A stretch of 64,000 nucleotides of DNA from Periplaneta americana. Taxonomy: Eukaryota; Arthropoda; Insecta; Blattodea; Blattidae. The number at the start of each line of letters is the position of its first letter. The first letter of the stretch is position 1. Made by a program: the position numbers and the translations under genes. The notes under the pieces were generated by a model. The model had not been told where the DNA came from. It was given only the letters and a program-made list of their open reading frames with translations, and did not search any database. The stretch is taken from NCBI RefSeq assembly GCF_040183065.1, contig NC_091120.1:75510208-75574207 (forward strand). Reading direction: 5' to 3'. Positions 1 through 64,000 of the stretch are shown here, one piece after another.

Positions 1-29
1 AAATTATTATACTACAATTTTGACTCCTT

Positions 30-50
30 GCAGAAACAGCACATGTCCAG

Positions 51-91
<41 letters not shown>

Positions 92-268
92 TTATTTCAT
101 TAATAATTCACTAGATTCCAATAAATTTGGTATAAAACGAGACACACATCTATTAGACTTCTGTCTGAAGATGTCAGTACTATAACCAATGATGTTGTCT
201 ACCACCAGTAGTACAGCTTTTAGTGTCTACTGAAAAAAAATAGTTTTCATGACATGTGCTGTTTCTGC
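30..268. repeat. short inverted-repeat (MITE-like) unit
   Basis: An 18-base inverted repeat (GCAGAAACAGCACATGTC) at 30-47 returns as its reverse complement at 251-268, enclosing about 200 bases with a TA microsatellite (about 54-87). This fits a small non-autonomous DNA element. No convincing target-site duplication is seen, so the superfamily is unassigned. Confidence 0.45.
54..87. repeat. (TA)n microsatellite
   Basis: Uninterrupted alternating T and A for about 34 bases, inside the inverted-repeat unit at 30-268. Confidence 0.9.
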
Positions 269-269
269 A

Positions 270-2400
270 ATCCCCGATTCAAATAGAAAAATACAAAGAG
301 AAAAAAGGATATAGGAGGACGAAAAATAGGAGGAATAATAAAATAAGAAGAAATGGAGTAAAAGAGATAATGAAGAAGAAAAGGTCAAGAAAGAGTGACA
401 GGGGAGTTGTGAAACCTCGTGCACGTGAAATACCTTTTATTCTTGGTATGTACTAACTTTGACTTAGGTAAGTATGAATTTAAGGATGAAATAAATACTA
501 CTGATAACATAGACAGAATGAGTAAGTTCTATCCAATAATTGGAATGGAACCAGACGAATCGTATGAAATGTCGCAAGTACACAATGAAAGAAGATGAAA
601 TGGGAAAATAAAAATTTAAAAGGTACGCCTACGCGGTTATGCGTCTTTGCAAGGAAATTTGGAGCTGTGAGGAGAGCTCTATGTGAGCTGCAAGCCTGTT
701 GGCCACTTGTCTCACTACATTTTTCACTGCTACGTTGAAGGAAATTGAGAGAATTCTGAATGGGAAAAGCTCAATTGGACGTAACCTAATAGAACTAAAC
801 GGAAGAGGGGATCACGAGGAAAACATCGAGAAATATTAAATATAGAATGGAGGGAGATAGACCGCGTGGAATTACACTTCTGTTTCCATGGTGCCACGAG
901 TGACGTCACAGTAAACTTTTCATGTCAAAACGTTACAATTGTTTTCTTCGTGCAGGTCGAATACAGACGTTTCACGTCGAAAAATGGAGAAAGAGTAAAT
1001 GAAATAAGAGAAACAAGACAATAGGAAGAGAAAAGGAAAATGAAAAAGATTGAGATGGTGGGGACGAAGAGAAAAGAAAAGTAGTAGGATATAAGGAAGG
1101 ATAGCAAAGGGAGTAAGTTGTTAAATGAGATAACTACTTTAAAATTTATTATCAACCCTGTACCGAGATGATGAATTAAAATGGAAATTGAAACGAGTAT
1201 CTAAGAGAAAAACACTTGTAGCTGACACTTAGCTATTGAACGGTCACGTTTCAATATCCGCTTATCGAATTATTCAAAGGGTGTCAGGGGCTTAAAGCCA
1301 TTTGCAGGATATTGGCCTAGAGGCAGAACACTCCCTCCTAGTTATTCAGAGGTCATATGAGTCATTCGCTTCCTCAATAATCGTAAAACAAATTCCTATG
1401 AATCATAATTTTATTAGGGTAAAAGCGCCCGCTGTCAACGAACCACGACTCGACAGTTCCATTCGAGAGAAACCGATTTCATTTCGACTGGAGTTATAAA
1501 ACTGAAATGAACGCAGGAGTGTAAAAGCTGAAAAATTTAAAGACATTTTCCAACACTCCTTAATGGCTTACAGTAATAAATTTACTTTAACCACAAATTT
1601 TAAAACAGACGTAGAGTCATTTCTTCTCTGCGATAGAAATACTGAGGCCAGAAATGAATTCAGAGCAGTAAAATTGCATCTCATTTTACCGAAGTAAAAA
1701 TTAAAAGCTAATGAAAATAAATCGTAATACGTGAACTAGGAAACGAAGTAATAGGTGCAAGAAAATACTTTGAAATAGAAATATAAGTAGAAGGTCAAGT
1801 GTGTAATTGCGTGTACATATATTATATCATCGTCATCGTCATTATCAATCTTCTCCTCCTCCTCTCACAGGTTTCAACTTGCGTCTCATATATACAGAGT
1901 GGCCTACATATATTATTATATACATTAAAAGGATGCATTAAAAACTATTATATACATAAAACAGAAATATAAATTAAAGAATTTACCCCCGTATGAGGAA
2001 ACGCTCATGGTCGTGAGTTCAAAACCGCACTGTAGATAAGCAGAAAGAAGAAGACAAAATAAACAAATTAATATAACCAATAAAATAGCACAGATTACAA
2101 AAACAAGAGTCTATATCAGTAGTGTCAGAGTTGTAAGCTCCAAAACCGGTTGTGGAGCTAGAGAGTGCAGTCGGAACGTGAACTTTATTATGTCTGTGGA
2201 AGCACCGGAGCACGCAACGAGTCATAGTGGAGCGCTCCGCTCCGTTTAGGCTCTGTCTGACAACGCTGGCCTATATGATAAAGAACAATCACTATTGAAA
2301 ATGTTTACAATCAATATTTACAAATATAGGCTAATAATAAAGACTAATATTTAAGCAGTTAATTATCTAACCATAAGTTAAGTTCCCTTAATAATTTCTT
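270..2400. other. no gene recognised
   Basis: AT-rich DNA with purine-rich patches (about 285-400 and 1000-1130) and a short CATCGT/CTC simple repeat near 1826-1870. Reading frames are short, lack recognisable domains and are best explained by low-complexity composition. A stretch around 655-715 loosely resembles one around 44315-44380, suggesting an old dispersed repeat that I cannot name. Confidence 0.5.
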
Positions 2401-2449
2401 TAATTTTCAGTTTAAATTTAATCATACTTAGATTAGCTAAAACAGGGTA

Positions 2450-3790
2450 CTAAGAAATTGATTTGTTGTGCAGTTTTAAGATAACGTTGAAGTCATATTT
2501 CATACCAGCAGCCGTTGAACTTTTGGATTCTGTAAAATGAAATAATATGTTTTTTCTCGTATTATAATTATGCCAATATGTGTTGAAATTTTTCTTGTTT
2601 TTATGAAAGAAAGTTAATATCGTATATGTATATATCTGCTTCAATTTGAAAACGTTAAAATCCAAATAAAGATATTCAGTAGGGTAACCAATAGACTTTT
2701 TCAGGCAAATTTTGATTATTTTGTTTTGTAGTAAATCCAGCGGCTTTCTTAAGTATTTAGAAACACTGCCCCAACCGACAATGCCATAACGTAATAAAGA
2801 TTGCACCAAGGATATGATATATGATATATTTCGTCACACCACTTCTTTACATGTAATGGTGTAGCTCACATTTCTGTATCCGGTGCCAATATTAACATAT
2901 TATTACAATAACACATTATTTGCAGTACACGTCTACACAAATACTCACAATTACACTATGTACCTTTTTTGTTATTTGGTCAAACTTCCCTTCAGTATTT
3001 CTCCTACATTTCATTTGCTATTCTCTATTTGTTCACTAATCGTAATATATCTAATATTCCATACTGCTTTCACACCTCCTTTATCCTCTAACTACTATTC
3101 ACTAAATTCTCAATTTCAATTTTTCTCTATAAATCATCATATTGAATTATTTGTCCTATTTATTCTTTGACCTTTTCTCCTATCTTTCTCTTATATTAAT
3201 TTACTGTCCCAACGTTCAAATGTTAGTACTGATTTTATGCTGTCACTTGTTCACTTCTCTTAACCCTTTCTCACTATTTTCTCTCATTCCTATTTGCCCT
3301 CACTTTCACTTTCACTTTCTCACTATTCTTCTTACATTTAATCCATTGTCACTATTTTCACTTCCTATAAATGCTTATATTCTACACATCTGCTTATACA
3401 CTTTCTTTCTCCCCCCTATTCTTCTCGATCTTTTACAGATCCACTTTACTTGCACTTTTTGATCACATCCCCACATTTTTTAATCATATCTAATACCACG
3501 GCTATATCCTCAGCTGTCGCAGGTTCTGACCTTTCTTTACTGTTCGTCTCTGCCTTATTTCTGTCTCTGTCTTGCACCAAGGATAAATAAATTAATCTTA
3601 AAATATCAATAGGGAGGCAAGAACGAAGTGTAACAAATCTATATATAATTTTGCGTAATTTATTATATAAAAATGCAATATGTGTGTTCCATCTAAGGTG
3701 CTGTGGTCAGTTAGTATTCCTAGATATTTAATTTTAGTAGAATTAGTTAATCATGGACAGTCAAGTATTACAAGTTTTCGTTAAACTGAT
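2450..3790 (-). pseudogene. non-LTR retrotransposon relic (RT C-terminus), split
   Basis: Read on the minus strand, about 3780 down to 3586 encodes a late reverse-transcriptase segment (WNTHIAFLYNKLRK, then LPIDILRLIYLSLVQ). The same frame resumes at about 2814-2450 with SLLRYGIVGWGS and LQNKIIKICLKK, which is the thumb/post-RT region typical of non-LTR retrotransposons. The two parts join inside the SLVQ/SLL motif, so this was one continuous copy later broken by the insertion at 2815-3571. It is 5'-truncated, carries no catalytic YxDD box or endonuclease and cannot be active. The clade is uncertain (CR1/Jockey-like by impression). Confidence 0.75.
2815..3571. mobile_element. 757-bp insertion with 14-bp TSD inside a LINE
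   Basis: The 14-base sequence TTGCACCAAGGATA occurs at 2801-2814 and again at 3572-3585, exactly where the host LINE frame is broken. A TSD of this length is typical of LINE-machinery (target-primed) insertion. The insert is pyrimidine-rich and starts with a TGATATATGATATA simple repeat, which could be a 3' tail if it lies on the minus strand. Its reading frames look like composition artefacts. Family unknown. Confidence 0.75.
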
Positions 3791-4865
3791 GGATACAGTA
3801 ACAAATATCTTGACGTCCCTTCAGCCTGTGTTACATCTTTTCTTACTACACAACAGTACAGTAAACCTTCCCCAGCCTTGATTCAGGAGTGATGGACACA
3901 CTGTTGTGTCTGGAGTCGCTTTCGTTTTGTCCAAGTTTTGCTTACAACACACTGCGCATGTGCAGTAAACAAGGACCCCTGTATATATGCTACTTCTGGA
4001 CAGTCGTGCAAAATTATTGCCTACTTACAGGTGGGTTACCATTGAGACTCGCTCCAAATTTTAATTCCTTATCTGGACGTATAATACTTACTGTAAACCT
4101 GTAATGCATAGGCCCATAAGAAGTTAGATGTCAGTCTCTGTATAAGCCCATATTTTTTAATCTACAGAAAAACTGTATTTTTAATCTGAAATCACGAAAA
4201 AATGGCCATCGACACTACTCTGGTCCCTTAATATTATTACTTTTACAATTAGCTATTAAGTATATTTATCTTGTAATTTGTTTCTCATGGACCGAGGTGT
4301 GCTTTGATGTCCGGGAATATCTGGTAGAGCGGTAAGTATCAATGGAATAGGCTCTTCTTTGAGTTTGTTTTTCTGTAGTGTCAATTGCACTGAAGCGTAA
4401 TTGTGAAATATGAACACTTTAATATATGTGAAGAGTATTTCGATCTTAAAAAGGGCATGAAGACAAAAAATGCTTCAGGTTGAATGGCAGTTTTTTCACA
4501 TAGGAAACAAATTGAACGTGGGATTCAGTAGTCTTGCATGATTGTGTATTGTATCGCTGACGTGTGACTTTGAGCTCTTTCTTTCATAACTTCATGTAAA
4601 TTTGATTCAAAGAAGTTGGCAGATCTTCAATTAAAGTACCAGAATACAGACTGCGTAAGTCAGTCACAAAAGGTGTATTTTAAGCTCTGTTGTAACCTCA
4701 TGCAACCGGTGTTCATTTCGACTCATTCGTCTGCTTATTCGTTCCAAATTATAATTTATGTGACATATGATATTTTGTTCCTGATGAGTAAAAGAGATGA
4801 TGACCCAAGTATCCATGTGTTTGAACCTGAATTCATAGGCGTGTAGTAATTCTCTGCATTGGCTG
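3791..4865. other. no gene recognised
   Basis: AT-rich DNA. Short frames around 3889-4104 and 4616-4846 show no domain, signal peptide or repeat that I recognise. Confidence 0.5.
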
Positions 4866-4869
4866 CATA

Positions 4870-7195
4870 GTTCTATCCATCATCGTCATCTTCACCATCA
4901 TCATTATTAACATAGTCACTGTTATTGTTATCGCCATCATTGTCCACTCAACCGTCATCGTCACCATGATCAATAACCATCATTCTCATCATCGCCGTGA
5001 CCACCATTGTCATCGCGATCGTCAGTACCATTGACATCGCCGTCAACACCACCATTGCCATCGACGTCGTCACTATCATTGTCATCGCCATCATCACCAC
5101 CACCACCACCACCATTGCCATCGCCGTTGCTACCACCATAGTCATCGTCGTCACCACCATTGACATCGCCGTCGTCACTATCATTGTTATCGCCATCGTC
5201 ACTATCATTGTCATCGCCATCGTCACTATCATTGTCATCGCCATCGTCACCACCATTGCCATCGCCGTCGCTACCACCATCGTCATCACGTTGTCACTCA
5301 TTGCCATCGCCGTCGTCACTATCATTGTCATCGCCGTCGTCACTATCGTTGCCATCGCCGTCGTCACTATCATTGTCATCGCCATCGTCACCACCATTGC
5401 CGTCGCCATCGCTAACACCATCGTCATCGCCGTCGTTACTATCATTGTCATCGCCATCATCAACACCATTGCCATCCCCATCGCCATCGCTACCACCATC
5501 GTCATCGCCGTCGTCACTATCATTGTCATCGCCGTCGTCACTATCATTGTCATCGCCATCGTCACCACCATTGCCATCGCCATCGCTACCACCATCGTCA
5601 TCGCCGTCGACACTATCATTGACATCGCCGTCGTCACTATCATTGACATCGCCGTCGTCACTATCATTGTCATCGCCGTCGTCACTATCATTGTCATCGC
5701 CATCGTCACTATCATTGCCATCGCCGTCGTCACTAACATTGTCATTGCCATCGTCACCACCATTGCATCGCTACCACCATCGTCATCGCCGTCGTCACTA
5801 TCATTGTCATCGCCATCGTCACCACATTGCCATCGCCGTCGCTATCACCATCGTCATCGCCGTTGTCACTGTCATTGCCATCGCCGTCGTCACTATCATT
5901 GCCATCGCCGTCGTCACCACATTGCCATCGCCATCGCTACCACCATCGTCATCGCCGTCGTCACTATCATTTCCATCGCCGTCGTACTATCATTGTCATA
6001 GCTGTCGTCATCACCATTGCCGTCGCCATCCATAACACCATTGTCATCGCCGTCGTCACTATCATTTTCATCGCCATCGTCACCACCATTGCCATTGCCA
6101 TTGCCGTCGTCACTATCATTTTCATCGCCATCGTCACCACCATTGCCATCCCCATCGCCATCGCTACCACCATCGTCATCGCCGTCGTCACTATCATTGC
6201 CATCGCCTTCGTCACTATCATTGTCATCGCCATCGTCACCACCATCGTCATCGCCGTCGTCACTATCATTGCCATCGCCGTCGTCACTATCATTGTCATC
6301 GCCATCGTCACCACCATTGCCATCGGCATCGCTACCACCATCGTCATCGCCGTCGTCACTATCATTGCCATCGCCCTCGTCACTATCATTGTTATCGCCA
6401 TCGTCACCACCATCGCCATCGCTAACACCATCGTCATCGCCGTCGTCACTATCATTGTCTTCGCCATCGTCACCACCATTGCCATCGCCGTCGCTACCAC
6501 TATCGTCATCGCCGTCGTCACTATCATTGCCATCGCCTTCGTCACTATCATTGTCATCGCCATCGTCACCACCATTGCCATCGCCTCGCTACCACCATCG
6601 TCATCGCCGTCGTCACTATCATTGCCATCACTGTCGTCACTATCATTGTCATCGCCATCGTCACCATCATTGCCATCGGCATCGCTACTACCATCGTCAT
6701 CGACGTCGTCACTATCATTACCATCGCCCTCGTCACTATCATTATTATCGCCATCGTCACCACCATCGCCATCGCTAACACCATCGTCATCGCCGTCTTC
6801 ACTATCATTGTCTTCGCCATCGTCACCACCATTGCCATCGCCGTCGCTACCACTATCGTCATCGCCGTCGTCACTATCATTGCCATCGCTATCGTCAGCA
6901 ACATTGTCATCGCCGTCTTCACTATCATTGCCATCGCTATCGCCACCATCATTGATATCGCTGTCGTCACCATCACTGCCATCACCGCCGTCGCCACTAT
7001 AATTGTCATAGCCATCGGGACATCATTGTCATCGCCTTCGTCACCATCATTGTCATTGCCGTCGCCATCATATATGCCATATCCATCGTCACCATCATTG
7101 TAATCGCTGTCGTCACCACCATTATCATCGCTGTCGTCACCATTATTCACATCGCCGTCACCATCATTGTCATCGCCATCGTCACCATCTTTATT
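4870..7195. repeat. 2.3-kb minisatellite, 24-bp monomer with 72-bp higher-order unit
   Basis: Tandem array built from 24-base monomers of ATC/GTC/GCC triplets (core ATCGCCGTCGTCACTATC). Three monomer variants alternate (ACTATCATTGTC, ACCACCATTGCC and GCTACCACCATCGTC types), giving a 72-base higher-order repeat over most of 5100-6900. Edges at 4870-5000 and 6960-7195 decay into looser CATCGTCAC repeats. The monomer is a multiple of three and stop-free, so hundreds of codons stay open in several frames on both strands, for example an isoleucine/valine/alanine octapeptide repeat on plus and methionine-rich repeats on minus. Several frames are open at once and nothing flanks them, so I do not call a protein. 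Confidence 0.92.
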
Positions 7196-7416
7196 TTCTA
7201 TTATATCATTTTTCTTCATATTGCCTGTTATGTGAGAACTCTTGTTACTAATTATTATAATTTTCTTTTTCTGTGTGTGTGTCTAAAATAGTGTTTTTAG
7301 TTCATGCCCTGTAAAATAATTGGTTTTCGAACTGTTATCAGTCCAAAAAATTGAACATTACGGTCTAAAGTCATCATGGCAACCTTTAATATAATATGCC
7401 AACATTGTTTCATTAT

Positions 7417-7599
7417 CACAGTCTAGTATGTACAGTCACGGATCTCAATATGTATGGAATATGCATCCATAGATGGTTGCTAACCACTAGGATCGCTACT
7501 ATCTCCTCATCACAGACAATGCGAAATAGTACCGGCACAGTCTATTGTTCTTAGTACCCTCAACAAGTCAAACTTCGTGACTGTATATACTAGACTATG
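7417..7599. mobile_element. hAT-like MITE, copy 1
   Basis: Terminal inverted repeats CACAGTCTAGTATGTACAGT at the left and the complement of CATAGTCTAGTATATACAGT at the right bound about 183 bases. It is the same family as 42791-42971, in the opposite orientation. No clear TSD survives here, but the other copy has one of 8 bases. Confidence 0.7.
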
Positions 7600-7654
7600 A
7601 TATTACTATAATGTATATGATATTTCCGTACAGGAATTCTGCATTACCATATTA

Positions 7655-7745
7655 TGGTGAAGAATGGGTAGAACGGAGAAAAATTCTCTCCGGCACCTGG
7701 AACCGAACTCGGGTTTTTAACTCTACGTGCTGACGCTTTATCCAC
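7655..7745 (-). repeat. truncated tRNA-like repeat
   Basis: Carries the GAACGGAGAAAAATTCTCTC junction, a B-box-like segment and the CTACGTGCTGA anticodon-arm segment found in the larger repeats at 9462-9775 and 10724-11465. It is a diverged fragment of that family. Confidence 0.65.
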
Positions 7746-7951
7746 TATTTATTATGTTTATCAGACAGCGGTGAAAATATGACAATTGATTGACTATGCC
7801 TTTTATACTTATGTTTATATTTATAATTATATTTTCTTTTACTTTATTTTATTTCTTACAATACAGTCCAAATTATTTTACAAAGTAGATTCATTTACTA
7901 TAGGATAAATAAGTTTACAGTTTGTAAAATTTTTACAGTTATTACAATGGA

Positions 7952-8166
7952 AAATGTTATGTTTTATTTAACGACGCTCGCAACTGCAGAGTTTATATCA
8001 GCGTCGCCGGATGTGCCGGAATTTTGTCCCGCAGGAGTTATTTTACATGCCAGTAAATCTACTGACATGAGCCTGTCGCATTTAAGCACACAAATGCCAT
8101 CGGGGTTGAACCCGCAACCTTGGGCATAGAAGGCCAGCGCTATACCGACTTGCCAACCAGGTCGAC
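7952..8166 (-). mobile_element. tRNA-derived SINE (family A)
   Basis: The tRNA-related head lies at the right end and reads on minus. The 3' tail at the left end reads AGCGTCGTTAAATAAAACAT. Flanking 11-base duplications ATTACAATGGA (7941-7951 and 8167-8177) mark the insertion. Other copies: 10104-10344 (minus) and 41828-42020 (plus). Short frames across it are non-coding. Confidence 0.88.
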
Positions 8167-8236
8167 ATTACAATGGATTTTTACATTTATTTCTCTTGGT
8201 TTCTATATTTCAGTTAATGTTAAAGCAAACGATAGT

Positions 8237-8379
8237 ACAGAGAGTTCCTATGCAGACCGATCCCAGATTGTAATGTTCCGTTGGTTTGTAAGAAGTTGAG
8301 TGCAATCCGTCTGCGTACGGACCTATCCGTACGTCACATAACCGTTGGTGTGGGATCGGCCTGCATAGAAACTCCGTGT
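8237..8379. mobile_element. MITE with ~28-bp TIRs
   Basis: Left end reads GAGTTCCTATGCAGACCGAT. The right end is the complement of a near-identical stretch ending GGCCTGCATAGAAACTC. Between them are shorter self-complementary pieces around CCGTACG. A 4-base GTAC lies next to both ends; superfamily not assignable. Confidence 0.6.
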
Positions 8380-8384
8380 ACATG

Positions 8385-9460
8385 CGTTTTTGTGATAGTC
8401 TATTTAATAGTAACAGATTTGCATACAGCCAATTTTTATTAATATGTATACCTAAATTCGCATTTTCATATAATTTTTCTCAACTTACATCACTGAAGAT
8501 AACTGTTGTTGTTCCATTAAAAAAAAAACTGACTTAAATATTAAACGTATGATCGCAGTAGGACAAATCTGTACACACTTAAGCTATTGATATGAGATCA
8601 TTATGTTACCTCCAAATTTTGACCTGGGAGGGAAATGACTGAAATATTATGCTTGGAGTTTCTTATCAGAGACAAAGTTCTTTTACGTACTGTAAATCTA
8701 CAACACGGGACTCCTAGATTTGCTTCGCTCAATGCGCAAGTCTCAGACCCAATGAAAAGGCCACCTAGAACGGTTAAGTATGGAAATAAAGAAATTAATG
8801 CATCAAAGTAACTTCGTAATCACTTAAGTGAATGTTAAGTTAGTGTGCAAGTATATAATTATGTACGTTAAAATTATTCAAATATGTAAACAAATATGTA
8901 AGCAAATATTTAATTGACAAGTAAATAAGTCAGTGAATAAGTAAATATCCCATTTCTAAATGATACTGTGTAGAAAATGTGACACACTTTATTAGTAATT
9001 GTTTGCTTAGGAGCATGGCATGCTCAGAACGCATTACGACACGGGTTTGAATAAAGCAGTGACGTGGATGAACCTGCAATTCAAGACAATTACATAACAG
9101 ACTCGTTACAGTAGTAAAATGTTTTAAGAGATCCGGGTACGCAAGCCCGGGTTGTGTCACATCTTGTTGTGTAGGACAGGAAATAGTATAACTATCCTGA
9201 AGAGGTAGTCCTTCAGAGTAGTCTATTTGTAAATATGAAGTGAACCGCAGCCCACCACACAAATAGTGCAGAATGTCTCGTGTGCAACTTAGAGAGCAGT
9301 TAACCACCAAAGGGGATCTGACTTCGATTCTGGACAGATTTTGTATAGTCCGGGTCAGCATACTACATACCCTAAGGGCGAAACCTAATCATTTTTTCCC
9401 CATTACTACATAAGCTAGTGAATTATTGTGATTTTCTAGTTTGCAGGTTGAATTTTCTTT
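8385..9460. other. no gene recognised
   Basis: AT-rich DNA. The longest frame (143 codons, minus, 8930-9361) shows no motif I recognise, and its composition is unlike a conserved protein. Confidence 0.45.
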
Positions 9461-9461
9461 T

Positions 9462-9775
9462 GATGAAAGATGAGTGGAACGGAGAAGCATTTTCTCCGGC
9501 ACCGGGATTTCAACCCGGGTTTTCAGCTCTACGTGCTGATGCTCTAGCCACTAAGCCACATCGGATTCCCATCCCGATGTCGGATCGAATCCTCTCAGTT
9601 TAAATTCCACCTCTTGGGTTCCCTCCAGTGGCCTACTCTCATGCACTGCGTCATAGATGTATGACAGTGGCACAATGTCCACACATGTGCAGAAGTGCAT
9701 TCGTTATGAGTGACTAAGTGGCCGGGATCCGACGGAATAAGCGCCGTCTTAAATCACTAAGGTGCTATTCATAAA
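9462..9775 (-). repeat. tRNA-like repeat family T, full unit
   Basis: Reverse-orientation copy of the unit tandemly repeated at 10724-11465. It contains the GTGGAACGGAGAA junction, a tRNA-like segment with a B-box-like GGTTGAAATCC (read on minus), and a ~200-base unique body ending near GGCGCTTATTCCGTC (minus). The tRNA-like part is not a credible tRNA gene: it is embedded in a dispersed repeat and its anticodon loop lacks the usual U33. Confidence 0.75.
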
Positions 9776-10103
9776 CATTTCGCTAGCCTACGAGCGTGCT
9801 AAACAGGATTCATATCATATCATATCGCTGACACTGGTTTATGAATACGAAAAACGTTAGTTCGCTGATCATCCACCGAAAGCCCGCGCTAAGAATGTCT
9901 ATGAATACGGCCCTAAATGATTATTCGCATAGCCTATCAAAGGCTATCAAATGCAAAACTCGCCTTATCCAGGTAAAGTGATTTGTCAAAAAACAGGAAA
10001 AATCGTTATGGATATGGACGGTTTTGCATTTGATAATAGTTTCCTGAGCTCTATGGAAGAGGAATTAGACAAGATTTTCCCAAACCGACTATATCAGTAG
10101 ATG

Positions 10104-10344
10104 TTAAATGTTAAATGTTATGTTTTATTTAACGACGCTCGCAACTGCAGAGGTTATATCAGCGTCGCCGGATGTGCCGGAATTTTGTCCCGCAGGAGTT
10201 CTTTTACATGCCAGTAAATCTACTGACATGAGCCTGTCGCATTTAAGCACACTTAAATGCCATCGACCTGGCCCGGGATCGAACCCGCAACCTTGGGCAT
10301 AGAAGGCCAGCGCTATACCAACTCGCCAGCCAGGTCGACTATAT
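10104..10344 (-). mobile_element. tRNA-derived SINE (family A), second copy
   Basis: Near-identical to 7952-8166, with the intact head GGGCCAGGTCGATGGCATTT (read on minus) and the AGCGTCGTTAAATAAAACAT tail. TSD ATATCAGTAGATG at 10091-10103 and 10345-10357. It sits between two inverted copies of a GGATAAGGCGAGTTTTGCA segment (about 9935-9970 and 10424-10455), so it landed in the middle of an existing inverted structure. Confidence 0.88.
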
Positions 10345-10395
10345 ATATCAGTAGATGGAGAGCTGCAAGAAGTACAGCATCCTATATGTAACTCA

Positions 10396-10421
<26 letters not shown>
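10396..10421. repeat. poly(T) tract, 26 bases
   Basis: A run of 26 T just downstream of the SINE at 10104-10344. It may be the poly(A) tail of an older minus-strand retroposon. Confidence 0.85.
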
Positions 10422-10426
<5 letters not shown>

Positions 10427-10467
10427 TGGATAAGGCGAGTTTTGCACTTGATAGCCATTATATTAGT

Positions 10468-10711
10468 ATGATATACCGAAGTACATATAATATTTTCGTG
10501 CAGATATTCTGCGTCATCATATGATGAAAGATGAGTGGAACGGAGAAAAATTCTCTCCGGCACCGGGATAGAGAATCAGCACATAGAGCTGAAAACCCGG
10601 GTTCAAATCCCGGTGCCGGAAAGAATTTTTCTCTGTTCCACTCATCTTTCATCATATGATGACGCAGAATATCTGCACGGAAATATCATATGTACTTCGG
10701 TACATCATAAT
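10468..10711. repeat. ~244-bp head-to-head palindrome of tRNA-like repeat T
   Basis: The left arm 10468-10569 is the near-perfect reverse complement of 10612-10711, around a ~42-base centre holding one tRNA-like anticodon arm and B-box-like segment. Each arm carries the GATGAAAGATGAGTGGAAC junction, so two family-T units meet head to head. It could extrude as a cruciform. Confidence 0.85.
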
Positions 10712-10723
10712 AATATATGATAT

Positions 10724-11465
10724 GCGAATAATCACTTAGTGATTTAAGACGGCGCTTATTCCGTCGGATCCCGGCCACTTAGTGCACCTCTGCACATGTG
10801 TGGACATTGTGCCACTGTCATACATCTATGACGGTGTGCATGAGGGTAGGCCACTAGAGGGAAGCCAAGAGGTGGAACTTAAACTGAGAGGATTCGATCT
10901 GACATCGGGATAGGAATCCGGTGTGGCTTAGTGGATAGAGCATCAGAACGTAGAGCTGAAAGCCCGGGTTCAATCCCGGTGCCGGAGAGAATTTTTCTCC
11001 GTTCCACTCATCTTTCATCATATGATGACGCAGAATATCTGCACGGAAATATCATATGTACTTCGGTACATCATAATAATATATGATAAGCGAATAATCA
11101 CTTAGTGATTTAAGACGGCGCTTATTCCGTCGGATCCAGGCCACTTAGTCACTCATAACGAGTGCACCTCTGCACATGTGTGGACATTGTGCCACTGTCA
11201 TACATCTATGACTATGTGCATGAGAGTAGGCCACTAGAGGGAAGCCAAGAGGTGGAACTTAAACTGAGAGGATTCGATCCGACATCGGGATAGGAATCCG
11301 GTGTGGCTTAGTGGATAGAGCATCAGCACGTAGAGCTGAAAACCCGGGTTCAAATCCCGGTGCCGGAGAGAATTTTTCTCCGTTCTACTCATCTTTCATC
11401 ATATGATGACGCAGAATATCTGCACGGAAATATCATATGTACTTCGGTATATCATAATAATATAT
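10724..11465 (+). repeat. tandem tRNA-like repeat T, two units of ~366 bp
   Basis: Unit starts at 10724 and 11090 (both GCGAATAATCACTTAGTG). Each has a ~190-base body, then a tRNA-like segment at 10919-10986 and 11299-11366 with A-box-like GGCTTAGTGGATAGAGC, a TCAGC/GCTGA stem around loop ACGTAGA, and B-box-like GGGTTCAAATCCC. The first unit lacks 14 bases (CACTCATAACGAGT) present in the second, a deletion bounded by AGT microhomology. The loop has C where functional tRNAs have U33, so these are repeats rather than tRNA genes. Confidence 0.82.
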
Positions 11466-11653
11466 TGAATTTTCTTTTACCAAATTCGTTTCGAATTTCG
11501 GTACTGAGAAATACTACAACTGGTAGTGATTTTATAACTATTATGTTGGCAGTAGTGACACAAGTTGTCGGTAGTTTAAAGTCTCAAAATTCAAATTGTT
11601 CTAGATTTCTGAGCCCATTACTGGAAGCTAGTGAAATTTGAACATACTAATAA

Positions 11654-14081
11654 CACTACTCAACAAGGTTTTCATAATATAGACAAGAATAACTATTTTT
11701 ATGTAATTTGTATGTCCTGATTACGAATATGACATTGAAAAAGCGCCTACACGTCACATTTTTTCAGAAACTTATATTTTTAGTTAGTAAATCGTATGAA
11801 AATGTGTTAAAATTAGCCATTTTGAAACAGATTTTTTCTTTAACGTAGATCTTTTACACAATTATATATCACTTCCGTTCTTTTAAGGTACCATTTGAAA
11901 CATACTTTCTCTTTTGTGGGTTAAATGAGTGTCACCCTTAGCGATGGTTTATTCTTTTATTACCCTTATTATGCAGCTGCACGGAGGGTTGGTCACAACT
12001 GGCTATAACTGACTAAGGGAAAGGAGGAATTACGGTCGCTGTTGTATCATTAGACAAGAAATGAACAATTTAGCGACTAAGTCTGATTGTAGAAGTGTTG
12101 TGAGCGGTACTATAGTTATTCTGCAATAGTGTTAAATGGATCGCAATCGTAGTTCATGTAAAAATTGTCCAAATATGTAGGCCTATATAGGGAATTAACT
12201 TTGAAATCACAACGTCGATCAATTACAGACAATGTAAAAGAGGCATATTACTTGTATTTTGGCTGTAAAGTAGATGAACAAGACAAAAATTGGGCACCAC
12301 ACGTGTGTTATGTAACATGTTACGTGAAGTTAACAGAGTGGTTGCGGTGAAAAAATAACATGTCTTTTGCTGTTCCAATGATTTTGCGACAGCCTACCAG
12401 TCATATGGAAGATTGTTACGTCTGCATTACTAAACCACAGGGATTTTCAAGGAAAGCTAAAGATAAAATTGTGTATCGTAATCTCCCACCAGCCATAAGA
12501 CCTATGCCACATTCTCCTGAACTTCCTGTCCCTATCCCTCCGCCCAGTGGAGAAGATTATGCCATTCCAGAGGAACACGAACTATCAGAATCCTCAGACT
12601 ACTCTTCAACTTCCTCTGATGCCATCCACATTCCCGAACATCATAGAAAACCACATCTGATGCGATAGGCAGACCTAGTTAGGGATTTAGATCTTTCCAA
12701 GCAACATGCTGAACTATTAGGTTTTAGATTACAAAAAATGGAACTTATTAACAAAAGATACCAAGATTTCCATGTTCAGAAAACAAAACGATAAACTGAC
12801 TAGTTATTTTGTAATTGAAAATACTGTATGTGCCTGCAAAAAATGTAAATGGGCTTATGGCTTGAGTATAATCCAGAAGAATGGAGACTGTTCATCGATT
12901 CATCAAAACTAAGCTTAAAAGCAGTTTTATTCCACAATGGCAATACAAAACCTTCCATCAATGGCTCATTCAGTCACTATGATAGAAACTTATTAATACA
13001 TGTCACTAATATTGAACGCAGTAAATTGCTGGGCGATTTGTGGGCATTTGAAAGTACTGTAATAGCTTTGTTGCTTGGATTACAAGGAGGATTAACTAAG
13101 TTATGTTGTTTTTTATGTTTGTGGGAAAGTCGAGCAACAACATAACATTATGTGGTGAAGAACTGGCCTATCAGACCAGGTCATATTCCTGGTGAGCATA
13201 ATATTAAATATCCTCCGCTAGTGCAATGCGAAAAAGTACTTCTTCCTCCACTGCATATAAAACTAGGGCTAATGAAAAATTCTGTGAAAGCTCTAGATAA
13301 GAGTGGAGAAGCCTTTCAATGCTTAAAGACTCTGTTCCCTAAAATCAGTGATGCTAAATTAAAAGAAGGCATATTTGTCGTTCCACAAATTAGACAACTT
13401 TTGAAGGACAGCATTTTTGAGAAAAGACATAACCCCAAGAAATTACCAGCTTGGAAATCTTTTGCACCAAAGGGTTTTTAGAGAATCACAAGGCAGAAAA
13501 TTATCGCCAATTAATAGAGACGTTACTAAGAAACTACAAAAAATAGCCTGCAGTACGTCACTGAAGATCCACTTCTTACACTCACATTAGGACTTTTTTC
13601 CTGAGAACTTGGGGACTGTAAGTGATGAGCAGGGAGAGCAATTTCACCAAGACATTGCTACAATGGAGCAACGATATCAAGGAAGATGGGATCCAGCGAT
13701 GTTGGGCGATTGTTGCTAGTTTTTGAAAAGAGAAGATTCCAGTTCTCATAAGAGAAAAAATGAAGGTAAATTTATCTTCCTCTATTTTATTGCACGAAGA
13801 GTGATTTTTATAAGTCTTAATAGTTGTTCAGTTATTAATGTATCAGTTTTATCATATCTAAGTTGCCTTTGGAAATTTTCACACAAAAAATGAGAACGAA
13901 GTAATTTTTAATAGATCAAAAATTCTAATTTTTCAATGTATCAAGTAAGTATCTATAACACAAAAACGTGACGTGTTACGAACTTTTCACTGTCATTTTT
14001 GTGTTCAGCGCATGGAAATTAGTTAAGATCAGCCTATTTTATTAATGTTATGGAAAAAAACTTCAAATTTGTTGAGTAGTG
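11654..14081 (+). mobile_element. 2.4-kb DNA transposon with CACTA-type TIRs
   Basis: Terminal inverted repeat CACTACTCAACAA at 11654-11666 and its complement at 14069-14081, flanked on both sides by TAA (11651-11653, 14082-14084). A 15-base subterminal inverted repeat (ACACGTCACATTTTT at 11749-11763, complement at 13962-13976, one mismatch) supports the boundaries. Ends beginning CACTA plus a 3-base TSD are the hallmark of CMC/EnSpm (CACTA) transposons. A TAA TSD would also suit PIF/Harbinger, so the class rests on the termini. The interior is the degraded gene at 12136-13770. Confidence 0.75.
12136..13770 (+). pseudogene. degraded transposon-encoded zinc-rich protein of unclassified family
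   Basis: Reading from ATG 12136 through several frames gives, in order: cysteine pairs CKNCP, YFGCKV and CYVTC; a segment around FAVPMILRQPT followed by DCYVC; a proline-rich acidic linker; EEWRLFIDSSKLSLKAVLFH; a CCFLCLWESR cysteine motif; PPLHIKLGLMKN; SDAKLKEGIFVVPQIRQLL; and finally FHQDIATMEQRYQGRWDPAM. I recall this motif series from large uncharacterised multi-copy protein families in arthropod and cnidarian genomes, but not a formal name. Sitting centrally between CACTA-type TIRs, it is most likely the transposase or an accessory protein of the element. At least three frameshifts and several stops (near 12350, 12666 and 13143) make this copy dead. Catalytic residues cannot be assigned from sequence alone. 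Confidence 0.6.
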
Positions 14082-14369
14082 TAATTAATTAATATTAGTA
14101 TTAATATTAATACATAATAGTTATTGTATGTGTTGCTTTGTGTTGTGGTTACAATTTCAAGATTAGAGTCAGGTAGGCTAAGTGTAAATAAATATAATAT
14201 ATTTCGTGTGATACATGCCCTTGGGTAATCGATAGAAATACCATTTCACATTTTAATTAATTTCTTTCGTGTTTAGACTTTCATTACAATAATGGAATAG
14301 ATATTCTAAAGCATACATTTCAAAGTGGCATTCGTTTTCGGAATTCATACTAATCATTTCACGTGACCC

Positions 14370-14389
14370 AAAAAAAAAAAAAAAAAAAA
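14370..14389. repeat. poly(A) tract
   Basis: About 20 A in a row, followed by TTTAGGTTAGG. Possible old retroposon tail; no partner TSD identified. Confidence 0.8.
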
Positions 14390-14631
14390 CATTTTTAGGT
14401 TAGGTCTAGTGAATCGTAAACTGTTTAATCAAAGCAATGAATTTCATGTTGTCAGACAAAATACATTTTACTATTAGATCATACACTAATCTACTAACTA
14501 CTAACAAAATGTGCGAGAGGTCCAGAAGAAAAATATAGTCTTTCACAAATTACTGAATCTTTTAGAAAACACCTCCCCAACATAAAGACTAGCTGTGGTA
14601 AATAAACAAGACATCGTTATTGTTAATACTA

Positions 14632-14633
<2 letters not shown>

Positions 14634-14706
<73 letters not shown>
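14634..14706. repeat. (TTA)n microsatellite
   Basis: About 24 uninterrupted TTA/ATT triplets. Confidence 0.95.
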
Positions 14707-14707
<1 letters not shown>

Positions 14708-15215
14708 GTACATGGAATTGTGTGATTTTATCCTCTTTTAGTGATATCTAGTATTAGTTGGCAACACTGAAGAGACGGCCAAATTAGTCTTTTAGAAATT
14801 ACTCTTACGTGATCCACAATATAGATTTGAGGACGAAAGCTATGAGTGAACTATTGTTATAGTTACTACGTTTCAATTGGGAATTCAAGTCGATCTGAGT
14901 ATATTTACCGTACTGAATACTTAATGGAAACGGGGATTCAGTTCGAACTGAATCTCAAATTCATTTCTGCTAGATAGTAGGATGGGATCGAAATTGCTGC
15001 AACATTTTTGGCATGTATTGAAATCGAACTGAATACGCTTAGCGCTCAACGATGGTGTTCTTTTTCTGAGTGGGGATGGTAACCTCTGCACCAAAATGAA
15101 ACTGGTAATAGATCATGAGGACGGATTTGAAAGTAAGTTTTTTCTCTAACATTCACCGTTTCAGAGGAATTCGTTATCTTTCTATGAAGCATTTGGCAAC
15201 AGCACGGCTATTCCA

Positions 15216-15841
15216 TACTTCGCTCCATAATGCCTGACAGGAGATGTAAACATTGCCGGTAAAGGAGAAGAGCAGTATATTTGGACGGAGTTACGCAATA
15301 ATAGACCAACCGACAATTTGAAAAAAAGAGAGATATTTGCACAAATCTGTTGATGGCAGGCCAATTTAACTCGGAAAAAAATCAAGAATTATCCTACTAT
15401 TTATAAGCAAATTCATTCATTGCATAAAAGTAATTAATTTATTTTGCTTTGAAATATTAATTCACTTGCTGGTCTCTTATTAAAAATCGGTTAGTCTTTT
15501 TTGGCATTATTTGTGTTATTTTTTGTAATAGTATTAATGTTATAACACTTCTTGCATAAATGTTTGATAAAAAAAAAAACAGATCTCAATGGCCAATATC
15601 TCGAAACAGGTTTTTGGCGCTTGGTCTCTTATTGCGTAACTCCGTCCAATTGCTATTCAATCACTGGCAAAGTTCTCATTCCATGCTTGAATTGTATTTG
15701 GGGGGTCTGAAGCGTTCTACCCCCGCCCAACTTCAAGACAAGCGTGGAATGAGACCTGCTGCATTAGTTGAATAGCAATTATACTTCTCCCTCCTCTTCC
15801 GGCAAAGCTTACTTTTCCTGTCAGACATAATGGAACAAAAG
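15216..15841. mobile_element. fold-back MITE, long form
   Basis: The left arm from TACTTCGCTCCATAATGCC (15216) pairs with the right end CATAATGGAACAAAAG (to about 15841). The inner arms 15280-15304 and 15621-15650 (GGACGGAGTTACGCAATAA and complement) are also complementary. Inside the right half, 15648-15779 is itself a palindrome (TTGCTATTCAA ... TTGAATAGCAA). That core recurs at 52777-52907 inside a related, shorter element, suggesting two nested MITE types. Short frames here are non-coding. Confidence 0.7.
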
Positions 15842-16031
15842 GTTCGTTCCAACAAGCGGTTCATGGATCAGTTCATGTACGGTTCCTGTACGATCTTGTG
15901 CGCATGCGCTATTTGAGCATCTGCTATGGGATTGAAACTGGACTGGACGCTGTTGGAACGCCTTCGCGGATCGTTATGTACTAAATCCAGAGATGTTATA
16001 ACTGTGATCATCTTTGCTAAGAACGGGATGC

Positions 16032-16033
<2 letters not shown>

Positions 16034-16089
<56 letters not shown>

Positions 16090-16090
16090 C
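16034..16090. repeat. (ATT)n microsatellite
   Basis: About 19 uninterrupted TTA/ATT triplets. They explain isoleucine homopolymer frames on both strands. Confidence 0.95.
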
Positions 16091-16980
16091 ATTTCGCAGC
16101 TAATTCCAATTGCAGAAAATATAATTTCGATCATTTTCTATTAAAAGATGACAAAAAGTATGGAAGGCAAAAAATCCGGTAATTCAATGTCGTATACGGG
16201 GGGGACTCTCATCTAAAACTAGTTATTTTTCTTTTCTTTTTTAATTATTAATTTAGGTACGTTATTTATTATACTTTTAATCAAAGCTGCATGTTGAAAT
16301 TGTAATTAGGCTAACTATTTCAATACCCAAATAATTTCCATTCCCTTTCTTTTTTGGCGAAAATTTAAATCAAATCTCTAGTTTTATTTTTCGTCTGCAC
16401 TGTCACTTTTCATCTTAACCTCATTGATGTGAACAGTCGAGCATGTCTTTCTTCAGTATCCAGGAGACGTTGGTGATCTTATGCGCATGCGCGTCTCGCG
16501 TACTCTTACGTACATGCCTCAATCCACGGACTATTTCTGACCGTTCCGAACCCGTGTCAAAAGCTTGTTGGAACGCCCGACTCCAGTACATGTTTCCGGT
16601 TCAGGACTGGTTCGGATTATGTTGGAACGAATTTTCTGTACTGCGCATATTCACGATGGTTACGGACGGTTCTTGACTGTTGTTGGAACGAACCTAAAGT
16701 ATAGCAAGCGTGGCGTGCACTCCTTACCTTCCCCTCCCCCTCTGCTGTACTCATTCGCCCTGCCCTGCGTAGCAAGATTTATTTTAACGATTTTCGAAAT
16801 TATTCAGTTTAAATTCATGGCAAAACGCTTCAATTTTCCAAAAAAGGAGTCAATACATTAACTGTTCAGATTATTTTTACCTGTCTGCTTGTATAGCAAT
16901 CAGCCATTTCTCTCTGCTTTATTTATTGTATTATAGATATATTAATTTGTCCTACAGAATTTATCTGTAATATTGACACT
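16091..16980. other. no gene recognised
   Basis: Short frames at 16443-16676 and 16565-16861 overlap in different phases and show no domain. Repeated GGAACG-type words near 15955, 16570, 16625 and 16685 hint at an old degenerate repeat. Confidence 0.4.
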
Positions 16981-16981
16981 T

Positions 16982-17223
16982 AATATTTTAGGAAAAAAAT
17001 TCCCTCCGGTGCCGGGGATCGAACCCGGGTCCTTGGTTCTACGTACCAAGCGCTCTGACCAATGAGCTACGCCGAATTCAATCCACAGCACCGGATCGAA
17101 CTTTCCTCCTTCGATGTTTCCCTTTGTGGCCTGACTCCAAGTTAGGCATCGAAGGAGGAAAGTTCGATCCGGTGCTGTGGATTCAATCCCCGGCGCTGGA
17201 GCGAATTTTTCTCCTAAAATATT
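16982..17223. repeat. palindromic tRNA-like repeat
   Basis: Outer arms ATATTTTAGGAAAAAAATTC / complement and inner arms 17075-17121 / 17147-17190 form a ~240-base fold-back. The left half also carries an unpaired tRNA-like segment (minus strand, about 17015-17070) with A-box-like GTAGCTCATTGGTCAGAGC, a CTTGGT/ACCAAG stem with loop ACGTAGA, and B-box-like GGTTCGATCCC. The right half has lost that segment. It looks like two tRNA-like repeats head to head, one missing its tRNA part. Confidence 0.8.
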
Positions 17224-18190
17224 TATTTATTGTGTTCTAGTAAGATGTCTCCTCGAAATAACATGACATTGCTATACAGAAACATTTATCCGAAAAATAG
17301 GAAACTTGCTTGAACGAGAACTGGATCACTAGTAATTTTGCCTAAGTCAGGGTTATGTTTAGTGTCGTAAATCCACGACACGGATGTCTAGCTCTATCTA
17401 AGGAAGGATTTCTATCATCCTTCAAATATGTTATATCTTCGGTCGGCTTTGAACTTAACGTAGGCCTATTTCGGGTCCAATGACAACTATAAGACCAACG
17501 AGGACGACGAACTCTCAGACTGATTTCACATCAGTTTTTTCCTCCTCTGATCGCTGTATCTATCGTAGCTGTCCAATTCTTTTACATGGGTCATAATAAA
17601 GGGCAACAGTAAATGACAGATGTGCTCCATCATCTCACACTCCTTGCAAAAGTCGAGGTTAACAATGCAGCGCGCATGTGCAGATTTCGGCAAGGTGAAT
17701 GGAACGAAAGAGCACATTGTACCACTGCATGTGTAATGCAAGTTTGGGCGGTGATGTGGTCTCATGGCCCTGGCAGTTTGCGGACCTTGTCACACTTTGA
17801 CCCAGTAATTTTAACTGCCATCACCAGCTGTCAGTCTGTCCGCCAATAACAGCACGTCGCGCCCTGGTTTCGAATCATCTTGTGACGAGAGCTTAAATTA
17901 TATCGTATTCGCAATTCGATAAGTGGAGCAGTCTTTCAGGATTCTGATTTCCATCACATCTGAGGAACTGATGGACAAGGGAGGCCGAGCGGTCACAACT
18001 TCAGGATGTGGAATGACTGTTATTTGCATAAAATCCAGTAAGAACAAGAGATAAAACTTTTCTTATTTTGCTGGTAATGCAAAAAACTACATTTTGAGAC
18101 TGTAACAGTAAAACACGTTTTTCAGCATTATTAATTATGTCTATTACACTTTTATTATGTCATACTACTTATGAACAATAAAACGGTACG
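17224..18190. other. no gene recognised
   Basis: Overlapping sense and antisense frames at 17526-17849 have no recognisable motif. Confidence 0.4.
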
Positions 18191-18237
18191 AAAGAATGTG
18201 TTTCAACCAATCATGGCTGTTAGTCACATTTGTTTGT

Positions 18238-18760
18238 TCTTATCACTTCCCTAGCTTTTGTTTCTTCGTTTGCCAATATTTCAGACTGCAGATTCTTTAC
18301 GGTACCTACTATAAAGCATGCTTTGCTATCGTTATTTGTTTCCGCATAGATAGTCAATTGAAAATAACGGCTCCGTTTAAACGTTTCAGTGAAGCTGACA
18401 TCAGTGAAATATAATTTTTGTAAGTCAATTAATAGCCTACCTATTCTATTGTATTAAAGTACTTTATTTCTTCTAAACTGTATATACTTTCATTTGCTTT
18501 TATCACCTCCCTACCATTTGTTTCTTTGTTTGTCAACGTTTCAAACTGCAAATTCTTCGCGGTACTATAAAACATGCTTTGCGATCTTCATTTGTTTACC
18601 ACGAAGATAGTCAATTGAAAATGGCGACTTCGTTCAAATGTATTGGTGAAGCTAACATTAGTGAAATTTAATTTTAGTAAATCAATTAACACGAGTATTT
18701 TGTTGTATTATAGTACTTTATTTCTTCTAATCATTATATAATTTCTTCTAATCGTGTAAT
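18238..18760. repeat. two-copy tandem duplication, ~260-bp period
   Basis: Unit 1 (from about 18238) and unit 2 (from about 18498) share TATCAC-TCCCTA, TTGTTTCTT, AACATGCTTTGC-type blocks, GATAGTCAATTGAAAAT and AAAGTACTTTATTTCTTCTAA. Both hold a mini-frame ending at the same point: ITAPFKRFSEADISEI in unit 1 and MATSFKCIGEANISEI in unit 2. Only unit 2 begins with ATG. The phase is kept although about a fifth of the bases differ. Confidence 0.65.
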
Positions 18761-18800
18761 AGTCAATTAAATCCCATTCGAGTTTTGATTTTCTCTAGAT

Positions 18801-19051
18801 TTTATATTGGGTTATTTTACGACGCTTTATCAACATCTAGGTTATTTAGCGTCTGAATGAAATGAAGGTGATAATGCCGGTGAAATGAGTCCGGGGTCCA
18901 GCACCGAAAGTTACCCAGCATTTGCTCGTATTGGGTTGAGGGAAAACCCCGGAGAAAACCTCAACCAGGTAACTTGCCCCAACCGGGATTCGAACCCGGG
19001 CCACCTGGTTTCGCAGCCAGACGCACTGACCGTTACTCCACAGGTGTGGAC
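18801..19051 (-). mobile_element. tRNA-derived SINE (family B)
   Basis: TSD GATTTTCTCTAGAT at 18787-18800 and 19052-19065. The minus-strand head carries B-box-like GGTTCGAATCCC and the tail AGACGCTAAATAACC ... AGCGTCGTAAAATAACCC. The plus-strand homologue is at 53023-53217. Confidence 0.88.
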
Positions 19052-19514
19052 GATTTTCTCTAGATAAATCAAATCAAAACCTCTAGTGAGATTACTGTTG
19101 ATAAAATGATTTTAAACATGCAGTCTGTAGGTCAGTCTCTCCTTCAGACATTTGGACTAGAAAATACTCTCGTTAGGTGATAAACTGAGTTTCTATAATC
19201 CATCATCATCCATCTTCATATTTGTCTTCAACTTTGTTTGCAACTACAACACTTCATTATCTTTACCTTCATCTTTACAATTATCATTACCTCTCTATTC
19301 ATTATCATTTGGTGATAATATTTTGTGATACTCATATTCATTCACCACCACAATCATAATCTTCCTATTTAGATTCTTTTCCTTAACTTTTCAAGATTAA
19401 TTGTACTCTTCATAAGCATAGTCTTTTTCTTCTCCTACTTCATCATTATCCTTTTCTATGTATTTTATCACTACAATGATTATACTTTAATTCTTCATTG
19501 CAATTTTATGCTTC

Positions 19515-19546
19515 ATCATAACCACCACCACCACCACCACCACCAC
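19515..19546. repeat. (CCA)n microsatellite
   Basis: About nine ACC/CCA triplets within a longer TCATCATC-like, CT-rich stretch (19195-19700). They explain poly-His and poly-Trp frames. Confidence 0.9.
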
Positions 19547-20036
19547 CTTTTCAATAATATTTTCTTAATAATCATTACCCTTTCCTCCTCCTGTATAATC
19601 ACCAATCCCTTTATTAATATATTTTCTCCATCCTTCTGTTTTTCATCTATGGTTTCTTTGCTTTTATCATTATTCTTTTTCTTCATTATTTTATTTACAA
19701 CTTTAAAATTCGTTTCATTAATCGCTGTTATAAGAGTACGCCTACCATTAAATAACAACAGTAAGTACAGGAAATATAATTTTTAGCAACAATAAAGTTA
19801 TATAACTTATTTATTTGCAAAAGTAACACAAAATTGCGTTTAACTTGAAAGTAACTCTGAACATTCTCTTGAATTTTTGTTTCTTATATAGACTGAAATA
19901 AAATACATTTCGTACCGATATCTTTAATGACAGAAAGAAATAATTTAATTTTCAAATAAATCGCGATGAAGACGATTATGATGATGATGATGATAATGAT
20001 ATATTTGTAAAATATAAGAACTGACCTAAGAGATAC

Positions 20037-20317
20037 ATGAACGTTATTCCATTCCTATTCCTTCTTATCCTTTCTCTTTGTATTCTCCATCTCGTCTACT
20101 CCTTTTCATTTCTTCCTTTTTTACTCTCTCCTTTTTTTTCTCTTAAGCTTATTCTTCGTATTTCTCTCCTTCCTTCTGTTCCATTTTCCCTTTATTTCTT
20201 CCCATGCGTTTTTTCTCTTCTTTATCGCCTCTTCTTTTCTTATCTCCTCTTCATTGATTTCTCTCCTCTCCTCTTCTACCTTTCCTTCTCTTTTCTACCT
20301 TTCATTCTCTTTTCTAC
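20037..20317. repeat. polypyrimidine satellite, left fragment
   Basis: C/T-rich DNA whose last ~80 bases repeat CTACCTTTC and TTCTCTTTTCTAC, the same words that resume at about 26690 beyond the LINE. It is the left part of a satellite split by that LINE. Confidence 0.75.
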
Positions 20318-21297
20318 CGGTCGAGGTGGGTTCCTCCAAGTGGTGACCGGGGGGTGCAATGGTGGCTCTCGTGCTCTACTTTTCGGCCATTTTTCGTCCT
20401 ATCACCAACCACTCCTCTTCGTTCTCTCTTCTTTTTCATCACTATTTCTCTCCGCCGGCCGCCATTGCATGCGGAACGCCCACCACATCATCACAGCCAT
20501 TTTCACCACTCCATCCCCGCTGTTTTTGTTCTTGCCACGTCCGCCACCATGACGGGATTTGTTAACAATGCCTGACGAGGCTTTATTCTTCTTCCCCTTC
20601 TAATTCTTATATCTATTATTAGGTTAAGTTTCTTAGGTTTATAACTCCCGTCTCACCAGCGGGGATCTTTCCTATCTCCGTGGTCCTGTCTCACGGTTTC
20701 GAGAACGACTTCCAACTTGTGTGGCCCGACAGGGCGCCCAGCAACGAAGCAATAGTGGACCCTTCATACTGCCCCTATATGCAAGTCTAGGTGCGGAGCC
20801 CGGACCAGTAGTCATGTACACTCACGTAGAGCCCCAATGGGGGCCCGGAGCGACTTAAAAGTCCCGGTGACCGATTCTGCTCGCCGGGGCGGATATATCG
20901 CTCCGACGTGTTACCGCTGACGTATGGGTGTCGCAGTGTAATCAACCACAAGTCCCCTGAAGCTGCGTGCGGTCTCGGATTGCTCCGGCTTTGGGAGGGT
21001 CGGTCGGAGTTAGCCGCAGTAGTCTGGCACTTGTATTCAGTGTAGAGTGGGGAGCCACGGGCGGTTATTCCCGTGGTAGGGGCATAAAGCTGCGACACGC
21101 CTCTGGTGTAAGACTTGCCATTAAGTGTGTAATGACCAGTTTGAAGGGTAACTTGCGTGAAGTGGGTTGCTTGGGATCGGGCTGTGGGGGGTCCCCACGG
21201 CCGGCACAGACCGCGAAGAATTCTTAGGTGTCTTTTTCTTTCGCCCCCCCCGGTGGCAGGCTGACGCCGACAGTTCCGTAGGGGGGGCCAGTTCAAA
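20318..21297 (+). promoter_or_regulatory. LINE 5' UTR (presumed internal promoter)
   Basis: Non-coding leader between the satellite and ORF1, notably GC-richer than the host DNA. In I-group LINEs transcription starts from an internal promoter at the extreme 5' end. I see no specific motif that proves this here. Confidence 0.4.
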
Positions 21298-22593
21298 ATG
21301 GCCTCTTCGCGCTCCTTTTCTCCTCCCTCAGAAAAAAATAATAAAAAACAGAAGACAGGAATTGATACGACTGGTGGTCATATTTTGACGAAAACTGCTA
21401 TGGACTTGGACCCTGAGAAAGTAACTGTCAAAGTGCCGCCTCCGAAGTTTATCAGTATCACCTTGGACGGAACAGAAAAGACAATGAAGAACATTAGTCC
21501 ATTTTACGTGAGACGCGCACTCGACGGGCTCGTTGGGAAGGTCAAAAATGCAACTCGCCTACGCAACGGTAGTCTCCTCGTCGAAACGGTATCATCAAAA
21601 CAGAGTGAGACCCTGTTGAAAGCGAAGTTGCTATGGTCTTACCCTATTAAAGTCGAACGGCACTCCTCGCTGAACACCACGCGGGGAGTAGTGCATACGG
21701 ATTCTTTGGACGGTATGTCTGATGAAGAGATGCAACTAGAACTGGCGGAGCAGTCTGTGTCCAAGGCTTACCGTTTATTACATAAGCGGGACGGACAGAC
21801 TGTTCGGCTGAGCACTGTCTTTTTGACCTTCGAGAAGTCTGTCCTACCAGAATACATCCTTGTCGGGTACGAGCGTGTCCCAGTTCGTGCGTATGTGCCG
21901 AACCCAATGCGGTGCTTTAGGTGCCAACGGTTCGGACATACGCAAAAACGTTGCACAAACAACATCGTATGTGCAAAGTGCGGCGGTTCTGACCATGGGG
22001 AATCCCCATGTGCCAGCGCCGAGCACTGTGTGAATTGTTCTGGGGACCACGCCTCCAATTCTAAAAATTGCCCGAAATATATGGTAGAGAAGGATATCCA
22101 AGAACTGAGAGTCCGAGAAAATATTACGTTTTTCGAGGCGCGTAAGCGTATTTTAGATCAACAGAAAAAGGCGACGGAAAAGTCCTATGCAGCAGTTTTG
22201 CAAAAAGCAACACAAGCAATAGATGTATTTACGCAAACGCCACCTCTTGTTAGTATACCTGGGAAGCGTATTGAAAGTGCAACCCAGACATATGTAGACG
22301 TTGCCACTCAGACTGCTGAGTCAGACGACTCGTCTGGCCTTGATATAAGGCCTTACATTCCAAAAAAGATTATTACCGTGGGGACAGAGAAAGACTCTAC
22401 GCCTGGCAGATCGCCGCGACGTCGCGCTCCCTGTTCTGGTGACGGGTCGAGATCACGGTCTCGATCAAGATCGCGATCGGGCGTGCGGCGATCTGCGAGC
22501 GAATCCCCACGGTCGAAGGCTAAGCAGTCTCAGTCAACGGCACGAAATCCTAGAAAAGATAAGAAGAGAAAATCACCCGTCAAGCCACCATGA
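21298..22593 (+). CDS. LINE ORF1 protein (gag-like, three zinc knuckles)
   Basis: An intact 431-codon frame. Residues 206-219 (C-X2-C-X4-H-X4-C, RCFRCQRFGHTQKRC), 225-238 (C-X2-C-X4-H-X4-C) and 244-258 (C-X2-C-X3-H-X6-C) are retroviral-type zinc knuckles, in the spacing usual for ORF1 of I and Jockey-group elements. Upstream, about residues 40-190 form the conserved N-terminal part without a catalytic motif. The C-terminus is basic, with an SR-repeat tract near residues 384-395 and a lysine/arginine-rich end. Such proteins bind the element RNA and package it with ORF2. The ATG at 21298 opens the frame directly after the GC-rich leader, and the stop is 17 bases before the ORF2 frame, in another phase. 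It is uninterrupted while ORF2 carries at least six lesions. Confidence 0.85.
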   Translation: MASSRSFSPPSEKNNKKQKTGIDTTGGHILTKTAMDLDPEKVTVKVPPPKFISITLDGTEKTMKNISPFYVRRALDGLVGKVKNATRLRNGSLLVETVSSKQSETLLKAKLLWSYPIKVERHSSLNTTRGVVHTDSLDGMSDEEMQLELAEQSVSKAYRLLHKRDGQTVRLSTVFLTFEKSVLPEYILVGYERVPVRAYVPNPMRCFRCQRFGHTQKRCTNNIVCAKCGGSDHGESPCASAEHCVNCSGDHASNSKNCPKYMVEKDIQELRVRENITFFEARKRILDQQKKATEKSYAAVLQKATQAIDVFTQTPPLVSIPGKRIESATQTYVDVATQTAESDDSSGLDIRPYIPKKIITVGTEKDSTPGRSPRRRAPCSGDGSRSRSRSRSRSGVRRSASESPRSKAKQSQSTARNPRKDKKRKSPVKPP

Positions 22594-22610
22594 TAATTTA
22601 GATCCACATA

Positions 22611-25600
22611 ATGACTGATATCGTACAATGGAATGTGAACGGTGTACGCAGCAGATATGCAGAACTACAGCAATTGATCTATCGTGAGAACCCTGCTATT
22701 TTATGTCTACAGGAGACACACCTCCGACCTGAACATTCCCTGAAAATATCGGGATACAATGTTTACCGGTACGACCATCTTGCCGATATTCGTGCTAACG
22801 GAGGTTGTGCCCTCCTTCTCCGCCAGAGTATCTTTTCCTCTGTTCTAAACATTAACAGCCCTCATCAATGCATAGCTGCCAGAGTAACCTTACCTACCAT
22901 ATAGTTTTCAATAGTCTCCGTTTATATGCCCCCAGATACACCCTTTACAGTACTTGAAATTCAACATATTCTTTCACAGGTACCTGCACCATATCTCTTG
23001 GTGGGGGATTTCAATGCGTCCCACCACTCATGGGGCTCAAATTCCGATGACGACAGAGGAAATAAAATAGCAGAGGTATGTACCCGTCTAAATCTTGTTA
23101 CCCTGAATTCAGGGGAAGCAACACACCTCTCCTTGGCTTATGGTACATACTCCATGATAGATATCTCCATTTGTAGCCCAGTTTTGTCCACGCATTTCGA
23201 ATGGTCTGTGATTCACGACCTACATGGTAGTGACCACTACCCCATCCGAATGCGTATGTCCGCTTTACGTCCTGCGGAATCTCGATCTCCAAACTGGGTT
23301 ATTAAAAAGGCGGACTGGGTCGGATTTTCGGAGTCCATATCATTCGATGATAACGGACATGAAAGTGTGGATTCCGTAGTAGACTATTTCTCAAATATGG
23401 TTATCAAGTCAGCGGAATTATCTATCCCCCGGTCGTCCTGCAGGCCAAAACGCTTCTCTGTCCCTTGGTGGTCGGATGCCTGCAGAGATGCAATTCGAGA
23501 CCGCCGATGTGCCTTACGCCAATTTGAGCGCCATCCGACCCAAGAAAATTTTGTCCAGTTTAAACGTCTTCGAGCAAAAGCTCGTCGCACTGTATGCGAT
23601 GCTAAGAAGACGTCCTGGACAAACTAGGTCAATTCAATGAAAAGGAATGTCCCATCTAACATCGTATGGGACAAAGTCCGTCGAATAATGGGGAAACGTA
23701 GTTCTGTAATTCCAGGAATAATAAGCAATGGATTAACGACCACCAGTCCAATAGAAATTGCATAAATATTCGCTACCTCGTTCGCACAGATTAGCAGCTC
23801 AAATAATTATGACCCGGAATTTCTGAAAATCAAAGATGCTGCGGAAAAACGAAACCTCAATTTTATATCAGATAATACAGAGTATTACAATACACCATTC
23901 ACATCCGAGGAGCTGGAGGCGGCACTGGACGCATCCCCTGACACCTATCCTGGCCCTGATAACATCCATAACCGTATGCTTCGCCATCTTCCGCCAGCTG
24001 GAAAATCCTTTCTTCTGGCAATGTACAACAAGATCTGGACTGAGAGTGTATTTCAATCTGCTTGGCGTTCCGCCATTGTAATCCCAGTTCAGAAACCAGG
24101 AAAGGATCCTTCTTTACCTGGCAGTTATGGGCCAATTTGTCTTACCAGCTGCGTATGCAAGGTTATGGAAAAGATGATAAGCAAACGCCTGATGTGGGTA
24201 CTCGAATCGGAAAACCGATTGTCTAATATCCAATGTGGTTTTCGTAAGCACAGATCAGCCGCAGACCATCTTGTTCGGCTAGAGACCGCCATTAGAGATG
24301 CTTTCCTCAAGAAGGAACATCTTGTGGCGGTCTTCTTTGATCTAGAAAAGGCTTACGATACCACATGGCGGTATGGCATTCTACAAACTCTGCATGATTG
24401 GGGACTTCGTGGCAGTCTACCAACATTTATTGCGAAGTTCATGGCAGATGGTATTTCCGAGTTCGAGTAGGCACCACACTTTCTAACGAACATCTCCAAG
24501 AAAATGGCGTTCCGCAGTGTTCTGTATTAAGTGTTCTTCTTTTCTGCATTGCGATCAATGGAATTGCCCACTATGTTGGTGGCCGAGTATCTTCCCTCTT
24601 GTACGTTGATGACTTCAGTTTATATTACAGTTCCCGATATCTTCCGTCCATCGGTCGACATTTGCAGCTGGTCATCAACGTACTATCAGAGTGGGTTGTT
24701 CGCAATGGTTTTTAATTCTCTACTCAGAAGACGCAGTGTGTCCACTTTTACAACCAACGTGGACTACATCCACATCCTGAACTGCGTCTTAATGGAGTGG
24801 AGTTGCAATATACAGACACTGCGAAATTTTTGGGCCTTATCTTTGATTAAAAATTAACGTGGGAGGCGCATATACGTGATTTGAGAAGGCGTTGCCAGAA
24901 ATCCTTAAACATTTTACGCCTTTTATCAGGGGTTCGCTGGGGTGCAGATCGTACAGTGCTTTTACGTCTTTACCGAGCTCTAATACGATCAAAGCTGGAT
25001 TATGGCTGTTTTATTTATGGCTCTGCAAATAAATCTAAATTACGTCTTTTAGATACTATCCATCACCATGGGATACGACTCGCTCCAGGGGCCTTCCGAA
25101 CTAGTCGGATAGCGAGTCTTTATTGTGAAGCAGGAGAACCATCACTGTATCAGCGACGTAATGTGTTGTTGTGCTCATATGCTGTTAAGCTCCGGTCGCA
25201 GCCTGAGCACAATTCTTACGACTCTTTCCATCATTCGTCTCTTTACGGCCGATACAGTGAAAATCCACGGAGACTTCGTCCAGCAGGTGTGCGCTTTCTT
25301 GAACTGCTCTCTGAGCTGTATATACATCTACCGTCAGTTCGCACAGTGGAGTATACCACCACTCCACCGTGGATTATGCGACGTCCCATGTTTGATGTAA
25401 GTCTGAGCCGCTGTTTTAAGAATTTTACACCAGCTTTTGTTTATAGACTACGTTTTAGTGAACTTTTATCCCGATATCCAAATTATTCATTAGTTTTTAC
25501 TGACGGATCCCGGATAAATGATTGTGTTGGTTGTTCCTTCGTTACAAATGGAGAGATATTTAAATACAGACTAAGCCAATATACTAGTGTTTTTACTGCT

Positions 25601-26296
25601 GAACTCTATGCTTTTTACAGAGTTTTATTATTTTTAATTAGGCAACCTCGGGGCAGATTCCTTATCTGTTCCGACTCTTTAAGTGCCATCCAGTCCTTGC
25701 AGTCCTTTAATTGTGATGATCCGCTTGTCTTAAGAACTCAGCAGCTGTTCCATACTCTCCTTTGCTCTGATTATGAGATTGGAGTAGTGTGGATTCCTGG
25801 CCATGTAGGGATTCCAGGAAATGAGGCCGCGGATGCTGCAGCCAGGACTGGCGCACTGAATGGCTCTCTGGTATATTGGCGCGAGAGGTGGCAGGACATT
25901 CGAAACTACTTGAAATATAAAATATGGTGGCAATGGGAAGGAGAATGGTCTGCACAAGAGGGAAACAAATTACGAAATACAAAGAATACTGTTCGAGTTT
26001 GGGATTCGTCTACAAGAGCGTCGCGACACGAGGAGGTTTTACTCACCCGGTTGAGGATTGGCCATTGTCATCTGACACACGGCCATCTCCTACGTGGCGA
26101 ACCTCAGCCGGAGTGCGATATGTGCCATGTTCCACTTACGGTGGAACACTTTTTATTGCGTTGCAGGAAATATGACCATGCACGGAGGCAATATGGAATT
26201 CGGCCGACATTGCGTGACGCTCTTGGAAATGATTTTAATTGTACAAATGCAGTTCTGAGATTTTTATCAAATACAGGTTTGGATAAGGTGATTTAG
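22611..26296 (+). pseudogene. LINE ORF2 (endonuclease, RT, RNase H), disabled
   Basis: Domains in order: an APE-like endonuclease (QWNVNGVRS near the start, CLQETHL, LVGDFNASHHSWGS, GSDHYPI); reverse transcriptase (KPGKDPSLPGSY, FFDLEKAYDTTWR, YVDD at about 24604-24615); RNase H (FTDGSRI, AELYAF, CSDSLSAI, WIPGHVGIPGNEAADAAAR); and a terminal CCHC-like motif (CDMCHVPLTVEHFLLRC). Lesions: in-frame stops at 22902-22904, 23625-23627, 23763-23765, 24713-24715 and 24848-24850, and a frameshift near 24460. The usually invariant RT turn PQGSVLSPLLF reads PQCSVLSVLLF, so catalysis is doubtful even apart from the stops. The last 471 codons, from 24881, are open. The protein would nick target DNA and prime cDNA synthesis in the nucleus; this copy cannot. 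Confidence 0.88.
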
Positions 26297-26689
26297 TTTT
26301 TTATTTATCTGTTTTACTTATCCTCCGGACCCTTTACATCCGGAGGTTACATTTGTTGTTTTATATTTGATTTTACATTGTTGACATTTCCGAATATTTT
26401 ATAAAATTTTATGGTTTTAAAATTTAATTCACAAGTTATCTCTGGTGGCCTTAGTTTTATTGTTTTATTTGTTCGTCTTGAATACCACCTAGTGTGGTAG
26501 AATTGCTCACTTTTATGATTCTGTAGAAATCACCTTATGTATATTGCATTTGTGTGCCTCGTTTTATCGTGACAACGCTTTTTAGTTCTTTTAGCACTCT
26601 GATTATTATATTATTTATGTATTTGTAATATTAAGAATTTTAGATAAGGGCGCAAATAGCCATAGTAGCTGACACGCCCTTCTTAAACC

Positions 26690-27720
26690 CTACTACTACT
26701 TCTACTTCTCTTTTCTAACTTTCTTTCTCTTTTCTACCTTCTCTTTCTTACATTCTCTTTTCTACCTTTCATTCTCTTTTCTAACTTTCTTTCTCTTTTC
26801 TATCTTCTCTTTCTTACATTCTCTTTTCTACCTTTCTTTCTCTTTTCTAACTTTCTTTCTCTTTTCTACCTTCCCTTTCCTATCTTCTCTTTTCTACCTT
26901 TCTCTTTTCTACCTTCCCTTTCCTACCTTCTCTTGTCTACATTTCCTTCTCTTTTCTACCTTCCCTTTTCTACCTTCTCTTGTCTACCTTTCCTTCTCTT
27001 GTCTACCTTTCCTTCTCTTTTCTACCTTCCCTTTCCTACCTTCTCTTGTCTAACTTTCCTTCTCTTTTCTACCTTCCCTTTCCTACCTTCTCTTGTCTAC
27101 CTTTCCTTCCCTTTTCTACCTCCCCTTTCCTACCTTGTCTTGTCTATCTTTCTTCCTCTTTTCTACCTTCCCTTTCCTACCTTCTCTTGTCTACCTTTCC
27201 TTCTCTTTTCTACCTTCCCTTTCCTACCTTCTCTTGTCTACATTTCCTTCTCTTTTCTACCTTCCCTTTACTACCTTCTCTTGTCTACCTTTCCTTCTCT
27301 TTTCTACCTTACCTTTCCTACCTTCTCTTGTCCACCGTTCCTTCTATTTTCTACCTTCCCTTTCCTACTTTCTCTTTTCTACCTTTCTTTCTCTTTTCTA
27401 CCTTACTTTCTCTTTTCTAACCTTCCTTCTCTTGTCTACTTTTCCTTCTCTTTTCTACCTTCCCTTTCCTACCTTCTCTTGTCTACCTTTCTTTCTCTTT
27501 TCTACCTTACCTTTCCTACCTTCTCTTGTCCACCGTTCCTTCTATTTTCTACCTTCCCTTTCCTACCTTCTCTTTTCTACCTTTCTTTCTTTTTCTACCT
27601 TCCCTTCTTTTTTCTACCTTCCCTTCTCTTTTCTACCTTCCCTTCTCTTTTCTACCTTCCCTTCTCTCTTCTATCTTTCTTTCTCTTTCTACTTTCTACT
27701 TTTCTCAAACGTTTATTATT
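26690..27720. repeat. polypyrimidine satellite, ~47-bp period
   Basis: Strand-asymmetric C/T array of CTACCTTTCCTTCTC, TTTTCTACCTTCCC and TTTCCTACCTTCTCTTGT blocks with a ~47-base period, best ordered at 26930-27560 and degenerating to shorter TTCTCTTTTCTACC units on both sides. It is almost purine-free on the plus strand for about 1 kb, so long frames rich in Phe/Leu/Ser/Pro result; these are not proteins. Confidence 0.9.
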
Positions 27721-28588
27721 TTCTGCTCTTCTCGTCTCCTCTTTCTTATTATCCTACTCTCGTTCCTTTTCTCATATTTCTCCCTCTTTCCTCTTCCACT
27801 CTGCTCTCATATTTAATTTACCTTCTCCTCTTCTCCATGTCTTCTGATTACTTTCCTTTTTCGCATTTATTTTCAATAGCGTCACTGGCATTAATTGTTG
27901 CAATTTGAATATATTCATAATTTGATGTGACGTGTGTCTTTTATATTTTATAACAAGCTCTGTAGCAAGGATAAGATTACCATGTTATAAACCGGAGTCA
28001 TGAGTGGGCAGCCACGGTGACAAAAGTGGGCAAGAGGAAGCTGGTTGATGTTACAACGTCGTCCGTCTGTGCATGCGGCAATATTTCGCCTAACAATACC
28101 TAACAAATTGCAGTTCATTACGAAGCCTCCCTTTCACAGTGGGTGAATTATCCGGCTCTTGTGCTTTCGCCCTTAATTGAGTCTACCTAAAAGACAATCG
28201 CCCTAATAGTGGCGTCCTCGCAGTCCCCATTATTGAACATAATAAAGAGGCCACATTCACCGGGGAGTAAATCAACTCAGGAGCGGGCGGGCGTTTCGAC
28301 AACACAGCTGGATCGCAGCTCTCAGGGATTTCACTTCGTCTGTGGGAGTAACAACCGACATCTTTATGTTGTTCATTAATTTAAAGCATCATAACTGTCT
28401 GAGGAGCACAACCTCAAGATATCTATGGCTGGAACGAAAAATTTTACTTGCAGGTAATGGGTAATTCTTTGTTTAGAGATCGCCTTAAACTGTAGATGAT
28501 ATTACAAGGATAGAAAATGATCTAATAATGAATGCGTAATGGTGAAATTATAGTGGTAGGAGAAACTGAATAATAGGGAAAATATATA
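27721..28588. other. no gene recognised
   Basis: Pyrimidine-rich at first, then mixed-composition DNA without motifs I recognise. Confidence 0.45.
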
Positions 28589-28679
28589 TACAGGGTGTTA
28601 AAAAAGTGTCGCATATTTTTACAGGAAGTAGCATTGGTCGAAACTAGAAAAAAAAAAGTCCTCTATACATGTGTCCGTA

Positions 28680-29633
28680 AGAGCCGGATTTAGGTGTAGT
28701 GCCGCTACTAGGCAGTGCTAAAATTTGCCGCCCACTAACTCTCACAAGCAGTTTCTGAGCAGCTATTATACAGGTCATGTTTAATTTTAGTTTTAAATGA
28801 AATATTACAATTCATAAAACAATAGATCACTGAAATCAAAATATATGTATCTTACTTGTGAATTATAAATATTTCCTTCTCACTTTCTTCACAGAGAAAG
28901 CATTGATGATGTCATCAAAGTCGGTCTGACGAAGCACATCAGACTCTATGCAAAGAAATGTATTCAAATTTGTTCACTGTTGGAACAAAATTGATCCGTG
29001 AAAGGCAGGCTGTGGCTTATTTTTAATCATCGGTTTTGTTGATGGTATAATATTATTACGAGTATTCCTTTGATAGGAAGTAGGCTATAAAGTAAATTTG
29101 AAAAATAAACTCCAACTCTTTGCGGAATAAACCTTACATATCGAATTGTATAGTACACATGCTGGAAAGTAATTAAATAGTATTGGTTGACGATATATTG
29201 GAAATGTAACCCAGAGTTCTGGTTACTATTCATAGCGATAATATAATAAACACACATCCAATTTGATTTTCAACAATACGTTCTTGTTTATACAAGCAGT
29301 TAAATTTAAGCAGTTTCATAATATAATAACGTGATACCGGCATTACAATATAACTATGCAGCTGCACACTTTCCTTTTACTCTCGCCACGACCACGACAA
29401 TGCGATAACAAAACAATATCAGACTTCCACAAGGTGTTCAAGAACAAACTTCAGGAAAGATTTACCAAGTATTTTAAAAACAATTTTCACTGTAAAATGA
29501 AAATGAAAGAAAAAAAAAAAAAAAAAGGAAAGAAAGAAGAAAGAGAAAGGGAGAGAGAGAAAATGCCGCCCTTGCCCCTAAAAATTGCCGTCCTAGGCAA
29601 CTGCTTAGGTTGCCTAGTCCTAAATCTGGCACT
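28680..29633. mobile_element. hAT-like non-autonomous element
   Basis: Near-matching 8-base duplications GTGTCCGT (28672-28679) and GTGTCCGG (29634-29641) flank inverted ends related to CAGTGCCAGATTTAGG. The left end reads AAGAGCCGGATTTAGG. The internal AAAATTGCCGTCCTAGGCA and TTGCCGCCC blocks at the two sides are also inverted relatives. No transposase is visible. A purine-rich GAAAGAGAGA tract lies near 29500-29560. Confidence 0.6.
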
Positions 29634-29734
29634 GGTGTCCGGAAGCAAATATCTGTTGAAATATGGGCCATGCTGTATTGTGGCCTACGATACCTACCTG
29701 TCTGTTACGTAGATACTACAGAAGGTGTTCTATA

Positions 29735-30595
29735 GAGGGTGTTTAAAAATACGGGGCATAATTTCAGGTATGTATTTCCCACATGTAGACAATCAAAATA
29801 GTTCATTACAACATGTGTCCGGAAATGATTCATTTCCGAGTTATGGCCTTCACAACATTGAAATTCACCGGAACGTTTTTCTTTCCGCAGGTCGTTATCA
29901 TTACAGAAGATGTTCAAAATGTCCACCTCCTGCTTGAATACAGACCTCACATCGATGTCTCATTGACCTGCGAACACGATCCCAAACTCCAGGAGTATTG
30001 CGTATGTCCTCAGAACATGCCACAATTCGATTCCGAAGGGATTCAAATCAGGCACCGGAGACGAATAAACCAATGATTTTAAATGGCCCCACAAGTAGAA
30101 ATCGAGAGGGTTCAGATCAGGTGAGCGTGGAGGCCAAGCAATTGGGCCACCTCTACCTATCCATCGATCAGGAAACCTTCGATCAAAGTACCGGCTAGCC
30201 GTACGACTGAAGTGTGCCATCATGCAAGAAGTGAATGTGTTGACGATTGATCAGTGGAGTGTCTTCTAAAACATGAGGTATGGTGTTTCCCAGGAAGTTT
30301 GTGTACGCCTGCCCCGTAAGTCTGTTTAATTTGAATACATGTCGCACAGTCTAACGCCTACACAACACTGAATGTAACCTTCGCCTCGGAATGAACTGTC
30401 AAGAGTGCCCTCTTAATGTCTCCTTTGACGGCAACGACCTGCGGAAAGAAAAACGTTCCGGTGAATTTCAATGTTGTGAAGGCCATAACTCGGAAATAAA
30501 GCATTTCCGGACACATGTTGTAATGGACTATTTTGATTGTCTACATGTGGGAAATAGATACCTGAAATTATGCGCCGTAATTTTGAAACACCCTC
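29735..30595 (-). mobile_element. DNA transposon with ~170-bp TIRs, TA TSD
   Basis: Left arm 29735-29905 and right arm 30425-30595 are near-perfect inverted copies (GAGGGTGTTTAAAAATAC at the left; complement at the right). TA flanks both ends (29733-29734, 30596-30597), as for the Tc1/mariner superfamily. At 861 bases it is internally deleted and keeps only the end of a transposase frame on minus. Confidence 0.82.
29960..30223 (-). pseudogene. Tc1/mariner-superfamily transposase, C-terminal fragment
   Basis: An 87-codon minus frame includes RWIGRGGPIAWPPRSPDLNP followed by LDFYLWGHLKSLVY. This is the catalytic-core end of DDE transposases of the Tc1/mariner superfamily: the D of SPDLNPLDF lies in the third-acidic-residue region. 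The N-terminal DNA-binding part and the first two acidic residues are absent from this deleted copy. A related N-terminal piece is present in another element at 61256. Confidence 0.72.
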
Positions 30596-30975
30596 TATAA
30601 TGTGTATATATATATATATATATTTTTTTTTTTTAAATTAAATAGTAAATTCAGGTATGAGAAACTTCATTACCTTTCACTTTTACAACAACTGTTCGAA
30701 GTGACGACCGCCAACTTCATTACATTAGTGATTAGCAATAACATGACCTCATACTTCCAGGGTTGCACAACCGCCATTTTTCATTTCCGACCATGGGTTC
30801 CCTAACAAAAATTTTTCCAATAGCATCCTCCTATTGGAGCTTCCTTATTATAAGAACGAATTTTTTTTTTCAATGAAATAAAATTAATTAATCAAAATAG
30901 ATTACATTGCAATAAATTAAGAGTAATTTAAAATTAATTAAATTTATGAAAAGTTATTCTGAAACACCCTATAGA

Positions 30976-31350
30976 TAAAAGTTTGAGAGTTTCCTTTCCG
31001 ATGATGCATATCGAAAGTGTATATTAGATACTTTCCGAAATGAGTATGTTTTAACGCTGATTAAGAATTCCATCGCTTTTCAAGCTGATGTCTACATCTG
31101 TTCAGCTTTCTTAACGGTTTCGTGGGAGACTGTTGTAGCCTAGTGCCTGTGTCATCCAGTTTTTCTTCAGTTAGAATGAGATTTATGCGCCTTATTTTGT
31201 ATTTAATAATGATCCGATTCCTTTAACGTTTTCAATTAAATTCTGGCTTGTCGAATCGGATGGTTTTTGAACGTCAAGATATTTCCGATTTTTCAATAAT
31301 TATAGGGATCCATCTTGCTACCACTTTATTATTTCGCAATATGTTTTGAA
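30976..31350. other. no gene recognised
   Basis: AT-rich DNA between the transposon nest and the LINE relic. Confidence 0.4.
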
Positions 31351-32741
31351 CACTTTACCTAGATCAATTAAATGATGTTCTAAAGCATTGCGAGAACAAC
31401 AAAGCTCCAGGATGTGACAATATTAATATGGAACTTTACAAGTACACCAGCAATGAATTTAAAGCACGACTGTTAACATTGTATAACAGAATTTTAGATG
31501 GAGAAAGCCCCCCGGATATTTGGCACAAGAAGATAAGAATAACTGTGAAAATTGCAGAGATATTAGTCTTCTAAATTCAGGATATAAAATTTACACAAAA
31601 CTTTTAAAATAAAAATTACATACCAGTACATTTTGTGAAGCCAAATTAATCCTTAAATTGGCAAAACTTCATTTCTCACACTAGTTTATTAAACCTTGTC
31701 GGACTGTAAAGAAAACAACTATCGCAATGTCCATATTTTATATGTTGTACAATATTATAGTATTATGAAATTTTAATTTTCCTACCAATTTTTTATATAT
31801 TATTTTATTAAAATTATAGCATATAGCCTATTAACCTGTTGTATCCTATAAAATACTTAGTCAATTTAAGGGTTAATGGTAGAATAAAGTGGATTGTGGA
31901 AAGGAAGATTATGTGCTGATGGGTACTTTACTCTAAAATGATAATAGAAAAACAAAGAGAGTTTAATAAAGGGATACATTTGGCTTTTATAGATTTTAAA
32001 AAGGCTTTTGATAAAGTTAATTGAAAAAAAGTTATTTGAAAGCCTGAAAGAAGATCATATTCCAAATCAATTAATAAATGCAACTTATAGTTTATATTGT
32101 GAAAATTATATTTTAGTATGTACTGGAAACAACCAAACTGAGTTGAAATCAATTAATCAAGGTGTTCGACAAGGTTGTAACCTATCCCCATTACTATTTA
32201 TTGTATGTATGGATTATATGATTAGAAACTGGAAAAGAACAAAACATGATAATTAGAACATCAATAGAAATTTAAAGTTACCTATAGCCCCATTACTGTT
32301 TACAGATTATGTAATACTATTAGCAGATTCTGAAGATGGCCTCCAACAATTTCCAATTACAACTCATTTCTGAGGAATACGGGATAAACATTTCAGTTAA
32401 TATATCACGGCCTACTTGATGAAAGGCCACCGCACTGAATGTGGCAACGCCGCTACAAAGCATTTGTGGGGGCCGACATCTGTCACATTATAGTCTGCTT
32501 GAATGTAAAATGTTTCTAAATTCTATCATGAAATAAAAGTAGATTCTCAAACTTTGCTGGATATGTATTCATAAAACATTAACCATGTTGTATCAGTGAG
32601 CAAATTAAAGACGATTCCAGCATATAGCCTACTTAATATCTCACAATTAAGGAAATAATTCAGTTTTTAACGCCATGTAGGCACTGTAATACGTTTCATT
32701 ATTATTGTCCGAAATAATTTTGTTATGAGCTTTACAAACAA

Positions 32742-32743
32742 TG

Positions 32744-32783
<40 letters not shown>
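32742..32783. repeat. (AAT)n microsatellite
   Basis: About 13 AAT triplets. Confidence 0.9.
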
Positions 32784-32786
<3 letters not shown>

Positions 32787-32902
32787 TAATACGAAATTGA
32801 GGTAACACAAGTCATTTTCTTGCAGGTTTGAAGACTGAACTTAAAACATAACATTAATTAATTAAAAAAGGCATTATCCGTAATTGTTACATTTTTATTT
32901 AA

Positions 32903-34590
32903 TAGGGTTCGGAAACTCATTCCATCAAGAACAGATGGAAAAACTATTTTGAGCAACTACTAAAATGTACATAGGCCAAATAGAAATTAATGGGACGAAA
33001 TTCAAATAGAATCTGCTGAGTCATTTATATTCGAACTCACACTTTCTAAAGTCGAAACTGCAATAAAAAAAACCTGAAAAAGTACAAGTCTTCAGCTATA
33101 GATCAAATTCCGGCAGAATTAATACAAGAGGGCGGTAGCGCATTATCTAGCGAAATTTATATGCTTGTATTAACTATTTTGGAAAAAGACATTGTACCAG
33201 AATAATGAAAGGAGTCCATAATTGTACCTATCTTTATAAAAGGGGAAAAGACTTACTGCAGTAACTTTCGAGGAATTTCACATTTGTTGACTTCGTACAA
33301 AATTTTGTCCAATATTCTTTAGAGAAGATTAACTCCTTACTTCGATTAAATTAATGGGGATCAACAGTGCGGTTTTATGCGTAATATGTCGACTATAATT
33401 GACCAGATTTTTTGTATTCGACAGATACTGGAGAAAAAATGGGAGTATAAGGGTAAAGTACATCAATTATTCATAGATTTCAAAAAGGCATATGACTCGG
33501 TTAAGAGAGAAGTGTTATATAATATTCTTATTGAATTTGGTATTCCAAAGAAACTAGTTTGATTAATTAAAATGTGTCTCAGTGAAACGTACAGCAGAGT
33601 CCGTATAGGCCAATTTCTGTCGGATGCTTTTCGAATTCACTGTGGGCTAAAGCAAGGAGATGCACTGTTTAACGTTTTAACTTTGCTCCAGATTATGTCA
33701 TTAAAAAAGTCCAGGATAACAGAGAGGGTTTAGAATTGAACTGGTTACATAAACTGCTTCCTTATGCGGATGACGTGAATGTGTTAGGAGAACATTTACA
33801 AACTATTACAGAAAACACGGACATTTTACTTGAAGCAAGTAAAGAGATAGATTTGGAAGTAAATCCCGAAAGGACAAAGTATATGATTATGTCTCGTGAC
33901 CAGATATTATACGAAATGAAAATATAAAAATTGGAAATTTATCCCTCGAAGAGGTGGAAAAATTCAAATATCTTGGAGCAGGAGTAACAATTATAAATGA
34001 CATTCGGGAGGAAATTAAATGCAGAATAAATATGGGAAATGCCTAATATTATTCGGTTGATTGAGAGGCTTTTGTAATCAGTATGTTCTCAAAAATCTGA
34101 AAGTTAGAATTTATACCGGTTTTTACCAGTTGTTCTGTATGGTTGTGAAACTTGGACTCTCATTTTGAGAGAGGAACAGAGATTAAGGGTATTTGAGAAT
34201 AAGGTGCTTAGAAAATTATTTGAGGATAATAGAGATGAAGTTACAAGAGAATGGAGAAAGTTACACAATATAGAACTGTACGCATTGTATTCTTCATATT
34301 CGTATTAGGAATATTAAATTCATACGTTTGAGATGGGCAGGGCATGTAGTACGTATGGACGAATCCAGAAATGCATAGAGAGTATTAATTGGGATGCCGG
34401 AGGGAAAAAGACTTTGGGGAGGCCGAGACATAGATGGGAGGATAATATAAGATGTATTTGGGGGAGGTGGGATATGATGGTAGAGAATGGATTAATCTTG
34501 CACAGGATAGGGACCGATGGCGGGCTTATGTGAGGGCGGCAATGAACCTCCGGGTTCCTTAAGAGCCATTTGTAAGTAAGTAAGAAAGTA
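32903..34590 (+). pseudogene. RTE-like LINE reverse transcriptase, degraded copy 1
   Basis: Recognisable in order: RTDGKTI; a segment around AIDQIPAELIQEGGSALSSEIY; QQCGFMRNMSTIIDQIFCIR; VHQLFIDFKKAYDSVKREV; RIGQFLSDAFRIHCGLKQGD; YADDVN (about 33760); LEVNPERTKYMIMSRDQ; YGCETWTL; WAGHV; and GRPRHRWEDNIRC. It ends near 34560 with a (GTAA)n-like tail to 34590. No RNase H follows RT, and the C-terminal WAGHV/GRPR-WED motifs match RTE-type LINEs. Several frameshifts and stops make it inactive. The homologous minus-strand copy at 38658-39552 shares about the last half. Confidence 0.82.
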
Positions 34591-36196
34591 AGGGTTCTGC
34601 AATATATCATGGAATTCTACACAATATTTCTAATTTTCCCTCTTTGCCAGAGCAGCTAGTACTTGCAAGATAATTTTAAATTTTGCAGTACGCCTAATTG
34701 TTGAGTAGTAGGCTACGACAGATATTATTTGTTTACAAATATCGAACACTGGTTTGTCTCAAGGGCAGACATCTGAAACTAATGAACTAAGATTTTCATC
34801 CTCGTGTGATCCTTGTTCCACCAATTTAAACTACACCTACTTTTCGTTAAAATATCAACATGTCTGAAATGACAAAGAATTATGTATGTGAAATTATCTC
34901 TACATACATAGCTACTTCAAGTAAAGATTAATATTACAGATGACAGTGATATCTTCTGTAAGCAGTCTTTCAATCTGCCACAAATCTGAGCCCCCATGTA
35001 ACGTTGCCGCAATTACAACGCGGTGGCCTTCCAATCAAGTAGGCCGTGTTAATATATAAGAAAAGTAATGGGATTCATCGGAAAAAAATCATCTCCGCAG
35101 CAAAATTTTCCTTTATAATAAACCCGTAGAACAGGTCTCATGTTTTAAATATTTGGGTTATCATTATAAGCTATGAACAAGAAAAAGATATTTCTACAAA
35201 ATTTAATTACTTTAACTATGCAATGAATACCATTAATAACATTTTCAAACCTTCTCTTGTCCAAAAACATACAAGAATTAAATCCTATAAAACATTGTCG
35301 AGACCTGTTCTCATGTATGGAAGTGAAGCTTGGACCATACGCAAATGTGATGAACACCGAATCACTGTCAATGAAATTAGGTTTTTAAGAAGAACTGTTG
35401 GCTGTACTAGATTACTTATATCGCTATTTTGAAATAATCAATCTTTATGGCTTAACAAAATGTACAAAAAACTAGTTACATATTACTGTTTTTTTATATA
35501 TTTACTTTTTAATTTACATTTGCGAACGTTTTCATCCTCCAAAGGGACATCACTACTCACTCAGTTCAACTCTACAATATTTGACCAGTGTCGAATAATT
35601 GGACTCAACATTTAGTGATACAGCTGCGTTGTGCATATAACTATCATTGTCTTCGTAATGTATAATGTTTTAAATAATTGACATTCATTTGTAAATCGAA
35701 CATATGTTCATACATACACAAGATTTTGTAGCATATATACTCTCATAACAAGCATTGCCTACAAGCTCACAATATGTTAAAATTTAACAATTAACAGTCT
35801 TCAAAGACAATTTTTTATTATAAATCATACAGCATCGGTTTTATCTACTTCGTAAAAGCACAAAGCTTTTGAACATAATTTTGCACAAGCACGTATTTTA
35901 TTCATAAGTGTTTTATATTCCCTCGAAATGTGTACATAAGATGTATTTGTATCTTTTTCAGGTAATTTATGATATTATGACGTATGTAACGCTTTATAAT
36001 ACTGATTGCTTTTAATATTCATGTGTATAATCACAATATGACAGTCTGACACACAGATTACTCTCGTACTAACACAATACACATTTTTGTACATCTTTCT
36101 ACACAATTGATATTGCATATTTGTATATTATTTCATGCCTGATGATGCCCCTTTGGAGGGTGAAAACGGTTGCATATGTAAATTAAAAAGTAAATA

Positions 36197-36410
36197 GGGG
36201 AGAGTTGGGTAGTATCGGACATCGGGTAATATCGGACTGTGAGTTTCTTTCATCTACCACCAGATGATAGTACCTGAATGACATTGTTACGTTTCTGTTA
36301 TGTCGCATACAGAAACGTAACCATGTTATCCAGGTTCTACCATCTGGTGGTAGATGAAAGAAACGCATTGCCCGATATTACCCGATGTCCGATATTACCC
36401 AACTCTCCCC
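36197..36410. mobile_element. 214-bp palindromic MITE, TA TSD
   Basis: Ends GGGGAGAGTTGGGTAGTATC and its complement are extended by CATCGGGTAATATCGG on both sides, with inner arms TTTCTTTCATCTACCACCAG / complement. The whole unit folds on itself. TA at 36195-36196 and 36411-36412 suggests a Tc1/mariner-mobilised element. It is inserted in the right inverted arm of the 35415 element. Confidence 0.85.
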
Positions 36411-36487
36411 TATATAAAAACAGTGATATGTAACTTGTTTTTTTTTTTTGGACATTTTGTAAGCCATAAAGATTGATTATTTCAAAA

Positions 36488-37465
36488 TCTATACTAATAA
36501 TAAATCTGCAGCCAAAATTTTTCTGGTAATTTTCGATTTTCCAAAAATAATTGGTGTTAACATGTATAATTAACCATCCAGAAACCGAAAATGGCTTTTT
36601 TGAAATTTTTGTTTGTCTGTCTGTCTGGATGTTTGTTACCTTTTCACGCGATAATGGCTGAACCGATTTATATGAAAATTGGAATATAAATTAAGTTCGT
36701 TGTAACTTAGATTTTAGGCTATATGGCATTCAAAATACTTTATTTAAAAGGGGGGTTATAAAGGGGCCTGAATTATATAAATCGAAATATCTCGCTTATT
36801 ATTGATTTTCATGAAAAATATTACATAACAAAAATTTCTTTAAAAATGATTTTCGATAAGTTTTATTCTATACAAAATTTTGATAGGACTGATGTTTAAT
36901 GAGATAAATAAGTTTTAAAATTACAATAACTACGTCATCTAAGGCGATGTACTGAAATAAAAACAAATGACTTTGTCTATAAGGGGCCTTGGACAACAAC
37001 AATCAAAAGCTATTAAACATAGCCTAAGAGAATGATTCTGTGTTTGTATGAAGTAATATCGGAAGCTAATTCATTGTTTAATTATTATTTCACCATTGAA
37101 AAGTGTAGTTTCTCTAGATGGACATAATTCTACAATGTTATTACAGTAACTTCTGAAACATATAGCAAGTAATATAAAGTATACACATTAAAACTAAATG
37201 ATATGTCAATCTTCATTAAACTATGGTTGCATGTAATAACAATTAAGAAACATGTTAAAGAAATTGCCTTGCACCAAATGATTGCTCTCTGGACCAAAAT
37301 GACCGCATTTTAATTATTTAAATACAATTTAAATTAAGTAACATATTAAACGATTTATCCTCCTATTAAACACGAATGTTCCCTGGATCAAACGTCCTAT
37401 TTTAATTATGTGATTACTTTATATTTACTTCTAACAGGTGCAGCGGAGCGCACGGGTACGGCTAG
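36488..37465 (+). mobile_element. non-autonomous Helitron (978 bp)
   Basis: The 5' end TCTATACTAATAATAAATCT starts with TC. The 3' end GGGTACGGCTAG ends with CTAG, preceded by a small GTGC...GCAC hairpin (about 37438-37453). It lies between A (36487) and T (37466), the canonical Helitron target. The empty site can be verified: the opposite TIR arm (35415-35435) reads, in complement, straight across the junction. A segment near 36640-36720 (TTTCACGCGATAATGGCTGA) is typical of insect Helitron copies as I remember them. No Rep/helicase gene. Confidence 0.85.
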
Positions 37466-37790
37466 TAACGATATAAGTAAGAGTTGTATTTGGCTTAGCG
37501 GATCATTAAAATCAAAGTGAATTACACTAGATTAGACAGGAAGAAAAATTTGGATATTTTGAAAGATTTAGATATTGACCCGATTTTAGAGAAAAATTTA
37601 ACATTATAGACAGAAATGGAAATCTCATATACTCAGAATGCCTGGAACAAGGATACCACGCCAAGCACTAAATTACAGCCCATTAAGAACAAGATCTTTG
37701 GGCCGTCCGCTGAAGCAATGGAGTGAGACGGTAACAGGCCACCAGGCTTAATACGTGATAGGAAGAAGAAGAAGAAGAAGAAGAAGATGT

Positions 37791-38644
37791 TTTGACCCAA
37801 ACATTTGGAATATATATTTATACAGTCATCTCTCTATGGTCACACAAGTGTGAGGAGACATATCACTTAATAGTTTGAACAGTTTTCGAGATTGAGTCGT
37901 GTGCTCATCACATAGATATATTATATTAACCAGGATGTTCTATATAACTGAGTAATTAGGTCTTGGATTCATATTCTGTCAGTTCATGGCTGCGTCAGTC
38001 CTAATAACAAGAAGTAGTCTCCATGGCTGTCCTCATTCAATTCCAGAGTTTACTCGTCAACCTTTGTGTCAACAAGATTAATTTGAAACAACCCTTTGAA
38101 AATTTACTGTAATTGTATAGTATTAATTTAGTTTTAAACTAGTTACACTTATTTACGATTGAAAAAGTAACGGTGTATGATTTTTTTTTTAATTTGAATG
38201 TTTCGGATTATGATCTTAACACGAATCTTGTTCAGACTTCATCACGGCAGGAAGTGTAATTGATTAAAATTTCAATATTCCAAAGCCTTATAAAGCACTA
38301 GTTATAAATATGACTGTCAGGGTAGTCGTATAGACCTTGCAATATAAATAGGCCCACTTTTCTTTTGTGTATTTTTTCTGATTAGGTCTAGTAGGCTTGT
38401 CAACTAATTATTGAGGTATTGCATGGTTATACCTTCATTATAACTAAAACTAGCATTTTATGTAGTATTTTACAGTGAAACATCTATATAAATAGGCTAT
38501 GTAGTAAGATACAGTGAAATAAGTAAATTCATAAAAATACGTAATATTAAATAGGTTAACTAAATCTTTTTTTAAGAAACATTTGCCACGTGTACAGTAT
38601 GATGGCATAGACATTGATGAATTATTTGTACCTTCCTTCACAAG
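37791..38644. other. no gene recognised
   Basis: AT-rich, no domain-bearing frame, no clear repeat structure. Confidence 0.45.
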
Positions 38645-38657
38645 ACACAATTAATTA

Positions 38658-39552
38658 TATACTATTTACAAATGGCTTTTAAGGAATCTGCAGGTTCATT
38701 GCCGCCCTCACATAAGCCCGCCATCGGTCCCTATCTTGTGCAAGATTAATCCAGTCCCTACCATCATATCCACCTCCCTCAATTTCATTTTAATATTATC
38801 CTCCCATCTACGTCTCGGCCTCCCCAAAGGTACTTTTCCCTCCGGCCTCCCAACTAACACTCTATGTGCATTTCTCGATTCGTCCAAACGTGCTACATGT
38901 CCTGCCCATCTCAAACGTCTGGATTTAATGTTTCTAATATTATGTCAGGTGAAGAATACAATGCGTGCAGTTTTGCGTTATGTAACTTACTCCATTCTCC
39001 TGTAACTTCAGCCCTCTTACTGCAAATATTTTCCTAAGAAGCTTATTCTCAAACACCCTTAATCTCTGTTCCTCTTTCAAAATGAGAGTCAAAGTTTCAC
39101 AACCATACAGAAGAATCGGTAATATAACTGTTTTATAAATTCTAACTTTCAGATTTTTTGACAGCAAACTAGATGGCAAAAACTTCCCAACCGAATAATA
39201 ACACGCATTTCCCATATTTATTCTGCGTTTAATTTCCTCCCGAGTGTCATTTATATTTGTTACTGTTGCTCCAAAATATTTTAATTTTTCCATCTCTTCG
39301 AAGGATTAATCTCCAATTTTCATATTTCCATTTCGTAGAATAGTCTGGTCACGAGACGTAATCATATACTTTGTCTTTTCGGGGTTTACTTCCAAATATA
39401 TCGCTTTACTTCCTTCAAATAAAATTTCCGTGTTTTGCTTAATCGTTTGTGGGTTTTCTCCTCATATATTCACGTCATCCGCATAGGCAAGAAGCTGATT
39501 TAACCCGTTCAATTCCAACCCTATCTGTTATCCTGAACTTTCCTAATGGCAT
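38658..39552 (-). pseudogene. 5'-truncated RTE-like LINE, copy 2, with 13-bp TSD
   Basis: ACACAATTAATTA occurs at 38645-38657 and 39553-39565, marking the insertion ends. On minus the copy begins within RT just upstream of YADDVN (about 39480), then KTKYMITSRDQ, FGATVTNINDTREEIKRRIN, YKTVILPILLYGCET, RVFENKLLRKIF, MRWAGHVARLDESRNA and VLVGRPEGKVPLGRPRRRWE. It ends with the same 3' UTR as copy 1 (ATTTGTAAATAG...). A stop and frameshifts interrupt it. The 5' truncation plus target duplication is the standard outcome of incomplete reverse transcription. Confidence 0.88.
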
Positions 39553-39566
39553 ACACAATTAATTAA

Positions 39567-40620
39567 TTAATTATATAATTATAGATTTGAATGTTTTCTG
39601 GAGTCATTCATTGCCTTTTGTCAGACAGGATACCGCAGACTGAATACATTGGAGTAATTCTACAGTCCACCCTGACTTCATTTGCAGTTATGCCGACTGC
39701 ATTGTGTTGCCCACTTCGACAGCAACTACGTTATCAGAAATCATGGAGTGTTAAGAAGCAGCATTATTGCTTCTTCTTTTGCGGAGAAGGAAAGTTATGA
39801 AGTTTTGGGTTCATCCAGCTTAAAAAAAAAAAAAAAAAAAAAAAAAACCAGAGGTCAAAGTGATTATTTTATTCTTAGGCAACATGAACACAGATTTCTT
39901 TTATTTACCGGTACTCTGGATGTCGATTTCTTCCTCGGATATATTGACAGACATTTAAAAAACTACAACAAGGATTATGCAAGGGAGTTTTTCGAGTTCA
40001 CTAATGGATGCTTCGGTATCAAACACATTGGAATCTAAGCCTATCTTGCACAGAAACGAAGAAAAGTATGTCTTCGGTCGACAGACGATAGTTTACTGCA
40101 AATTATAAAGTCACAGTGCAGAAGGGACCGACAGCAAACAAACTACAGCTGTCCGTTTCGACTTCACAAGCTGTTTGTGTATACTCTGTTTCTGGAATCT
40201 GTAGAGTATAGGAGACGAAACAAGTCTTTAGCGCAAGTGGTGGGTGGAGGTGGTCAGTCCAATGACCGGTTTGGGGGAAAGCATTGATTGAAGACGAGCG
40301 TCTAAAATGTTACCTTACCTACCACCTTCTTCCACGCGCATCTTACCCCTTAGCGGCCGTCAATCGATGAAGCCCGCAATACACTCCCGGACTGATAAGC
40401 TCCGCCCATTCGTATGTCATCGGCTCCACCCAAATGCGTCGACTTCCTTTACAGAGTCTAGAAACGGAGTGTGCTCACTTCAGATGTTTGGTGTGCCAAG
40501 ACTCGACTACAAGCTAGTTACATGTGCAGTCCATTTTGACGCTAATACTGGCTGTTCATTTCAAAGTGTATCATGACGTCACTGTTGTGAGTCAGCGATT
40601 TGAAGCGAGTTTCGGCTTTT
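39567..40620. other. no gene recognised; poly(A) at 39822-39847
   Basis: A 26-base A run at 39822-39847 may be the tail of an old plus-strand retroposon. The frames around it (39591-40038, 40307-40576) show no motif that I recognise. Confidence 0.45.
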
Positions 40621-40623
40621 ATG

Positions 40624-41043
40624 CCAGAGAAGTTGCCTGTTATTCAAGGCGTTCAACTTGAACTTGAGAACGTATACGATATAACTTGAGCGTCGTAGCA
40701 ACAGATGGCGGTCTGTACGGTCTGTGTGCTACCATAAGCTCTTTTGAACTGTGTTTTGCGCGAGCAAGTCGTACGCAGGGTATTTGTTATCATTGGTTGC
40801 GTATGGCAACATTCCACAACACAAATCAAATGCTCCGCGTCCATGTTGACCGTCCAAGTTAATGTCAACAAATACGTAAGTAATCGTCCTAATCCTCTCT
40901 CTATATCCCGACAGTAAGAAAAAACTTACCTCAGTACGTGTTTCCAAACAGTTCACATTCCTGCCACTACCGGCGTTACCGTACGTATCGGTACGTACTT
41001 TTCAAAATGAACGTCGTACTTGCCAGGCAACTTCTCTGCCAGA
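40624..41043. repeat. inverted-repeat-bounded unit (~420 bp)
   Basis: CAGAGAAGTTGCCTG near the left end and CAGGCAACTTCTCTG near the right end are exact complements. The interior is unusually GC- and CpG-rich for this window (repeated CGTACG words near 40975-40995). It could be a small DNA element; no TSD seen. Confidence 0.45.
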
Positions 41044-41816
41044 TAAGTAATACGCCTTTGCCGAAGTGTAGGAAGATTGAATTCTCTATGCTCATCGGCT
41101 AGCCACATGACGGCATACAGCGAGCCATGACACACTTTGAACTGAACACGCAGTATATTCCAGACCGTTTACCTCTAGGCAGAAAATATCCGTTCCACGA
41201 TACAAGATGTCACTGGGACGGGTAAGTTTCCGTATCTGTTTACAAACACTTAAATATTCGAGGAACTCAGTTGTTTATTTTACTTATGAAGTATTCTCCA
41301 TACATCTTGTTCCAATTTTAATTTAAAGAAACTTCCAATTTTTGTTTTTGTTGAAATGTTGATAAATTACTACTTTACAGTCGATTGTGAAGAAGTTGTT
41401 GATCGCAGCAACCACTTTAATTTTGTAGCCAGCAAAGACGGAACTGGTGCCATGGGGGGGGGGAAGTTGGAAGGTAACTTGCTTCACTTTCAACCGCTCA
41501 TACGAAATTAAAATCGTTTTTGAGACATTACAGAACAAGAAGAATATAAATTGTAAGTCTGATTGAATAGGTATTCTGGGGGAGAGTATTTTTTTCCAAT
41601 AAGGTATAGACTGGTATCCCTCATGTTTTAAAAATTCTTAAAAAAGTCCATCATAAATCTCATTGTGCGTAAACGTGAGTGTGTGGAGAAGACGTATATT
41701 TGGGTTATAGGTAATTCGTTATCTCGTGAAAGCTAGCTGCGCGTAAGTGGAAGAAAAACGTGGATTGGGAAGTTTCCCATCCTCGCTACGTTTCCACTTG
41801 CGGCCAATATTTTAGG
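41044..41816. other. no gene recognised
   Basis: Mixed DNA with a G-run at about 41455-41462. No domain-bearing frame. Confidence 0.4.
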
Positions 41817-41827
41817 AGAGCTTTCAC

Positions 41828-42020
41828 GGCTGGCCTTCTATGTCCAAGGTTCGATCCCGGGCCAGGTCGATGGCATTTAAGTGTGCTTAAATGCGACAGG
41901 CTCATGTCAGTAGATTTACTGGCATGTAAAAGAACTCCTGCGCGACAAAATTCCGACACAACAGGCGACGCTGATATAACCTCTGCAGTTGCGAGCGTCG
42001 TTAAATAAAACATAACATTT
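41828..42020 (+). mobile_element. tRNA-derived SINE (family A), 5'-truncated
   Basis: TSD AGAGCTTTCAC at 41817-41827 and 42021-42031. It starts inside the tRNA-like head (GGCTGGCCTTCTATG), keeps the B-box-like GGTTCGATCCC, and ends in AGCGTCGTTAAATAAAACAT. It is the plus-strand counterpart of 7952-8166 and 10104-10344. Confidence 0.9.
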
Positions 42021-42031
42021 AGAGCTTTCAC

Positions 42032-42782
42032 TTGCATCACTTCAACGTGCGACAAAAAAAAATACTGAACATTGGTTTCACAGTAACGACCAACAATGTC
42101 ACCTAATAAGGATCTTGCTTTGATTACTGATTTACAGTTAACCTCTAATCAATGTAAAGGAGAACATTTTTGTATGGCGAAGAAATTTGCACCTTTTTTA
42201 AATTTAACTTGTCAGTAGTAAATACTGTAGTTGAAGTATTTCATCTGAAGACGCGTTCAGCTGCAGTGGTTATTCAGTGCTGCAATTCGACTTGGGAGTA
42301 GAATGGCCAACAATTTTGCCTGATAAACTCTCTCAGGAACAGAATGTTTTTATATTTCGTAAATTTATAATTGTAGGAGTGTGATAGGGGCCTCACCAGC
42401 GCATTATAGTGCTGACGTCATAAAAGCATGGAACTCTCTCTCCATGGCATCTAAAAGAGACACCATTAACATTTTTATCACTGGCCCTTAATGCGGGATT
42501 CCGACAGTTTTACTTCTGAAGAAACCAATCGGTAGAAAATAATTTATGGACACTTCTTTCTGGTTGGCTGGCTGGATGGCTGGTTGGTTGGTATTTCGAG
42601 GACTGGACTCAAAATGGATCTGTGCAGTTAGGCTCAGAACGCCGCGTTTGTGAATAAAACTATGGCTGCTGGTCTTCCATCCCCGTTCGATCCCCGGCCA
42701 GGTCGTGATGGAATTTGAGGTAGACGAAGCAGACGCTGCAGAGGGGGTTTACTCGGGTGCTCCCATTTCACTCTATTATTCC
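42032..42782. other. no gene; tRNA-like fragment near 42665-42720
   Basis: Contains CCGTTCGATCCCCGGCCAGG with a GTCTTCCATC block, a head-only fragment resembling SINE heads in this window, and a TGGCTGGCTGGATGGC simple repeat near 42565. Otherwise unrecognised. Confidence 0.45.
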
Positions 42783-42790
42783 ACTAATAC

Positions 42791-42971
42791 CACAGTCTAG
42801 TATATACAGTCACGAAGCTTGAGTTGTGAGGGTGCTAGGAACAATAGACTGTGCCGGTACTATTTCGCATTGACTGTAATGAGGCGATATTAGCGATCCT
42901 AGTGGTTAGCAACTATCTATGGATGCATATTTACTACTTATTGACCTTCGTGACCGTATATACTAGACTGT
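42791..42971. mobile_element. hAT-like MITE, copy 2, 8-bp TSD
   Basis: ACTAATAC at 42783-42790 and 42972-42979. Terminal inverted repeats CACAGTCTAGTATATACAGT (left) and complement (right). An 8-base duplication fits hAT. It is about 180 bases, with the same internal sequence as 7417-7599 in the reverse direction. Confidence 0.85.
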
Positions 42972-43009
42972 ACTAATACTCTCAAGCTCCCTCTCATTTA
43001 ATGTATTAT

Positions 43010-43425
43010 CCGTGCGTTTTTTTTAAAGCGCTTCAGTAAAGCGCTTCATGCCTTTGCTGCAGCAAAATGAGGGTCGAAAAAAAAAACGCAAGTAGGTCAA
43101 ATGACTGCAAAATGGTGGACAATTAATATTGGCTTCTATTTCTGCCGTAATAAATTTAACCCTAAAGGACCAAACATGTTAAATAATTTCGACTTCCATG
43201 ATAATGACATGGAATTATTATTACTAGACGATTTTGACAATAATAAACGTTGCAAAAGACCAAAACATATGTTCCGCCATGATGGATCGTGCAGCAAACT
43301 CGTAAAGCGAAGTTTTGATTTGCTGCACGCTTACTACAGCGCTGCTGCAGCGACGGTGAAGCAAATGTAATAAAAGAACGTCTTGCTGCAGCGCTTTACG
43401 TCTTGCTTAAAAAAAAAACGCACGG
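43010..43425. mobile_element. 416-bp TIR element with TAT TSD
   Basis: CCGTGCGTTTTTTTT at the left and its complement at the right, with TAT on both sides (43007-43009, 43426-43428). Subterminal AAAGCGCTTCA / GCTGCAGC words occur at both ends. An 89-codon frame (43101-43370, NNFDFHDNDMELLLLDDFDN) resembles the acidic start of a transposase, perhaps PIF/Harbinger-like, but is too short to call. Confidence 0.7.
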
Positions 43426-43429
43426 TATC

Positions 43430-44460
43430 TGAAACAGATAAAATTAGGCGGAGGTGAAGTATTGGGAGGTTTTCGACGCTGATAGTGATAGCGAAAATTA
43501 ATTATTTAAGTTGCAATAGACATTACCATGCAAATAGCTCCTTTCCGTTCTCATAACATTTCGAACTACCAAGTGAGCTATTTAAGTTTCAATCTATAAT
43601 GATATTAAAGTTTGTCTCTGCATTAGTCGTCAGACGAAGCATCACGTTTAGTATATCTGCCATTTCTAGCAAGTCAATGACACGCCTACGCAAGAGACGG
43701 AGCAGTGTGAACTGGGCCCCAACACATTAGTCGAATTGTTTTCCCAGGAAAGAGTAGATGATGATGCGACCTTTTCGATGATCGGAAAGAAAGCTGCATG
43801 GACACGCTCCAGTAAATTGCCAACCACGCGGCGACTAATTGACCTCAAACTAATTGCTCAGGGGCGGTGCCGAGTCAAGGCTGAAATCACGACAGTGACC
43901 TACACGGTGACGTCACTGCGGCCAAAGACTCGTGCATGAAATGTTGTCACCAGCCATTTTATTTTTATTTGAATTGGTAAATGTTCCTTTGTAGCTGCCG
44001 TGATTGAAAGTAATTTGATTGTGGGGTGACACTTGAAAGCTTGCCTCCATATTGTAGTAATTTATCGTGATACATGTACGTGCCAAAACCAATGTAATAT
44101 ATCGCCTAATAACACTGACACAGTACAGTAAATACAGGCTCTCTAGAATGTAGCTGGGAGTGTGCCTATATGTGTAGATCTGAAAATCAATGCCATAGAA
44201 ACAAAAGAAATGCTCTTAAACAAGTGATGGTAGGAGATAATGCAGTAATACATATGGAAAAGTCGAAGAGAGAAAAAAAAGTAGCGTGATTCGCATATCT
44301 GGCCAGGGTTGTGAAGTTGGTGGGATGGCTATGTGAACTCCAAGCCTATAGACCACTTGTCTGACTCCGAAACTCTTCGTCCCACTGAAGTAACTGATGA
44401 GTTTAGCAAAGAAAAATATCGAAGAGGGAATGTATACAAAGTATACAATATACAATATTA
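43430..44460. other. no gene recognised
   Basis: Sense and antisense frames at 43666-43939 overlap without a recognisable motif. Confidence 0.4.
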
Positions 44461-44468
44461 GTATTTCC

Positions 44469-45799
44469 TAGTGTTGTGGGATTTAATCGTTTAATCTAAC
44501 CTATTAATCGATCAATTCCTGTTGTAAGATTAATCGATCAAAGTATTTAATCGAATAATTGAGTCGATTAAAATTAATCGGTTGCAGTTGATATTAATTG
44601 AAGGGCTCAGAAGCAAAGGAGTATAAGTGCACTTAAGTTATTTGTGAGAAAAAGTGGTTGAAAGTACTTAAGATTTCGTAAATTCCGTGAAATTTTTTAT
44701 TTCAATTTTAGTGTGTGGTGTGGTTAAAAGATATATCCCTTTGCCACTAAAATTTTAAATGTTTTAGCTTCTTCTGGATGCACTTAACTCATGTTTTTAG
44801 AAATGTCACTTGTATCCCTTTACTTCTGACCCCCTCAATTATTATTTTGTTACTAAAAACTCACACTAAAAATTCCGACAATATTTCTCTCTCGGAAATT
44901 ACTTACTTAAAAGCACAATAGTACTCTTATTTTCTAACTGTAAATCTTTGCACAAACATTTCAGAAAGAGATGGAGATATGAGGACAGTGACCTAATCTA
45001 CCTCTGTTGAAAGTTCAAACACAATGCGAAACCCGTATTAAGTTTTATGGTTTTCCAAGAAAACTTCCACCTTGTTGTCAGCTCATCTTCCTAGCATATG
45101 AAATACATACTTTTCTCGGATTCGTCCCCTCATCCCTTATAAAATAGCCATGTCTATATTGTGTGAAAGTGAGAGCGTAATTACCTTCTTCTCTTTCTAA
45201 AATCTTGTAATTCGATTACAATAGGGGCCAGTCTTCTATTTCGACTGCTGTATTTTTGTAGTTGCAGTTTCTGTACTGAGTTTGTATATGAGGTTGTATG
45301 TTTAGTTTCATAAAGAAAAAAAAATCTATTTTCTGTGGTTTGTAAAAAGTGTAAACTCCATTATGTCATATGAGAATTTGAGACAAAGTCGGTGAAACGT
45401 TTGGATTTAAATTGAACGATCGTGGAGAAGTGAAGTGAATGCATTCACATGTTTAAAATAATGGATAAAGCAGTATTAACTAGGTGAGTCTTCATACTTT
45501 TTGCTTTTTATGTTTGTCTCAAAAATTCCCGGAGAAATTGTCACAATAAATTATAAGCCTCATAATAAATATGTTAGTAAGTAATTAAAACAGTTGTTTT
45601 GTAATATAACGATACAATATAATATACATTTAATACTTATGATTTTCACCGAACACAAGTTAAATTCAACAATAAATGTGTAGGTATTACAGTAAATTAA
45701 AACATTTTTCAACTCGATCAAAACTCGATTTATCTATCGATTAATCGATTAAATTTAAGTAGTTACTCGATTAAATATTTTGATCGATCAACAACACTA
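44469..45799. mobile_element. 1331-bp hAT-type non-autonomous element
   Basis: It starts TAGTGTTGTGGGATTTAATC and ends in the complement of TAGTGTTGTTGATCGATC. Flanking octamers GTATTTCC (44461-44468) and GTATTTGC (45800-45807) match at 7 of 8 positions. Both subterminal regions (44480-44590, 45715-45790) carry many copies of ATTAATCGATTA-like words, the usual arrangement of hAT transposase-binding sites. No transposase frame. A second MITE is nested at 44596-44838. Confidence 0.82.
44596..44838. mobile_element. nested MITE
   Basis: Left end AATTGAAGGGCTCAGAAGCA and right end complement of AATTGAGGGGGTCAGAAGTA enclose about 240 bases. A related single end lies at about 46178-46290. Confidence 0.7.
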
Positions 45800-45807
45800 G
45801 TATTTGC

Positions 45808-48394
45808 CATTGAAAACAATTTGGTCCAGAAAACACAGCAAAAGAACTATTCTTTTAAGAAAGGAAATCGTATGGTTTATTCACTCACACATTCAAAGCT
45901 ATAGATCTCACAACTCAAGTAATTTCCAAAAAATTCGCTCACATCACTGCAAGAGCGCAATGAACAAAATCTATGTTATAGTAGTAGATATTCTGCCATT
46001 GCTACTATACTATCAAAGTTACATTTGTCTTTGGTATAATTTCGTGGTAAACTTGAAAAGAAATATCACGGAATTAGCGATGTCACGAAATTAGCTGGGT
46101 TTGCTCTATGTATGAATTTCATAAGAAATATTTTATTCATCAAAATATGTATTGTGTCCGAGATACGCAAAATCATTCAATTGAGGGGGTCAGAAGCAAA
46201 GAGGTAAAAGTGCACTTAAGATATTTTTTTAGAAAACGTGGTTGATAGTGCTTAAGCTTTCGTAAATTCCATGATATTCTTTATTAAATATTGCGATGAA
46301 TTCGCGGTGCATCTGCCTCCATTTCTGAATAATCTTTTCATATACTTATGATTATATGTAGGCCTAATAAATTGGTGAAAGGCCGCACTCTTGTCTTAAG
46401 ATATTCCACTATAAATTTTCCTATTTATGAGAGTCTATTATTACTTCTAACTACTAACAGATTTGTTTCGTATTTGTTATAATTATTTTAAAATCATTTT
46501 TGTAATACTTGATCTTTTGCTAATATCTGCAGCAATTTGATACATTTCACTCAACAAAAGATTTTCATTAAAGGCGTACAATTTATAAAACAAATCAAAA
46601 TATCTTGATTTACGATTATACAAACTACGTTTATAGTATTATGTAATACAAGAAATAAAAATTATCATTTTATTTGTGTGCGTATTGAGTGAATTGATTT
46701 CTGCGTCGTTTAAATCACAGTTTAAGAAAATAAACTACAAACAGCTATATCATTTGCAACACGACTAAGGAAATGGATTGTTAACGAAACGCGTAATGGG
46801 AAAATAGTATTTGTTACCTTTGTGGCATTCATTTGTTTTGTTTTGTTTTTTTTTTTTCATTTTATTGCCATTTTATTTTTACTGTACGTAAGAAAATACC
46901 TAATTTAGTTCTTAAATTCTGATTTTTGGTTCTTAAAGCTGATTCCTTCATGTCCTCCTTTGACGGACTTTTTCGATCCCACCGTCTGTTGTTTCATAAT
47001 TCCCTTTTCTTTCCCCATATGGACTTGTCATCTCTGCAATGCATGTGAAATTTAACAGGTTTCTGGAGCTGAAGTTTTTGTATAATGTTTTAACGAGCAG
47101 CCTGCCAAAAATCTCAGTTTATTATTAACTCTAAAGCCATTATCCTTTTAATTTGTTTGTGGTAGAGTACAGTAGTGACAAAAAGAACCGGACCGACCCT
47201 TGTAGCTGATTTCAGAGCCTTGTTCACTCCAGAGCACCTTAGGCTGGTAACTAAGACTTTCGTGGTTAGAATTCTGCCTGAGAAGGAAACTTTTTTTTGT
47301 TCGTTATTCAAATTTATTCCCAATACTTTTCGATTGCAACGATATTTTACTACTTAGCCTAATTAACTTATTATTATTCCCAGAATAGGAATTTTACCGT
47401 TTATTTTCTAATGGCTTTCGAAATGGGCTACATCAGCTGTCGAAACTACAACAATTTCAATAGATTACTCGCTATCTTGTGAATGCGGGCGTGGCATGCG
47501 CAGTAGCTCATTTCGGGGACTTTGATTATTCCTCCGGTCCGATTTTTTTGCCACTACTGTACATATTTCATAACCAGACAATAATAAATGGAGTACAGTT
47601 ATGGTTTCGTAAATTTTTTAAACAGTTTTCTTTTTTTGCCACTGAGGGATATTTTGATTCTACCAAATTATGTCATTTACTAGCAGATGCAGGAATTCCC
47701 TCAGTTCCAGTACCTGTTATTTCCGTTCCTACGTACTGAAAAGATGACATAAATTATTGCAACTCATAAAATGGATAAACTTGTTTTAAAGTGAACGTTA
47801 CCAATTGAGGACGCATAGATTCTTCTCTCAAATAACATAGGCCTATCTCAAATCAGTCTTTTATTGGCAGTGCTATCGCCTGAAATCTCCGGGACTCGAA
47901 TACGGTAATTGATGAGTTCGTCCAGAGTGAGTCTAAAATCGATCCATGGCTCTTCTGCACTCTTTCTACTTGTCACTAAGAACGAGATAGTGACATAAGA
48001 TAAAAGTGAAGATGGCTCAGGGGAAAATCTTAGTTAGAAAAAGAGAGATTCTTGGTCATTTATTCTAGAGCTTATTCCAGCATTTGCCTTAATGACTTAG
48101 AAAAGTTAGAGGAATTTGCCGGCAGAATGTCTCTGTCTAAAAGGCAGAGAAGACAGTCTTGATGGATAGAATGGATATTGGGGACTGAAGTTCTTCTCCT
48201 ACCTGGATTTATATGTAACAGTAAATGAAAATGGTGATGAATGCAGGTACAAAAAGGTAATGATATGTAATTAGTATTTAACGTTCGTTATAAAATGGTG
48301 AAAGCGGTTATCATGGAAAAGAGTATGTTGTTTAAGTAGTTACCTACTCCATATTTGGTATTATAAAGTTTGACCTATTATATAATAATTATTA
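45808..48394. other. no gene recognised; MITE-end copy at 46178-46290
   Basis: AT-rich DNA. At 46178-46290 one end of the 44596 MITE recurs (GAGGGGGTCAGAAGCAAAG ... AAGTGCACTTAAG) without its partner. The 86-codon frame at 47479-47739 and the overlapping frames at 47114-47357 have no domain I can identify. Confidence 0.5.
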
Positions 48395-48396
48395 TA

Positions 48397-49696
48397 CGAG
48401 AGTTGTAAATAAAGTAGTGGCAACATAGGCAGTGTGAACATATTATTGAACTTACATGGAAAATACTTTTACATCCTTCAATATAATCACCAACGAGTTC
48501 CTGTATCTTTTTCCAAATCCTTGGTAACCGTTGAATGCCGCTAGCTAGGTTGTTTCTGTTGATCTCTCTGATGGACTGCCCTACTGCATGAAACACTGAT
48601 TCAATCTGGAAACCTCTTTCCTCTAAGTGGTTCTTTCAACCGTGGAAACAAGTCGTAGTCACAAGGACTCATGTCAGGGGAATACGGAGGATGTTCCAAT
48701 ACTTTCCAATCCCATCTCTGTAGTAATTGAGCCACTGCTTCTGCGACATGACAACGAGCATTATCATGCAAGCTGAAAGGTGGATTGTCTCTCAGGAAAT
48801 GTAGACGTTTGCGCCGCATAGTTGGTAGGTTGTGTTCGAGAGAATGTTGGTAGTACGCTGCATTGGCATTTTGATCTTGAGATACGGCATGGCTAATGAG
48901 AACACCTTCATTGTCGTATGCCACTATCAGCATGACTATCACCCTAGTGTGTTCATATCTTACTTTTTTTGGACGTGGTGATCTTTGTGGTGCCATTCAT
49001 TAGACTGACGCTATAGTTCAGACTCGTATGCCCGTGTCCACATCTCGTCAATGGCAACAGTACGTTGCAGGAATACGTCCCCTTCCTTGTGGTATCTTTG
49101 TAGGTGAAGTTGAGCTATTGCGTGTACTTTTGTCAGGTTATGAGGAACCCAGCGCGCTGCAATTTTTCTCATGTGAAGGTTTTTCTTCAGGATGTGCCAC
49201 ACAGTTTGATGACTGAGTCCAATCTCGATGAATAATTCTCGTATAATTCAGAGATGGTCAACAACAAGGAGACCTGGCACTAACTCCACTTTTTCTTCAC
49301 AAATGGACGAGCGTCTTGTGCGAGCCACATGTTCCATCTCATTCTGACCCGTACGAAATGCAGAGACCCATCTTGGAACCGTTCGATACAGTAGTGCATC
49401 ATTGACACAACCTTGAAATAACCGTTGATGATATTGGCGTGGATTTCTACCACGGGCTACCTCGATTTTTATCCACGATCGCTGCTCAAGTTTACTAAAC
49501 ATGCTTTAGAGCAGTTAAAAATAATGTACTACATTTAACCACGCACAATAACAATATATGTTGTCATAGCAAGCGTTTTCATCATTCAATACATAATTCA
49601 ATATCTCCAACAATGATCACCAATTGTCTCGTATCGCATGCGAATGCGCATGATCCTTTCCCGAAAGTGTTTCCACTACTTTATTTACAATCCATG
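48397..49696 (-). mobile_element. mariner element, 1300 bp, complete ends
   Basis: Terminal inverted repeats of ~30 bases (left TTGTAAATAAAGTAGTGGCA, right complement of TTGTAAATAAAGTAGTGGAA) with TA at 48395-48396 and 49697-49698. The length of 1300 bases is typical for mariner. The transposase frame lies on minus and is broken. Confidence 0.92.
48420..49502 (-). pseudogene. mariner transposase (DD34D), inactivated
   Basis: Starting at the ATG at 49500-49502 (MFSKLEQRSWIKIEVARG), the frame holds the helix-turn-helix half with YHQRLFQGCVNDALL and VPRWVSAFRTGQ, then WVPHNLT, the first catalytic Asp in AIDEMW (about 49050), GSPRPKK-type PQRSPRPKKVRYEH, the second Asp in HDNARCH, and the third in YSPDMSPCDYDLFP. 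Between the second and third Asp are 34 residues, the DD34D signature of mariner. The C-terminus runs through HAVGQSIREINRNN to VGDYIEG near 48470. A stop separates the first two parts (about 49205-49247), and frameshifts occur near 49000 and 48600. The enzyme would cut and paste the element at TA; this copy cannot make it. Confidence 0.88.
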
Positions 49697-49859
49697 TAAA
49701 TATTTAAAGAAAATTTGTTACATAAAACTTTAAAATTTTATCAAATCGAGTATCGGTCGGTGAACAAGTAAGCCTTTCTATTTTTGATAGGGTTGTCCGA
49801 CTAGAAAATTTTTGCGGATAAGGTGGATGGATACATTGAAGGATTATGTATTGTCCTTT

Positions 49860-50340
49860 GTACGCCACCATAAAAATTGGGCTGCAGAATTTAGAGAGAG
49901 GGAAAACTGAGATCAAAACCGTGTTGGAAAACCTGTTTCTGTAACTACGTGAGAAAATATTGATGTCGTATGACATGATTTCGAAGAATCAACTAATTTG
50001 GCTCAAGCGTTTATCAGACTTGGAAAAATGTGTCATTTACAGTATATACAATGAGTGGGGATATGGGGAAATTATCTAATAAACGGATCCCAAAATATCT
50101 AAACACTAATCAAAAACGAATCTGACAATTTGCAAATCCCATTGCCACCATTTGGAATAGGATTCTTCTCACTTTTGCATCATATTGTAACTATGGATGA
50201 AACATCCATTCATTATTAGGATTCAGAAACAAGAGAACAATAAAGAAACAGGAAACACTGTGGTTTTCCCCATAAAAAATGTCGTATTCTAAAAGCTGCA
50301 AGAAAGGTCTTCTCATCAGTTCATTTTAACAACGGCGAAA
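49860..50340 (+). pseudogene. old mariner transposase relic
   Basis: On plus, scattered frames retain NWAAEFREGKTEIKTVLENL, then a SVTTREN-like linker, NKRIPKYLNTNQKRI, VTMDET with a stop instead of the usual Tyr pair before DSETREQ, and a KAARKVFSS-like end. Spacing and wording match the middle of mariner transposases of another subfamily than 48397-49696. No TIRs found. Heavily decayed. Confidence 0.6.
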
Positions 50341-51188
50341 TTATAATTATAACATAAGAAATTACTCAGAGCAACATAAATTTGTGTTATTCTCCATTGT
50401 TAAAAAAGTCTCTGAAAAATGTGGAGGAACTTCGTGGTCAAATTTCGAAGATGTGCTCTTCTTGCAAGACAATCAGTTTTGGGAAGTTACGTGTAAAAAA
50501 ATTAATTCCTACACGACGTGTAAAAATGCGTAATTTATGCCATAAATATAAAAATTGTAATAAATACAAAATATACTGTAATACAGTAAATAAATAATAA
50601 CCAAAGTGTTGAATTGTCACTCGAGTTCCCTGTCTAGAAGCATACTTTACTTACTATAATTCATTCGAGCTCTTCATATTAATTTTTAATTTATTTTATC
50701 CTTTGAAGCAATGCGCTGACATCAAAAATATTTCCGCATGTTGTTTAATGCTTGTCTATTCGCCGAGCTAATACAGATTCCAGAGTTTACAAGTCATCAA
50801 AGGCTGCCGACGGTTTTTATCAGGTGCATCTTCTCATATTCTGTTTCCCGCTTTCTTTCTACTGTCATTTTCCATCTCTTCATTTCATCTATGACCTGCA
50901 TTAATAAAACAATAGGCTGGGGTGAAGTTTGTGGGATAGTACTTTGATGCTTCAATGCTGATATAGGCTTTAAGGGCTTGTGCAGCTGACTAGGTACTTG
51001 TCTGGAGATGGAACCTGTCTCTGTCAGTACTGAGGCAGGATTACCCGCCTGTCAGTATCGTATTCAAGAATACAACTCAGGCCACCTGTAGGACGTTGAT
51101 CGATCATGGAATATATTGTGAGATCGAACAAGCGTTGGAGTTCCTAGCCGCTCACACAAGGTCACGAATGTTGTGCGAAGGTGTAAAG
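50341..51188. other. no gene recognised
   Basis: Short AT-rich frames only. Confidence 0.45.
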
Positions 51189-51414
51189 GCTGGTCCACAA
51201 TAAACCGGGAACGGGAACGACAACTACAACGAGAACAGAAATATTGTTAAAATAAATTTATTTAAATATGAGCATTCACAATTAACGAAAAGCTTGCCGG
51301 AGCCCGAGAACGGGAACGTGAAAGTTAATTGTGAATGCTTACATTTAAATACGTTTATTTTAACAATATTTCCGTTCTCGTTGTTGTTTCCGTTCCTGTT
51401 TATTGTGAACTAGT
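51189..51414. mobile_element. fold-back MITE (~226 bp)
   Basis: Left arm TCCACAATAAACCGGGAACG through TATGAGCATTCACAATTAAC (about 51193-51288) pairs with 51325-51411. The unit is almost entirely self-complementary around a short GC-rich centre. TSD unclear. Confidence 0.8.
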
Positions 51415-51930
51415 TTTAACAGGGAATCCCGTTAGCTGTCCGCATTAAAATTCTGTAAAATGCGAATGAATTGGTCGCGTTTTGTGTCCTTTGTGACATT
51501 ATTTATGAGTGGGTGTTAGTGTATGGCAAAGAAAGAAAGCTTTACTGAGAATTTCTGTTGTAGAACATTTAGCGAGAAAGAAATTGAAGCGACGTTCTAG
51601 ACGAAAGTACCTGGAAACATGAGTTCCTTCATAATCGTAAGCTTTTAAAATTCTTCGTAAATGGAGTTCTACGGGATCTGTGTGTAAAGAAAAGGACTGT
51701 TTGAAACAAAAACTTACGGACGAAATAATAAATGGCATTTGAGTGCATCCCTACATACGAAGATGTGAGAAATGTTTGGAAGCGGAGTATATAATGGTAT
51801 TTAACTTAGCTAAGTAGGTCTAATGTCATGCTTCATTTATTTATTATTTAATCATTTCTATATTCCTGTATTTCAAAATATTTTTGGATTTGTTAGCAGA
51901 AGAGATGATACTAAGGGATATGCTAATGAA
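51415..51930. other. no gene recognised
   Basis: A 79-codon minus frame (51499-51738) has no recognisable domain. Confidence 0.4.
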
Positions 51931-52185
51931 CCTAATTGACAACTGTGAGCAGTATGAGATGAAGACAAAATACAAACAAGACGAAGGCCATGGTTATCGA
52001 AAGAAAAATGAAGAAGGTAAACGTGCGAATTCGAAATGAGGCAGTGGAACAAGTGGACAACTTCAAATACTTGTGGTGTACTATAAAGAGTAACATGAGC
52101 TGCTTCAAGAAATCAATAGAAGGATAGTAACGGCAAAGGAAGATTTTAATAGGAAACGGATACTCTTCTGCGGACCTTTGGAAAG

Positions 52186-52680
52186 GTTGCTTTCTGCCTC
52201 CAGTGAACTCAAGAACACATCCTCATTCATCATACTGTTGCCCCAGCTCCCACCAAATATGGAAAGCTACATAACCATCAAACTGGACGACTATTAATTC
52301 TGATCTTAACAATTTTAAAGTATTTTAGTTAATTTTATCATCAGCAATTGTAACATTTTATCACGGCCCATAGAGCCGCCTTGTATTTATATTGTAATTT
52401 CTGCCTTACAATTATTGATTTTAAATAGAAACATGTCATTTTAATTTTAACATCGATTGAGTTTACTTGTACGGCAATATATAGTGTACTCACACCATAC
52501 ATATGGAATTACTTGTTTCTGATAATGGCTCCATAGAGCCGAAAACGTTCAAATAAATATATTATGTAACAAAATATTGTGTAACCAATATATTTGTTAA
52601 ATAAGGATAAGCATAGACGGCACATGTAATAAATTGTCATTTATAGTAATTAGCTTATCGGCCCCATCATGCCTCTTAAA
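52186..52680. other. intervening segment inside LINE-Y, origin unclear
   Basis: It separates the FCGPLE and LEKELRK blocks. The octamer TTTGGAAA stands on both sides (52178-52185, 52681-52688), which may be a TSD. No inverted ends are visible. The stretch CATAGAGCCG occurs twice (about 52371 and 52532), and the latter is followed by AAAACGTTCAAATAAATATA, resembling a LINE 3' UTR. Confidence 0.45.
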
Positions 52681-52708
52681 TTTGGAAAAAGAACTAAGAA
52701 AGAGACTA

Positions 52709-52968
52709 TACTTCGTTCCATAATGTCTGACAGGAGATGTAAACATTGCCGCCAGAGGAGGAGAGAAGTATAAATAATTGCTATTCAACCAATAGCAGAG
52801 ATCTCATTCCTAGCTTGACTTGAAGTTGGGAGGGAGTAGAACGCTTCAGACCGCCCAACTTCAAGTCAAGCGTGGAATGAGACCTCTGCTATTGGTTGAA
52901 TAGCAATTATACTTCTCTTCTCTGCCGTTAATGTTTACATCTCCTGTCAGACATTATAGAACGAAGTA
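52709..52968. mobile_element. fold-back MITE, short form, TA TSD
   Basis: TACTTCGTTCCATAATGTCT at the left and its near-complement at the right. The unit is palindromic throughout, with inner core 52777-52907 (TTGCTATTCAACCAATAGCA ...). TA on each side (52707-52708, 52969-52970). The uninterrupted LINE-Y reading frame (KRL|VKCF) confirms both edges. Related long form at 15216-15841. Confidence 0.88.
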
Positions 52969-53022
52969 TAGTCAAGTGTTTTGTGTGGAGTGTGGAATTA
53001 AGTGGGGAAGAAACATGGACAT

Positions 53023-53217
53023 GTCCACACCTATGGACTAACGGTTAGCTCGTCTGATTGCGAAACCAGGTGGTCCAGATTCGAATTTCGGTCGGGGAAA
53101 GTTATCTGGTTGAGAATATGAGTAAATGCTGGGTAACTATCGGTGCCGGACCTCGGACTCATTTCACAGGCATTATCACCTTCATTTCATTCAGACGCTA
53201 AAAATAACCCACTAAAA
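53023..53217 (+). mobile_element. tRNA-derived SINE (family B), plus copy
   Basis: Inserted in LINE-Y at ETW with TSD ATGGACAT (53015-53022, 53218-53225). The head has GACTAACGGTTAGCTCGTCT and B-box-like GATTCGAATTTC; the tail has CATTCAGACGCTAAAAATAA. It is truncated at the 3' side relative to 18801-19051. Confidence 0.85.
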
Positions 53218-53370
53218 ATGGACATTAAGACGAAATGAAGAGACAGTATTAGAAGAATTTGAAATGTGGATATGGAGAAGAATGGAGAATGTGAAATGGA
53301 CAGAAAGAATAAGAAATGAAACTGTACTAGGAAGATTGGACGAAGAAAGAATAATATTGAAGGTGATAAG

Positions 53371-54614
53371 TAGAGATAGGATTTCCATGCAAATGCATGT
53401 TTTTATATAAGCTTGCTACAATTCTCAAACTTTGTAAATATCCGTTTCATGGCTCAGTGATTCGAAATATGCATACTTTTTCCGTGCATATTTTCATGTT
53501 TTGGTCTTTTTAGTGGTAAATTCACGCACAATGCATGTTTTTTTGTATTTTAGGTTTAATAATGCTTATTTTGAAGTTTATGTTGCATATTACGTCCATT
53601 TTTATAGTTTCATTGCATATTTTATATTAAATCGCATGATACTGCATTTTTATAAATGTTGCCTTGTAGAGTTTGGTATTTATAAGCTTACAATATTTGA
53701 GTATATATACTGAAAAATATAAATGAAATGCTAACGGTTTGCAGGGTTTCTACCTGAGGACTTTGAACCTTACAAGCTAATCCTCTAATTGTATTGTCAC
53801 ACTGGAATTCCATACTCCTGTTCTATATAAGTCTTACTCTGAGGCTAAAATTATTATTAGAAGGATGCCTCTCCTGCTCCCTCCCACACTTTATAGTTTG
53901 GCTACAATAGCACTAACATGCTTCCCCTAATATGCCTAATTTGGAAAGGTAGATAGGTAGAAGGTCTGTAGTAGGCTACATGTACAGCTGTTTTGTGAAT
54001 TAGCTATTGTATTTGTGTTCTGTGATGATATATGAAGTGCTGTAATGCCTCCAATTAAATGTTCCGGAAGAGATATTGTGGTACAGTGGATCAAGGGAAA
54101 ATAATATCTCAGAAATTTGAAAAGATTGTTAGTAGTACGTTGTACCCTTTATATCCACACAACTTGCGTGGGCTGACGAAACGCCAGAGACCCACATCGA
54201 GTGCACACAATCTCTGTGTGACTCTGTGACTTGGATGTGGGTCTCTGGCGTTTCGTCAGCCCACGCGAGTTGTGTGGATATAAAGGGAAAAGTTGAGATG
54301 GTGTCGAGTGGAGTTCCCGGGTAGTTCAGTTGGAAAGAGCGCTGGTACGTTCAACCAGAGGTCCCGGGATCGATACCCGGCCCCGGAACAATTTTTCCCT
54401 TGAAATTATTCAAATTTGCTTTACATGGAGCCTTATCTGAAAGACTAGATTTCTATAGTACGTTGTACCATTCGAAAATAAAATGTAAGTTTCAATTTTG
54501 ATAGTGCATATTTTCAAAGTTTTTTTTTCCTTCATTGTGCATATTTGACCATTTGATAGCGCATGGATGCATGCATATTTTACGATTTGATAGTGCATGA
54601 AAATCCTGTCTATA
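53371..54614. mobile_element. hAT-type non-autonomous element, 8-bp TSD
   Basis: GTGATAAG at 53363-53370 and 54615-54622. Ends TAGAGATAGGATTTCCATGC and complement of TATAGACAGGATTTTCATGC. Both subterminal regions (53385-53650, 54490-54600) are packed with TGCATATTTT / AGTGCAT words, likely transposase-binding repeats. No transposase. A tRNA-like retroposon is nested at 54148-54455. Confidence 0.85.
54148..54455 (+). mobile_element. tRNA-like retroposon with fold-back leader, 14-bp TSD
   Basis: TSD TAGTACGTTGTACC at 54134-54147 and 54456-54469. The first ~140 bases are a palindrome (arms about 54148-54201 and 54234-54288, CCACACAACTTGCGTGGGCT / complement). Next comes a tRNA-like segment at 54315-54387 with A-box-like TAGTTCAGTTGGAAAGAGC, a CTGGT/ACCAG stem with loop ACGTTCA, and B-box-like GGGATCGATACCC, followed by an AT-rich end. 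The head resembles the other tRNA-like repeats here but with a different loop. Confidence 0.78.
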
Positions 54615-54859
54615 GTGATAAGGAAGAGAAAATGGAATTGGCTGGGTCACTGGCTGAGAAGAAACTGCCTGCTGAAAGGTCAACTGGAAGGAATGGTGAA
54701 CGGGGAGAAAAGTTCGTGGCAGAATAAATCAGATAATAGACAATATTAAGATAAATAATCGTATTCGGAGACTAAGAGGAAAGCGGAAAATATGGAAGAT
54801 TGGAGAATGCAGGGTTTGCAGTGAAGGGCTTGTTCTTTGGCAGAAAACTATGAATGAAC

Positions 54860-56040
54860 GAAAATCAATATTTCACTATTGTGTTAATTTAATAGAATAT
54901 TAAGTCCAAATAATTTATTATATGACAAAACCGGACGGATGATAGAAACACCACTTTTCGTTGGATCTTTCTGGTTGGGCGCATAATAGGCCAGTATGTA
55001 ACTATAAGTGCAAGGATTCGTCCCGAGTCCTGCCCTCGAAAAGCCGAACCGAGCCAAGGTATCTGAATTCGCTGACCCGTTCAATGGATGAGTCATCAAT
55101 GGTTGGCTATCCTGTAAGAGTAAACAGGACCTGAATCTCTGTTGCGGCCATAAACATGGTCTTGTAGTGTTTATCTTTAAACTCATCATCTTACAATAAA
55201 CATACCTTGTTACATCAGAACATCATTTTTAGTTCGGAGGTAAAAGACTGGAAACCTTTCGTCTGACGGCGTTTGTATGTGATGCAGGTGAATGTATTTT
55301 GGACAAGCAGACAAGTTGAAAAGGATAAGAGCTAAGCAAACAAGCCCAAGGGACCAGAAGTTGATTGGCGGCCAAGATCCTTGTACGCTTAATCATCTTC
55401 ATTATCCCCAAAATTTATTCAACTTTATTTCCTAGTTGTTTAGCATAGACAGACGTAAGTGACGTGAGAATGACAAATCGAAAATATCACGGTCTTTGCC
55501 TAAAGAGACTTGCTGTGGCAAGATGCCTTTTAACTATATAAACAAGTGAACATGGAGGTAAATTCTAAACCGTTAGTTTCCAATGCGTTGATTTATCAGG
55601 TAAATTGTTTGCGTAATTTAAAGTGTGACGCTAGTGGCAATGGAAGGGGTTAAACCACATCCCATGGAGGGGGATTTCCTCTCCTTCGTGTACAGTTTAC
55701 TGACTCCGGTTGGTGATGGTACACTGCCAAGAGATCCAAGGATTATAGACTCCGGTAGTAAACAAGAAGTTCCGTTCTGGATACTCATATGCTGCTGATG
55801 TATTTAACATTAATATATTATTAATTGTCTTGTTTAGCAAATATGTCTGCCCAGTGTTTTCAGCTTAAATTAATACCTTGGAAATTTTCTAACTACAACG
55901 TATGAATGGATACACATGGGGTCAGCTCGAAGCCTGTTTTCTATCTGCACTAAAACAATGTAGCCTACTGTGTAGGAAGTGCATATTCTATTCACAGAGT
56001 GAAGGCGTCTGACATCTTACGTATATATAAATGAAACTAT
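54860..56040. other. no gene recognised
   Basis: The 101-codon minus frame (54884-55189) and others show no family features. Mixed composition. Confidence 0.45.
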
Positions 56041-56044
56041 TTGA

Positions 56045-56520
56045 TAGGGAATAAGTATTAATAACGTCCCGTGCCGTGGCATCGTGGTCTAAAGCATCCT
56101 GCCTAGGACTTAAAAGGTAAAGGTATCCCCGTAACATGCCATGAAGGCACTTGGGGGGCATGGAGGTAGAGCCCCATGCTTTCCATGACCTCGGCACTAG
56201 AATGAGGTGGTGTGGTCGGCACCACGCTCTGACCGCCTTTTACGGAATGCGCGCTGGTTCGAGTCCTCATGGGGGAAGAAATTTTCTCATGAAATTTCGG
56301 TCAGTGTATGGGACCTGTGCTCACCCAGCATCGTGATGCACTTGGAGAGCTACGATCGATAGCGAAAATCCGGTTTCGCAAACCAGCTGTAACGGCTGGG
56401 GGATCATCGTGCTAACCACACGATACCTTCATTCTGGTTGGATGATCGTCCACCTCTGCTTCGGCATGTGAACGTGAGGTCTTGGCCCTCCAAAGGTCCG
56501 TAGCGTCATGGATTTACTTT
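56045..56520 (+). mobile_element. composite SINE (SINE within a tRNA-like head)
   Basis: A tRNA-like head GTGCCGTGGCATCGTGGTCT ... CCTAGGACT is interrupted and resumes as CGGAATGCGCGCTGGTTCGA with B-box-like GGTTCGAGTCC and a ~270-base body ending near TTTACTTTACTTTTT. The interruption, about 56110-56243, is bounded by TAAAAGG / CCTTTTA and contains the GGTAAAGGTATCCCCGTAAC unit that I recall as a separate insect SINE. Confidence 0.7.
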
Positions 56521-56639
56521 ACTTTTTAAGTATTAATAACATGGATAAAGTTAATAAATCTATGCACCCAGAATTAAGCCAGCGTGTGACTCATATCGTT
56601 TATTAAATTCTTTCGGTAGTTTTTTCACTTCGCTTTCAT

Positions 56640-57480
56640 TCTTTTCTTTCTTTCATCATTCTTCATTTCGCTTTCTAGTTATTCTTCAGACCTTCATTTC
56701 GTTTCACTGTTCATTCTTCCTTTCGTTTTCTCGATCGTTCATCTCGTTCCATTGTCCATTCTTCTCTTCGTTTTCTGGATCGTTCTTCATCTCTTTCCAT
56801 TACTCATTCTGCCGTTCGTTTTTTGGATCCTTCTTCATTTCGTTGCATTGTTCATTCTTCTTTCCGTTTCTCAGTCGTTCATCTCGTACCATTGTTCATC
56901 CTTCCGTTTCTTTTCTCGATCGTTCTTCCGTTCCATTTCTCGATCATTCTTCCGTTCATTTTCTCGATCGTTCTTCCGTCCTTTTTCTTCTTCGTCCTCT
57001 CGTTCGTTTTCTCGATCGTTCTTCCGTCCGTTTTATCGATTATTATTTCGTTCGTTTTCTCGAATATCCTCCCGTTCGTTTTCTCGATCGTTCTTCTGTT
57101 CAAGTTCTCGATTGTTTTTCCGTTCGATTTTTCGATCGTTATTTCGTTTGATTTCTCGAACGTTTTTCATTCTACTTCTCAATCGTTCTTCCGTTCGTTT
57201 TCTCGATCGTTCTTCCTCTCGTTTTCTCGATCGTCCTTCCGTTTGTTTTCTCGATCGCCCTTCCATTAGGCTTCTCGATCGTTCTTCCGTTTGATTTCTC
57301 TATCGTCTTTCCATTCGAATTCTCGATTGTTCTTCAGTTCGAATTTTCGATCATCCTTTCGTTTTCTTGATCGTTTCTCAGCATCGTTTTTTTCGGTATT
57401 TCTTTCATACATTCTTCTTCTTGTTTCCTCGATCGTCCTATCATTCGTTTTCCCGATCGTTCATTCGAAAATTTTCTCTC
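56640..57480. repeat. 24-bp satellite rich in TCGATCG
   Basis: Tandem 24-base unit around TTCTCGATCGTTCTTCCGTT, clearest at 56900-57300, with many point changes. The unit length is a multiple of three, so Phe/Ser/Arg-rich frames stay open on plus and Arg/Glu/Lys-rich ones on minus. Several phases are open at once, which argues against coding. Confidence 0.88.
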
Positions 57481-58060
57481 TTATCCTTCTGTTATTTTGG
57501 TTTCTTTTTGTGTTTGTTTTCTCGTTTGTTCTTCTGTTTCTTCTATGTCATTTTCTTTCTTTCGATCAGTCTATTCTTCTTTCATTTTTTCTTTGTTCTT
57601 TCAAACATTCATAATTCTCCGGTATTTCTTCTTTTTCCTCGTCTATTCCTAGTTCGTGTTTACTTTATTCTTTCGTTCTTTCTTTATACATTTTTCTTTT
57701 GTTCTATCATTCGTTTTCTAGTTACTGTAACTTTCGTTTCGTCGATGGTCTTTTTCGTTAGTTTTTGTCGTTCTGTTTCTTCTATGTCATTTTCTTTCTT
57801 TCGATCAGTCTATTCTTCATTACTTCTTATAACAAATTTCTTTCTTCTCTCCTCTTTTCTCTCTTCCATTTTACTGTATATCGCCCTCCTTATCCCTTTC
57901 TCTTCCGCTTCTCTTCTTCTTCTTCTCTTTCTCTCCCTGCTACGCTGTTCTCCTCTTTTGCGTATTTATCTTCTCTTTCTGCACTTCTCTTTTCTTCTTT
58001 TCCCCTCTCCTCTCTCGTATCATCTCTACTCTGTTCTAGACGTCTACGATATTGCACGTG
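57481..58060. repeat. polypyrimidine low-complexity DNA
   Basis: C/T-rich continuation without clear periodicity. The phrase TTCTTCTATGTCATTTTCTT occurs twice (57538 and 57777 regions), about 240 bases apart, indicating a local duplication. Confidence 0.75.
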
Positions 58061-58087
58061 TTCAAGAATATCAATCTATTACTAACA

Positions 58088-58963
58088 TTCAAGCTGGCCA
58101 AAGTTGAGTTGACACAGTTCCATAATAGTATAGGCGATGTGTCAAAATATCGCCATCATTACCGAACTTCGGGTGTCAAGGCGGCATCGTCCCTGCCCTG
58201 TCGTTAGTTGACCTTTTAATGAACACCAACTTATTAAGGGTCACCATCTCAATTCATCTTATCTGGGTTTCAAAAAGTTTCTAAGTCGGTATCTATCGAG
58301 TTTAAAGCCGGTTTCGCATTTTTAATAATTATTTCTTCTGGATAGATCGTTTTGCACGCCTCTTAGAAATGATGTAATAAGGTAATAGTAAACTTTGCAC
58401 AAGTTTGAAAATATAAACGACTATTTATTCATACATTACATTCAATCACCAATGGAGTGTAAGTATCCGATGAATCTGAATCAATCAAAGCCTTGTAGAA
58501 CAACGCAAAATTATTGTTATACAAATTATTGCACCTAACCGGCAGTTGTTTTTTCCTGTAAAATCAATAGGGACCAATTTTACACCCATAACAGGCATCA
58601 CATTGCAGTGACTTGCAAGAAAAATGACTGATTGATCGCGAGAAGGTATATAAAATAATAATTATAGGCGCGAAGCCTTGTGAGTTAAAATAATTTGCTG
58701 CTTATTGTTAATGGTTGAATACGGGTAATTTGTTCTGTATTTATGAATGATCTTCCTGCAGTTGTGTTTCAGGACCTTCTTTATATTAAGTTCATAATTT
58801 GAAAGCATTGTTGTTACCTCTTTGTAATTGCCCTGATCATATATGTGATCTGGGGTAATAGAAATGAAGTTTTGTTGATTTTTGTATAAGATAGGTCAGT
58901 TATAGCCATGGTCCCAAGAACAGCTGCGGTTGATAGCTGAAGTCATTGTTCAGATAAGACAAT
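58088..58963. other. no gene recognised
   Basis: AT-rich DNA without motif-bearing frames. Confidence 0.45.
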
Positions 58964-58975
58964 AACAAACGAAGG

Positions 58976-59235
58976 AGGCCACTGGCGTGGCTCAGTCGGT
59001 TAAGGCGCTTGCCTGCCGGTCTGAAGTTGCATTCGGGCGCGGGTTCGATCCTCGCTTGGGCTGATTACCTGGTTGGGGTTTTTTCCGAGGTTTTTCCCAA
59101 CCGTAAGGTGAATTCCAGGTAATCTATGGTGAATCCTCGGCCTCATCTCTCCAAATACCATCTCGATATCACCAATCTCATCGACGCTAAATAACCTAGT
59201 AGTTGATACAGCGTCGTTATATAACCAACTAAAAA
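58976..59235 (+). mobile_element. tRNA-derived SINE (family C), full length
   Basis: TSD AACAAACGAAGG / AACAATCGAAGG (58964-58975, 59236-59247; 11 of 12). The head GGCGTGGCTCAGTCGGTTAA has a clear A box, and GGGTTCGATCC is the B box, the two parts of a pol III internal promoter. The body has GGTTGGGGTTTTTTCCGAGG; the tail has CGACGCTAAATAACC and AGCGTCGTTATATAACCAAC, ending in A7. Confidence 0.92.
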
Positions 59236-59249
59236 AACAATCGAAGGTC

Positions 59250-60560
59250 TGATGGCACTATCTTGTATTATGTCGTGATATATCGATCACATTGGTATGA
59301 TATACTACAATACAAGGCTGTGAAGTGTTTTTAACAAAATCGAGGAAAAGTTTGAAAAACGAGCAGAGTGAGTTTTTAAATTTCCGAAATTTTTTAATGC
59401 CCTTCACAAACGTGTATTGTACAATATTTTTTTGCTTGACCATATTTTTAAAATTGCAAATACAATACATTTTTCATTGAACATTTAGAGCAATATTATT
59501 CCAAAGCCTTCGCGAAATACTGTAACGGTAACAAAGTAACAATAAATGCACTGTAATGAGTCTATTTCAGTATAGTTTTATGTTATGAAGAATAGTTTCC
59601 CTAGCAACAAGTTTCTGTGTTGGAATTCTAATTTTCAAGGCCTAACAACAATAGCTGTAAATACAATAAAAATACGATATTGTAAAAAAGAATATTTGGC
59701 ATTTAAGAATACATTTAATATAATGATTGAATAGTGTAACAACTTTCGACTGTGCCATTTCAACTTTCGGATAACGAAAAGCAGTGAGCTAGGTTATTCA
59801 TTCTGGCGGTGTGAGATTTCAAAGCGATAATCAAATCGTCATTGAGAAAAAAACTGATATGAAGAAAGATCTTAAGTTTGTTCTTGTTCTTAATGTATAG
59901 ACCTATTGTTTTAAACGTCTTATTTCTTATTTATGTACCTAATCTGTTAATGTTAATATAACTTACATAATTTCGAGAAATAATCTAAACAATCCTTTAT
60001 AGCCTAATTAACAGCATTCGTGGTATTACGATAAATTAACAGAATTACTTTCAAACGAAAATATTCTTTGAAATAACATATTCGTGTGATAATCATTTTA
60101 TTAGTAGCAGTTAAAAGTGTTAAGAATAATAGAAGTTAGCTCTGGTTTCACTAAAGATGAGACTGTTCAATGTAGCTCTTTTCAGATTGTGGTCCTTGCA
60201 CCGATACGTTTATGCATAGTACTATTTGCATGCCTAATGATCTATCACATAATTATGCTCAAGCTATATTGCATGGTGCTGATTTATTTTGTGCATTAAT
60301 TAAAATATGTGTAACTACAGAGTGTTCGAGCCAAGATGTCCCCCACTACTGTGAAAACTAGTTGACGGGCGGGAATGATGCGTGTCCCGGCATTATGCCT
60401 CTCGCTAGTTACGACAGATTCCGACAGCTCTCAAGTCAATTTTCAGTCCGTCTCTGTTGTGCGCGTTTGTGTTGTGATTTACAGTATTATAGAACAACGC
60501 ATTTTTATATTCCTATTGGAGTTATAATTCTATTTTGTGTGAAAAAAAATTCTGTCTTAA
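59250..60560. other. no gene recognised
   Basis: AT-rich DNA. The frames at 59258-59470 and 60117-60299 lack recognisable features. Confidence 0.45.
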
Positions 60561-60564
60561 CAGT

Positions 60565-60815
60565 TTTTGGTAGTTCAGTCAGCTAAGGCACTTGTCTGCC
60601 AATCCGGAGTTGAGCTCGGGCGCGGGTTCGATTCCTGCTTGGGCTGATTACCTGATTGATTTTTTCTGAAGTTTTCCCCAACCATAAGGCGAATATCCGA
60701 AAATCTAGGGCGAATTCTCGGCCTCATCTCGCCAAATACCATCTCGTTATCACTAATTACATCGACGCTAAATAATCTAGTAGTTTATACAGTGTCGTTA
60801 AATAACCAACTAAAA
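60565..60815 (+). mobile_element. tRNA-derived SINE (family C), diverged copy
   Basis: Same head, B box (GGGTTCGATTCC), body and double tail as 58976-59235, about 15% diverged, with a small deletion in the body (GATTGATTTTTTCTG). TSD not identified. Confidence 0.85.
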
Positions 60816-60862
60816 AAAAAGAATCTATATGTCTACTCTTACATCTGTCACTCCATCTTATA

Positions 60863-61826
60863 CAAGGTGATTCACGAGGAAAGGTAAAAAATTTAGGGTA
60901 CGATATCTTAGGCCATTTTGAGTGAAAAAGTTCATATGAACATAGGTCCGATTTCGAACGATGGCGGAGCTAGATGCATTTTTTTTGGTAAAACGTCTCG
61001 CCCCAATATGAATCAGACGTTACCATATGGTGCTGACGTTAGACAAGATCACCAATCGCAATGAATGACGTAACATTGGAATCTGCATTGTGAGCGATGT
61101 AGATAAGAGAAGAGAAACAAACCGGGTGGTGGGGCATTACAAATGTCGCAACAAATACGCTACCACTTATCAGTTAACAGCAGTTCAGTCAGCTACCTAC
61201 AGTACAGTAGTTATACAGGTACAGTTATCGGAAGAGTTAAGTTGTGTTTTTCAAGATGCCTTATAAATTTTCGACTACAGAATACGCCGTTATTGTGTAT
61301 GTTTATGGTTTGTGCGATGAAAGTTCCTTGCGTGCCGTCGCTGAATATGAACGACGCTTTCCGAACAGAAGGGTACCATATCGAAGAGTACTTACTGTCT
61401 ATGTGGTTGGATGAAAGACTTGGTATAGCAGAGGGAGGGGGAAACGAGAGAGGCGGTAATCGATCGTATTTTGGATGCAGCATAAAGACAGCCACGTGCA
61501 ACTCTCCCGAGCGATGAGCGCGATTCACGCCCAAGCTCAACAATGCATTGAAGCAGAAGGAGATACCTTTGAAAATGTGCGAAAACATCGACCCCGATTT
61601 CTAGAATATTAGGTATGTATGCATACATGAATATAAACTTTAAATTTGTCCGTTATCTGTCTCTGAATGCGAGTTAGTACAATGGAATCTCAGAAGTTTT
61701 TGTGAAATCTAAGAGCCATATCTCCGTAACCGTTCAAAAATGGACCTATATTCATATGAACGTTTTCACTCAATGACTTCAGAATTCACATCCTAAATTT
61801 TTTACCTTTCCTCGTGAATCACCCTG
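60863..61826 (+). mobile_element. TA-target DNA transposon with ~100-bp TIRs
   Basis: Left end CAAGGTGATTCACGAGGAAA and right end complement of CAGGGTGATTCACGAGGAAA, with complementarity extending over about 100 bases. TA at 60861-60862 and 61827-61828. The interior keeps a transposase N-terminus (61256 on), but the total length of 964 bases shows the catalytic part is deleted. Confidence 0.87.
61256..61600 (+). pseudogene. transposase N-terminal (helix-turn-helix) fragment
   Basis: From ATG 61256: MPYKFSTTEYAVIVYVYGLC followed by SSLRAVAEYERRFPNRRVPY, then a stop at 61412-61414. Later frames keep ILDAA-like and FENVRKHRPRF pieces, the latter suggesting the end of the original protein. The SLRAVAEYERRFPNR motif is the DUF4817-type helix-turn-helix start that I associate with Tc1/mariner-superfamily proteins whose C-terminus reads WPPRSPDL-PLDF-LWG, as at 29960-30223. 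It is a remnant of one internally deleted gene. Confidence 0.7.
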
Positions 61827-61829
61827 TAT

Positions 61830-62335
61830 AAAGAAAATGTTCTCTAATAAGGTATAATTATACCCGACTTCCATTATATCGCCATTTTTTGTAATTCTTA
61901 AAAAGAAAAACCGATTTTGTAAAGGACATAATTTCCGAATGAATTTACTCACATGATTTAATTCTAACCCAGCAAGGAGACCATCCTTGGTCTATTTTAC
62001 TGTATCCCTGGTAAGCGCACTCCCAACCTACATCAACTACCTTAAGATTCTCTGTGTATTTGGGGTGCGAATAAGCTACCACAATCCCGTCCGAAACAGT
62101 CGGCGATAAGGGAGTGCTAGGCCTATAGTGTTAATGGTGCTCGTGACGGAATGATACCTAACGTAGGGAAACGGGAGGACCCCGAATAAAACCAACTGTG
62201 GCCTTGTGCACATCAACTGTCACTATGGATTTTCAACGAAATAATCCAGACGTGACAGGGATTCAAACCATTCGCCTGCGTAATAGGCCGGAGGTTTAGT
62301 CCACATAGACATCGCAGGGAAGAATTGACAAACAG
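61830..62335 (-). repeat. probable tRNA-derived repeat (minus)
   Basis: On minus, 62258-62325 has a tRNA-like layout with TATGTGGACTAAACCTCC, GGCCTATTACGCAGG and B-box-like GTTTGAATCCC. The body toward 61970 is unlike the other SINE families here. Boundaries and TSD unclear. Confidence 0.5.
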
Positions 62336-62504
62336 ATAAACATATTAGAGATATCAGAAGCAAAGTTCTAGGTACCTGTATCAGGTTTGATGTAAAAGTG
62401 TAGTTTCATGAAAAACTCTTATGGCCTGATGTCGATAGCAAGATAAGTGTCGGTACAGGCCAGATGGCCTACCATGCAGTAGATGATGATGATGATGTAT
62501 AATT

Positions 62505-62870
62505 TTCAATAGATTATTATTTAGCGACGCTGTATCGACTTCAGTTTATTTAGCGTCGCTGAAATATGCGATAGCAAGATGAGGTTCTGGCGAGTTGAAT
62601 CTGAAGGTTTGCCAAGTGATTGCCTGGCTTTCGCCTTAGAGTTAGGGGAAAACAATAAAAAAAGTGTTTTTCGTATGATGAGAAAGTAGGAAGAATTTAA
62701 ACTTCCTGGTTACGTGATCATCATGGCGCATGATCAGTGCTTCAAAGAGAACATTCACACCCAAATCCCATAAAAGAAAGAGGAATAGGTTTCTGCAAGG
62801 AATTGAACTCAAGACATCTGCATCTGTATCCAGTGTACACCGTTTGGGTCGCAATGGAGAGAAATGAATG
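62505..62870 (-). mobile_element. tRNA-derived SINE (family D) with the shared tail
   Basis: Read on minus, the head near 62860-62795 has GAGTTCAATTCC (B-box-like) and the tail at 62520-62565 has AGCGACGCTAAATAAACTG and AGCGTCGCTAAATAATAATC, the same double motif as families A-C. The body differs. A TGATGATGATG run at 62481-62497 adjoins the tail. Confidence 0.68.
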
Positions 62871-62879
62871 AATGACGTT

Positions 62880-63395
62880 AAATTGTGTAACAAAGACATG
62901 GGCAAACATACGTCAATAAAAAATGAAATAAAACATGTGAGGTGTGTACCATTCTTACATGTCTATGCTTCCCCACTCCAGGAACAATCTCATTCAAGGA
63001 TTTTTACTTTGCCTCTCTGTGTATTATGATGTTACTATGGCAACGACCGTGATGGGGAATAATTTACTAAGTAGTGGGGGTATAGAGCGTATTTTTTATT
63101 AATAATTCTCCTACCACATATGTGACGTACCAAGTATCCTTATAAAAAATGCCAAGGAATGGTGAATGCCATTCACATAAACCTGGCTGCCTGTGTCTGC
63201 TGTTATAGTACTCCGCTGCTGGCTAGGGAATCAGTCTGCTTGTATCGGTGCTGCCAGCAAGACGTCTTGAACAGTGCAGCATGGGAGCAGGTAACTAACC
63301 TACCGCAATGGCAAGCACGCGGCAATAGCTAGCCAGATTCACGCACAGATATCAGAGTCGTTGGATTTTACAGTGTTGTTCGTAAAGTTCACGTC
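62880..63395. other. no gene recognised
   Basis: AT-rich, then a GC-richer patch (63180-63330) with GCTGCTGGC / GCAAGACG words. No frame of note. Confidence 0.4.
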
Positions 63396-63399
63396 TCAT

Positions 63400-64000
63400 T
63401 GACCGTATCGGAATTTAGTGAAGAGATAAGGTTAGGTTAGATATTTACCGGCACATTAAAAAGTATCTTTCTGTCACTAGTGTTTATTGTAATGTTCTTC
63501 TGTTACTTCAGAAGGAGCTAGAATAAGATTTTCAACTATTTTTCTTATAAAAAATGAGGAAAATCAGGACATAGATGTAATTTTATTCAGATAGACGGTA
63601 TAATTGTACAAAAAGTACTGACATAACTTTAATTGTAATGGAATTTAGTGAAAAGATGAAGTTAGGTTAGGTATTTACCGGCACATTAAAAAGTTTCTCT
63701 TTGTCACTAGTATTTCTTGCCACTCTTACTTATGAAAGAGGTTAGAATAGGGTTGCCAACCTTTTTCTTATAAAAATGAGGAAAAGCATGACATCGACGT
63801 AATTTTATTCAGATATATGGTATAATTTTACACAAAGTACGGACATAACTTTAAACGTAACGGAATTTAGTGAAGATATAAGGTTAGGTTAGGTATCTAC
63901 CGGAGCTTTAAAAGTATCTTTCTGTCAATAGTGTTTATTGTAATATTCCTCTCTTACTTCATTAGGGATTAGAATAGGATTACCAACTGTTTTTCTTATA
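63400..64000. repeat. tandem repeat, ~225-bp period, runs off the window
   Basis: GGAATTTAGTGAA begins units at about 63410, 63640 and 63862. Each has AAGGTTAGGTTAG-like, TATCTTTCTGTCA-like and TTTTTCTTATAAAAA blocks. Three units are visible, the last cut by the window edge. Each unit holds two abutting copies of TTAGG, the insect telomeric word, but only as a pair. Confidence 0.85.

Follow-up and report, generated by a model that had tools for sequence, protein, structure and literature searches.

A degraded DNA transposon with the published marks of Chapaev3 in the genome of Periplaneta americana

Chapaev is among the DNA transposons reported from every arthropod species investigated in one study (PMC6327564), and two Chapaev3 elements are listed in a blowfly region (PMC3630058). 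The ends of Chapaev elements are described as CAC and GTG, and the Chapaev3 elements examined in the same study have a TWA duplication and insert between A and T (PMC4079192). That study reports the A-TWA-T target and an LH motif for both Chapaev3 and Chapaev. It also describes Garfield_BM, a Chapaev3 element of 2,289 bp with a 556-aa protein that carries C(2)C, LH and H(4)H motifs (PMC4079192). A zinc-finger type domain named Chapa is described at the N terminus in Chapaev and Chapaev3 (PMC4411706). C(2)C and H(3-4)H motifs located between the second D and the E are given as common to the whole CMCT clade (PMC12730594).

We analyzed a stretch of 64,000 nucleotides of P. americana contig NC_091120.1, called the window here. 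It contains a 2,428-bp element with a single broken gene inside (Table 1). This element is very probably the dead remnant of a Chapaev3 transposon, a DNA element that moves by cut and paste.

Table 1. Features of the element, in window coordinates. A2 is an alignment of 19 relatives described in the text.
Feature	Position	Strand	Remarks
Left target duplication TAA	11651..11653	.	Read directly; A at 11650 just before
Left terminal inverted repeat CACTACTCAACAA	11654..11666	+	Perfect 13 nt; recurs across genome copies
Left subterminal inverted repeat arm	11704..11763	+	Pairs with 13962-14021
Broken transposase gene	12136..13764, end approximate	+	Stops and several frameshifts; has relatives with open frames
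Cysteine-rich N-terminal part (CKNC, HVCYVTC, CYVC), presumed zinc-binding	12157..12425	+	Partly aligned in relatives
Presumed first catalytic D (FIDSSK)	12897..12899	+	D in 19/19 A2 rows
Presumed second catalytic D (GDLW; relatives mostly GDLK)	13035..13037	+	D in 17/17 A2 rows with a residue, 2 gaps
C(2)C motif CFLC	13107..13118	+	Window copy and A2
LH motif within PPLHIKLG	13251..13256	+	Window copy and A2
H(4)H motif HFLHSH	13570..13587	+	Window copy and A2
Presumed catalytic E, at 13627 or 13636 (SDEQGEQ)	13627..13638	+	Each E in 17/18 A2 rows with a residue
Right subterminal inverted repeat arm	13962..14021	-	Pairs with 11704-11763
Right terminal inverted repeat	14069..14081	-	Perfect 13-nt match to left end
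Right target duplication TAA	14082..14084	.	Read directly; T at 14085 just after

Ends and target sites

A preliminary description of this DNA had reported terminal inverted repeats of 13 bases, a subterminal pair and target duplications that read TAA; all three are present in the window copy. The subterminal arms are less alike than the 13-nt ends: over 61 nt they match at 75%, with E 2e-4 when the left-end 200 nt serve as query and E 0.003 when the entire element does. As a chance control, we simulated the window 60 times with a first-order Markov model and counted perfect 13-nt CAC..GTG pairs lying 300-6000 nt apart. The simulated windows held a mean of 0.083 such pairs each, and no pair carried a duplication of TAA or TTA. 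The actual window has 10 such pairs, and the element is the only one with this duplication.

We searched the species' own genome (3.23 Gb, 91 contigs) by DNA and obtained at least 44 matches, from the 40 scored out of 1026 first-look candidates. Among those scored, 27 matches, one of them the window copy, cover nearly the full element, and we read each of them. Nineteen of the 27 copies keep the left 13-mer exactly and 22 of 26 keep the right one, a further right end being masked; the remaining ends are one to a few bases off. The duplications are identical in 22 of the 26 readable copies (13 TAA and 9 TTA), and in the other four the left and right triplets differ at a single position. The boundaries given in the preliminary description thus recur in other copies. 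The base preceding the duplication is A in every one of the 27 copies, and the base following it is T in 23 of 26. Ends, duplication and target rule are all read directly from the copies. Divergence from the column majority has a mean of 4.3%, and the 6.2% of the window copy equals the highest among the values listed for the 27 copies. The full-length gene is open in none of the 27; the longest open stretch is 294 aa when the masked run in one copy (L009) is ignored.

Other repeats occur in the window. Units of about 380 bp with tRNA-Tyr-like sequences (10566-11465, also 9494-9565; 2.4 copies) adjoin the left side of the element and are probably SINE-like. A 24-bp minisatellite of about 87 units lies at 5107-7189. 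The LINE-type retrotransposon at 21265-26296 has matches to an endonuclease (PF14529), a reverse transcriptase (PF00078) and an RNase H (PF00075); its first ORF has apparent zinc knuckles by eye, and no Pfam model matched it. On the minus strand, 48604-48996 is a probable mariner-like transposase fragment, with weak matches to DDE_3 and Transposase_1 that are both below the curated cut-off.

The broken gene and its relatives

The preliminary description had also noted one degraded gene with cysteine motifs. The motifs that it quoted are indeed there, scattered over frames with stops (in frame at 12348, 12666, 13143, 13588 and 13717) and frameshifts. The N-terminus of this gene is cysteine-rich, and this part aligns partly in relatives. 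Further along, the motifs of the window copy follow the order D, D, C(2)C, LH, H(4)H, E. This order was reproduced in 12 of 20,000 residue shuffles of a read-through that includes about 22 residues read out of frame, with spacing ranges chosen after seeing the sequence.

A protein search of the same genome gave at least 102 matches, with 81 scored of 21,775 loose first-look candidates, numbers that do not represent a copy number. We examined 33 loci, namely the 30 best matches and three without stops; the window copy (L030) is one of them, and two others (L032 and L036) also belong to the 27 DNA copies. At 26 of the 33 loci, the ends on both sides match one of seven end sequences with no more than 2 mismatches, compared with 0 of 300 random segment pairs, where the pairs were drawn from the window and some of the seven end sequences were derived from the same 33 loci. 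The 2-mismatch rule was adopted because a 3-mismatch rule is too loose: it passes 31 of the 33 loci, but also 110 of the 300 random pairs. Such ends are accompanied by identical TAA or TTA duplications at 19 loci. Two ends within 2 mismatches are missing at 7 loci, and the combination with identical TAA or TTA is missing at 14. Two loci have other identical triplets on both sides, TGA in L060 and ATA in L044.

Homologous frames therefore sit in CACT-ended elements with 3-bp duplications, which agrees with the earlier proposal that the gene is transposon-encoded. The concern that homologous genes might lie outside CACTA-type terminal repeats is not borne out by these counts. There are at least three further end types, CACTAGTCAACAA (about 2.61-2.67 kb), CACTAGTCTACAG (about 2.9 kb) and CACTRGTCGACAA. 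Given that related groups start with CACTAG or CACTGG, the bases after CACT vary.

Three relatives (L060, L061 and L062) have single open frames, of 501, 567 and 568 aa counted from a TTG. The first of these frames lacks most of the cysteine-rich part. Two of the three relatives have changed motif residues. In L061, LP replaces LH and R replaces the first H of H(4)H, and in L062 a D replaces one E.

Alignment A2 consists of 19 of the 32 relative loci, picked for the cleanest frames. The presumed D-D-E residues are present and conserved in it (Table 1). The two C(2)C cysteines are found in 17/19 and 14/19 rows, the L and H of LH in 17/19 and 14/17, and the two H(4)H histidines in 17/18 and 15/18. 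A frameshift spans the second D and C(2)C in two rows (L058 and L059), and one row (L031) stops short of H(4)H. A single-sequence fold prediction of 210 in-frame residues reached a mean pLDDT of only 34.7, which is too low to use.

Sequence searches of Pfam, NCBIfam and PDB gave no credible match. The three open-frame relatives match no Pfam model, and no transposase model of Pfam matches; Pfam matches were inspected at E up to 10, a range in which HMMER drops most above about 0.1. The only two Pfam matches, DUF7656 (E 0.11) and a V-ATPase (E 0.16), are weak, unrelated and below the cut-off, and we took both as chance. A dynein regulatory subunit in PDB, matched by one open-frame relative (best E 0.043), was likewise taken as chance. 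A PDB search with the 19-row A2 profile found no credible structure (best E 2.1). Beyond the species' own genome, relatives were found neither by a protein scan of viral contigs, nor in scans of other genome contigs, nor in phage records at E 0.01, and a DNA motif scan gave two matches judged to be chance. The peptide PPLHIKLGLMKN was not found in the literature searched, and strings close to the terminal repeat matched only papers that, judging by title, are not on transposons.

Placement among related transposons

The element resembles Chapaev3 (Garfield, Merrow and Conan; Repbase Chapaev3) in its CAC..GTG ends and in its A-TWA-T target, with identical duplications that are all TAA or TTA and with insertion between A and T. 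It also has the C(2)C, LH and H(4)H motifs, both in the window copy and in 14-17 of 17-19 A2 rows per residue, and its size is similar to that of Garfield_BM. One difference is that the Garfield and Merrow genes have two exons, whereas the open frames of the relatives here are single. Since the published marks that can be tested on the DNA and in the motifs are present, we filed the element as Chapaev3, and the gene is therefore transposon-encoded, of the CMC group, and most likely of Chapaev3 rather than EnSpm. This assignment compares ends, target and motifs with published descriptions. The preliminary description had called the lineage CMC/EnSpm-like; its CMC part is upheld by the motifs, but its EnSpm-like part is not, as the A-TWA-T target and C(2)C, LH and H(4)H correspond to the published description of Chapaev3. 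It had further suggested an undescribed system. Because the lineage is most likely Chapaev3, a type that is already described, we do not retain that suggestion.

An EnSpm/CACTA element would likewise move by cut and paste but belong to another CMC branch. A 3-bp duplication flanking CAC..GTG ends is also taken to be consistent with EnSpm, and the entire clade is described as having C(2)C and H(3-4)H in common (PMC12730594). Indeed, the window element has ends that read CACTA as well as the 3-bp duplication and the CMC motifs. However, the A-TWA-T target and LH motif are those reported for Chapaev3 and Chapaev, and the bases after CACT are not kept among the related groups. Moreover, the EnSpm transposase domain, which we take to be Pfam PF02992, is absent at E up to 10 from the Pfam matches of the read-through and the three open-frame relatives. 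We therefore regard EnSpm as very unlikely. It is very unlikely that the family represents a separate, unnamed lineage of the CMC clade, distinct from Chapaev3 and EnSpm and resembling Chapaev3 in ends and target choice. Such a lineage would be one without a matching Pfam model, multi-copy in its own genome and still with open-frame members. The lack of a match to curated Pfam models fits it, as does the fact that Chapaev3 membership is based on published marks and not on sequence comparison, but the Chapaev3 marks that can be tested on the DNA and in the motifs are all present.

The preliminary description mentioned abundant unnamed proteins of this kind in arthropods and cnidarians, which would suit a host gene family captured by chance by a transposon. 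The probability of this is close to nil, given the matching ends at 26 of 33 loci (control 0/300), the identical TAA or TTA at 19 of them, and the well-conserved D-D-E and CMC motifs. Transib and RAG1 are placed in the same larger CMCT clade through shared C(2)C and H(3-4)H (PMC12730594), but Transib is described with 5-bp duplications (PMC4411706), in contrast to the 3-bp duplication here. No RAG1 structure is among the PDB sequence matches. A TWA duplication by itself would fit PIF/Harbinger. We rejected this group, as its nuclease domain is not among the Pfam matches of the read-through and the three open-frame relatives, and CMC motifs are present instead.

Proposed mechanism and significance

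Knowledge of the CMC group suggests how a live Chapaev3 element of this family may have moved, and what we propose for the binding, chemistry and fold of the transposase is drawn from that group. Encoded by the element's only gene, the transposase would bind to the terminal inverted repeats, perhaps via its cysteine-rich N-terminal part. Its D-D-E active site, which would work with metal ions and may be braced by the residues of C(2)C and H(4)H, would make the cuts at the CAC/GTG tips. Insertion would be into an A-TWA-T site with a 3-bp stagger, and would therefore leave a TAA or TTA duplication.

The element in the window is a real, worn-out transposon copy that fits a known type and is one of many related copies in this genome. 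The A-TWA-T target rule is seen across 27 copies, all from a single family in this one genome. The value of the finding is mostly for annotation, and it opens no long-standing question. The Pfam version searched has no model matching the proteins with PPLHIKLGLMKN and FHQDI motifs, and these should be labeled as Chapaev3-type transposases, not as host proteins of unknown function.
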